IMG/VR virus record: IMGVR_UViG_3300041016_001238
Coordinates: 1 to 32,874 of that record
Source: a virus
Reading direction: 5' to 3' (one strand)
DNA length: 32,874 nucleotides
Numbering within the stretch: position 1 is the first letter of the stretch; every line of letters starts with the position of its first letter. Of the stretch, positions 1 through 32,874 are shown piece by piece. The notes under the pieces were generated by a model. That model saw only the letters and a program-made list of their open reading frames with translations. It searched no databases and was not told the origin of the DNA. The position numbers were made by a program, and so were the translations under genes.

Positions 1-1469
1 CATCAGCGGACCCAGCTTTTTCAACAGCTACTTATCCTCTTACAACAACTATTAACCAATTACTCTATTCTAGTGCAACAAACACAGTAACAGGCCTTGC
101 AACTGCTAATAGAGCAGTACTGACAACAAATGCTACGGGCGTGCCTGCACTGACTGCGCTAGCTACAGACGGGCAGCTTATCATAGGGTCAACAGCTGGA
201 GTACCTTCCGCAGCAACTTTGACCGCTGGAGTGGGAGTAGCTATCACAAATGGTCCTAATAGTATCTCGATTGCCTTATCCGGTGGTGGTGTCGCTATAG
301 ACTCCTTTACCCCTGATAGCGGGACATCCCCTGTGGTCCCAAATGTCAATGGTCTGGTTGCAATGACTGGAGGAAATGGCATTGCTACTGTAGGCGGAAC
401 TAATATATTAACTTTTGATATGGAGTCTCCTTTCACAGGAGATTTTAATTTTCAGAGTGTTACATCTGGGGATACAGAGACCCTGACTGTTATAAACACG
501 TCAAACACAGCATCTTCTCAAGCGCAGTACGTTGCCTCTGTTGCAGGAGCAAGTGCGGGTGATGCTTTCAGTACATATACTGTTGCAGGAGTTACTAGCT
601 GGTCCCTTGGTGTAGACAATAGCGCATCCGATGGGTTTGCTATTGCCTCTTCTACAGTTCTTGGCACATCAAATTGGCTGCAATCTACAACAGCCGGCAT
701 TGTCACTCTTCCTAATAAGTTAAGAGTAGGGGATGCGGTTACAGTAGTAGATACGGCTGTTGGTGTGCAAAAAGAAACAATAGGCGGATTTGTAGAGCTA
801 GAGGTAAGGAACACCGATAATACAAACACGGCCTCTAATGCCATTATTGGAATTGTTGTAGGCTCAGTTGGTGGGGCTAATTCTGGAGATCCCTTCATCA
901 CCTATAATATTGCTGCTACTCAGAATTGGTCTCACGGAATAGACAACAGCGCATCCGATTCGTATAAACTCTCCGCTTCTAATGCCCTCGGCACTACTGA
1001 CGTAATGATCTCCACTGTAGCAGGAGCGACAACATGGCCTCTGCAACCAGCTTTTTTGGCTGTTTTGACCGCAGGAATTGCGAACGTTACAGGTGACGGC
1101 ACAGACTACGTCATAGCTTGGAATACAGAAGTATTTGACAATGCTAGTAATTTTTCTTCTACAACTTTTACCGCTCCCGTGACTGGGAAATACAATCTAA
1201 GCAGCTTTGTAACGGCAAGTGCGGCTGCTGCTGTGAATACTACTGCATATTTTAGAATTGTAACGTCAAACAGAACGTATTTAACAGCTACTGTTAATCC
1301 ATTTGCAATAAAGGATATTTCAGCTTCTATTACTACTTGTGGAGGATCTGTTTTAGCGGATATGGATACAGGTGATACTGCCACTTCCTCAACTCAATGG
1401 TTTGGCGGGGCAAAAATAATTGGAATAAATTCGGGAGCCTCCTGGTTTAGTGGAAATTTAACATGTTAA
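1..1469 (+). CDS. Tail fibre-like beta-rich protein, C-terminal part (5' part at 32244-32874)
   Basis: This is the downstream part of a gene that begins at 32244. The first 21 bases of the window equal the last 21, and when that overlap is removed the frames join without a stop, giving about 692 residues. The protein is rich in Ser, Thr, Gly, Ala and Val with few charged residues, as in trimeric beta-structured phage fibres. Two related repeats are visible, each with a Gly-Asp-(Ala/Pro)-Phe start, an aromatic-Ser-x-Gly-(Val/Ile)-Asp-Asn-Ser-Ala-Ser-Asp core and a Leu-Gly-Thr-(Ser/Thr) end (about 540-690 and 880-1020). A third copy lies in the fibre gene at 30579. The last 130 residues look like a compact C1q/TNF-like head domain, which is inference. 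Probable role: host attachment. Confidence 0.7.
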   Translation, partial: SADPAFSTATYPLTTTINQLLYSSATNTVTGLATANRAVLTTNATGVPALTALATDGQLIIGSTAGVPSAATLTAGVGVAITNGPNSISIALSGGGVAIDSFTPDSGTSPVVPNVNGLVAMTGGNGIATVGGTNILTFDMESPFTGDFNFQSVTSGDTETLTVINTSNTASSQAQYVASVAGASAGDAFSTYTVAGVTSWSLGVDNSASDGFAIASSTVLGTSNWLQSTTAGIVTLPNKLRVGDAVTVVDTAVGVQKETIGGFVELEVRNTDNTNTASNAIIGIVVGSVGGANSGDPFITYNIAATQNWSHGIDNSASDSYKLSASNALGTTDVMISTVAGATTWPLQPAFLAVLTAGIANVTGDGTDYVIAWNTEVFDNASNFSSTTFTAPVTGKYNLSSFVTASAAAAVNTTAYFRIVTSNRTYLTATVNPFAIKDISASITTCGGSVLADMDTGDTATSSTQWFGGAKIIGINSGASWFSGNLTC

Positions 1470-1479
1470 AAGGAAAATC

Positions 1480-2064
1480 ATGAAAGTATCCATAAACGAT
1501 CAAGAATTGTTTACTCTTTCTGAAACGCAGAAAAAAGTTATTAAGAACGATATTGCTGACGATATCTTTGAATCCGATATGCGTCGTAGGCTTCATTACA
1601 TTATCGAACATCCTTGTGACCGATGGATAAACGAAAATTCTAAGGAAAATAGAGACCTGTTTAAAAAGCACGGAAAATTAAGCGTCCCTTCTGACAGGCT
1701 GTCCTTCATGAAAGAACTATGCCATTGCGATGTTTCCATGAAACTAGACCCATCCGATGACAAAGATTTATGCCTTAAGGTCGATGGCGTCGAGCATTGC
1801 ACCTTCCAAGAAGACCACAAAATGATCTGGAAAAAGATGAAGGGTGTCGAGTACCAACATCACATGTGCGAAGCCCTTGAATGGATTCTAACACACAAAT
1901 TTGAGCGTTGCATGGAACGTCTTAGACTAAACTGGGAACCTAAGTTAAAAGCTCTATACCCCTCTATTCCTACAGACGATGAGGATTTTGCCAATATTGT
2001 CTTTTCTCAACCTGATTACAAGAATAAGTCGGCCTGTGATGCAGAATCACACTGCAATATCTAG
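1480..2064 (+). CDS. Conserved phage protein of unknown function
   Basis: A 194-residue soluble, charged protein that starts 10 bases after the fibre gene, with AAGGA a few bases before the ATG, so it is probably cotranscribed with the fibre. It holds two weakly similar stretches, each with a run of acidic/basic helix and an Arg/Trp-rich end (about residues 18-50 and 118-165). It has seven or more cysteines but no clear CxxC zinc site. Similar small proteins sit beside fibre genes in other environmental phages as I recall them, but no function can be read from the sequence. A fibre chaperone or a small structural protein is possible. Confidence 0.6.
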   Translation: MKVSINDQELFTLSETQKKVIKNDIADDIFESDMRRRLHYIIEHPCDRWINENSKENRDLFKKHGKLSVPSDRLSFMKELCHCDVSMKLDPSDDKDLCLKVDGVEHCTFQEDHKMIWKKMKGVEYQHHMCEALEWILTHKFERCMERLRLNWEPKLKALYPSIPTDDEDFANIVFSQPDYKNKSACDAESHCNI

Positions 2065-2079
2065 AAAAAAGCTTATGGG

Positions 2080-2215
2080 TTAATAGATTTTGGAAGGCTT
2101 TCTGCACTGATCAACATTAACGCCCATTTCAGACTCATGAATGGCTACTCTACTTACCACATTGTTAATACGAGTTAGAAGGCCCTCTACTGTGATTCTA
2201 CTAGCTATTTCCGAA
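2080..2215 (-). pseudogene. Decayed duplicate of the exonuclease 3' end
   Basis: Read on the minus strand this repeats the C-terminal coding end of the YqaJ-type exonuclease at 2674-3516. Positions 2083-2133 are identical to 2695-2745 (51 of 51 bases). Further on, similarity continues with scattered changes and a 9-base (three-codon) deletion, and the fragment ends in its own TAA just after the shared block. It has no start codon of its own and begins right where the lipoprotein gene ends. It is a remnant of a tandem duplication or of an insertion between two copies. Confidence 0.8.
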
Positions 2216-2221
2216 TGTACC

Positions 2222-2560
2222 CTATGGTAATGGACTCATTGGTATTGTAACGCTAGTGCTAGGGGATACTGTATCTGTATCATCTACCACGTCGGAAGCA
2301 ACGCCTTCAGTGTGTACCATTGTGATTGAGTAGGTACATCCTGTTAGCACGACTATTATCATAATCATCAAGATGATAGGTAATTTTGTTTTCTCTGGTG
2401 TGGAAGGGGTTAAATCTATGTTTAAGCCAGTCTTTTGATTGATCAAGAACTCGGCGGTTTCTTCAATGAGGTTATCATCTTCAACACCAACTTTCTTATT
2501 GATAGTAGAGCAGCTACAGACTAAAAAAGCCAAGGCTGCGGCGGATAGGTATTTTTTCAT
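2222..2560 (-). CDS. Lipoprotein with a second internal membrane/lipobox-like segment
   Basis: A 112-residue protein with a strong Shine-Dalgarno (AGGAGG) before its ATG. Residues 1-17 form a lipoprotein signal (Lys-Lys, hydrophobic Ala/Leu/Phe run, Val-Cys-Ser then Cys17). A second hydrophobic segment at about 60-74 ends in Leu-Thr-Gly-Cys75, which also fits a lipobox, followed by a Ser/Thr/Asp/Val-rich tail. It may be a fusion of two small lipoprotein genes, since the second half alone resembles small phage lipoproteins. It lies downstream of the recombination genes on the same strand, between the exonuclease and the decayed copy of its 3' end. A spanin-like or superinfection-related envelope role is possible but unproven. 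Confidence 0.6.
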   Translation of the reverse strand: MKKYLSAAALAFLVCSCSTINKKVGVEDDNLIEETAEFLINQKTGLNIDLTPSTPEKTKLPIILMIMIIVVLTGCTYSITMVHTEGVASDVVDDTDTVSPSTSVTIPMSPLP

Positions 2561-2673
2561 TTTCCCTCCTAAGGAGATGAAATTTTATCTTAATCTCTCA
2601 CTTACTAAACTTATCAATTAGATCTTTCTATTCAAGTAATTTATTTCTGTGGTGCAAAACCTTACCTGAAGAT

Positions 2674-3516
2674 TTAGAAAAAACTTACTGTTTGATAGAT
2701 TTTGGAAGGCTTTCTGCACTGATCAACATTAACGCCCATTTCAGATAGCTTAGACTCATCAATCGACCCTTTTCTTGTCGCATTGTTAACGCGAGTTAGC
2801 AGACCCTCTACTGTGCGTTCATTGGCTATTTCTATCATCTGACGTTTGATATTTGCTTCCTCTGTGTTTAATTTCCTAGAAATTTCCATAATGTCAAATA
2901 AACTTTTCTCCAGCTCTAAATAATGAGAATCGTTAATTTTTATGTATTTACTAGAGGGTGGAACTTTTTGAATTATGTGATCTAAAAAGAATTTTTCAGT
3001 AGCCTGTTTTATGTCTAAATGAAACTCATTATCTGGTTTTATAATCTCTATGAAGAAATCAGCACCCTGAAAAACAAAAAAATGAGCTTCTCTAGCTTCT
3101 GGAACACAAAATAGCTGAGTTTGTATTTGAATCCAGTAATGACGGGGAATTCCATCTTTTTTCATTTTATCGTACGAAGAATCTCCTGGACACTTAATTT
3201 CGACGATATAATCATGAGCAAAGCTCACCCCATCTAGAGAAGCTCCCAACCATGAGCAAGTTGGATGATTGATTACCGCAGGTTCTACGGCTATTCCTGT
3301 ATATTCTTCATAAGCTCTGCGAGCCATGCTTTCAAGATCCCTGCCTCTGCGCATTGCTGCATTATCATTTTGGCTCTTGCCTTCCACCATTTCATTATAG
3401 ATGTCTAAAGGACTTTTCCAAGGGTCTTGATTCATAATAGCGGCGACACGAGAGGCTGTAATTTTTGATCTGCGCCATTCATGCCAATCCTGTGATCCCT
3501 GTGTAGTATATGACAT
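2674..3516 (-). CDS. YqaJ/lambda-type 5'-3' exonuclease (recombination)
   Basis: A 280-residue member of the YqaJ viral recombinase family (PD-(D/E)XK nuclease fold), expected to resect duplex DNA for single-strand annealing. Visible motifs: an N-terminal Gly-Ser-x-x-Trp-x-x-Trp-Arg and Ile-Thr-Ala-Ser (about 7-22), Arg-Arg-Gly-Arg-x-x-Glu (about 56-62), Gly-Ala-Ser-Leu-Asp-Gly with the metal-binding Asp (about 91-96), Val-Glu-Ile-Lys-Cys-Pro (the ExK pair, about 105-110), and His-Tyr-Trp-Ile-Gln-Ile-Gln-Thr-Gln (about 126-134). Length is normal for the family. The start overlaps the stop of the upstream ERF gene by one base (TAATG), so the two are translationally coupled and act as a pair. 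Confidence 0.92.
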   Translation of the reverse strand: MSYTTQGSQDWHEWRRSKITASRVAAIMNQDPWKSPLDIYNEMVEGKSQNDNAAMRRGRDLESMARRAYEEYTGIAVEPAVINHPTCSWLGASLDGVSFAHDYIVEIKCPGDSSYDKMKKDGIPRHYWIQIQTQLFCVPEAREAHFFVFQGADFFIEIIKPDNEFHLDIKQATEKFFLDHIIQKVPPSSKYIKINDSHYLELEKSLFDIMEISRKLNTEEANIKRQMIEIANERTVEGLLTRVNNATRKGSIDESKLSEMGVNVDQCRKPSKIYQTVSFF

Positions 3517-4148
3517 TATTCGACCTCAATTTGTGTGCCCATTTCTTTCTGTAGTTCTTGCTTAATCAAGTCATCTAAATATTTAATACATGCATTATAT
3601 TGTTTAGCTTTCATATCAATAAAAGATTTCCAGCCTTTTGTAGACAGAACTTTAGCAATTACATGATCAGGAAGAAGCGACCCCTTAGAAGATATAACTT
3701 TAAACTGTTCTAAAGAGATTGTTGGTTCTTCCGCCATTTTAATAGGGGCGCTTTCTTGTTTTGCAGCTTCGTTGCCGTCATCATCGTCTCCTGCTGCTAT
3801 GCCAAACCAAGAAGAAAGGCTATAGCGTCTGGCATATGTAATAGCTGAACCCATTCCTTGAGAATCCATTTTAGATAACATCAATTTAAGACTGGATTTC
3901 ATCCATTGACCGGATTTATGGCCAATAAAAGTTATAAGGAAAAGTTCGCCATCTATAGTTTCTGGTACTTGAGAAAACATTAGACCATTAGAAGAAGCTA
4001 CTGGACGTATAACATTTAAAACTTCGCCAAGGCTTGCATATTTGGATTTGTAATGAGGATTGTTAGAATCTTCTTTGGCATTTTTAAGGTCACCGTAAGC
4101 TTTAGACATAGCTTCTAATAATTCATTAATACTTTCTGATTTTTCCAT
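3516..4148 (-). CDS. ERF-family single-strand annealing protein
   Basis: A 210-residue protein matching the ERF family of single-strand annealing recombinases (as in P22 Erf). It shows the conserved start Asn-Pro-His-Tyr-Lys-Ser-Lys-Tyr-Ala-Ser-Leu (about 29-41), Gly-Leu-Met-Phe-Ser-Gln, His-Lys-Ser-Gly-Gln-Trp (about 76-82) and the signature Gly-Ser-Ala-Ile-Thr-Tyr-Ala-Arg-Arg-Tyr (about 99-108), followed by an Asp-rich Asp-Asp-Asp-Asp-Gly-Asn. It should anneal complementary strands exposed by the exonuclease encoded immediately downstream. It is the first gene of the minus-strand operon, with a promoter at 4196-4224. Confidence 0.93.
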   Translation of the reverse strand: MEKSESINELLEAMSKAYGDLKNAKEDSNNPHYKSKYASLGEVLNVIRPVASSNGLMFSQVPETIDGELFLITFIGHKSGQWMKSSLKLMLSKMDSQGMGSAITYARRYSLSSWFGIAAGDDDDGNEAAKQESAPIKMAEEPTISLEQFKVISSKGSLLPDHVIAKVLSTKGWKSFIDMKAKQYNACIKYLDDLIKQELQKEMGTQIEVE

Positions 4149-4195
4149 ACTTACGCCTTTACCTATATATTTTTATGTGATAAGCTACGAACAAA

Positions 4196-4224
4196 ACTAT
4201 AAAACAACTTACAATTTAAATCAA
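4196..4224 (-). promoter_or_regulatory. Promoter for the recombination operon
   Basis: On the minus strand: -35 TTGATT (4219-4224), 17-base spacer, -10 TATAGT (4196-4201). It lies about 50 bases upstream of the ERF start and within 15-45 bases of the Cro-like gene on the other strand, so this short intergenic region probably also contains the operators bound by that regulator. Confidence 0.55.
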
Positions 4225-4238
4225 TAATAAAGGTGATA

Positions 4239-4469
4239 ATGAAACTGAAAGAATATGCAAAAAAACATAATGTATCTCTTCGTGGTTTGGCAAAAATGTT
4301 TAAAGTGCCTTACCCAACGTTTTATATTATAGCTAACAAAGACACCATACCGTATCAAAAAAATGCAGATAAAATAATAGCATCCAGTAAAGGCGAAATC
4401 ACATATAAAGATTTAGGTTATAAAGATTTTGATGGCAAGTGGGTTCGCCCTTATGGGAATAAAAGTTAG
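4239..4469 (+). CDS. Small Cro-like helix-turn-helix regulator
   Basis: A 76-residue protein starting at ATG 4239, with AGGTG five bases before it; a GTG two codons upstream is less likely. Residues about 8-35 (His-Asn-Val-Ser-Leu-Arg-Gly-Leu-Ala-Lys-Met-Phe-Lys-Val) fit a helix-turn-helix. The C-terminal Ile-Thr-Tyr-Lys-Asp-Leu-Gly-Tyr is like the end of Cro-type proteins. It is transcribed away from the recombination operon across a 90-base region containing a minus-strand promoter, the classical place for a switch regulator. No larger CI-type repressor with a protease domain is present, so a lysogeny circuit is not supported. Confidence 0.65.
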   Translation: MKLKEYAKKHNVSLRGLAKMFKVPYPTFYIIANKDTIPYQKNADKIIASSKGEITYKDLGYKDFDGKWVRPYGNKS

Positions 4470-4785
4470 ACATAAATTTGGCGCAATACGTTGTGAAAGT
4501 CATGGGATAAAATTTCCATCTAAACTGGAACGAGATTGTTACGATGTTCTTAGAAAAATGCAGGCTAATGGGGAAATATTATTTTTCTTACGTCAAATAG
4601 GTTTTGATTTGCCTTCTTGCCGACATTTTGTAGATTTCATGGTGGCTTATCCAGATGAAATTAAATTTATAGAAGCCAAAGGCCGCGATTTAGGTATTGG
4701 AAAAATCAAAAGAAATATTACCGAACAAATATACAATATTAAAATTGAAGTAATAACAAAACCATCCCAAATAATGGAGTTGTAA
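4453..4785 (+). CDS. DUF1064-like putative nuclease
   Basis: About 110 residues. It resembles the phage DUF1064 family, thought to have a restriction-endonuclease-like fold and often proposed as a Holliday-junction or recombination nuclease. Visible: Gly-Ile-Lys-Phe-Pro-Ser-Lys-Leu-Glu-Arg-Asp (early Glu), then a Val-Asp-Phe strand, then Lys-Phe-Ile-Glu-Ala-Lys-Gly (an ExK pair), in the order expected. The start is uncertain: ATG 4453 overlaps the end of the regulator gene, and a TTG at 4429 would add eight residues. It is probably cotranscribed with the regulator and functionally linked to the recombination pair on the other strand. Confidence 0.6.
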   Translation: MGIKVRHKFGAIRCESHGIKFPSKLERDCYDVLRKMQANGEILFFLRQIGFDLPSCRHFVDFMVAYPDEIKFIEAKGRDLGIGKIKRNITEQIYNIKIEVITKPSQIMEL

Positions 4786-4786
4786 A

Positions 4787-4930
4787 ATGCCACTAAAACC
4801 AGGTAAAAAAAACATTGGTTCCAACATTAAAGAAATGGAAAAATCTGGTCATTCAAAGGCTCAAAGCATTGCTGCTGCCTTAAATGAAGCTAGAAAATCT
4901 GGCGTACTAATTAAAAAGAAAAAGAAATAA
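4787..4930 (+). CDS. Small lysine-rich conserved phage protein (47 aa)
   Basis: The ATG follows the preceding stop by one base, so translation is probably coupled. The start Met-Pro-Leu-Lys-Pro-Gly-Lys, a central Ser-x-Asn-Ile-Lys-Glu-Met and a Lys-Ala-Gln-Ser-Ile-Ala-Ala-Ala-Leu-Asn-Glu-Ala helix are typical of a widespread family of tiny phage proteins (DUF6496-like, from memory). It ends in a run of lysines. A nucleic-acid-binding role is likely from charge alone. Confidence 0.55.
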   Translation: MPLKPGKKNIGSNIKEMEKSGHSKAQSIAAALNEARKSGVLIKKKKK

Positions 4931-4935
4931 AATAA

Positions 4936-5235
4936 TTAAAGAGGTACATTCCATTGTGTAGTATCTGAGGGGGCAATGATACCACGTTGATTCATATATT
5001 TTTTTAATTCGGACCTGACAGTAGCAATGAATCGCCGTTGTGGTTCCTCGTCAAATTGCCAATGATTAATCCATTGACCATCATCAAATTTTGAATAGGC
5101 ACACACGAACTCTGTGCCTTCTTTTTTACCCTTTTTCATGCATCCATGTAGAGAGAGGTGCCATTCAGGTAAATAAACAGTAAAAGTATAAAGTGCTTTA
5201 CCGTCAGTTGAGAGCTTTAAATTACGTATTTCCAT
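4936..5235 (-). CDS. Hypothetical early protein (99 aa)
   Basis: A 99-residue mixed alpha/beta protein. The N-terminal third (Met-Glu-Ile-Arg-Asn-Leu-Lys, then Tyr-Thr-Phe-Thr-Val-Tyr-Leu-Pro-Glu-Trp) recalls small phage proteins of SpoVG-like or DNA-binding type, which start with a beta strand and a Pro-x-Trp. The C-terminal part (Phe-Ile-Ala-Thr-Val-Arg-Ser-Glu-Leu-Lys-Lys-Tyr) is a helix. It is a single minus-strand gene between plus-strand genes, convergent with 4787-4930 with a 5-base gap. No function can be assigned. Confidence 0.5.
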   Translation of the reverse strand: MEIRNLKLSTDGKALYTFTVYLPEWHLSLHGCMKKGKKEGTEFVCAYSKFDDGQWINHWQFDEEPQRRFIATVRSELKKYMNQRGIIAPSDTTQWNVPL

Positions 5236-5294
5236 ATGGTTATAATTATATCATATAATTGATTTGCGTTCAAATACCAACAGGTATAAAAACA

Positions 5295-5325
5295 ATGCAG
5301 CCTTTCCTAGTAGAATTGGCTGCAT
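5295..5325. repeat. 8-bp inverted repeat in the divergent intergenic region
   Basis: ATGCAGCC (5295-5302) and GGCTGCAT (5318-5325) are perfect inverted copies separated by 15 bases. They lie between the divergently transcribed genes at 5235 and 5434. The remaining ~200 bases hold no convincing gene. The repeat could be an operator or an RNA hairpin in the leader of the replication gene. Confidence 0.4.
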
Positions 5326-5433
5326 CTAAACATCAGAGTTCAATAGGGATAAGCACTCCAATGCCATTATTGATAATAATAGCAAAAAGTTTGCCATATC
5401 TCTACATAAAAGTAAAGGTAATAGACAAACTAT

Positions 5434-6594
5434 ATGTCGAATAATATACAAACATCACGAGATTTCAAAGGCATTTGGATCGAAAAAAATATTTGGATTC
5501 ATCCAGAATTGTCCGCATTAGAAAAAATATTATGGGCGGAAATCGACAGCTTATTTGACGCGAATAGGGATGGCTGCTATGCATCAAATCAATACCTAGC
5601 TAAGTTCTGCGGTGTAGCTATAAGACAATTACAAAAAATGATAGCGCACCTTAAGTCTTTAAGCCTTATTAAGGAAATATATTTCAACGGAAGAGTTAGG
5701 GTCATGAAGGCCATTGCATATTGCGCGTCTGCCATGCACAGATCAGCACCACTGCCATGCACAAATCTGCCATGCACTAAAGTGCACGTCTGCCATGCAC
5801 TAAAGTGCACGGCGGCTTTAGAGACAAATTTAGAGAGCGGGAGAGATAAGATTATAACAAAGACAAAAGAAATAAATAGAAAAGATGCGACTACGCCTAC
5901 GGCTTCGCTCCCTCCATCGGCTAAAGCCTCGGAGCTATTTTTATTATCTAAAGATTCCGTTAATAAAGGGGATAACGGCACAGAACAAAGCTACTATAAA
6001 ATAAATGTTACGGATAAAGAAATGCCACCCCCTGCCAGCAGCGAAAAGCTACTCACAAAAGAAATAAAGTATATTTCTAAAGATATACTTAAAAAAGCTA
6101 CGCCTACAGCTTCGCCCCTTCCATCGGCTGAAGCCTCGGAGTTGTCTTTATTTTTTAGAGATTGCATTAAGGATAGAAAACCTGATTTTAAAAAACCCAA
6201 TCTAAATAATTGGGCTCCAGAACTCGATAGAATGATTAAAATCGACAAAAGGGGTGTTTCCAGGGCTAAAGAACTCATCAAATGGTCTGGCATGCATAGT
6301 TTTTGGTCTGCAAATATTTTGAGCCCCAAATCGCTCAGAAACAATTTTGATAAATTAGACATTCAACAGAAAAGCGAATCGCAAAGGTCACCTCAAATAG
6401 AAAATATGCAATCCTATTTTAAATATACATATGACTGGATGTGCAAAAAAAACTGTCAAGGCAACGTGAATTTAGGACATAATTATATAGAATTTTTGGT
6501 TTCGGATAGAGTTGTAGAATACATTAAATGTGATGACCCTAGTGCTAAAGACAGAATTAAGAATTTTCTGCGTAAATTGATGTTAATAGACTGA
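5434..6594 (+). CDS. Replication initiator (lambda O-like organisation) with iterons and palindromic inserts
   Basis: A 386-residue protein. Residues about 10-95 form a winged helix-turn-helix typical of phage replication initiators (Leu-Ser-Ala-Leu-Glu-Lys-Ile-Leu-Trp, then Tyr-Ala-Ser-Asn-Gln-Tyr-Leu-Ala-Lys-Phe-Cys-Gly-Val). The C-terminal part carries the recurring Trp...Glu-Leu-Asp-Arg-Met-Ile-Lys-Ile-Asp-Lys-Arg and Phe-Trp-x-x-Asn-Ile-Leu-Ser-Pro-x-x-Leu-Arg (about 258-305) seen in DnaD/primosome-type proteins. The linker between them is unusual: residues 99-126 are encoded by iterons and are Cys/His-rich, and two near-identical 15-residue inserts (153-167, 222-236) come from a repeated palindromic element. 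Expected to bind its own gene as origin and load the host helicase. Confidence 0.75.
   Translation: MSNNIQTSRDFKGIWIEKNIWIHPELSALEKILWAEIDSLFDANRDGCYASNQYLAKFCGVAIRQLQKMIAHLKSLSLIKEIYFNGRVRVMKAIAYCASAMHRSAPLPCTNLPCTKVHVCHALKCTAALETNLESGRDKIITKTKEINRKDATTPTASLPPSAKASELFLLSKDSVNKGDNGTEQSYYKINVTDKEMPPPASSEKLLTKEIKYISKDILKKATPTASPLPSAEASELSLFFRDCIKDRKPDFKKPNLNNWAPELDRMIKIDKRGVSRAKELIKWSGMHSFWSANILSPKSLRNNFDKLDIQQKSESQRSPQIENMQSYFKYTYDWMCKKNCQGNVNLGHNYIEFLVSDRVVEYIKCDDPSAKDRIKNFLRKLMLID
5730..5811 (+). repeat. Iterons: four copies of TGCCATGCAC, probable replication origin
   Basis: TGCCATGCAC occurs at 5730, 5753, 5768 and 5791. The last two are part of a 23-base tandem repeat (22 of 23 identical) in which each copy contains TGCACT-AA-AGTGCA, a perfect hairpin/dyad. 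They lie inside the initiator gene, after its DNA-binding domain. An A/T- and purine-rich stretch follows (about 5816-5888), a candidate unwinding element. This is the arrangement of lambda-type origins within O. Confidence 0.65.
5891..5934 (+). repeat. Coding palindromic element, copy 1
   Basis: A 44-base element with 4 mismatches to 6098-6141. It is GC-rich in an AT-rich gene, contains partial dyad symmetry (GGCTT ... AAGCC), and is read in frame as Thr-Pro-Thr-Ala-Ser ... Ala-Ser-Glu-Leu. Its character is like the palindromic elements that insert in frame into Rickettsia genes. Confidence 0.6.
6098..6141 (+). repeat. Coding palindromic element, copy 2
   Basis: The second copy of the 44-base element at 5891-5934, in the same reading frame (Thr-Pro-Thr-Ala-Ser-Pro ... 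Ala-Ser-Glu-Leu). The differences keep the frame open, and some fall in the two arms of the dyad. Confidence 0.6.
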
Positions 6595-6659
6595 GGCAAT
6601 ACCAGAAACACCCCAAATAAGTCATTTTGAGCTCCCAACGTGACCCTATTTGAGTAGTT

Positions 6660-6687
6660 TTGACAAAAGATGCGTTTTCTATATTAA
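6660..6687 (+). promoter_or_regulatory. Promoter upstream of the zinc-finger gene
   Basis: -35 TTGACA (6660-6665, consensus), 16-base spacer, -10 TATTAA (6682-6687). It lies in the 241-base gap 6595-6835. The rest of that gap has no convincing gene; a 26-codon basic ORF (6689-6769) begins almost on top of the -10 element. Confidence 0.45.
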
Positions 6688-6835
6688 AATGGCAAGGATG
6701 GCACTCAAAAGAAGGAAAAAAAGTTTAAGAGACTTTCTTAGAAAATCGTTAAGGTATTTAAGTGATTAATATCCTCCCTATGGCAAAAATATAAGTACTA
6801 TGCTTTGAAAGGATGAAAGGAGCGAGCAATAAAGA

Positions 6836-7060
6836 ATGAAAAAATCTGTGAAAATTACCGAAAATGATACTGACATACAGTATTCATGTTTCAATACTAA
6901 AGTTTGCCTGGTTTGTAAAATCAAAAAAAACGTATCTCTAGAATTTTATACTAAAGATATAAATGTATGCAAAATTTGCGAGTGCCTGAGAAAACAGAAG
7001 TTGCGTCATAAAATGGGTGCAGATCCCAAACTCAAATGGAGCGGGCGATCGATTAGATAA
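6836..7060 (+). CDS. Small zinc-ribbon protein
   Basis: A 74-residue basic protein with two CxxC pairs (Val-Cys-Leu-Val-Cys at about 28-32 and Val-Cys-Lys-Ile-Cys at about 45-49) separated by 13 residues that include a Leu-Glu-Phe-Tyr. This is the usual spacing of a small zinc ribbon/treble clef as in HNH or endonuclease VII-like N-termini, but no catalytic His-Asn-His follows. A nucleic-acid-binding role is likely. The nearest SD-like sequence (AGGAG) is unusually far upstream. Confidence 0.55.
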   Translation: MKKSVKITENDTDIQYSCFNTKVCLVCKIKKNVSLEFYTKDINVCKICECLRKQKLRHKMGADPKLKWSGRSIR

Positions 7061-7086
7061 GGGATGTTCTAACGTCGCGATTGGAC

Positions 7087-7119
7087 AAAAAAAATGACGC
7101 CAACATGCAGGTTGACGCC
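7087..7119 (-). terminator. Rho-independent terminator for minus-strand genes
   Basis: On the minus strand, GGCGTCAAC (7111-7119) pairs with GTTGGCGTC (7096-7104) in a 9-base stem with two G-U pairs and a 6-base loop, followed by ATTTTTTTT (7087-7095). It would end transcripts of the minus-strand genes 7922->7197. Confidence 0.7.
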
Positions 7120-7196
7120 ATAATAATATATAAAAAAGGAAAATCCATGAAAAAAATTCCAACTGTAATTTAACAGGTTCTTAAAAATTTAGCAAG

Positions 7197-7439
7197 TTAA
7201 ATTAGCTCATTGAAATCCCATTCAGCATCACTTAGTTCTGCGTCATTATGATATTTTCTAGAATATTTATCCACGTAGCAAGTCTCTTGAACTTTACGCG
7301 TAATATGCTCTATGGACATATCTTCGTCTAAGTCTCTTATAATTTCCATAATGTCAGAAATGTCTAAATTAGTAGATGTTAGGTAATTTTTTAAATCCAT
7401 GTATATTTCATTCATCAATTCGTAATCGTGTATTTTCAT
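7197..7439 (-). CDS. Acidic hypothetical protein (80 aa)
   Basis: A very acidic 80-residue protein (many Asp and Glu), predicted mainly helical, without cysteine pairs or membrane segments. Its 5' side borders the structured RNA locus at 7441-7650 and its 3' side runs into a strong minus-strand terminator. Small acidic phage proteins are sometimes DNA mimics or host-takeover factors, but nothing in the sequence proves that here. Confidence 0.5.
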   Translation of the reverse strand: MKIHDYELMNEIYMDLKNYLTSTNLDISDIMEIIRDLDEDMSIEHITRKVQETCYVDKYSRKYHNDAELSDAEWDFNELI

Positions 7440-7440
7440 C

Positions 7441-7650
7441 CTATCGACGGCATGTAAACCCAGTTCTTTAGGACTGGGAGGAAATGCCGCTCCTGTGTTA
7501 AATTGTTAGGATAACCTTTCGGCCATCCGTTAAAGGCGGGGGCACAGTAAATTGCCCCGAAGCGCTCCGTTCCGTAACTGGCGTCTCTGTGAGACGAAAC
7601 TTGGAAGTGTAAAGCTTTCTCCTTTAGGTGAGAGTTATTTTACGTTTTCC
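7441..7650 (+). ncRNA. Structured RNA locus resembling an IS200/IS605 end and TnpB guide (omega) RNA
   Basis: The stretch is markedly more GC-rich than its surroundings and folds into a chain of hairpins: CGGCAT (7448-7453)/ATGCCG (7484-7489) enclosing CCCAGTTC (7459-7466)/GGACTGGG (7471-7478); GGAT (7509-7512)/ATCC (7525-7528); GGGGC (7539-7543)/GCCCC (7554-7558); CGTCTC (7582-7587)/GAGACG (7591-7596); and a final TCTCC...GGTGAGA hairpin at 7618-7633. The first hairpin with flanking GGAAATGCCGCTCC is, from memory, very like imperfect-palindrome ends of IS200/IS605 elements. The rest looks like the scaffold of a TnpB-associated RNA. No tnpA or tnpB is present. Strand and function are inferred; a decayed element is the simple alternative. 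Confidence 0.5.
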
Positions 7651-7922
7651 TGTTTTTGTTTGATTAATAATGAATTCCAGCATTTAAATATATCTGAAAT
7701 ATCTATACTAAAAGATTTATTTTTAGGTGTATAAAAAAGCCCTCTGCTATTACGGAATCCGTCAGTTAGACGTTTACTAATGGGATGTTTGATAGAAAAT
7801 AGTTCCTGTATTACACTTAGAAGAGAATCTTCCCAATTTTTAATAGCCCATAATTTATGAAAATTTAATTCTTCTATTCTTAATATTTCTATTAGCTGGT
7901 TATACGCGTCATGATAATCCAT
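7635..7922 (-). CDS. Hypothetical protein (95 aa)
   Basis: A 95-residue soluble protein with a Leu/Ile-rich helical N-terminal half (Tyr-Asn-Gln-Leu-Ile-Glu-Ile-Leu-Arg-Ile) and a Lys-rich end. AGGAAGAG-like sequence lies before the ATG. Its stop codon lies just behind the last hairpin of the structured RNA locus, so antisense or read-through effects between the two are possible. No family recognised. Confidence 0.5.
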   Translation of the reverse strand: MDYHDAYNQLIEILRIEELNFHKLWAIKNWEDSLLSVIQELFSIKHPISKRLTDGFRNSRGLFYTPKNKSFSIDISDIFKCWNSLLIKQKQENVK

Positions 7923-8027
7923 TTCTCTTCCTATTTTTTATTAGTTATGTTATAACTTAATTTGTCGTTTTAAGTCTATATATTTAAAGTATAGGCATAA
8001 AATATAGGCCATGTTAAAACAAATATT

Positions 8028-8123
8028 ATGATTAAAATCTTGATAATACATTTGGCTATTATGACTATAACAATCGTTTTGGCAATTATTGCTTCGCTAT
8101 ATCTTTCTTTTGCAATTGACTAA
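8028..8123 (+). CDS. Tiny single-pass membrane protein (31 aa)
   Basis: The ORF from ATG 8028 encodes almost only one hydrophobic helix (Ile-Leu-Ile-Ile-His-Leu-Ala-Ile-Met-Thr ... Ile-Ile-Ala-Ser-Leu-Tyr-Leu) with one Lys at the N-terminus and an Asp at the C-terminus. The start overlaps the stop of a six-codon ORF (ATGA). The ribosome site is weak. A holin or membrane-signalling peptide is possible; it could also be chance. Confidence 0.35.
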   Translation: MIKILIIHLAIMTITIVLAIIASLYLSFAID

Positions 8124-8175
8124 ATCAGTCTTAAAAGTTATAAATAAACCAATATGTTAAAACATAAAGGAAACT

Positions 8176-8424
8176 ATGATATCATTGTTTTTAACAGCGA
8201 CTCTTTTCTTTACTTCTCAAGGGAACATAATAAATTTAGATCTTGTAAAAGAGATCGTTTTAAAAGAGGTAAAAGATGAGTATAGTGGGTATGCAGTTGG
8301 AATGCTTATTGGGGATCACGTGTATTGGCATCGCATTGTTTGCATTCAGGACTTAGAAAATTTTTTCATTCAAAACTTCAAGTCCCCTTTTTTAATAAAT
8401 AACCAAGAAAGGAAAGTGGAATGA
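8176..8424 (+). CDS. Small secreted or membrane-anchored hypothetical protein
   Basis: 82 residues, with AAAGGA eight bases before the ATG. The N-terminus is hydrophobic (Ile-Ser-Leu-Phe-Leu-Thr-Ala-Thr-Leu-Phe-Phe) and could be an uncleaved signal or anchor; the rest is a soluble mixed domain. The stop overlaps the start of the lipoprotein gene downstream (ATGA), so the two are probably translated together and act in the envelope. Such two-gene envelope pairs in phages can be spanins, but the N-terminal membrane segment is weak and no coiled coil is evident. Confidence 0.5.
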   Translation: MISLFLTATLFFTSQGNIINLDLVKEIVLKEVKDEYSGYAVGMLIGDHVYWHRIVCIQDLENFFIQNFKSPFLINNQERKVE

Positions 8425-8624
8425 AATATTTAATAGTATTATTACCTTTGTTAACAAGTTGCGCAATAGCTTCAGGCGTATCAGGTTTTTCTGCTGTATC
8501 AGGAGTTGCTATAGAAGCTAAAAGATTAGATAGCGAAGGTGAAGATCGCATTATCGCTAAAGTTATTAAAGATTTGCAGGATATTAAAGAGTTACAAGTT
8601 ACTCACATAATCCATCAGTATTAA
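8421..8624 (+). CDS. Small lipoprotein
   Basis: 67 residues with a clear lipoprotein signal: Met-Lys, a hydrophobic run, then Leu-Leu-Thr-Ser-Cys14. After the lipid Cys there is a small-residue stretch (Ala/Ser/Gly/Val) and then a charged helix of about 35 residues. The start overlaps the previous stop by four bases. An outer-membrane-attached lipoprotein encoded by a phage may be an o-spanin-like lysis factor or may block superinfection. The sequence does not decide. Confidence 0.6.
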   Translation: MKYLIVLLPLLTSCAIASGVSGFSAVSGVAIEAKRLDSEGEDRIIAKVIKDLQDIKELQVTHIIHQY

Positions 8625-8769
8625 CCAGCTAATTGAGATAATAATAGCGATTCTTGGTTTAAGTCCAAGTCCCTAATATTTAACTTTAATCATATTTTAT
8701 TTTTGTAAAAGCAAACATTTCTAAATATTAGATACATACGCTATATTTCTTCTTAAAATAAGGAAATAA

Positions 8770-8985
8770 ATGATTGATAATACAATGTTTGAGTTAACGG
8801 TAATCTTAAAAGACGATGAACGTACTTTCAAACAAAAATTCATAATCTATGAATTAACCACCCTTTCTGAAAAAGATCCTCAAGTTATCAACTGCGTAAA
8901 AGAAGCAAAGAAAAACTTTCGAGGACCTGTAACTGCAATTTTAAAATTTAGCATGGAATTTCAAGCAGATTTTCTTAATGATTGA
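8770..8985 (+). CDS. Hypothetical protein (71 aa)
   Basis: A small soluble protein with AAGGA upstream of the ATG. The pattern of alternating strand and helix (Phe-Glu-Leu-Thr-Val-Ile-Leu-Lys-Asp, then Val-Lys-Glu-Ala-Lys-Lys-Asn-Phe, then Thr-Ala-Ile-Leu-Lys-Phe) suggests one compact domain. No family recognised. The 145-base gap before it (8625-8769) holds no gene I can support. Confidence 0.45.
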   Translation: MIDNTMFELTVILKDDERTFKQKFIIYELTTLSEKDPQVINCVKEAKKNFRGPVTAILKFSMEFQADFLND

Positions 8986-9008
8986 AAAAAAATCAAATCG
9001 CAAGTATG

Positions 9009-9036
9009 TTAAAATTAAAAACTAAATCTATATAAT
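9009..9036 (+). promoter_or_regulatory. Possible promoter before the small-gene/terminase cluster
   Basis: -10 TATAAT (9031-9036, consensus) with TTAAAA (9009-9014) 16 bases upstream. It would drive 9061 onward into the packaging genes. The region is very AT-rich, so chance is a real alternative. Confidence 0.35.
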
Positions 9037-9060
9037 ATATTTACATTTTAAGAGGCGTAT

Positions 9061-9228
9061 ATGGCAAAGAAAAAAGAAGATCATCAAGAAAAACATCATG
9101 TTTCTGAAGAAGCAAAAGAACATTCTCCGATGCACCATAAAAAAATGCATCATCATCATCTAGCTGAAGCTAAAAAACATGCTGATCATATGCTAAAAGC
9201 TGTTAAAGACGGCCATAAAAATAAATAG
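9061..9228 (+). CDS. Histidine-rich small protein (55 aa)
   Basis: AAGAGG lies eight bases before the ATG. About 12 of 55 residues are His, including a run of four, mixed with Lys and Glu. The chain is predicted helical and metal binding is likely from composition. Its place just upstream of the packaging genes, with another tiny basic protein after it, is typical of poorly characterised small phage proteins. Confidence 0.5.
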   Translation: MAKKKEDHQEKHHVSEEAKEHSPMHHKKMHHHHLAEAKKHADHMLKAVKDGHKNK

Positions 9229-9277
9229 ATTTTCAATATAATATTGTTATTAAAAATTTAAGATTGTAGGTGATATT

Positions 9278-9403
9278 GTGGATAAGCTTATTAAAAAAGA
9301 TAAGAAGAAGATAGATAAAATGATGGATGTGCTTGTTAAAAAGGATATGCCACGCGATAAAAAAATTGAAAAATGCAATAAAAAAAATAAAAATAAAAAA
9401 TAA
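9278..9403 (+). CDS. Tiny lysine-rich protein (41 aa, GTG start)
   Basis: The frame opens at GTG 9278 with AGGTG five bases upstream. Over 40 percent of residues are Lys, with acidic residues in between, so it should be a highly charged helix. The stop lies eight bases before the next gene. Similar tiny proteins are common just before small terminase genes in environmental phages (recollection). A nucleic-acid-associated role is likely from charge only. Confidence 0.4.
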   Translation: MDKLIKKDKKKIDKMMDVLVKKDMPRDKKIEKCNKKNKNKK

Positions 9404-9411
9404 GATAGTGC

Positions 9412-9867
9412 ATGCCAGTTAAAAAACCAAATCCAGAACAAATTGAAGTAGCTAAAAAGAAACTGGGGCGACCTGCATTACCAATAGATTGGAAGCTACT
9501 CGATAATCTTTTTTTAGCAGGTTGTTCTTTGTCAGAGTGTTCAACACATTTTAATTTAACATCTGAAAGACTAGGTGAAAGAATACTTGAACATTACGGA
9601 ATTTATTCCAACGAATATTCAGCCATCCTCTGTGAAAAGGGTCATTCTTTATTAAGAGATGCCCAAATGAAAAAAGCTTTAAAGGGCGACAATACAATGC
9701 TTGTGTGGTTGGGTAAGAACAAGTTAAAGCAAAGAGATGCTCCTGAAGATCAATCAATTAATATAGCAATAAACACACAATTTGAAGCATTACAAAAACA
9801 AATAGAAAACTATCAATCATCCCGTAAAATAGACGATAATACAATCAATAAAGATAGTAAATCATAG
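9412..9867 (+). CDS. Terminase small subunit
   Basis: 151 residues. The segment at about 22-62 (Asp-Trp-Lys-Leu-Leu-Asp-Asn-Leu-Phe-Leu-Ala-Gly-Cys-Ser-Leu-Ser-Glu-Cys) is a helix-turn-helix-like DNA-binding domain. The part at about 84-112, Leu-Leu-Arg-Asp-Ala-Gln ... Lys-Ala-Leu-Lys-Gly-Asp-Asn-Thr-Met-Leu-Val-Trp-Leu-Gly-Lys, is the conserved oligomerisation/motif region of this phage small-terminase family. The C-terminus is a Gln-rich helix. It recognises packaging DNA and feeds the large subunit encoded at 10287. The 3' end overlaps the convergent gene at 9813-10208 by 55 bases. Confidence 0.75.
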   Translation: MPVKKPNPEQIEVAKKKLGRPALPIDWKLLDNLFLAGCSLSECSTHFNLTSERLGERILEHYGIYSNEYSAILCEKGHSLLRDAQMKKALKGDNTMLVWLGKNKLKQRDAPEDQSINIAINTQFEALQKQIENYQSSRKIDDNTINKDSKS

Positions 9868-10208
9868 TGGGATATAGGGCTGCTCATAGCTTGAGATGGC
9901 AGTTCTTCTATAGATAGTATCATTCTTTCTAGCTCTTTAATCTTCTCTTCTTTGGATAGAGGGCTAGTATTTTTAGAAAGTGTTTCTTCGCTCACACTGG
10001 TATCTACGCCATTTTCTATGATCTTTGGAATGATCTCATTTCCTAAATCATCTATGCGTAAAAAGTTCTTCCAATTTTGAGCAGAACATTCATAAATATA
10101 TGCTCCCCCTGTAATAGATATTTCTCCACATTTGCATGTAACATAATCATGCCTGTGGAATGATTCTAAAATAGATTGGCACAATTTACATTTAGCTCTA
10201 TTTTTCAT
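9813..10208 (-). CDS. Zinc-ribbon protein of unknown function, antisense within the packaging cluster
   Basis: 131 residues. The N-terminal ~50 residues carry two cysteine pairs (Cys-Lys-Leu-Cys at about 7-10 and Cys-Lys-Cys at about 25-27) and His-Arg-His-Asp, a small zinc domain; this first part (through Asn-Phe-Leu-Arg-Ile-Asp-Asp) is, from memory, a widespread phage family. The C-terminal half is a variable acidic helical tail and is the part whose coding sequence overlaps the small terminase gene. It is on the opposite strand to all neighbours and so must be expressed separately, probably early. Confidence 0.6.
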   Translation of the reverse strand: MKNRAKCKLCQSILESFHRHDYVTCKCGEISITGGAYIYECSAQNWKNFLRIDDLGNEIIPKIIENGVDTSVSEETLSKNTSPLSKEEKIKELERMILSIEELPSQAMSSPISHYDLLSLLIVLSSILRDD

Positions 10209-10286
10209 CGTTTATCTCACTCTTTAGCATATGGTTTTTTACTGTATTTAGAGTATGGTAATTAGCAGATTAAAGGAATGCAATAA

Positions 10287-11801
10287 ATGAAAGACCTTCT
10301 TGCCCCCAAACAATTAGAATTTGTCCTAAATGCCCAAGCTAAATGGAATATAGCGCATGGTTCTGTACGTTCTAGCAAGACTGTATGCACCCTGTTTGCT
10401 TTTATGATGGAAGCTTCTAAATGCCCAGACAGCCAAATATTTATGGTAGGACATACTAGTGATACAATCTATCAGAATGCTGTTAGGTTACTGCTAGAAT
10501 CACCTCTATTCTCTATATTTAAGCCATATTGCACATGGTATTCAGGGAAAAGACAACTGAAGTTTAAAGATAAAACGATATGCACGTTAGGTGCCAAAGA
10601 CGATGGTGCGATTGGTCAATTTCAAGGGAAAACTATGTCTTTAGTCTATTGCGACGAGATGACTTTATATCCGGATGCAATTATAGACATGATTGATACT
10701 CGCTTATCTAATGCGTGGAGTATGGGTTTTGCTAGCATGAACCCTAGCCATCCAACTCATAAACTCAAACAATGGATAGATAAATCCGAAACTAATGATC
10801 CAAACTATTATGCTCTACATTTTACATTGGATGACAATCCTTATGTTGATGAGGCTTACAAACAACGCATAAGAGATTCTCTTTCGGGGCTATTTTATAA
10901 GAGAAATTATCTCGGTTTATGGTGCCTGGCAGAAGGTGCTATTTTTGACTTCTTTGACAGAAAGATACATGTGGTGCGTAAACCACCTTGTGCCGCTGAG
11001 TATTGGATTGCTGCTATCGACTATGGAACAGTTAATCCGTTCTGTTGTCTGATTATAGGTGTGTCAACAGGAAAGTATACTCAAACAGGAAAGCGTCTGT
11101 GGGTAGAGAAAGAGTTCTACTGGGATCCCAAAGCTCAAGGTAGGCAGAAGACAAACTCAGAGTTCGCAGATTGTGTGCAAGAGTTTATAGAACCCTACTC
11201 AATTAAGAGTCTTTACCTTGATCCATCTGCAGAAGCGTTCCAACTTGAACTCCGTCGCAGAGGTATCCACGTTGTTCATGCTAACAACGCCGTAGAAGAT
11301 GGTATACAGATGATGACTAGCGAGATGAAGAAAGGCAACCTTTATGTTTGCGAAGAGTGTGTGAACACCATTAGGGAGATAGAGAGCTATGTATGGGACC
11401 CTAAAGCTGCTCAAAGGGGTGATGATATACCCATGAAGAAAGATGACCACGCATGTGTGGTTGGGGATACGGTTATACAATTAGAAGATGGCGAGTATTA
11501 TGTGGGAGAACTTGCCGGTATAATAGATTGGAACAAAAACAATCCTAACTATGAAAAAATACCAAAGATTCTTAACTACAATCTGGATCAGAAAGAAATA
11601 CAACTGGATTCCGTTTTAGATGCTGGCATGACAAGATTGAATGCTGATATTTGGGAATTAGAATTAGAAGACGGAAAAATTCTACAAGCTACGGGTGATC
11701 ATAAAATAATGACCCAAAGAGGATATATCGAATTGCAACAATTGACTCTATCCGATATGATAATGGTATGCAACTCACCGATGAGAAAAGAGAATGGTTA
11801 A
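10287..11801 (+). CDS. terL: Terminase large subunit, N-terminal part fused to N-intein half
   Basis: Residues 1-389 are a PBSX-type large terminase. ATPase: Walker A Gly-Ser-Val-Arg-Ser-Ser-Lys-Thr (25-32), Walker B ending Asp123-Glu124, coupling motif Ala-Ser-Met-Asn-Pro (about 150). Nuclease: Asp245 in Ala-Ile-Asp-Tyr-Gly, Asp312 in Leu-Asp-Pro-Ser-Ala, and the start of the third acidic motif Asp-Asp-His-Ala. There the intein begins: Cys390-Val-Val-Gly-Asp-Thr-Val (block A), with block B Thr469-Gly-Asp-His472. It stops at 504 after 115 intein residues. The missing final 35 terminase residues are on 12000-12224 in the same frame. Together they give a 424-residue terminase, normal for the family. 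The motor packages DNA into the prohead through the portal. Confidence 0.93.
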   Translation: MKDLLAPKQLEFVLNAQAKWNIAHGSVRSSKTVCTLFAFMMEASKCPDSQIFMVGHTSDTIYQNAVRLLLESPLFSIFKPYCTWYSGKRQLKFKDKTICTLGAKDDGAIGQFQGKTMSLVYCDEMTLYPDAIIDMIDTRLSNAWSMGFASMNPSHPTHKLKQWIDKSETNDPNYYALHFTLDDNPYVDEAYKQRIRDSLSGLFYKRNYLGLWCLAEGAIFDFFDRKIHVVRKPPCAAEYWIAAIDYGTVNPFCCLIIGVSTGKYTQTGKRLWVEKEFYWDPKAQGRQKTNSEFADCVQEFIEPYSIKSLYLDPSAEAFQLELRRRGIHVVHANNAVEDGIQMMTSEMKKGNLYVCEECVNTIREIESYVWDPKAAQRGDDIPMKKDDHACVVGDTVIQLEDGEYYVGELAGIIDWNKNNPNYEKIPKILNYNLDQKEIQLDSVLDAGMTRLNADIWELELEDGKILQATGDHKIMTQRGYIELQQLTLSDMIMVCNSPMRKENG

Positions 11802-12116
11802 GACAATGGATGGAGGTTATCCGTCCTATGACTAAAGAATGGCATTCTAGTGAAGAAGGGATGGAATGGCACCGTAAACATGGAATTGAATGTTGGAAGT
11901 CTAAGAAAGAAATAACCATAAAGTGTAAGGAATGCGGAAAAGAGGCCATTACAAAGGTTTATCATCAGAAATTCTGTCACGCAAATTGCAAGGCTAAATA
12001 TGGACGTAGAATACGTAAAAATAAAATCAGTTAAAAGACTTGGTGAGAAAGCAAATGTATACTGTTTGACTACAAACAACGGTAACTTTGTTGCTAATGG
12101 CATAGTTGTCAAGAAC
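11454..12116 (+). mobile_element. Split intein in terL with an embedded homing-nuclease ORF
   Basis: N-half 11454-11801 (115 codons from Cys1), C-half 12000-12116 (39 codons ending Lys-Asn, followed by Cys+1). The two halves total about 154 residues, the size of a mini-intein, and the break is at the usual site between the B and F blocks. The C-half has its own ATG and AAGG six bases before it. Between them an ORF in the -1 frame encodes a zinc-finger protein of the kind found in inteins. Block F is atypical: Cys22 where Asp is common, no His before the Asn-Phe, and Lys instead of the usual His next to the final Asn. Splicing would therefore need testing. Confidence 0.85.
11768..12034 (+). 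CDS. Intein-embedded homing-endonuclease-like zinc-finger protein
   Basis: 88 residues, in a different frame from both flanking intein halves. It overlaps the N-half end by 34 bases and the C-half start by 35. It has an N-terminal helical Trp-rich part (Glu-Trp-His-Ser-Ser-Glu-Glu-Gly-Met-Glu-Trp-His, about 25-36) and a C-terminal zinc finger Cys-Lys-Glu-Cys ... Phe-Cys-His-Ala-Asn-Cys (about 53-75). The same pair of segments occurs inside contiguous phage inteins that carry HNH-type nuclease modules (from memory). A complete His-Asn-His catalytic core is not evident, so it may be an accessory DNA-binding module or a remnant. The frame was open without a stop from 11705. Confidence 0.65.
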   Translation: MQLTDEKREWLRQWMEVIRPMTKEWHSSEEGMEWHRKHGIECWKSKKEITIKCKECGKEAITKVYHQKFCHANCKAKYGRRIRKNKIS

Positions 12117-12224
12117 TGTGATGCCCTACGTTACGCAATTTTTAGTCATAAAGTAACTAAATATGAACCATACAAACATTCCCCAGATGAATACAAAAAT
12201 AATAGATTTGGAGGATTTCGTTAA
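12000..12224 (+). CDS. terL: C-intein half fused to the terminase large subunit C-terminus
   Basis: 74 residues. 1-39 are the C-terminal intein half (Val-Tyr-Cys-Leu-Thr, then Asn-Phe-Val-Ala-Asn-Gly-Ile-Val-Val-Lys-Asn39). 40-74 are the end of the terminase, starting Cys40-Asp-Ala-Leu-Arg-Tyr-Ala, which completes the catalytic motif Asp-His-Ala|Cys-Asp-Ala-Leu-Arg-Tyr begun at 11445. Without splicing, the N-terminal product lacks the third nuclease carboxylate and the last 35 residues. The start ATG is inside the 3' end of the zinc-finger ORF with an AAGG six bases upstream; the nearest in-frame stop upstream is at 11919. A good ribosome site argues for deliberate separate translation. Confidence 0.88.
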   Translation: MDVEYVKIKSVKRLGEKANVYCLTTNNGNFVANGIVVKNCDALRYAIFSHKVTKYEPYKHSPDEYKNNRFGGFR

Positions 12225-12313
12225 AAATATTGCCATGTAAATAAACCTATACGCATTGAGTTGCCCAAATAAAATCTTTCCTGTATGTTATCTTTTAATA
12301 ACCTATCAGGCTT

Positions 12314-14482
12314 TTGGAGGCTATCATCTCTTCATTCCTTCCGCCGTGGCAAAATAATCTAGAACCTAATCAAGGCAATATTCGCCAATGGCTTGACCAA
12401 CTCTATAGTAAATTTCAACCTATAGAACAAGCTCGATGGAATCAGAGTAATATTGACACTTTGTTCTATGCAGGCAGTCAAACTTTCGTCAATCGTTATT
12501 TCAATTTCTCTCCTACTACTTCGTATCAGCAATATTATTTTAATTTGATCCAACAACCTGTAAACATGCTTACTGGTTATCAACGTCAACATAGAAAATC
12601 TATTGCTTATCAAGCGTCAGAAGGCTCTGATAGTCAAACTACTGATCAATACACAAAGCTTATTTCTCATGTCTGTCAATCAGAAGGCATCCATGAGCAA
12701 TTTAGCAAAGCTTGTGAATTAGCTGCTATTTCCGGGATGGTTCTTATGCAACCATACCTTGATTTTACTAAAGATGACCAAGCTCAGGGATCATTGAAAT
12801 TAAAGATTTGGGAATACAATTCCTTTATGTGCGACCCATATGCTAGACAGCCTGATTTTTCAGATGCTCAATATGTATGGTGTCAGGAATATATTAGCAA
12901 AAGAGAAGCAGAAGATCGTTTTCCAGGTAAGTTAGAAAAAATAGCTCCTATGTCTGGAACTCCTCAACGTTACGGGTCTTTTTACTTTCTTCCAGAAAAC
13001 TATAACATGGCCCGTAATGACCTTATGGTGCTCTCTTACGTATGGTATAAGTGGAAGAAAAAGAAGAAACGTCTATATAGCAAGAAACGCAACCAATTTT
13101 TTGACTTTGCTGGTGGTGATGGTCAGCTTGAATCCATTCTTTATCACATAGATGACATGGAAGAAGTAACTGTTGAAGTTCCATGCTGGAAGCTAGCAGT
13201 AGTGCTTAACGAACAGTTAATGTATCAAGGAGACAATCCTTTAGGTTTTGATGGATGTCCTTTTATTCCTGTTTTCTGGAATTACGATCCTCATATCAAT
13301 TATTATGATTTACGAGTGCGTTCGCTCGTTAGAACAATGAGAGATCCTCAATTTCTATTTAATTATAAAGTAATTAATAACAATGATATAGCTGCTGCAA
13401 CTATTAATGCAGGGTGGAAACGCAAGATTGGTGCTGTTGCTAACGAAGATAATCTTAAGAAAGCCGGACAGGGCTGGGATGTCATCATTAACGAAGGCTA
13501 TGAGCTTTCAGACTGCGAAAAGATCATTCCAAGTGCTGTTCCTCAGTCTGATTTAGAATTAGCTAACCAAATGGCAGATTTAGTTTTTAAAACATCTGGT
13601 ATTGATATTGAAAATTGGTCTGGTCAAAACGATAAACAAATATCAAGTTTAACGCTTCTTATGAAACAAGCCGCTAACTTAATGGTATTTCAAAAGTATT
13701 TTGATCAATGGGATTATTCGTTAAAACTTCTTGGCGAAAGGATGCTGCAGATTACCCTAAATAATTGGAATGCCGAGAAAGTAGGATTAATTATTGGCGA
13801 AGACCCTTCAGCTCATTTTTATTCTAAAGTTTTCGCTAAGTATAATACTGTTGTTGAAGAATGTGATCTAACTTCAACTCAACAAAATCTTCAAGCTCAA
13901 CAGATGTTTGAGATTAATGAACGTTTTGGTCGAGAAGTAATCCCTGCATCAATGATTATTCCTAAGCTGAATATTCAGGGTAAAAATGAGATTATCCAAT
14001 TCCTTAAACAACAAGAACAACAAGCATCGTCGATGCAGCAGCACTCCTTTGAAACCCAAAATGCCTTCGAGGATGCAAAACTTAAAGAGCTATATTCTAA
14101 AGCAACAGCTAACTTGGCTCGTGCTAGGGAAGATCATAGTCGTTCGGAATCAAATCTTGGACTTTATGAAGAAAGATTGAGCATGATTGAACGTAATAGA
14201 GCTATGTCCCTTAAAGAAAAACAGCTAGCCATCACCTCTATGCTTGAAAATATTTCTAAATTTGGCGAAACACAAACAGACCAAGAAAAAATGGAACTGG
14301 ATGTAGAAAATCAACGTCAAATACAAAGAGAAGAATTTGAAAAAAGAGATGTTGAAAATAGAACTTCTGCTAACAAATTTTTATCAGAAATATTAGGGAA
14401 AATGCCTAGTGTTGAACAACAAAATCAACAAAACATGCAACCCCAACAGGCTAATATGCAACAGCAATCGATGGGCATGTAA
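12314..14482 (+). CDS. Portal protein (P22 gp1-like)
   Basis: About 720 residues, close to the P22 portal (725). It shows the usual portal features: an N-terminal Gln/Asn-rich helical wing with Asn-Met-Leu-Thr-Gly-Tyr-Gln-Arg (about 82-92), a central Pro-Phe-Ile-Pro-Val-Phe ... Gly-Leu-Val-Arg-like region, a long helical barrel region and a Gln/Met-rich end (about 520-722). It forms the dodecameric ring through which the terminase pumps DNA. No ATG is available: an in-frame stop lies at 12299, and the only usual start is TTG 12314. However GGAGG at 12316-12320 lies after that TTG and 5 bases before ATC 12326, so AUC initiation (718 residues) fits the ribosome site better. Confidence 0.85.
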   Translation: MEAIISSFLPPWQNNLEPNQGNIRQWLDQLYSKFQPIEQARWNQSNIDTLFYAGSQTFVNRYFNFSPTTSYQQYYFNLIQQPVNMLTGYQRQHRKSIAYQASEGSDSQTTDQYTKLISHVCQSEGIHEQFSKACELAAISGMVLMQPYLDFTKDDQAQGSLKLKIWEYNSFMCDPYARQPDFSDAQYVWCQEYISKREAEDRFPGKLEKIAPMSGTPQRYGSFYFLPENYNMARNDLMVLSYVWYKWKKKKKRLYSKKRNQFFDFAGGDGQLESILYHIDDMEEVTVEVPCWKLAVVLNEQLMYQGDNPLGFDGCPFIPVFWNYDPHINYYDLRVRSLVRTMRDPQFLFNYKVINNNDIAAATINAGWKRKIGAVANEDNLKKAGQGWDVIINEGYELSDCEKIIPSAVPQSDLELANQMADLVFKTSGIDIENWSGQNDKQISSLTLLMKQAANLMVFQKYFDQWDYSLKLLGERMLQITLNNWNAEKVGLIIGEDPSAHFYSKVFAKYNTVVEECDLTSTQQNLQAQQMFEINERFGREVIPASMIIPKLNIQGKNEIIQFLKQQEQQASSMQQHSFETQNAFEDAKLKELYSKATANLARAREDHSRSESNLGLYEERLSMIERNRAMSLKEKQLAITSMLENISKFGETQTDQEKMELDVENQRQIQREEFEKRDVENRTSANKFLSEILGKMPSVEQQNQQNMQPQQANMQQQSMGM

Positions 14483-14500
14483 AATTATACAAATAATTCC

Positions 14501-14528
14501 TTGAGCAATATGATCACAAGATTATAAT
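14501..14528 (+). promoter_or_regulatory. Promoter downstream of the portal gene
   Basis: -35 TTGAGC (14501-14506), 16-base spacer, -10 TATAAT (14523-14528, consensus). It precedes the small head genes, scaffold and coat, and so could boost capsid expression relative to portal. Confidence 0.5.
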
Positions 14529-14566
14529 GTATTATAAGATAACAATAGAAGTTCGTGGAGGACTTT

Positions 14567-14785
14567 ATGAGTGGACGCAAAATAAATGATCACAGCAATT
14601 GGATGGGTGCTCCTTCTAAAGAATCACCTCTTCCGATGAAATCTAAAATGAAACAGGAAATGTCTGCTGAAGGCGCTGGTTGCTTAGATCGTTATGAAGA
14701 TACGACAGAAGCGATTAAGGCACAGCAAGATTTGGGCATTAAAAAAGCTAAAGCTCATATGCAAAAACCTGAATACAGAAACTAA
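14567..14785 (+). CDS. Small conserved phage head-region protein (72 aa)
   Basis: Starts at ATG 14567, with GGAGG six bases before it. It begins Met-Ser-Gly-Arg-Lys-Ile-Asn-Asp-His and has a central Ser-Ala-Glu-Gly-Ala-Gly ... Tyr-Glu-Asp-Thr-Thr-Glu. This pattern is shared (recollection) by a family of small proteins between portal and scaffold genes in environmental phages. Hydrophilic, no membrane segment. Function unknown; perhaps a minor head protein. Confidence 0.6.
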   Translation: MSGRKINDHSNWMGAPSKESPLPMKSKMKQEMSAEGAGCLDRYEDTTEAIKAQQDLGIKKAKAHMQKPEYRN

Positions 14786-14865
14786 TTTTGGCACCGTTTA
14801 ATGCCTATAGCATTAGCTGAAAAGTTAGGATTAAAGATCTTAGCGGGCCATCTATAAGGAGTATT

Positions 14866-15120
14866 ATGAAAAGCGGTTTTAAAGACCCTACGGCTATTAA
14901 AAATCAAAAGCCTGTCAGCACCCCAATTGACGGGAAAGGATCTTATTGGGACTTTAGATGCCCTGATTACGATCAACGTACTAGCTGTTTTATTAATGCA
15001 GGAACACATTATGGTTCAGGTCACAAACAACCTGTAGGACATGATACTGCCCCCAAATCTGCCGAATCCGTAATTCCTTATGGTCGGGTATCTACAATGA
15101 GAACAGATGAAAAAGGGTAA
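14866..15120 (+). CDS. Small conserved phage protein (84 aa)
   Basis: Preceded by AGGAG five bases before the ATG. It has a Pro/Gly-rich hydrophilic sequence with Asp-Tyr-Asp-Gln-Arg-Thr-Ser-Cys-Phe-Ile-Asn-Ala-Gly and Gln-Pro-Val-Gly-His. It is followed by an overlapping gene of similar style, and similar pairs occur in the same place in related phages as far as I recall. Function unknown. Confidence 0.6.
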   Translation: MKSGFKDPTAIKNQKPVSTPIDGKGSYWDFRCPDYDQRTSCFINAGTHYGSGHKQPVGHDTAPKSAESVIPYGRVSTMRTDEKG

Positions 15121-15283
15121 ACCTTTAAAACAAGCTCATACTTCTAATAGCCCTAAAGGTATGGGTGATTATTACGGTTCTGGAATTAAAAATCCTATAG
15201 GACGCGTTAGGGATAGTTATATGCCTCAACTTAAAGATCTAGGATCTAAAAAGTTAAGGACTCCTCCGCGTTCTCTTGGTTAG
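15107..15283 (+). CDS. Small basic conserved phage protein (58 aa)
   Basis: Overlaps the preceding gene by 14 bases in another frame. Lys/Arg/Gly/Pro-rich, with Gly-Met-Gly-Asp-Tyr-Tyr-Gly-Ser-Gly-Ile-Lys-Asn-Pro near its centre, a motif I associate with small proteins in this gene position. No fold can be predicted. Its 3' end overlaps the stop of the convergent gene at 15280-15810 by four bases. Confidence 0.55.
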   Translation: MKKGKPLKQAHTSNSPKGMGDYYGSGIKNPIGRVRDSYMPQLKDLGSKKLRTPPRSLG

Positions 15284-15810
15284 GCTTTAATTTGAAAAAA
15301 TGATGGCAATTCTAAGCTTATCTTTTTTGATTTTAAGTTCATCCGATGAGAATCTATAATTTCTCTCAAAATATATCTACTTTTAGAATCAGGCATATCA
15401 TCAGATTCTGGATATTCTAATTTCGCTTTATTATTTTTATATTGTTCAATAGACCATAAAACAATGTCACTTTCGGTAACTTTTCCTATTTCATATTGTG
15501 ACCATGTTTCTACAGGTGGAAGAAACCAACATACTTCTATAATATCTGATTTAGATTTAGCTCTAAAAAGGTAAGAGTTTGTCTGTGCTTGAGGCTTTGT
15601 TAATCTAGGCTGCCAAAACATCTTTTTTGTTACACCATCATCAGCAGTTCTAGGATGAGCAAATAGGTAGACATAAGTAGATCTTTCTTGAATAGCTAAT
15701 GACAAAGGATTTTTTTTTAAACAATCTTCAGCACCTTGGCTGATATTTAATGACTGATCTGCTTTAAAATGTAAAAGTCGATCATGAGTTTCTAACCTAT
15801 TAAGTTTCAT
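15280..15810 (-). CDS. Conserved phage protein of unknown function (176 aa), antisense in the head module
   Basis: A soluble 176-residue protein. Strongly patterned segments include Gln-Gly-Ala-Glu-Asp-Cys-Leu (about 26-32), Ala-His-Pro-Arg-Thr-Ala-Asp-Asp-Gly (about 51-59), Gln-Pro-Arg-Leu-Thr-Lys-Pro-Gln-Ala-Gln-Thr-Asn-Ser-Tyr and Trp-Phe-Leu-Pro-Pro-x-x-Thr-Trp. I recall homologues in many uncultivated phages, always uncharacterised. It is transcribed against the head genes, so it is likely an early gene lodged in the late module. No catalytic motif is obvious. Confidence 0.6.
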   Translation of the reverse strand: MKLNRLETHDRLLHFKADQSLNISQGAEDCLKKNPLSLAIQERSTYVYLFAHPRTADDGVTKKMFWQPRLTKPQAQTNSYLFRAKSKSDIIEVCWFLPPVETWSQYEIGKVTESDIVLWSIEQYKNNKAKLEYPESDDMPDSKSRYILREIIDSHRMNLKSKKISLELPSFFQIKA

Positions 15811-15885
15811 TATTGCCTTTAATGATTTTTTTGATTTTAATACCTATAAACAAATTCGTAAACCAGCGTCAAGGGTAAATTAATA

Positions 15886-16533
15886 ATGACAGTTTCTCCA
15901 GAAGTAAATCAACAAGATAAAAGTAATGACAAAGAGCTAAATTTTAGAATGCTTGAAGCTAAATATGAAAAACAGCTTTCCCAAGAAAGATCAGCAAGAA
16001 TGGAAGCTGAACGTTTAGCACAAGAAGCTATTTCAAGTCGTAATCAAATAGATGAAGATGATGACTCAGAACCATATGTTGATAACAAAAAATTAGAGAA
16101 GAAATTAGCTAAATTTGGTCAACAATCTCAAGAGCATACCCAAACAGCTATTCAAAAAGCTGTTCAGATTGCTCTAAAAGATGAGAGAAAAAATAACTGG
16201 ATTAAACAGAACGGTGATTTTTATGAAGTTTTACAACACGCTGAAAAGCTTGCTAAAAAAGATCCTGAACTGGCTGAATCAATTTTAGAAATGCCTGAGG
16301 GATTTGAGAGGCAAAAGTTAGTTTATAAAAATATAAAAGCACTTGGCCTTCACCAAGCAGAAGTAAAACAACCATCTATTCAAGATAAAATTGATGCGAA
16401 TAGGCGTAGTCCTTACTACCAACCATCCGGAGTAGGATCTTCTCCTTATTCACAAGTAGGCGATTTTAGTCCAGCTGGTCAAGAGCAAGCTTATAAAAAT
16501 ATGCAAGCGTTAAAATCTAAATTAAGAATTTGA
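15886..16533 (+). CDS. Scaffolding protein
   Basis: 215 residues, highly charged and helical, with an extended coiled-coil at about 15-60 (Glu/Lys/Arg/Ala-rich), an acidic patch (Asp-Glu-Asp-Asp-Asp-Ser-Glu) at about 58-65 and a basic C-terminus. Composition, length and position directly before the coat gene identify it as the scaffold that guides prohead assembly and exits before packaging. It has no sequence motif of its own that proves this. The gene ends in a hairpin and is then separated from the coat by the HNH endonuclease gene. Confidence 0.7.
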   Translation: MTVSPEVNQQDKSNDKELNFRMLEAKYEKQLSQERSARMEAERLAQEAISSRNQIDEDDDSEPYVDNKKLEKKLAKFGQQSQEHTQTAIQKAVQIALKDERKNNWIKQNGDFYEVLQHAEKLAKKDPELAESILEMPEGFERQKLVYKNIKALGLHQAEVKQPSIQDKIDANRRSPYYQPSGVGSSPYSQVGDFSPAGQEQAYKNMQALKSKLRI

Positions 16534-16551
16534 TTGTTCGATTAAATATTG

Positions 16552-16578
16552 GCAAGTAACGAAATCGAAGTTGCTTGC
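16552..16578 (+). terminator. Hairpin between convergent scaffold and HNH genes
   Basis: GCAAGTAAC (16552-16560) pairs with GTTGCTTGC (16570-16578) in a 9-base stem with one G-U pair and a 9-base loop. A loose T-rich stretch follows, but not a clean T-run. It may attenuate scaffold transcription. Confidence 0.45.
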
Positions 16579-16589
16579 TAAATTATTGT

Positions 16590-17108
16590 TTATTTATGAA
16601 ATCTAGTGCTTCTTCTATTATTTGCTTGTTGAATTCTATTTGCCCAACGACAATTTTGTTTGCAATAATTTCTATCATTATCAATGCGATCAAGTTGCAT
16701 TCCTTCCGGACGTTCACCCATGTCCGATAGAAATTCTGAAAAATCATTCCATTCTTCACATACTTTTATTCCACGACCTCCATAATCAGAAAATTGACGG
16801 TCATTAAAATCATTGCATCTTTGTCTCATTGCCACCCAAATTGAATATATCCTATCTCTGCCCTTTGTCCTAGATGCACATCCATGTTTATAGGCATAAT
16901 GATCGGTACCCTTTTTAGTATTTTTCTTAGCGGAACAACTTTTACAAGGACGATTTTGTGTTCGTAAATATGAACCATTTAACATAACTACATCTCCACA
17001 ATCACATTGGACTTTGTAAATTATGTAACCATTTTTCCTTTCTGGCATTTGTTCAATTATCCTTCTGGTACCAAATCTCGTTCCAATAAGTAAATCTTTT
17101 CTATACAT
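16590..17108 (-). CDS. Free-standing HNH homing endonuclease
   Basis: 172 residues from ATG 17108, which has GGAA eight bases upstream (the frame extends further to 17147). It is a phage HNH homing endonuclease: an N-terminal small domain with Cys-Asp-Cys-Gly and Cys-Lys-Ser-Cys pairs (zinc site, about 37-60), then Tyr-Ser-Ile-Trp ... Arg-Cys-Asn (about 87-100), Tyr-Gly-Gly-Arg-Gly-Ile-Lys-Val-Cys-Glu-Glu-Trp, and the ββα-metal core Gln-Leu-Asp-Arg-Ile-Asp-Asn-Asp-Arg-Asn-Tyr ... Asn-Cys-Arg-Trp-Ala (about 137-157). It sits on the minus strand between scaffold and coat, 185 bases before exon 1 of the intron-split coat gene. It is a likely partner of the endonuclease-less intron 1. Confidence 0.88.
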   Translation of the reverse strand: MYRKDLLIGTRFGTRRIIEQMPERKNGYIIYKVQCDCGDVVMLNGSYLRTQNRPCKSCSAKKNTKKGTDHYAYKHGCASRTKGRDRIYSIWVAMRQRCNDFNDRQFSDYGGRGIKVCEEWNDFSEFLSDMGERPEGMQLDRIDNDRNYCKQNCRWANRIQQANNRRSTRFHK

Positions 17109-17293
17109 AAATAATTTCCATGCTATATTTAAGATACGCACGCACAAGCGTTATGTGCATAAAGATCTATCTAGCTAATAGATCATCGCGTAAGAAGGAT
17201 CGCATCTTCGTCCGATATGATCGAGAACCGACGTAGTTAGGCTCGTCAACCGATCATCATATCATTGTTTAACGACAATAAGAGGATTTTCTC

Positions 17294-17386
17294 ATGTCGA
17301 TTACAACAACCGGTAATCTTGGGCCGATGATATTACAAAGTCTTGCACCCGCAATGCTTTATGTGCCGACCCCCACAATGAACTAT
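17294..17386 (+). CDS. Major capsid protein, exon 1
   Basis: Codes for residues 1-31, starting at ATG 17294 with AGGA eight bases upstream. The start Met-Ser-Ile-Thr-Thr-Thr-Gly-Asn-Leu and Val-Pro-Thr-Pro-Thr-Met-Asn-Tyr are typical of the N-terminus of N4 gp56/P22-like coat proteins. Without splicing the frame stops at 17399 after 35 codons. The exon ends at AAC TAT (17381-17386), where intron 1 begins; the last T pairs with G of the guide (U-G at the 5' splice site). A 145-base leader (17149-17293) with several small hairpins lies before the ATG. Confidence 0.85.
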
Positions 17387-17628
17387 AAACCATTTGCATA
17401 ATACAATGCAATATGTAGTTCTAAAACCTTTCCTGATTGACTCGGAAACCTAAAGCGAAAGCCATGGCAACGAGGGGCAAGTTTAAATACAGCCTGAACG
17501 ACTGAGCGGAAGGGCCCGTAAGGGATGCAACAGTCTGAGCAACGAACGAAAGTCGTTGAGGTTGATCCGAAGAGGTTGACCCGCCATATTGCCTTAATTG
17601 ACAAAATGGTCATAAAAGTAACAGTATG
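17387..17628 (+). ncRNA. Group I intron 1 in the major capsid gene (no ORF)
   Basis: 242 bases. P1 forms between exon AACTAT (17381-17386) and guide GTAGTT (17415-17420), with an extra hairpin TTGCAT/ATGCAA (17394-17411) inside the P1 loop. Core: P/Q-like region about 17440-17498, R-like element with GACTG (17500-17504), S-like element with CAGTC (17531-17535) pairing as P7, then a P9 hairpin CAACGA (17540-17545)/TCGTTG (17553-17558). The 3' end is placed at G17628 because this restores the coat frame and gives exactly the residue spacing of coat homologues as I recall them. It shares architecture with intron 2. Boundaries: 5' strong, 3' inferred. Confidence 0.85.
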
Positions 17629-18180
17629 ATTACAGTTTGTGACAAGGTTTCCATGCCCGCCAATGGCGGAACAACAATGCGCTTTATGAGACCAAGAGCG
17701 CTTACTCCACCTACAGTGCAGCTGGGTAACGCTGGTATTGATCCTCCAGCACAAGTGCCACAACGCGACATCATTGATGCGCAAATGGCGTTTTTTGGTA
17801 CTGGTTGCATAATTAACGAACAAGTTATTTTGCAAGATCAAGAGGGTGTACTTGCTTGGGTATCTGAACGTCTTGCCGTAGCGATGCGTCAAGCAGAGGA
17901 TTTGATCCTCCGCGACTACATCGTATCTGCAGCGTCACAGATCAATGCAGGCGGTGGTTCAAACGGCGACAATCCAACTAACCTTGGACTCTCCGACTTT
18001 AGTTTGGTAGCGACAACACTCGATACTAATAATGCTTATAAATTTATGAGCGGTATCGAGGGTATGGATCGCTTCGGCACAGGCCCTATTAGAAGTTCGT
18101 ATTTCATGCTATCTAGCACTGAACTGCAAACCGATTTTGATGGTCTTGTAGGCCAAGGTGTTCTAAACAATTGGAACTAT
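17629..18180 (+). CDS. Major capsid protein, exon 2
   Basis: Codes for residues 32-215. It contains Met-Pro-Ala-Asn-Gly-Gly-Thr-Thr-Met-Arg-Phe (40-50), Gly-Asn-Ala-Gly-Ile-Asp-Pro-Pro, Ile-Ile-Asn-Glu-Gln-Val, Gln-Ala-Glu-Asp ... Arg-Asp-Tyr-Ile-Val-Ser, Gly-Gly-Ser-Asn-Gly-Asp-Asn-Pro-Thr and Gly-x-Asp-Arg-Phe-Gly-Thr-Gly-Pro-Ile-Arg, a sequence landscape typical of HK97-fold coat proteins of the N4 gp56-like family. An ATG at 17626 straddles the intron end and is not the gene start. The exon ends Trp-Asn-Tyr at AAC TAT (18175-18180). Read on past this point, the frame stops at 18240. Confidence 0.88.
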
Positions 18181-19276
18181 CAACAATTGGGTAGTTTTAA
18201 AATCTCTGGTAATTATCAAGAACACCTACAGGCTGCATAAGCCCAAGGCAACTTGAAGGAAGAATATTAAATTGAGTTTAGATGTTTAATTTGAGTGATG
18301 AGACTATACATCCGATCGCGATCAACAATAGGACGATCAACATTTCTAATTTTTTTAGGAAATTGAATAAATTCCAAGAAAAGTTGGCATTGATCTCCCT
18401 TGATTTTCAAAAAAGGGTATATAGATTCGCAAACAAATTTTTCATAAATAGTTTTTGGCGACCATTTGAAGATAGTATTTACTGGTCTTTTGCAAGAGAC
18501 AACAGTACCAGAAATTCTATCGTTAATATGACGAATTGCTTCAGGAAATATATTTGCAACAGACAGTTGATGAGCGAATCTTTTTGCAAGAGTTTGCTTA
18601 TTGAAATGTTCATAACAAACAAAATTTCCATCTCCATCGATAAATCCCGCAAGCCATTCAAAAAAGTGGTTTTCGATTGGTTTTTTCACAGGAGGAAGAA
18701 TAGGAGTAAGGTTAAGCCAAGGTTGTTTGAATGCTTTGAGAGTACTACAAGTTATTGCTCGCGTGTCTTTTCTGTTTTTTCTAGGTTGATTGAGATAATC
18801 TTTCAATCTAAGAAGTTGAGGACGTTTTACAATGGACAAATCGGAAATAGAATCAATGAAGAAAATGGCTTGATCGGAGATAGAATTAATCTTCCAAGTC
18901 CATGTTTTCTTTCTCTTATCTCTTTTCCTAGTGTAAATACAACCTCCAAACTTTTCTTTAAAAAGATTAGGGATTGCTTCGTTTGCCATTTCAAGGGCTA
19001 TTGTAAAAGCTCCATTAGGACACAAAGAAACGTAACCTTCAGCATCAAACAGACCTGCAAAATAGTGCATAGTAAACTCAATTCGTTATGTGGCAAATTA
19101 CATTGCAACATAATTGATATTCGCCTGCAACGACTAAATCCAGGGACTCAAGGATGAATTCTTTGAGATGCCATAGTCTGAACACTATTCGAAAGGTAGT
19201 GAGGGAAGGTCGAAGAGCCATCCCCGCCATATTAATGATATGGTCAGTAGGATTAAATTCCGAAAGTAACAGCCAG
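18181..19276 (+). ncRNA. Group I intron 2 in the major capsid gene, carrying a LAGLIDADG gene
   Basis: 1096 bases. P1: exon AACTAT (18175-18180) with guide GTAGTT (18191-18196). P10: TTGG (18187-18190) with exon 3 CCAA (19277-19280). P7: GACTA (19132-19136) with TAGTC (19174-19178); the R-like element is around 19124-19140 and the S-like element, CATAGTCTGAACA, around 19172-19184. P9: CACTA/TAGTG just after. An 11-base perfect inverted repeat, AATTGAGTTTA (18270-18280) and TAAACTCAATT (19073-19083), closes a peripheral loop that holds the endonuclease gene. Both splice sites are supported by pairing and by restoration of the reading frame. Confidence 0.9.
18267..19070 (-). CDS. LAGLIDADG homing endonuclease (intron-encoded, antisense to its host gene)
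   Basis: 267 residues with two LAGLIDADG motifs: Phe-Ala-Gly-Leu-Phe-Asp-Ala-Glu-Gly (4-12) and Leu-Ala-Gly-Phe-Ile-Asp-Gly-Asp-Gly (140-148). It is therefore a monomeric double-motif enzyme, and each motif keeps its acidic metal-binding residue (Glu11, Asp147). Length is normal. The gene is on the strand opposite to the coat gene and fills the loop closed by the intron's 11-base inverted repeat, so it can be expressed without disturbing ribozyme folding. It should cut intronless coat alleles near the AACTAT/CCAACA junction to spread the intron. Confidence 0.9.
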   Translation of the reverse strand: MHYFAGLFDAEGYVSLCPNGAFTIALEMANEAIPNLFKEKFGGCIYTRKRDKRKKTWTWKINSISDQAIFFIDSISDLSIVKRPQLLRLKDYLNQPRKNRKDTRAITCSTLKAFKQPWLNLTPILPPVKKPIENHFFEWLAGFIDGDGNFVCYEHFNKQTLAKRFAHQLSVANIFPEAIRHINDRISGTVVSCKRPVNTIFKWSPKTIYEKFVCESIYPFLKIKGDQCQLFLEFIQFPKKIRNVDRPIVDRDRMYSLITQIKHLNSI

Positions 19277-19600
19277 CCAACAAATGCTTCTGCTCTTCCT
19301 AGTGAATGGGGTTCCGTATTCAACGTACGTATCCTTACAAGCTCTGAAGCTCCAGTAGCTCGTGGTGCAAGTGCTAATAGCAGCGACGTGTATTACAATA
19401 CAGTTGTTGGTAAACAAGCGATCACACATATTAATCAGGACGGCTTTAGCATGAATCTGATTTATCGTGATCCTTACTATTCTGGCATGTTGGCACAAAA
19501 TGCTACTCTTGCAGTGAAGTTTGCGCAAGCACAAGCTATTACGCAAGATACAGCTATTAGAAACCTATTAAGCACACGCTTAAGCAATTTGGGAGTATAA
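19277..19600 (+). CDS. Major capsid protein, exon 3
   Basis: Codes for residues 216-322, starting Pro-Thr-Asn-Ala-Ser-Ala-Leu-Pro-Ser-Glu-Trp-Gly-Ser-Val. The spliced junction Asn-Asn-Trp-Asn-Tyr|Pro-Thr-Asn matches the pattern of coat homologues at this point. Later Val-Gly-Lys-Gln-Ala, His-Ile-Asn-Gln-Asp-Gly-Phe-Ser, Tyr-Arg-Asp-Pro-Tyr-Tyr and Ala-Val-Lys-Phe-Ala-Gln-Ala follow the usual C-terminal order. The three exons total 969 bases (322 residues). The frame upstream of 19277 is open by chance and must not be read as coding. The next gene starts two bases after the stop. Confidence 0.88.
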   Translation, partial: PTNASALPSEWGSVFNVRILTSSEAPVARGASANSSDVYYNTVVGKQAITHINQDGFSMNLIYRDPYYSGMLAQNATLAVKFAQAQAITQDTAIRNLLSTRLSNLGV

Positions 19601-19602
19601 TC

Positions 19603-20733
19603 ATGACTGAATACTCAAAAATAGCAAAAGGTAGTTTTACATCTACCGGTGGAGCGCAGATTATTAATCTGCCTTTCCAACCAAACTTTGTCGAAATATT
19701 AAACTATAGTGCTGCTAATGCCGCTCCATCTGCTAACGCAGTGGTTTCGGCTTACTGGGACGTAGTGATGGGACAAGGTTATGCCCTAGAAACAGGCGTA
19801 TATAACGCAACTCCTGTTCTCGTAGCAGATAGCGTTATTGCTAATGGTATTAGTACATTTTCAGCTGGTCAGTTGCTTCAGTATGGTGCTCAGATTCAGA
19901 TTTCTGGCATCACTAAAGCAAATCCTGCTGTTGTTACTACAGCTAGTGCGCATGGTTATACGTCTGGTGACGTAGTTATTTTCCAAGGGCTATATCAGTC
20001 GTCAACAACTGGTATGCCACAAATTTGCGGAATTGCTTTCACTGTAACGGTGACAAGTACAACCGCATTTTCTATTCCTTGGAATACCAACCAAAGCAAT
20101 TATACCGCTCTAAGTGGTTCTCCTACTGGTGCATTTGTGAAAAAGGTATTATATCCTTATCTCTATGCTCCAGGAGCAACCGTCATTAGTGCTATTACAA
20201 CTGGTACAACAACAACAATTGATACCTCGTCAGCTCACAATTTCGTTGTAGGCCAAGAGGTGGCATTCCGTGTTCCTTCCGTATGGGGTACAACTCAGTT
20301 GAACTCTCTACCTAATACAATAACTCCAGGATCTCCGATCTATGGATATGTTGTAGCAGTAACGGATTACAATACGGTTGTTGTAAACATTAATTCTGTT
20401 GGATTTACGGCCTACAATAGCAACCAAACAGTGGCAGGAGTACCAGGTTTGGGCTTCCCATTTATAGTTGCAGTTGGGGATGTAAATACTGGCGGTGTTG
20501 TGATTTCTAGTGGTTCTGCCCTTTATCCTCCTCCTTTTGTGAGGCCAATTGGCACAACTACAGTTAACACTATTAATGGTCCTGCAATACAGGGTTCCTA
20601 TTTCAATAACACAGCTCAAGGGTTTACTATCGGCACTGGTGCTGGTACTAACCTAACGTCCTCTGCATTGGTAGGTGCGAATGGTAATGTGATTTATTGG
20701 AAAGCTTTTTTCTCTGACATTAGCTCTCCATAA
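19603..20733 (+). CDS. Head decoration or head-fibre-like structural protein
   Basis: 376 residues, Ser/Thr/Gly/Val-rich, beta-structured, encoded two bases after the coat stop, so made in coupled high amounts. Three parts are visible: an N-terminal domain (about 1-95), a middle module with Thr-Ala-Ser-Ala-His-Gly-Tyr-Thr-Ser-Gly-Asp-Val-Val (about 105-180) and a second module with Thr-Ser-Ser-Ala-His-Asn-Phe-Val-Val-Gly-Gln-Glu-Val (about 200-300). These His-x-(hydrophobic)-x-x-Gly-(Asp/Gln)-x-Val repeats are common in phage surface beta domains. The second module is the parent or sister of the whole protein at 20806. Likely attaches to the capsid surface; unproven. Confidence 0.6.
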   Translation: MTEYSKIAKGSFTSTGGAQIINLPFQPNFVEILNYSAANAAPSANAVVSAYWDVVMGQGYALETGVYNATPVLVADSVIANGISTFSAGQLLQYGAQIQISGITKANPAVVTTASAHGYTSGDVVIFQGLYQSSTTGMPQICGIAFTVTVTSTTAFSIPWNTNQSNYTALSGSPTGAFVKKVLYPYLYAPGATVISAITTGTTTTIDTSSAHNFVVGQEVAFRVPSVWGTTQLNSLPNTITPGSPIYGYVVAVTDYNTVVVNINSVGFTAYNSNQTVAGVPGLGFPFIVAVGDVNTGGVVISSGSALYPPPFVRPIGTTTVNTINGPAIQGSYFNNTAQGFTIGTGAGTNLTSSALVGANGNVIYWKAFFSDISSP

Positions 20734-20771
20734 ATAACATTGTAGTAATAAAAAAATTATTGCATAATTGG

Positions 20772-20797
20772 GGGGAGAGAAATCTCCCCTTTTTTTT
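20772..20797 (+). terminator. Rho-independent terminator after the capsid cluster
   Basis: GGGGAGA (20772-20778), GNRA tetraloop GAAA, TCTCCCC (20783-20789), then eight T (20790-20797). It is a textbook terminator and the strongest in the genome. The last T is followed directly by GGAG, the ribosome site of the next gene, so the two signals are fused. Confidence 0.93.
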
Positions 20798-20805
20798 GGA
20801 GTAAA

Positions 20806-21234
20806 ATGGCTTATCCTTACCCTATAACTGGGCCTATAGCCCCCTACAATAACGTTCCTATCCAGCCACAATGGTTTCAGCCAAGCCAATTTTTTATTTC
20901 TAATATTACTTTAGGAGTAAATACCACTATCACCACCACTACTGATATGAATTATGTAATTGGTCAACAGGTGCGTTTAATAATTCCCTTTTTTTTTGGA
21001 TGTAGACAATTGAATGAAAAAACAGGGGTTGTTATATCTATTCCTGCTTCTAATCAGGTAATTACAAATATCGATTCCGCACAAAATGTGGATGCATTTA
21101 CGGCTTCCGCTTCTACTACACAGCCTCAAATTATGGCTATAGGAGATGTAAACACAGGTGTAATCAATTCAAATGGCATATTGAGTACAGGAACATTTAT
21201 TCCTGGAAGTTTTCAGAATATTTCTCCTACTTGA
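20806..21234 (+). CDS. Small structural protein, paralogue of the 19603-20733 C-terminal module
   Basis: 142 residues. Residues about 48-142 (Met-Asn-Tyr-Val-Ile-Gly-Gln-Gln-Val-Arg, Arg-Gln-Leu-Asn, Ala-Ile-Gly-Asp-Val-Asn-Thr-Gly, Pro-Gly-Ser-Phe-Gln-Asn) follow the same order as the second module of 19603-20733 (His-Asn-Phe-Val-Val-Gly-Gln-Glu-Val-Ala, Thr-Gln-Leu-Asn, Ala-Val-Gly-Asp-Val-Asn-Thr-Gly, Gln-Gly-Ser-Tyr-Phe-Asn). GGAG lies four bases before the ATG and directly follows the terminator T-run. Probably a minor capsid surface or connector protein made from read-through at low level. Confidence 0.55.
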   Translation: MAYPYPITGPIAPYNNVPIQPQWFQPSQFFISNITLGVNTTITTTTDMNYVIGQQVRLIIPFFFGCRQLNEKTGVVISIPASNQVITNIDSAQNVDAFTASASTTQPQIMAIGDVNTGVINSNGILSTGTFIPGSFQNISPT

Positions 21235-21242
21235 AAGGTGTA

Positions 21243-21271
21243 TTGAGTTTATTTCTAAAGAAGAATATAAA
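21243..21271 (+). promoter_or_regulatory. Promoter for the tail module
   Basis: -35 TTGAGT (21243-21248), 17-base spacer, -10 TATAAA (21266-21271), 27 bases before the next ATG. It restarts transcription after the terminator at 20772-20797. The -35 resembles that at 14501 (TTGAGC). Confidence 0.5.
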
Positions 21272-21297
21272 ATACTTAAACAATAATTTGAGGATAG

Positions 21298-21903
21298 ATG
21301 GAAGAAGCCAAAAGAAGCCCCGGGAGACCTAAAGTGTCGCATTCACTTGCCGAACAAGAGATGGATAAAGCTCAAAAACAAATAGATGCTTTTGAAGATG
21401 GCGTTAAGTCTTTAACACTTGATCGTATGAATGAAGCTCCTAAAGCTAATGTAGAACCACAAACTAAACTTTCTTCTTCTGATATTGAAAAAGCACCTGG
21501 TACTTATCTAAAACCCGACAAAAGCATTGGTTGCAGAGATAAGTTTAATGAAAAATTTCGTGATAAATATCTATACGATAAAGAATACGTTCATTTTATA
21601 GCGGAGAACAAGGAAATCATTGGTGAGGCTATAGAAATATGGACTAGACCTTATGGGGGCATGCCTGCTGAATTTTGGAAAGTCCCTTGTAATAAACCTG
21701 TATGGGGTCCAAGATATTTAGCTGAACAAATTAAACGAGCGCATTATCATCGTTTAACAATGCAAGAAAATCGCATTGTAGGCTCAGATGGAATGGGTCA
21801 ATATTTTGGCTCAATGGCTGTAGATTCAACAATTCAAAGGCTTGATGCTATGCCTGTTAGCAGGAGTAAATCAATATTCATGGGATCAAGTAGTTTTGTA
21901 TGA
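21298..21903 (+). CDS. Conserved phage structural-module protein (201 aa)
   Basis: Starts at ATG 21298 with GAGGA just upstream. It has a basic N-terminus (Arg-Ser-Pro-Gly-Arg-Pro-Lys) and charged helix (about 1-75), then a compact conserved domain with Ile-Gly-Cys-Arg-Asp-Lys-Phe-Asn-Glu, Tyr-Val-His-Phe-Ile-Ala-Glu-Asn, Gly-Gly-Met-Pro-Ala-Glu-Phe-Trp, Trp-Gly-Pro-Arg-Tyr-Leu-Ala-Glu-Gln-Ile and Tyr-His-Arg-Leu-Thr-Met-Gln. I recall this landscape in uncultivated podovirus-like genomes, always unassigned. Its place between head and connector genes suggests a virion role. The stop overlaps the next start by four bases. Confidence 0.6.
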   Translation: MEEAKRSPGRPKVSHSLAEQEMDKAQKQIDAFEDGVKSLTLDRMNEAPKANVEPQTKLSSSDIEKAPGTYLKPDKSIGCRDKFNEKFRDKYLYDKEYVHFIAENKEIIGEAIEIWTRPYGGMPAEFWKVPCNKPVWGPRYLAEQIKRAHYHRLTMQENRIVGSDGMGQYFGSMAVDSTIQRLDAMPVSRSKSIFMGSSSFV

Positions 21904-23090
21904 ACCTGCTCTCTGATATCATTACTTATGTTCGTCGGATTATCAAGAGCCCTTCCAACTCTCAAATAACAGATGATTTGATAATTGATTATATCAATAG
22001 ATTCTACATTATGGATGTCAGTGCAAGGATTCAATTATTTGATTTAAAAACGAAATATCAGTTTATGACTGTTCCCGGGGTTGATCAATACAATATGCCC
22101 CTTTATGATGTACAAACACAGCCAGGCAATCAAACTATTGGCATGTATCCAGTTTATCAAGGTTTTACAGATAACGCATATATCAATGGCATTAAAGTCC
22201 CTTTACAAACACTTAGAGGTTCTTTTTACGATATATGGATTAATGTCCTTCAAAATTTACAATATAGTGTTGTTGGTGATGGTACAGCCGGTCCTTATAC
22301 AATCTCGATGCCTATTCTTCCTAATGGGTCTACTACACAAAATCCTCCTTTTAATGCTATTTTAAGAGGACATGTAGATATTACAGGTATAATGTCTACA
22401 CTAGTTAATATAGACCCTCCCGTGTCTAATACTATAAATACTTCTATACCTACTACTAGCATAGATTCGGCTGTTTTTATTACGTCAATAGATGCAACAG
22501 GTGCCCCAGTTATTGTTGAGGACAGTGGACAATTTCTTACTGGTAATGTAAATTACGGATTGCTGATGACCCCAGGGAAAGCCCCTTTTGGTAATACTGC
22601 GTTACCTGGTGGTTATAGCATTACATCTAATACAATAAATTATTTAACAGGGATAGCTACAGTAGAATTTCCAGTAGCCATACCTCTAGGCAACGCAATC
22701 AATGCACAATGTCGATTTTTTTCTGCTGGATTGCCAAGGGCCATTCTTTTTTATAACAATGTAATTACGCTCAGAAGCCCTCCTTCTTTTCAATACGTTG
22801 TAGAATTAGATGCTTTTCTCAGCCCAGCAGCTTTTTTAAATACCTCAGCTGCCATACCTTTTGGTTACATGTCGGAATATATAGCTCGTGGTGCTGCTAG
22901 AAAAATTCTTTCTGATACTGGTGATGTAGAGCAATTCCAATTTTACGAGCCATTATTTAGAGAACAAGAATCACTTGTTCACATTCGCAGCCAAAGACAA
23001 TGGACTTCTACACGAACACCAACTATCTATAGTCAAGGAATTGGACAAGGTCTTAATGGAAATAACAACTTTGGAAGTGGAGCTGTATGA
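21900..23090 (+). CDS. Head-tail connector-like protein (P22 gp4 position)
   Basis: 396 residues. The N-terminal ~60 residues (Asn-Leu-Leu-Ser-Asp-Ile-Ile-Thr-Tyr-Val-Arg-Arg-Ile-Ile ... Ile-Asp-Tyr-Ile-Asn-Arg-Phe-Tyr) form the helical start typical of connector/tail-adaptor proteins such as gp4. The middle is a large beta insertion (about 95-270), and the end returns to helices (Met-Ser-Glu-Tyr-Ile-Ala-Arg-Gly-Ala-Ala-Arg-Lys-Ile-Leu). Its ATG overlaps the preceding stop, and its stop overlaps the next start (both ATGA), so it lies in a coupled run of virion genes. The connector role is inferred from gene order and the helical ends. Confidence 0.5.
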   Translation: MNLLSDIITYVRRIIKSPSNSQITDDLIIDYINRFYIMDVSARIQLFDLKTKYQFMTVPGVDQYNMPLYDVQTQPGNQTIGMYPVYQGFTDNAYINGIKVPLQTLRGSFYDIWINVLQNLQYSVVGDGTAGPYTISMPILPNGSTTQNPPFNAILRGHVDITGIMSTLVNIDPPVSNTINTSIPTTSIDSAVFITSIDATGAPVIVEDSGQFLTGNVNYGLLMTPGKAPFGNTALPGGYSITSNTINYLTGIATVEFPVAIPLGNAINAQCRFFSAGLPRAILFYNNVITLRSPPSFQYVVELDAFLSPAAFLNTSAAIPFGYMSEYIARGAARKILSDTGDVEQFQFYEPLFREQESLVHIRSQRQWTSTRTPTIYSQGIGQGLNGNNNFGSGAV

Positions 23091-23656
23091 CGTTTACTTA
23101 TAATAATAGTGTTCCTGCTTCTGCAAATAATCCATCCGTAGATCAACCTAACATGCTCATAAACACTCAATCCGTTAATAGCATACTAGGTGTAGATCAT
23201 GTAAGTTTTAATGCGGTGGATGGCGGAACACATCAACAGGTAACATTTTCAAGCGAAAATACTCCTGTAGCTCAAACAGATCCTTCTTCTGTGCTTTATA
23301 CAACTCCGGGAATTGCATCTGCTATAGCTGATGTTCAATTTGTTAATCAAAATGCGACCTTTCCTATCAATTTTATAAGAGCATGGGCGTCATGTACTAC
23401 AATAGGGATATCCGCTCCCCAATCATTCAATGTTACCAGTGTTACTCCTGCAGGAGCTGGTACATATAATGTTGTTCTCCCTGCCAATGTAGTAACTGGT
23501 ACTAATTATGGCGTTATAGGAAGCGCAGCCAACAATGCAACATCCGGTGTATGGTTCACATATACCATTACCTCAGCAACTACATTCACTATATATATGT
23601 TTTCGCAGGCATTAGTACCGCCTAGTTCATTTAATTTTATGGTAATACAACTCTGA
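23087..23656 (+). CDS. Beta-rich tail/appendage protein (189 aa)
   Basis: Residues 1-65 are a linker with Ser-Val-Asp-Gln-Pro-Asn-Met-Leu-Ile-Asn-Thr-Gln-Ser-Val-Asn-Ser-Ile and Gly-Val-Asp-His-Val-Ser-Phe-Asn. Residues about 66-189 are a C-terminal beta domain with few charges, likely a trimeric knob. The family recurs at the same locus in environmental phages as I recall. It could be a tail-spike-like or collar protein. It is translationally coupled on the upstream side. Confidence 0.5.
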   Translation: MTFTYNNSVPASANNPSVDQPNMLINTQSVNSILGVDHVSFNAVDGGTHQQVTFSSENTPVAQTDPSSVLYTTPGIASAIADVQFVNQNATFPINFIRAWASCTTIGISAPQSFNVTSVTPAGAGTYNVVLPANVVTGTNYGVIGSAANNATSGVWFTYTITSATTFTIYMFSQALVPPSSFNFMVIQL

Positions 23657-23662
23657 GGACTT

Positions 23663-26428
23663 ATGGGCGAAAAGCTGGTTATTGGTCCAATAAACAAAGG
23701 TTTAAGAAACGATCGTACTGCTTTTGTCATAGATAATGACTCATTTCCTGTTTTAATTAATGCCTATCAATGGCGTGGACGTGTAAAAAGAAAACGGGGT
23801 ACTTCTCTTTTAGGCAGATTACAAAGATACTTTAACTCAACGTCAGCTTCCTACAATGCTAATGCTATAGTTTTAACACTTAATGGTTCTGGGCAAGGTA
23901 ATATCCTGACAGGATTTGGCCTGCAACCTAATGGTAACATTATACCTGGATCTGTAACTCTAGTAGGTTCAGTGGGCGTAATTACGTATACAGACCCTAC
24001 TATAGATGGTTATTTAACACCTACCGGAACGTCTGGACCAAATACAATAAATTATGCTACAGGTGATATTTTAATACCTGCACAGGCTGGCGGTACTATT
24101 ACAGCAGTGTTTTTATATTATCCAGGACTGCCAGTAATGGGGCTGGAAGATTTTATAACTAATTCTACGCAATTTTCTGGTACATTAGGTTTTGATACAG
24201 AATATGCATATAATATATCTACTGCATTCCCTTATCTGATATATGATGTAAGTTTTTATAAAAATCCTATCACTGCCAGCTACGCATCATATGTTTCTAA
24301 ATCAATAGTTACACCCACCTCTTGGAATGGACAGGATTACCAACAATTTTGGACGGTAAACTATCAAGGGGCTTTTTGGGCTACTAATGGGCCATCTGTA
24401 CCTTTTTCTGTTACTAATATTGGTATGCAATATAAGCCAATTGTTTCTACAACCATAGTTGCAGGGGGCCCACCTGCTACAGTAACTCTTCAAATTACTG
24501 CACATGGATTATCAGTCGGAGATTTTCTTTTTATTAACGAAGTAGTAACTACTACAGGAATTAATTTACAAACCGGATATGTCATTACTGTTACGGATGC
24601 AAACAATGTTATTGTAGAATTTCCCAACGCAACTATAGCTGGTGCTGGAACTGGTGGGATAGCTCAATACCTTACAAATAGATCAGATACAACAAAAGAT
24701 TGTTTGCGATGGTATGATGGAGACCCCACTAATGGAAGTGCAACAAGCCCAACATTAACTGGTAATTTAGGATGGGTAAATTTTGCTCCCCCTTTATCTA
24801 ATGGGTCTTATTCAATATCAGATTTACCAGCAGCACAATATTATTTAGTTGGGGCAAAGTTAATAGTGCCTTTTAAAGACAGGCTTCTTTTCTTTGGCCC
24901 AGTTGTTCAAACATCCGCATCAAATAGCCAAGTGTACCTTAAAGATACGGTTATATATAGTCAAAATGGCACAGCTTATTACACTTCTTCATTTACAGGT
25001 GATCCTACGCTGGCCACCACTGTTTTTAATCCGATACTCACACCCCTATCACAAACTAGCTCGCCAATTGCTTATGTAGAAGATATCACTGGGTTTGGTG
25101 GTTACATTCAAGCAGGTATTGATCAGGCAATTAATACAGTTTCTATTAACGAAGATGTTCTTTTGCTTGGTTTTGATAAACAACAAGTTAGGTTAGCTTA
25201 TAGTGGAAATGATATCATTCCTTTCAACTTATTTATTATTAATTCTGAACTTGGCTCCAACAGCACATTTTCATCAATTATATTAGATAAAGGCGCAATT
25301 ACTAAAGGTTCTCGTGGTTTTATCATAACTAGTCAAACACAAGCACAAAGAATAGATTTAGAAATACCAGATCAAGTTTTTCAAATTAATTTGACAAACA
25401 ACGGTAATGAAAGAATGTGTGCTCAACGTGATTTTGTAAGTGAATGGATATATTTTACTTATCCAGCCAATGAATTAAGTTACACATTTCCAAATCAAAC
25501 TCTTCAATATAATTATAGAGATCAATCGTGGGCTATTTTTAATGAATCTTATACAACTTATGGCTCTTTTAGACGTCAGACAGGATTTACATGGGCTACA
25601 GTAGGTTTAACATACCCTACATGGGCATCGTGGAATGATCCTTGGGATTCTGGTTCTTCAACTCTTTTACAACCAGAAGTAATAGCAGGCAATCAGCAGG
25701 GATTTGTTCTTTTTAGAAATGTTGGAACAAATGAGGGCAATTCTCTTTACATACAAAGTTTTAATAACAGTGTTGTTACTGCGCCTTATCATTGCCTTAT
25801 AGAAGGTGACTATATTGTTATTTCAGGATGTTTAGGAACGGTTGGTCCATATGTAAATGACAAAATTTTTTCAATAGGTACTACCACTGAAAACACATTT
25901 GTTTTAAATCCAGCTTTGCCATCGGGACTTAACTATTCTGGCGGTGGTTTAATTCAAAGGATGTATGTTCCTTTTATTCAAACTAAACAGTTTCCATCTT
26001 CATGGGGACAAGGACGAAAAACACGTTTAGGAGTTCAACAATATTTATTTACTACTACTTCTAATGGACAAATTACTTTATTGCTTTTTTTAAGCCAAGA
26101 TGGAAATAACCCCTATAATACAGGGCCAATAGTTCCTACAGTTGGTTCTAATAACAATTCATTAGTATATAGCACTGTTCTTTATACATGCCCAGAATCC
26201 ACTAACTTAGGTCTTACTTCTGCAAATGTTAACCTTCAAATGCCAACAGCGCAACAGCAATCGCAAATATGGCATCGTATAAACACTTCATTACTTGGAG
26301 ATACTGTTCAAATAGGATTTACTATGAATGATGCGCAAATGAGAGATACTAATTTTAATAGCCAATTTTCTGAGGTTGAATTTCATTCATGTATTATAGA
26401 TATAACTGCTTCTTCTTTGTTGGCTTAA
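23663..26428 (+). CDS. Large tail hub/stabilisation-type protein (P22 gp10 position)
   Basis: 921 residues, the largest gene. It begins with a conserved block (Ile-Gly-Pro-Ile-Asn-Lys-Gly-Leu-Arg-Asn-Asp-Arg-Thr, then Tyr-Gln-Trp-Arg-Gly-Arg-Val-Lys-Arg-Lys-Arg-Gly-Thr, about 7-48) resembling starts of tail hub proteins that plug the portal vestibule. The rest is beta-rich with several inserted surface modules, one with Thr-Ala-His-Gly-Leu-Ser-Val-Gly-Asp-Phe-Leu (about 270-285) of the same type as in 19603-20733. GAGGA precedes the ATG. Gene order equates it with gp10, the packaged-DNA stabilisation protein. The assignment is by context and overall form. Confidence 0.5.
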   Translation: MGEKLVIGPINKGLRNDRTAFVIDNDSFPVLINAYQWRGRVKRKRGTSLLGRLQRYFNSTSASYNANAIVLTLNGSGQGNILTGFGLQPNGNIIPGSVTLVGSVGVITYTDPTIDGYLTPTGTSGPNTINYATGDILIPAQAGGTITAVFLYYPGLPVMGLEDFITNSTQFSGTLGFDTEYAYNISTAFPYLIYDVSFYKNPITASYASYVSKSIVTPTSWNGQDYQQFWTVNYQGAFWATNGPSVPFSVTNIGMQYKPIVSTTIVAGGPPATVTLQITAHGLSVGDFLFINEVVTTTGINLQTGYVITVTDANNVIVEFPNATIAGAGTGGIAQYLTNRSDTTKDCLRWYDGDPTNGSATSPTLTGNLGWVNFAPPLSNGSYSISDLPAAQYYLVGAKLIVPFKDRLLFFGPVVQTSASNSQVYLKDTVIYSQNGTAYYTSSFTGDPTLATTVFNPILTPLSQTSSPIAYVEDITGFGGYIQAGIDQAINTVSINEDVLLLGFDKQQVRLAYSGNDIIPFNLFIINSELGSNSTFSSIILDKGAITKGSRGFIITSQTQAQRIDLEIPDQVFQINLTNNGNERMCAQRDFVSEWIYFTYPANELSYTFPNQTLQYNYRDQSWAIFNESYTTYGSFRRQTGFTWATVGLTYPTWASWNDPWDSGSSTLLQPEVIAGNQQGFVLFRNVGTNEGNSLYIQSFNNSVVTAPYHCLIEGDYIVISGCLGTVGPYVNDKIFSIGTTTENTFVLNPALPSGLNYSGGGLIQRMYVPFIQTKQFPSSWGQGRKTRLGVQQYLFTTTSNGQITLLLFLSQDGNNPYNTGPIVPTVGSNNNSLVYSTVLYTCPESTNLGLTSANVNLQMPTAQQQSQIWHRINTSLLGDTVQIGFTMNDAQMRDTNFNSQFSEVEFHSCIIDITASSLLA

Positions 26429-26429
26429 T

Positions 26430-26897
26430 ATGAGTAATGTTGTTAACCAGCAAGCCTTTTTAAGAACATCCAGGGCATTTCCTGAAGAAATGCATCAACT
26501 TGCCGTTGAAGTAAACAAATCTTATTTAGATATTGCTCAATCAGTAAACAATAGAACGATAGGAATCTTCCCAACTACCAGAGCCGCGCAAAATGGAAAT
26601 AGCTATTTTTTAGTAGCTAACCAACGTCAACTGGGTTTTCAACAGGTATATCCATTTACAACAACGGGTAGCATTCCTCATGGGATTACTAATTTTCAGC
26701 CTACACAAATTATAGATGCATATGGAAGCTACACAGAGGGCACTAATGCCTATGGAGTAATTTTTGGAACAAGTGTAGCAATAGCCGGTGAAGTATCTGT
26801 TTATATAACTTCTACTGATATTGTGATACAGGCAGGAGTTGGCGCCCCTGCTATTGTGTCTGGTAATATAGTTTTACTGTGGGCATCCAGGCCTTAA
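26430..26897 (+). CDS. Small tail protein of unknown function (155 aa)
   Basis: Starts one base after the hub gene stop. An N-terminal helix (Glu-Met-His-Gln-Leu-Ala-Val-Glu-Val-Asn-Lys-Ser-Tyr-Leu-Asp-Ile-Ala, about 20-36) leads into a beta domain with Tyr-Pro-Phe-Thr-Thr-Thr-Gly-Ser-Ile-Pro-His-Gly-Ile. The plan (helical tether plus trimeric beta knob) fits a short tail fibre or a needle-like gp26 substitute, which is also what the gene order would allow. Not proven. Confidence 0.5.
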   Translation: MSNVVNQQAFLRTSRAFPEEMHQLAVEVNKSYLDIAQSVNNRTIGIFPTTRAAQNGNSYFLVANQRQLGFQQVYPFTTTGSIPHGITNFQPTQIIDAYGSYTEGTNAYGVIFGTSVAIAGEVSVYITSTDIVIQAGVGAPAIVSGNIVLLWASRP

Positions 26898-26953
26898 TTT
26901 TTCTTCTACAAGAAATATATTTACATGTTATTGTATAAAAAAAGAGGTGAAAT

Positions 26954-27535
26954 ATGTCATCAATGATTGGACGGCAGGGCTTACAAGGGCCTTCTGCATA
27001 CAGTTCGGCAAGTCCTACAGGATCTATGTTACAAGGCGCTGGATCATCAAGTAAAGTTCCTAGAGGGTATGAGCAATTTCAGCAATTCACCCCAGAACAA
27101 ATGAAAGTTTTCCAGCAAATGTTTGGAAATTTAGGGCCTGATAGTTTTCTTTCTAAATTAGCCGGTGGAGATGAAGAAACTTTTGGTCAAATGGAAGCTC
27201 CTGCTCTTCGTCAATTTGGCGGACTACAAGGGAATTTAGCTTCTCGTTTTAGTGGAATGGGAGGTCTTGGAGCTAGAAAGTCTAGTGGTTTTCAAAATAC
27301 TGCTAGCCAAGCGTCTAGTGATTTTGCAAGTCAATTAAAATCTCAAAGACAAAATATTCAACAACAAGCAATTCGTGATCTTATGGGGATGAGTGAAAGC
27401 TTTTTAGGACAACGTCCTCAAGGATTGGTCCAAAAAGGTCCGGATTGGTGGGAAACTCTTCTTAGCTCTTTAGGTGGCTTGGGTGGCCAATTTTCTGGTG
27501 GATATGGCTCTAAAGTTGCTGATAAACTTTTTTAA
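26954..27535 (+). CDS. Probable DNA-ejection/internal virion protein 1
   Basis: 193 residues, rich in Gly, Gln and Ser, with a disordered N-terminus (1-45), helical segments with many Gln (about 45-150), and a Gly-rich end (Leu-Gly-Gly-Leu-Gly-Gly-Gln-Phe-Ser-Gly-Gly). AGAGGTG lies before the ATG. It is the first of three genes in the position of the P22 ejection proteins gp7-gp20-gp16, and this composition is common among them. No family motif seen. Confidence 0.5.
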   Translation: MSSMIGRQGLQGPSAYSSASPTGSMLQGAGSSSKVPRGYEQFQQFTPEQMKVFQQMFGNLGPDSFLSKLAGGDEETFGQMEAPALRQFGGLQGNLASRFSGMGGLGARKSSGFQNTASQASSDFASQLKSQRQNIQQQAIRDLMGMSESFLGQRPQGLVQKGPDWWETLLSSLGGLGGQFSGGYGSKVADKLF

Positions 27536-27544
27536 GGATAAATT

Positions 27545-28567
27545 ATGTCTATGCAAATATTACCACAGGTTCCTACAGCTGCTCAACGCTTTGCCCAAGC
27601 TTTTGGAGGTGGATTAGAAAAAGGATTTGAACGTGAATCAGAAAATAGACAAAGAATTAATTTAGAAGCTGGCAAACAAGAACAAAAAATGCAGCTACTT
27701 AAGTCTATTTTAGGAGCAGAGTTTTTAGGTGGGAACCCTCAAGAAAAAATAAGTGCTGAATTACAAGGAGAAGAGCAACCATCTTCTGCTTTCTCTAGAA
27801 GAAATCTTACAGATGAACAAATATTAGCTGCTTCTACAATCAACCCTCAAATAGCTAGTATTGCTCAGCAACAAAAGAATTTTGCTCAGCAACAAAAGAA
27901 TTTTGATGAAAAACAAATTAGAGAATCTAAAAAAGAAACTTTGCCTATTAGGAAAGAATTTGCTGATAAAGCTAAATATGCTAGACAAGGCATTGAAAAT
28001 AAAAAAAATATGGTAGCTCTTATAAACAAAGGGAACATAAATGATCCTTTAACAGTAGAGCTTTCAAAATATTTACCTGGAGCTGTTGGTAATAAATTGT
28101 TATCAACAGATACTCAATTATATAAAACTGGTTTATTTGACGAATTCGGCGTATTAAAAACTATGTTTCCTGGTCCAATTAGAGTTAAAGAAATTGAACT
28201 TTTAGAAGATAAGTTAGCTACTTTAGATAAAAGTCATGAAGCTAAATCTCAAATTTTAGAAACAGGGGCTCTTAAATTAGAAAGAGATATTATTTTAGCA
28301 AAATATGCTAGACAAGTAGAAAAACAAAATCCTAATGCTTCTGTTTTAGAATTTGAAGAGCTTGTTTCTGAAAAAGCCAAACCTGATTTGGATAAATTAT
28401 TCAATGAAATCTCAAAACAATACGATAAAATATATTTAGATTATGCTCCTAATAAGTCTAGCTATGTAGATCAATATGGTGAAATATATAAAGATGTAGC
28501 TAAAGCAGATTTAAAAGAACTTTTTGATCAAGCAAAAGAACAGGGACTTGAACTAAGGCCAAAATAA
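27545..28567 (+). CDS. Probable DNA-ejection/internal virion protein 2
   Basis: 340 residues, almost entirely helical with many Gln, Lys and Glu, so a coiled-coil protein. A 21-base tandem repeat (27863-27883 and 27884-27904) encodes a duplicated seven-residue Ala-Gln-Gln-Gln-Lys-Asn-Phe unit. The stop overlaps the next start by one base (TAATG). The position corresponds to gp20 of the P22 ejection set. It probably enters the cell ahead of the DNA. Confidence 0.5.
   Translation: MSMQILPQVPTAAQRFAQAFGGGLEKGFERESENRQRINLEAGKQEQKMQLLKSILGAEFLGGNPQEKISAELQGEEQPSSAFSRRNLTDEQILAASTINPQIASIAQQQKNFAQQQKNFDEKQIRESKKETLPIRKEFADKAKYARQGIENKKNMVALINKGNINDPLTVELSKYLPGAVGNKLLSTDTQLYKTGLFDEFGVLKTMFPGPIRVKEIELLEDKLATLDKSHEAKSQILETGALKLERDIILAKYARQVEKQNPNASVLEFEELVSEKAKPDLDKLFNEISKQYDKIYLDYAPNKSSYVDQYGEIYKDVAKADLKELFDQAKEQGLELRPK
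27863..27904 (+). repeat. 21-bp perfect tandem duplication within a coding region
   Basis: Two identical 21-base units (27863-27883 and 27884-27904). The repeat is in frame and adds seven residues to a coiled coil, so it is likely a recent replication-slippage event that is tolerated by the helix periodicity. Confidence 0.85.
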
Positions 28568-30192
28568 TGAGTTCGATAATTGATAAATATAGAAAATATT
28601 CTAATGAAGATGGCAAATCTCGTGATATTTTAAATAGATATAAACAAAAAGAAGATGTTTCTTTAACAAAAGATATTTCTAAACAAGCTGCAATTGGTCT
28701 TGCTAAAGGTTTAGGTGGATCTTATGGTGGATTATTAGAATTAATTGGTGCTAATCCGCAAGAAAACCTAACACAGATACAAAAAGAAAAATTCAAAAAA
28801 GAATCTCAAGAGCCAGCAGAAAAATTAATAGAAATTGAGACAGAAAGTTTAGTACCAGAAGGAACTGGAAGATTACCTACTCGTAAAGATATAGACTCTT
28901 TTATGAAAATATTAGGTATTGAAACTAAACCAGAAACTCCTGCAGGCGCAATTACTTCAGCTGCTACTGAAGCTGCAGGTGGGGTGGCATCTTTTGGAGG
29001 CAATCCTTTACAAATAGCTTTGGCAACAGCCGGTGGAGCTTCTGGTGAATCTATAAGAGAAATGGGTGGCCCTGAATGGTTAGCAACAGCAGTAGATTTA
29101 GGTATTAGCTTTGGAGATATTTTAAAAAAAGCTCCTGGATATTTACAAAAGACCGTAACAAAAAAGCCTTCAGGTTTGAGTGTTCGTAAATTAGAATCTT
29201 TAAAAAAACCGACTACTGTAACTCGTGGCACTGAAAAAAGAGCTGTTGAATCAATTGGTAGAGAATTTAAAGATATCGCAGAAGATTTACAGGCTTCTAA
29301 TAAAAAACATCTTAAAACATTTAGAGAAGATCCTTTATTTGAATCTAAATTATCTGAAGGATATGAAAAATTAGGTCAATCCGCATCTGAAGTTATTAAA
29401 ACAGTTCCTTCTACTACTTATCAAAAGTCATTAGCTAATCAGTATGCTGAGAGAGGAAAAAAAGGATTTGAGCTTTCTGATGTAGAAAAAAAATATAGAA
29501 AAGAAATTATAGATTCTCTTCCTGAAAATAGAGGAAAAAAATTTACTCTTACTCAATTATTTGATCAATATAAGAAAAATAATGGTGAAATAAAAAAATA
29601 TGCTCCTTTTGGTCCTAGTGCTGTAGAAAATGAAGTTAAAAGAGATATTTTATTATCTAAGAATAAAGCTATTGCAGAAACTATAGAAAAAGATTTTAGA
29701 AATTTTCCTCAGTCCAAGGAATTTAGTGAGCTTAACAAAGCTTGGAGTGAATCTCAGAAAATTAAAACTGTAGATAGCTTTGTAGATTCTATCTTTCCTA
29801 AAGGAGAAATAGATTTTAAAAAAGCTCAAAAAGCTTTATCAGCTAGCAAAACTTCTAGAAATTTAGAAAATGCTTTAGGTAAAGAGCAGTTTAAAAAATT
29901 TAAAACAGTTGTTAGTGATTTAATGAGTTATGATCAGGGTCTTTCTTTAATGAAATCCCAAGGACTTTCTCTTGATGATTTAGGAAAATATGGTAAAGCT
30001 ATGCTTGTTAAGCCAAAATTTGCTAAAGCTCAAATTATTAAAGAAGAATTATCTAAATTATGGAGAAGAGGTTTGGCTGATCCGCAATTTACAAGAGATT
30101 GGGCTAAAGCTTTAAAATTATTTAATTCTGGTAAAATACCACAAGCCTTAGAAGAAACTTTAAAGTTATCAAAAGAATTGGAACAGGACTAA
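28567..30192 (+). CDS. Probable DNA-ejection/internal virion protein 3
   Basis: 541 residues. Early Gly/Ala-rich amphipathic segments (Ala-Ile-Gly-Leu-Ala-Lys-Gly-Leu-Gly-Gly, about 38-60; a Gly/Ala/Ser-rich stretch about 128-185 with Ala-Thr-Ala-Val-Asp-Leu-Gly-Ile-Ser-Phe-Gly) could insert into membranes. The remainder (about 190-541) is Lys-rich and helical. Such a plan, large and last in the ejection cluster, fits a gp16-like protein that helps DNA cross the inner membrane. Codon use is strongly A/T-ending. Translation is coupled to the gene before it. Confidence 0.5.
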   Translation: MSSIIDKYRKYSNEDGKSRDILNRYKQKEDVSLTKDISKQAAIGLAKGLGGSYGGLLELIGANPQENLTQIQKEKFKKESQEPAEKLIEIETESLVPEGTGRLPTRKDIDSFMKILGIETKPETPAGAITSAATEAAGGVASFGGNPLQIALATAGGASGESIREMGGPEWLATAVDLGISFGDILKKAPGYLQKTVTKKPSGLSVRKLESLKKPTTVTRGTEKRAVESIGREFKDIAEDLQASNKKHLKTFREDPLFESKLSEGYEKLGQSASEVIKTVPSTTYQKSLANQYAERGKKGFELSDVEKKYRKEIIDSLPENRGKKFTLTQLFDQYKKNNGEIKKYAPFGPSAVENEVKRDILLSKNKAIAETIEKDFRNFPQSKEFSELNKAWSESQKIKTVDSFVDSIFPKGEIDFKKAQKALSASKTSRNLENALGKEQFKKFKTVVSDLMSYDQGLSLMKSQGLSLDDLGKYGKAMLVKPKFAKAQIIKEELSKLWRRGLADPQFTRDWAKALKLFNSGKIPQALEETLKLSKELEQD

Positions 30193-30281
30193 TCAGTAAA
30201 TAACGCTATGATTAATGCAATATGAAATACTGCATAAATTATGATAATTGATATTGAAACAATCCATATAAAACAACACAT
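30189..30281 (-). CDS. Small hydrophobic membrane peptide (30 aa)
   Basis: ATG at 30281 (minus strand) with AAAAGGA nine bases upstream. The product starts Met-Cys-Cys-Phe-Ile-Trp-Ile-Val and is one continuous hydrophobic helix of about 25 residues ending Phe-Thr-Asp. It follows the ribbon-helix-helix-like gene by 15 bases, so the two form a small operon. Its end overlaps the stop codon of the ejection gene on the other strand. The arrangement of DNA-binding protein plus membrane peptide could be an addiction or lysis-timing module; speculative. Confidence 0.5.
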   Translation of the reverse strand: MCCFIWIVSISIIIIYAVFHIALIIALFTD

Positions 30282-30296
30282 AATGGATTCCTTTTT

Positions 30297-30479
30297 TTAC
30301 TTAATTAATCCATATTTAATCTTATTAATGTTTTCTTCGTAATCTTCCATATTTTCCACAAAATGCCTAACAAGTTCGGATGTTTGTTTAGGAATGGACA
30401 ACTTATTTTTTACACAAATTACTTTATATCTTTGATATAAAACGGGATGAATCCTAAGCCTTAAAACACGTTCTTCCAT
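30297..30479 (-). CDS. Ribbon-helix-helix-like small DNA-binding protein (60 aa)
   Basis: A 60-residue protein whose N-terminus Glu-Arg-Val-Leu-Arg-Leu-Arg-Ile-His-Pro has the alternating strand of ribbon-helix-helix (Arc/CopG-type) regulators, followed by two helices (Leu-Tyr-Gln-Arg-Tyr-Lys-Val-Ile and Ile-Pro-Lys-Gln-Thr-Ser-Glu-Leu-Val-Arg-His-Phe-Val). It lacks a clear Gly in the turn. The region directly before its ATG holds an inverted repeat GTGTA-ATTA-TACAC (30483-30496), a likely operator for autoregulation. It is divergent from the fibre gene at 30579. Confidence 0.55.
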   Translation of the reverse strand: MEERVLRLRIHPVLYQRYKVICVKNKLSIPKQTSELVRHFVENMEDYEENINKIKYGLIK

Positions 30480-30482
30480 AAT

Positions 30483-30534
30483 GTGTAATTATACACTGTT
30501 AATAATTAAATATCCATATTTTTATTCGAATAAA
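30483..30534. promoter_or_regulatory. Operator-like dyads between divergent genes
   Basis: Two symmetric sites: GTGTA/TACAC with a 4-base centre (30483-30496), right at the start of the RHH-like gene, and TTTATTCGAATAAA (30521-30534), a perfect 14-base palindrome 45 bases before the fibre ATG. The region is AT-rich, but a perfect 14-mer with a central CG is not expected by chance in so short a space. They may be bound by the small regulator and could control the fibre genes. Confidence 0.45.
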
Positions 30535-30578
30535 TCTTTCACCAGAATAAAGTAAGGTTAAAAAATAAGAAGGTTTAA

Positions 30579-31643
30579 ATGTCATATCCACAAAACACAA
30601 TTTCAGTTTACACAGTAGGTGCGGGTTCATCCTCTTTAAATGCACAAACCCCAGTAGTTCAAAAAAGAGCTCCATCTACACAAGATATTTTATATAGAAT
30701 AGGTCAGCTTTGGGTTGATTCTGTAGGTAAAAGTTCATACCAATTAATAACGTTATCCTCATCAAATGGATTAACAATAGCTACATGGAATCTTTTGGCA
30801 ACTAATACAGGTCCTTTAAATACTTTACAAGGTAGCACAGGCGGTGTTATTGCCCCAATAGCAGGGAATCTAACGATTGCTGCTGGTACAGGTATGCTAT
30901 CTACAGTAGGGACAGCTGGAACAATCACCCTTAACGTTAACTTCGCGGCTCCTCCGGCTCTTGGCTCAGGAACTCCCGCTGCTGTATCTGCTACTACTCT
31001 TTCTGCAACATCTGGTATCTCGGTTACCGGAGGCGATATAATAAACTCTCATAGCAATGCTGGGACAGATGTAACAATTGAAGTCACAAACTCAAACAAC
31101 ACTAACGGAGCTTCTAGATCAGGTTTGGAGATAGCAACAGGTGGTGCATCTTCTGGCGATCCATATCTGAGCTTTGAGATTAGCGGTGTTGCAGCTTCTA
31201 CAATGACCATGGGCCTTGATAATTCAGCATCTGACCTGTTTGTAATCTCTAACAGTAGTTCGCTTGGAACATCTAACGCTCTGGCTCTATCACAAGCAGG
31301 GGCTTTGACTGCTACCACTACTCTTACAGCAACTCTTGGTGATATTACAGCTACTAACGGTAACTTGTCACTTGCCACAGCTGGAAATAAACTTCTTATT
31401 GCCGCCACTAGTTCAGCAACATGCTCAGCTGGTACATTTGCGTTATCGGGTGCTGCTACAACAGTTATTTCTAACTCAGCTATTACAGCGAGTTCGCTAA
31501 TCTTGCTAACAACTCAAGCTCTTGGTACAGTGGTAGTAGCATCAACTTTAGCGGTAACAAGCAAAATTGCTGCAACAAGTTTTACTGTTACACCATCACA
31601 AGCTACAGATACAAGCACAGTTGCGTATATAATTATTAACTAA
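30579..31643 (+). CDS. Tail fibre-like protein, paralogue of the junction-spanning fibre
   Basis: 354 residues, beta-rich and low in charge. Its N-terminal ~110 residues share an order of motifs with the protein starting at 32244: Tyr-x-Ile-Gly-Gln-x-Trp, a Ser-x-Tyr/Trp-x-Leu strand, Ser-x-Asn-Gly-Leu, Asn/Thr-Trp, then Gly-Gly-(Val/Pro)-Ile and Gly-Asn. This is probably the virion-attachment domain common to both. A central Ser-Gly-Asp-Pro-Tyr ... Gly-Leu-Asp-Asn-Ser-Ala-Ser-Asp ... Leu-Gly-Thr-Ser-Asn module (about 190-230) matches the two repeats in the other fibre. It lacks the long distal part, so it may be a short fibre or a base for the longer one. Confidence 0.65.
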   Translation: MSYPQNTISVYTVGAGSSSLNAQTPVVQKRAPSTQDILYRIGQLWVDSVGKSSYQLITLSSSNGLTIATWNLLATNTGPLNTLQGSTGGVIAPIAGNLTIAAGTGMLSTVGTAGTITLNVNFAAPPALGSGTPAAVSATTLSATSGISVTGGDIINSHSNAGTDVTIEVTNSNNTNGASRSGLEIATGGASSGDPYLSFEISGVAASTMTMGLDNSASDLFVISNSSSLGTSNALALSQAGALTATTTLTATLGDITATNGNLSLATAGNKLLIAATSSATCSAGTFALSGAATTVISNSAITASSLILLTTQALGTVVVASTLAVTSKIAATSFTVTPSQATDTSTVAYIIIN

Positions 31644-31654
31644 TAAGGCTGATA

Positions 31655-31918
31655 ATGATTAAAAATATCTCCAGACTCGAACATGTAATTAATGAAAAAT
31701 TATATCATTTTACCTGCGATATGGATTCGCCCATAGAAAATGTAAAAGATGCTCTTTTTCAATTTATGAAATACGTTGGTCAAATAGAAGATAATATTAA
31801 ACAACAACAAGCTAAACAAGCAGCAGATCAAGCAGTGGCAGAACCTCTTCCTGTTTCTGATGCGGTACAAGAATGTGAATCCGTAAAAGAGAGTGAATCA
31901 TGTCCTCAACATTTATAA
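31655..31918 (+). CDS. Small conserved helical phage protein (87 aa)
   Basis: Begins 11 bases after the fibre stop. N-terminal half: Ile-Ser-Arg-Leu-Glu-His-Val-Ile-Asn-Glu-Lys and Pro-Ile-Glu-Asn-Val-Lys-Asp-Ala-Leu-Phe-Gln-Phe-Met-Lys-Tyr-Val-Gly (about 6-43) is a helical domain that I recall in small proteins beside fibre genes. The C-terminal half is a Gln/Ala/Glu/Ser-rich tail. Its end overlaps the next gene by 19 bases in another frame. A fibre chaperone is possible. Confidence 0.5.
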   Translation: MIKNISRLEHVINEKLYHFTCDMDSPIENVKDALFQFMKYVGQIEDNIKQQQAKQAADQAVAEPLPVSDAVQECESVKESESCPQHL

Positions 31919-32235
31919 GCAACGCCATTCCACTACCTCAGATCGCAGTAGCTTTTGGAAGTATTAGCGCATCGTATTCTAATGTAGGGCAGTTTACTTC
32001 TCCTGTTACGGTAATGAAATTTGTATCTACATTAAATGCAGCAGTAACAATATCTTTTGATGGTATTAGTGATCATATTACAATTCCGGCTGGCAATGCG
32101 AGCACGGTTATATATGAGTTAAATTTTAAAACAAATAGAATGCATTTGCCAGACCCATCTATTTTAGTTAAACAAGTTACTGCGCCCTCTTCAGGAAGTT
32201 TGTACATAAATGCGTTTAGTGCATATATACCGTAA
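31900..32235 (+). CDS. Small beta-rich appendage protein (111 aa)
   Basis: 111 residues with a strand-rich pattern (Val-Thr-Val-Met-Lys-Phe-Val-Ser-Thr-Leu, Val-Thr-Ile-Ser-Phe-Asp-Gly, Ile-Thr-Ile-Pro-Ala-Gly) of the kind seen in small beta-sandwich virion proteins. It overlaps the gene before and is followed after eight bases by the long fibre gene. Likely a fibre-associated minor virion protein; no family recognised. Confidence 0.5.
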   Translation: MSSTFISNAIPLPQIAVAFGSISASYSNVGQFTSPVTVMKFVSTLNAAVTISFDGISDHITIPAGNASTVIYELNFKTNRMHLPDPSILVKQVTAPSSGSLYINAFSAYIP

Positions 32236-32243
32236 GGATTGAT

Positions 32244-32874
32244 ATGTCATCCCAGAATACTTTTCAGCATGCCCAAATAGTATACTCCCGATCTGGGGGT
32301 ATTGCGTCTACTGGTGGCAATCTAGTGATGACTCGAAATCCTAATACGTACGATGTTTCCTATGTTATTGGACAATTTTGGCAAAATACCCAAAATACCT
32401 CAATATGGTATTTAAACAGCCAGACTTCTGCTAATGGCCTGCTACAGTCAAATTGGGTAGCAATTGCGAGCACATTAAATTCTATCTCTGACACTGTTAA
32501 TACTCCTGTATACCCCTCGTCTGGTTTATCTATACCTCCAGATAATATTCAATTAGTAGGTGCCAGTGGTATTAGTATTGTCTCTAATGCAGTCGCAAAT
32601 TTATTAACTATTTCTGCTACAGGAACAATAGGCCAAACAATTACAGGAAATACGGGTGGACCCCTTATTCCAACTCTAGGTAATTGGAATATATTGGGTG
32701 ATGGTAGCATAACAAGTATTGGTTCGGGAAGTACGCTTACTGTAGAGCTTACGGGTCTTACTAACCATGCGGTTTTAGTGGGTGCAGGCACAACTACTAT
32801 AACAAAGGTAGGTCCTACAGCCACCATTGGCCAGGTGTTGCAATCAGCAGGGGCATCAGCGGACCCAGCTTTTT
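32244..32874 (+). CDS. Tail fibre-like protein, N-terminal part (continues at 1-1469)
   Basis: Starts at ATG 32244 with AAGGA seven bases upstream. It encodes the attachment-type N-terminal domain (about 1-85, paralogous to the start of the 30579 gene) and the first Gly/Thr/Ile-rich beta repeats, including Gly-Gly-Pro-Leu-Ile-Pro and Val-Gly-Ala-Gly-Thr-Thr-Thr-Ile, a signature frequent in bacterial and phage beta-strand surface proteins. The reading frame is open to the window end. With the 21-base overlap removed it continues in frame at base 3 of the window to the stop at 1469, for a full product of about 692 residues. Confidence 0.75.
   Translation, partial: MSSQNTFQHAQIVYSRSGGIASTGGNLVMTRNPNTYDVSYVIGQFWQNTQNTSIWYLNSQTSANGLLQSNWVAIASTLNSISDTVNTPVYPSSGLSIPPDNIQLVGASGISIVSNAVANLLTISATGTIGQTITGNTGGPLIPTLGNWNILGDGSITSIGSGSTLTVELTGLTNHAVLVGAGTTTITKVGPTATIGQVLQSAGASADPAF
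32854..32874. repeat. 21-bp terminal overlap identical to 1-21 (circular contig closure)
   Basis: The last 21 bases equal the first 21. Because the overlap lies inside one continuous reading frame, it is best explained as the assembler's end overlap on a circular or circularly permuted molecule rather than as a biological repeat or attachment site. Confidence 0.9.

What the first reader, a model, noticed from the sequence alone, without database searches (positions are those of the whole stretch)
10287..12224. Large terminase fractured by a split intein with a homing-nuclease-like ORF between the halves
Seen: terminase residues 1-389 run into Cys390-Val-Val-Gly-Asp-Thr (intein block A) and block B Thr-Gly-Asp-His, then stop at 11801. 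The C-intein half and the last 35 terminase residues restart at an ATG with AAGG at 12000. An 88-residue Trp-rich zinc-finger ORF in the -1 frame overlaps both ends (34 and 35 bases). Known: fractured genes with split inteins and intervening homing endonuclease genes have been described from environmental phage data, in other genes and with other nuclease types. Inference: this is a three-ORF, mutually overlapping version in a packaging motor, where the overlaps couple translation of the three products.
Basis: partly seen in the sequence, partly recalled or inferred. Interest (0 to 1): 0.9.

Follow-up and report, generated by a model that had tools for sequence, protein, structure and literature searches.

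The report
Split-intein terminase with gutted homing gene
This virus of bacteria makes its DNA-packaging enzyme as two separate pieces that very probably weld themselves together with a split intein, and the small gene between the pieces is the leftover of a selfish DNA-cutting gene that has lost its cutting part; the same layout, mostly with the cutting gene intact, turns up in dozens of other phages, including two that are cultured.

Summary
It is not an assembly error. The layout recurs in over 40 other non-redundant terL loci, among them the related contig L048 and the cultured phages CL2 and BL3, at the DHx(x)DAxRY nuclease motif; 65 of 68 close terL relatives have the uninterrupted site. 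Relatives encode 166-207 aa HNH endonucleases there; the window keeps only the zinc-finger part, with the HNH domain deleted in frame. Most likely mechanism: the two TerL halves trans-splice, and the leftover ORF carries ribosomes to the IntC start, which lies inside it. The kind is known ('fractured genes', Dassa 2009), and TerL split inteins are known (AceL/GOS/Cat-TerL), but with another split site. New here: a terL-dedicated HNH family seen free-standing beside terL, between split-intein halves, decayed, and (separate intein lineage) hidden out of frame inside contiguous inteins. Trans-splicing itself is untested.

The parts
10287..11453 (+). TerL N-extein, residues 1-389 (ATPase and most of the nuclease domain, ending KKDDHA)
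   Evidence: Pfam Terminase_6N 8.4e-12; PHROG 2 and 10250 terminase large subunit; 65 of 68 relatives run straight on into xDAxRY at this point
11454..11798 (+). IntN, N-half of split intein, 115 aa, Cys1, block B ATGDH; stop codon 11799-11801
   Evidence: PF14890 positions 3-95, 5.8e-8; aligned with IntN of L048, L004, L043, CL2
11768..12034 (+). Remnant of an HNH homing endonuclease gene, 88 aa: start codon joined to the WHxxxxGxxWHxxH helices and treble-clef zinc finger; HNH domain deleted
   Evidence: Aligns to residues ~78-160 of the L048 HEN (47% identity), HEN profile positions 71-159; PHROG 15471 HNH endonuclease 1.3e-7; AlphaFold mean pLDDT 92
11768..11801 (+). 34-nt overlap of IntN end and middle ORF start
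11990..11993 (+). Shine-Dalgarno-like AAGG, 6 nt before the IntC ATG
12000..12034 (+). 35-nt overlap of middle ORF end and IntC start; ATG lies in the codons of the zinc-finger KYGRR
   Evidence: same ATG context in L048
12000..12116 (+). IntC, C-half of split intein, 39 aa, ends NGNFVANGIVVKN
   Evidence: PF14890 positions 117-155, 8.1e-8; alignment
12117..12224 (+). TerL C-extein, 35 aa starting Cys+1 (CDALRYA), carries the last Asp of the nuclease HxxD motif; stop included

Best explanation
The locus is a fractured terL gene. A class 1 intein sits in the nuclease motif of TerL, between the His and the Asp of DH-A|C-DALRY. An HNH homing endonuclease gene with its own start codon once inserted into the intein, out of frame, at the usual endonuclease position, so the intein is now two proteins: TerL(1-389)-IntN (504 aa) and IntC-TerL(390-424) (74 aa). 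They associate and trans-splice into a 424-aa TerL; before splicing the N piece lacks a nuclease motif Asp. Later the endonuclease lost its HNH domain by an in-frame deletion, leaving an 88-aa helical and zinc-finger ORF that overlaps both neighbours. That ORF persists probably because the IntC start lies inside it and its translation brings ribosomes there. Shown: anatomy, homology, conservation of layout, loss of HNH. Inferred: trans-splicing, translational coupling, order of events.
For: Both intein halves hit PF14890 in complementary parts, nearest solved intein NrdJ-1 8UBS 3.9e-7. The spliced product rebuilds the motif found uninterrupted in 65 of 68 relatives. L048, 60% identical in TerL, has the same three overlapping ORFs with a complete 166-aa HNH enzyme (HNH_3 PF13392, 6.9e-17). 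44 non-redundant fractured terL loci including the window and CL2 (41 full HEN, 3 partial), none without a HEN trace, plus BL3. Cultured phages CL2 (full HEN) and BL3 (HEN cut to its zinc-finger tail, like the window) carry it, so it is compatible with a viable phage. HEN to IntC frame relation is +1 in 42 of 46, while IntN to HEN takes all three frames. HEN-frame codons differ mostly at third positions against L048 (28/28/46). IntN+IntC tree: mini-inteins are scattered among fractured ones, and L078 is a re-fused intein with an out-of-frame HEN remnant inside a fractured clade.
Against: No splicing, translation or protein data. The intein has Lys where most inteins have the penultimate His, and NGNF for the block F HNF, although this is shared by its clade. 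The middle ORF has no clear Shine-Dalgarno. The small TerL tail might be dispensable or work as a separate chain. The window's own truncated HEN is a single copy, so selection on the remnant after its deletion is not measured separately.
Confidence: 0.85

Rival explanations
1. The intein is really contiguous: assembly errors or two programmed frameshifts (-1 then +1) join IntN, zinc finger and IntC into one chain.
For: IntN and IntC lie in one frame in the window, and contiguous relatives exist (L004, L043). In another lineage the intein does read through an out-of-frame HEN.
Against: Four frame-0 stops in the window, nine in L048; independent contigs and GenBank isolates share the split; IntN-HEN-IntC frames differ between loci, so no common frameshift could join them; IntC has its own ATG with AAGG; I saw no canonical slippery heptamer in 11768-11801 (read by eye).
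Confidence: 0.05
2. The halves do not splice: TerL works as a truncated N piece, or as a two-chain enzyme (like the genes-in-pieces ribonucleotide reductase with an inserted homing endonuclease), and the intein is a relic.
For: The C piece is only 35 aa; a split but working ribonucleotide reductase created by an inserted homing endonuclease is known (cited in PMC10448857).
Against: Cys1 and the block B His are invariant in the 14 aligned IntN, terminal Asn and Cys+1 (rarely Ser) are kept in the fractured loci; the C piece holds the Asp of the nuclease motif, and the corresponding metal-site Asp is indispensable in G20c TerL (PMC5389553; equivalence inferred).
Confidence: 0.07
3. The middle ORF is a packaging cofactor of the HK97 gp74 HNH type rather than a homing relic.
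For: The same HNH family sits beside terL in many phages, and HNH proteins of packaging machines are known (Kala 2014, cited in PMC10448857).
Against: The intact relative hits HNH_3 and PHROG 15471, with I-HmuI (1U3E, E=0.011) as best solved match of the family profile; most terL relatives of the window have no such gene at the splice site; the window copy has no HNH motif; it sits exactly between intein halves.
Confidence: 0.05

Closest known systems
Fractured genes with split inteins and an intervening homing endonuclease (Dassa et al. 2009; PMC2677866, not held, recalled from memory and cited in papers read)
   Same: Host gene broken in two by a split intein at the canonical split point with a free-standing endonuclease gene in between; mainly phage
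   Different: Described, as I recall, for DNA synthesis and repair enzymes with Vsr-like enzymes in about half of the loci; here TerL, an HNH_3 family dedicated to the terL site, and in the window the nuclease domain is gone
AceL-TerL, GOS-TerL, Cat-TerL natural split inteins (PMC11766414, PMC13014065)
   Same: Natural split intein in phage terminase large subunit, Cys+1
   Different: Their IntN is 25-37 aa (atypical split); here IntN is 115 aa and IntC 39 aa (canonical split) with an overlapping HEN remnant between
Hidden out-of-frame HNH in phage methylase, ShiLan domain (PMC11855218)
   Same: HNH endonuclease gene inserted out of frame in a phage gene
   Different: ShiLan has no intein domain and the host frame stays open; the window has a split intein. 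The terL loci with an open intein frame over an HNH gene (L173, TJE1 and others) are closer to it
Brochothrix phage BL3 terL (HM144386)
   Same: TerL-IntN (gp2), HEN reduced to its zinc-finger tail, IntC-TerL (gp3), overlapping
   Different: Annotated only as a terminase and an unnamed ORF; a different truncation that keeps the C-terminal zinc knuckles and none of the N-terminal part

Membership tests
Class 1 intein | Cys/Ser1, block B TxxH, C-terminal Asn, Cys/Ser/Thr+1 | tested here: met
   Cys1, TGDH, Asn39 of IntC, Cys+1; PF14890 on both halves
Class 1 intein | Penultimate His and block F HNF | tested here: not met
   Lys and NGNF instead; shared by the clade; a variation tolerated in some active inteins (own knowledge)
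Split intein (trans-splicing) | Halves on separate ORFs with own starts, complementary domains | tested here: met
Split intein (trans-splicing) | Ligation of the exteins in trans | not testable with these tools
   needs expression
Fractured gene (Dassa type) | Conserved enzyme gene broken by split intein with free-standing endonuclease gene between | tested here: met
   layout met, middle gene homologous to HNH HEN
Fractured gene (Dassa type) | Intact endonuclease domain | tested here: not met
   HNH motif absent in window, present in L048 and CL2; 41 of 44 loci have a full-length HEN match
HNH homing endonuclease | HNH motif | tested here: not met
   Window ORF has no HNH_3 hit; L048 6.9e-17
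HNH homing endonuclease | Cuts the intein-less allele | not testable with these tools
   needs biochemistry
Atypically split TerL intein (AceL/GOS/Cat-TerL) | Short IntN of 25-37 aa | tested here: not met
   IntN 115 aa; family values PMC11766414
HK97 gp74 packaging HNH | HNH motif, required for packaging | tested here: not met
   no HNH motif in window ORF; requirement for packaging not testable

The most novel reading that the evidence does not exclude
One HNH family specialised on the terL nuclease motif shows every step of how a homing gene colonises an intein: free-standing beside an intact terL, next to a HEN-less mini-intein, inside the intein as an out-of-frame gene that fractures it, and (in a separate intein lineage) overprinted by an intein frame kept open. 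The window is the aftermath, in which the endonuclease is dead but its relic is kept by selection because the split packaging enzyme needs it to start translation of IntC.
Probability: 0.3. Interest if true: 0.78.

Novelty: new variant of a known kind. Interest (0 to 1): 0.62.

Why it matters
How inteins gain and lose endonucleases, and how split inteins arise, is known mostly from scattered snapshots. Here one gene site and one endonuclease family give all the states with many independent cases, some in cultured phages (CL2, BL3, TJE1), so the steps can be tested at the bench. Splicing would also gate the nuclease half of a packaging motor, since the intein separates the residues of its nuclease motif. 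The canonical-split TerL inteins could add new split-intein pairs to the protein-ligation toolbox.

Tried and rejected
Assembly error (rejected: independent copies, isolates). Programmed frameshifting (frames differ between loci). Group I intron in terL (no Rfam hit in the window; intein motifs instead). Promoter inside the HEN to drive IntC (10 promoter-like sites found, 11.0 expected by shuffling). Fold search of the 88-aa model against PDB gave nothing significant; weak YacG zinc-finger resemblance only. A genome-contig scan gave only 13 weak hits, among them a Staphylococcus borealis isolate contig of the same length as the L111 record. A 14-row intein alignment was too diverse to scan with. 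Dassa 2009 and Gosselin 2025 (bioRxiv) could not be read, so claims about them are from memory or title only.

Full report
Observation. IntN (115 aa) and IntC (39 aa) each hit Pfam Intein_splicing in complementary halves of the profile (5.8e-8 and 8.1e-8). The nearest solved intein is NrdJ-1 (8UBS, 3.9e-7), itself from a fractured phage gene (that last point from memory). Joined exteins give a 424-aa TerL that matches solved terminases 5OE8/5OEA at 6e-61 through the junction.

Not an artefact. A scan of IMG/VR for the TerL N part gave 68 loci; 65 have the uninterrupted DHxxDAxRY-type motif in frame, three have an intein at the window's position: L004 and L043 as contiguous mini-inteins, L048 as the same three-ORF fractured gene. 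Scans with IntN and with the endonuclease gave many more loci. Classified with profiles on stop-to-stop frames, 44 non-redundant terL loci are fractured (window and CL2 included), 41 with a full HNH gene and three with a partial one; no fractured terL lacks a trace of the HEN, while contiguous inteins found by the IntN scan have no full HEN between their halves. Part of the set was collected by a HEN search, so the proportion of full HENs is inflated; the IntN-based set shows the same association. Cultured phages: Lactobacillus phage CL2 (KR905067) has TerL-IntN, a 207-aa HNH and an unannotated IntC-TerL; Brochothrix phage BL3 (HM144386) has TerL-IntN (gp2), a HEN reduced to its C-terminal zinc knuckles, and IntC-TerL (gp3).

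What the middle ORF is. In L048 it is a 166-aa protein with HNH_3 (6.9e-17) and a following WHxxxxGxxWHxxH plus CxxC...FCxxxC module. The window keeps only the second part: HEN profile positions 71-159, 47% identical to L048. The start codon is joined directly to the region that follows the HNH domain, so the reading frame survived. ATGC occurs at both edges in L048, which suggests a short-repeat deletion (inference). All invariant residues of the remaining module are present, its end branch is no longer than those of other HENs (0.33 against a median of 0.35), third codon positions carry most differences (28/28/46 against L048), and AlphaFold gives a confident two-helix plus zinc-finger fold (mean pLDDT 92). 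It is therefore a homing endonuclease relic, not a nuclease. Similar cut-downs to the C-terminal part are L112/L113, BL3, and L078 where the intein has become contiguous again; L089 is the opposite case (N part kept).

Why the 3' part stays. In 42 of 46 fractured loci IntC is in the +1 frame relative to the HEN, whereas the HEN takes all three frames relative to IntN. The IntC start lies inside the HEN gene in almost all of them; in the window it lies in the codons of KYGRR with AAGG 6 nt upstream, and in L048 the same ATG context is kept. The HEN 3' end and IntC thus travel as one unit, and losing the HEN 3' end would cost the IntC start. That translation is coupled is inference.

Mechanism. 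The intein sits between His and Asp of the DHxxDAxRY motif, in most loci at one of two adjacent positions (DH|C or DHx|C). The Asp side is on the 74-aa piece. In the G20c terminase the metal-site residues include H427 and D429, and D429 is indispensable (PMC5389553); I equate that Asp with the window's Asp391 by motif, not by structure. So the 504-aa piece should be nuclease-dead until spliced.

History. The HEN tree shows fractured HENs intermixed with free-standing members of the family, and most free-standing ones are close to terL: TerL intact, HEN typically 40-100 nt downstream in contigs and in phages such as PAE1, FBPa53 and SN1, beside terL or terS in EauM-23, BP10, Poludnitsa and Shemara. 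L043 has a mini-intein in terL and an HNH of this family 1.7 kb further on. Mini-inteins are scattered among fractured ones on the intein tree (quick tree, few columns), so gain and loss of the HEN recur; L078 lies in a well-supported otherwise fractured clade and still holds a HEN remnant out of frame, which points to re-fusion by deletion. A separate intein lineage keeps the intein frame open through 530-690 bp over an HNH gene in the -1 frame: 18 non-redundant contigs plus Tetrasphaera phage TJE1, Acinetobacter phage Highwayman and Rhodobacteraceae phage LS06-2018-MD07. Zero stops were observed against 3-7 expected after synonymous recoding with pooled codon usage; a weaker within-gene codon shuffle expects 0.5-4.6. 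An out-of-frame HNH in a phage methylase without an intein is published (PMC11855218); whether the intein form is covered by its cited preprint (Gosselin 2025) I could not check.

Comparison. The window belongs to the fractured-gene kind of Dassa 2009 (from memory) by layout, but fails the intact-endonuclease feature. It differs from the known TerL split inteins AceL, GOS and Cat, whose IntN is 25-37 aa (PMC11766414, PMC13014065). Hence a new variant of a known kind. What lifts interest is the family-wide series of states at one site, with cultured representatives. What limits it is that the kind is known and that splicing and coupling are unproven.

Noticed in passing
L173, L174, L175, L181, L184, L190, L191, L196, L204, L205, L206, L208, L212, L216, L217, L220, L223, L226; phages TJE1 (L229), Highwayman (L230), LS06-2018-MD07 (L231): Contiguous TerL inteins whose 530-690 bp linker is fully open in the intein frame and at the same time encodes a complete HNH endonuclease in the -1 frame; hidden and unannotated in the three GenBank phages. 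Some of these contigs were not matched by the TerL profile and were taken as terL by motif only.
   Followed up: partly
L037, L038, L053, L155-L160, L166, L167, L176, L177; phages PAE1, FBPa53, SN1, EauM-23, BP10, Poludnitsa, Shemara: Free-standing members of the same HNH family lie beside an intact terL, in most contigs 40-100 nt downstream of its stop.
   Followed up: partly
L043:6159-6560 and 8398-9018: HEN-less mini-intein in terL with a separate HNH gene of the same family between terL and portal, as expected for collaborative homing.
   Followed up: partly
window 17626-18240 and 19154-19600, with 18267-19070 on the minus strand: Major head protein (PHROG 1357) split into two ORFs by about 0.9 kb that carries a LAGLIDADG endonuclease ORF on the opposite strand; no group I intron reached Rfam thresholds.
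   Followed up: partly
window 16590-17147 minus strand: Free-standing HNH endonuclease ORF (PHROG 374, 1.4e-48), so this phage fragment carries at least three homing-type elements in its head genes.
   Followed up: no
L090, L092, L200 between IntN and HEN: Fractured terL loci with an extra ~550-740 bp before the HEN gene, content not examined.
   Followed up: no
L078:4001-4630: Contiguous TerL intein with the last ~30 codons of a HEN still readable in another frame of its linker, inside a clade of fractured genes: a healed fracture.
   Followed up: partly
L144, L145, L147-L149 and L088: Other fractured genes with the same IntN/IntC split but without this HNH family, in what look like a RecA-like recombinase (L144-L149) and a ribonucleotide reductase (L088), judged from the extein sequence only.
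   Followed up: no

Follow-up and report, generated by a model that had tools for sequence, protein, structure and literature searches.

Group I introns in protein genes usually come in ones and twos. In mycobacteriophage LittleE the capsid gene holds an intron with a LAGLIDADG frame on its bottom strand, and its splicing was shown by RT-PCR (PMC3706429). Two or three introns per gene are found in polymerase and terminase genes of Bastillevirinae and in Twort (PMC11878797), and exon skipping is known from Twort orf142 (PMC10136302). The capsid gene of Faustovirus E12 has many introns, five of which belong to group I (PMC6247863). Introns that lack an open reading frame may also spread by collaborative (trans) homing with a free-standing endonuclease, whose target in the published cases is the intron site (PMC3984707). 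The coat gene examined here has two introns, whereas LittleE, from another phage group, has one per capsid gene, and relatives of our gene carry more, at dozens of sites across the group. The locus resembles Twort orf142 and the Bastillevirinae in having several group I introns in one phage gene, although theirs are non-capsid genes, and Faustovirus E12 in being a many-intron virus capsid gene, although that is a eukaryotic giant virus with spliceosome-like introns as well. A literature search, with most subscription journals outside its coverage, found no phage coat gene colonised this densely. We think it highly probable that the two introns were acquired independently, that both would have to splice for coat protein to be made, and that they spread by homing (intron 2, with a LAGLIDADG gene) and by collaborative homing (intron 1, with an HNH gene).

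The source is a virus record, and the window, meaning the whole stretch of 32,874 nt (32.9 kb) that was analysed, carries a terminase gene, a P22-like portal gene (Pfam E 1.5e-52) and the coat gene. The terminase large subunit (10287-12224) has a broken-up intein of its own. Its N half forms the end of an ORF at 10287-11801 (Pfam Intein_splicing E 8.5e-7) and its C half the start of an ORF at 12000-12224 (E 8.1e-8), in the same frame with stops between, while a small HNH-like ORF at 11768-12034 (PHROG 15471 E 1.3e-7) overlaps both of its neighbours; the element resembles a split intein between whose halves an endonuclease gene lies. The features in and around the coat gene are as follows.

16590-17147, minus strand: free-standing HNH endonuclease gene just 5' of the coat gene, candidate partner of intron 1 (PHROG 374 E 1.4e-48)
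17294-17386, plus strand: coat exon 1, 31 codons, last bases AACTAT (empty sites in relatives, spliced alignment)
17387-17628, plus strand: group I intron 1, 242 nt, lacking an endonuclease gene (covariance model, 173 bits; same-site homologues L070 and L075)
17415-17420, plus strand: guide GTAGTT of intron 1, pairs with AACTAT at 17381-17386 (sequence)
17427-17433, plus strand: 5' strand of P3 in intron 1, pairs with 17508-17514 (covariation in relatives)
17500-17504, plus strand: 5' strand of P7 in intron 1, GACTG, pairs with CAGTC at 17531-17535 (family core model)
17629-18180, plus strand: coat exon 2, 184 codons, last bases AACTAT (same basis as exons 1 and 3)
18181-19276, plus strand: group I intron 2, 1096 nt, P6 enlarged by an insertion (covariance model; same-site homologues L117, L167 and L171)
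18191-18196, plus strand: guide GTAGTT of intron 2, pairs with AACTAT at 18175-18180 (sequence)
18238-18240, plus strand: TAA in the P5 loop of intron 2, first stop of the exon 2 frame (sequence; family pattern)
18267-19070, minus strand: two-motif LAGLIDADG endonuclease gene, 267 aa, in P6 of intron 2 (Pfam PF00961 E 1.9e-7; PHROG 5046 E 8e-24)
18282-19157, plus strand: sense frame of intron 2, free of stops over the endonuclease region and the R strand (frame analysis)
19128-19183, plus strand: P7/P3/P8 region of intron 2, R strand from 19128, S strand at 19167-19183 (core pattern, covariance model)
19277-19600, plus strand: coat exon 3, 107 codons plus stop (empty sites in relatives, spliced alignment)

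Joining 17294-17386, 17629-18180 and 19277-19600 yields 969 nt in a single frame of 322 residues plus stop, and the joined protein matches the PHROG major head family (E 3.8e-15). The viral collection holds 235 relatives of the coat gene, and in 70 of the first 80, which were fetched, the coat frame is intact without the introns. Their junctions, MNY/I and WNY/P, fall precisely at 17386/17629 and 18180/19277, and an independent spliced alignment that used protein only placed the introns at 17387-17628 and 18181-19276, exact to the base. A tblastn search with the coat protein found nothing among named phages, and the six genome contigs that did match it are metagenome bins assigned to unrelated phyla. 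The intact relatives and the spliced alignment thus bear out the original prediction that removing the two segments restores a 322-residue frame, and also that both introns sit in phase 0 after Asn-Tyr codons. Its further claim, that coat protein depends on removal of both, is likewise supported.

Rfam scans, both at the gathering threshold and at E 10, missed the two introns. RF00028 gave 18.3 bits (E 3.7e-4) for intron 2 and nothing for intron 1, against a cut-off of 50 bits that is an annotation threshold and does not define the group I class. The general Rfam model is too insensitive for this intron family. Because the scans missed the introns, a family covariance model was made from 18 relatives instead, with the window left out, and it detects both: intron 1 scores 173 bits (E 4.9e-46), intron 2 scores 61.5 bits (E 1.1e-15, match at 18997-19276). 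The structure in the 18 relatives comprises P3, P4, P5, P6, P7, P8, P9 and P9.1 with 94.3% of cells paired; 31 of its 41 pairs have changed on both sides, and slid partners pair in only 39-46%. P3 and P7 are both 100% paired, all seven P3 pairs have changed on both sides among the relatives, and P3 crosses P7. Crossing of P3 and P7 is a hallmark of group I introns. Each intron has a terminal U.G pair at its 5' splice site and ends in G. Core covariation and the window-free model therefore place both introns in group I, as had been proposed together with AACTAT before each 5' splice site and GTAGTT guides with a terminal U-G pair, which the sequence confirms; the covariance model search suggested as a check accordingly finds both with the family model, with RF00028 staying below its cut-off.

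As homing introns do, intron 2 contains a frame for a homing endonuclease, here on the minus strand. The gene is conserved in L117 and L171, and the introns at the same site in L117, L167 and L171, in which the LAGLIDADG relatives were located by a P7 pattern, have the same core and the same antisense gene, the latter 45% identical to that of the window. Their host coat genes are only 37-44% identical to ours; kin with the same enzyme gene at the same site in coat genes this distant make intron 2 an old resident, and we infer that it is a homing intron long settled after residue 215. A scan of viral contigs with the window's LAGLIDADG protein gave no match. Sigma-70 promoter-like sites near the coat gene are no commoner than in shuffled sequence, so no promoter is claimed for the antisense gene. 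Single-motif LAGLIDADG genes of about 150-190 aa also lie antisense in P6 in L108, L113, L120, L137, L141 and L168, and antisense placement appears to be usual for such genes in this intron family.

Intron 1 has no enzyme gene of its own, but is linked to the free-standing HNH gene next to it, the arrangement of a collaborative homing pair. The closest copies of that gene (74%) have the corresponding position in L070 and L075, the two further phages in which the residue-31 intron was seen, and more distant copies (38-49%) go with introns at residues 10, 21 and 28. Among coat genes with enough upstream sequence, an early intron (within the first 31 codons) is present in all seven that have an upstream HNH gene, and the HNH gene in none of 96 that lack an early intron (Fisher p 1.9e-7, an optimistic value given the ancestry shared among genomes). 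Confinement of the HNH gene to coat genes with early introns is what collaborative homing predicts (PMC3984707), and the likeness to that system here would consist in an enzyme-less intron adjoining an endonuclease gene that tracks its presence. We conclude that intron 1 probably spread by collaborative homing with the adjoining HNH gene.

Introns are dense throughout the coat genes of this phage group, with at least one in 50 of 78 full-length genes from a sample ranked by exon 3 only. Counting only introns with a guide of at least six pairs and a TAAC or TAAT 3' end, 117 distinct introns across all loci occupy 45 sites, or 36 if guides more than 60 nt from the intron start are excluded; among the automatic calls, those near residues 88-104 are partly split or spurious, and a few rare sites are doubtful too. 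L151 has six predicted introns, four of which pass the guide and 3'-end test. When 40 phage records were searched with the intron model, 60 of 67 matches lay inside the coat gene, which makes up 64 kb of about 1.5 Mb in these records. The nearest relative of an intron sits at the same site for 34 of 101 introns, compared with 3.8 in permutations (maximum 13), as site-specific homing would predict, and in the same gene for four (p 0.018). Elsewhere, introns of the intron 1 family occur in portal genes of related phages (L085:2433-2638 and L092:10971-11180), near NQSNIDT, 9 nt apart and with different guides, and a related intron with one and the same guide occupies one site of a tape-measure-like gene in L083, L087, L090, L091, L093 and L096, which are other phages or prophages from isolate genomes. 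In L167, the introns at residues 104, 181 and 215 of the coat gene belong to different lineages and have the same 27-nt stretch of P9.1 (GAGGATGGGCCGAAGAGCCTGTCCCGC), suggesting that introns within a gene recombine or undergo conversion.

Taken together, the exons, junctions, group I fold, ancestry and HNH association found by sequence comparison suggest the following course of splicing, homing and enzyme cleavage. Each ribozyme would pair its GTAGTT guide with the exon's AACTAT, and at both introns a guanosine-started cut after AACTAT would be followed by exon joining, so that both must splice to give the 322-residue coat protein. The antisense LAGLIDADG enzyme presumably cuts intron-free alleles after residue 215, and enzyme-less intron 1 probably spread through the neighbouring HNH gene. 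The family as a whole would have colonised coat genes at many sites, with the guide of each copy matched to its site.

The original prediction went further and derived one intron from the other, through reverse splicing or through homing to a matching hexamer. The shared hexamer, the identical guide and the common intron family speak for such a step, and L151, in which the introns at residues 60 and 144 have near-identical cores with different guides and different P6 contents, indicates that copying within a gene to a new site with a retargeted guide does occur in this family, though not for the window pair. The cores of introns 1 and 2 are only 57% identical and neither is nearest to the other, intron 2 ranking 76th of 106 relatives of intron 1 and intron 1 30th for intron 2. 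Forcing the two into one clade makes the best tree 66.8 log units worse (AU p 0.026, about 200 columns), and intron 2 instead joins the site-215 introns of L117 and L167 (support 100/95), its same-site kin with the same endonuclease gene in distant coat genes. Intron 1 falls, on a long end branch, with coat introns at residues 28, 31, 35 and 98 and with portal introns (88/85), a group of introns without enzyme genes in other coat and portal genes. The hexamer match itself is close to chance, as the last six exon bases agree in one of 51 intron pairs from the same gene when 0.44 is expected, and in 0.86% of unrelated intron pairs. Of the relatives, 23 of 78 already have AACTAT at site 1 and 30 of 80 have it at site 2, and nearly all keep Asn-Tyr at both sites; the hexamer is common to both sites because both encode this conserved pair, and the guides are identical because their targets are, which is no evidence of common descent. 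A sibling origin is hence very improbable, and the introns appear to have been acquired independently from different lineages. Of the earlier interpretation, group I membership, splice sites, phase and coat dependence stand, and the descent of one intron from the other does not.

Three further readings concern how the introns behave now and how intron 1 arrived. That they are degenerate and no longer splice, with the coat gene dead here or its protein made from another copy, might be entertained for a record that is a metagenomic fragment, but the exons keep an open frame with 90-95% identity to intact relatives, conserved pairs persist in both ribozyme cores and the ORF list has no second coat gene, which leaves this reading scarcely credible. 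Skipping of exon 2 in some transcripts would join exons 1 and 3 in frame into a 138-residue protein. Both introns are in phase 0 with identical guides that fit either 5' splice site, and skipping is known both in Twort orf142 and in engineered tandem introns with identical P1 (PMC10136302). However, the reported skipped exons are only 23 and 34 nt long against 552 nt for exon 2, and the predicted product would be without most of the coat fold, and we regard such skipping as unlikely. Somewhat less doubtful is that the upstream HNH gene was a passenger, inherited along with intron 1 and with no part in its spread, since the genes are linked in related genomes and eight coat genes with early introns have no upstream HNH gene. 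Against this, HNH copies lie beside introns at four early sites (10, 21, 28 and 31) in divergent genomes, and none of the 96 genes lacking an early intron has one. We therefore favour independent acquisition, with splicing of both introns and collaborative homing of intron 1.

The introns also share a layout with respect to translation. It has been proposed that in-frame stops near the start of a phage intron allow its ribozyme to fold (PMC3984707); in this family the stop has a fixed structural place. In 57% of introns the frame continuing from the upstream exon first runs into a stop in the P5 loop, compared with 5-6% for the other frames. Long introns have this P5 stop in 48 of 59 cases, compact introns in 10 of 42. 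The leading intron segment varies in length with the codon phase of the insertion; as a result, 26 of 36 sites lead into the same intron frame (p 2.6e-6 against one third, with sites not fully independent), as do 8 of the 12 sites outside phase 0 (p 0.026). Downstream of the P5 stop, intron ORFs begin at an ATG after the ribozyme's AAGGGGCAAG, read one fixed frame through the R strand (QPERLNP...DAIV) and stop in the P7 strand; in that frame 17 of 31 insertions lack stops over their whole length, compared with 1 and 3 in the others. In three antisense endonuclease genes, the codons TTA, CTA and TCA, each of which would place a stop on the sense strand, account for 8 of 120 Leu and Ser codons, compared with 34% in the phage; other codons ending in A keep their usual frequency (53% versus 48%; Fisher 4e-23 within these genes). 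The sense frame of intron 2 was considered as a real protein and rejected, having no family match and substitutions that follow the minus-strand codon pattern; frame 18282-19157 is thus probably kept open without being a selected protein. We prefer to read its openness as a sign that translation of the intron ORF would be coupled to that of the coat. More tentatively, and at a little under even chances, the family may be built for translation during folding, with ribosomes passing from the coat exon into the intron in a set frame, a stop in the P5 loop, a restart at the AUG behind AAGGGG and reading through P6 and P7, by which capsid splicing would be translation-coupled and the sense frame kept open even over an antisense endonuclease. 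Small P6 ORFs of about 50-90 aa occur in L102, L105, L109, L134, L139, L149, L156, L158, L161 and L167. They resemble neither one another nor known families, and follow the AAGGGG stretch in one fixed frame. A search of nine of them as named cargo genes gave no family match below E 0.001, and they could be cargo genes or frame fillers.

The introns belong to a known class; what sets this variant apart is their density, the linked HNH gene and the translation layout. One essential, highly expressed gene is interrupted in about two thirds of the sampled genomes, at 36-45 sites, and coat genes of this phage group are hence prone to annotation as fragments. The same-site homing lineages, the retargeted copy in L151 and the linked endonuclease make intron movement to new sites directly testable, and the system does the same for ribozyme folding within a translated mRNA. 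The coat gene of this phage group is an unusually dense natural collection of mobile introns.
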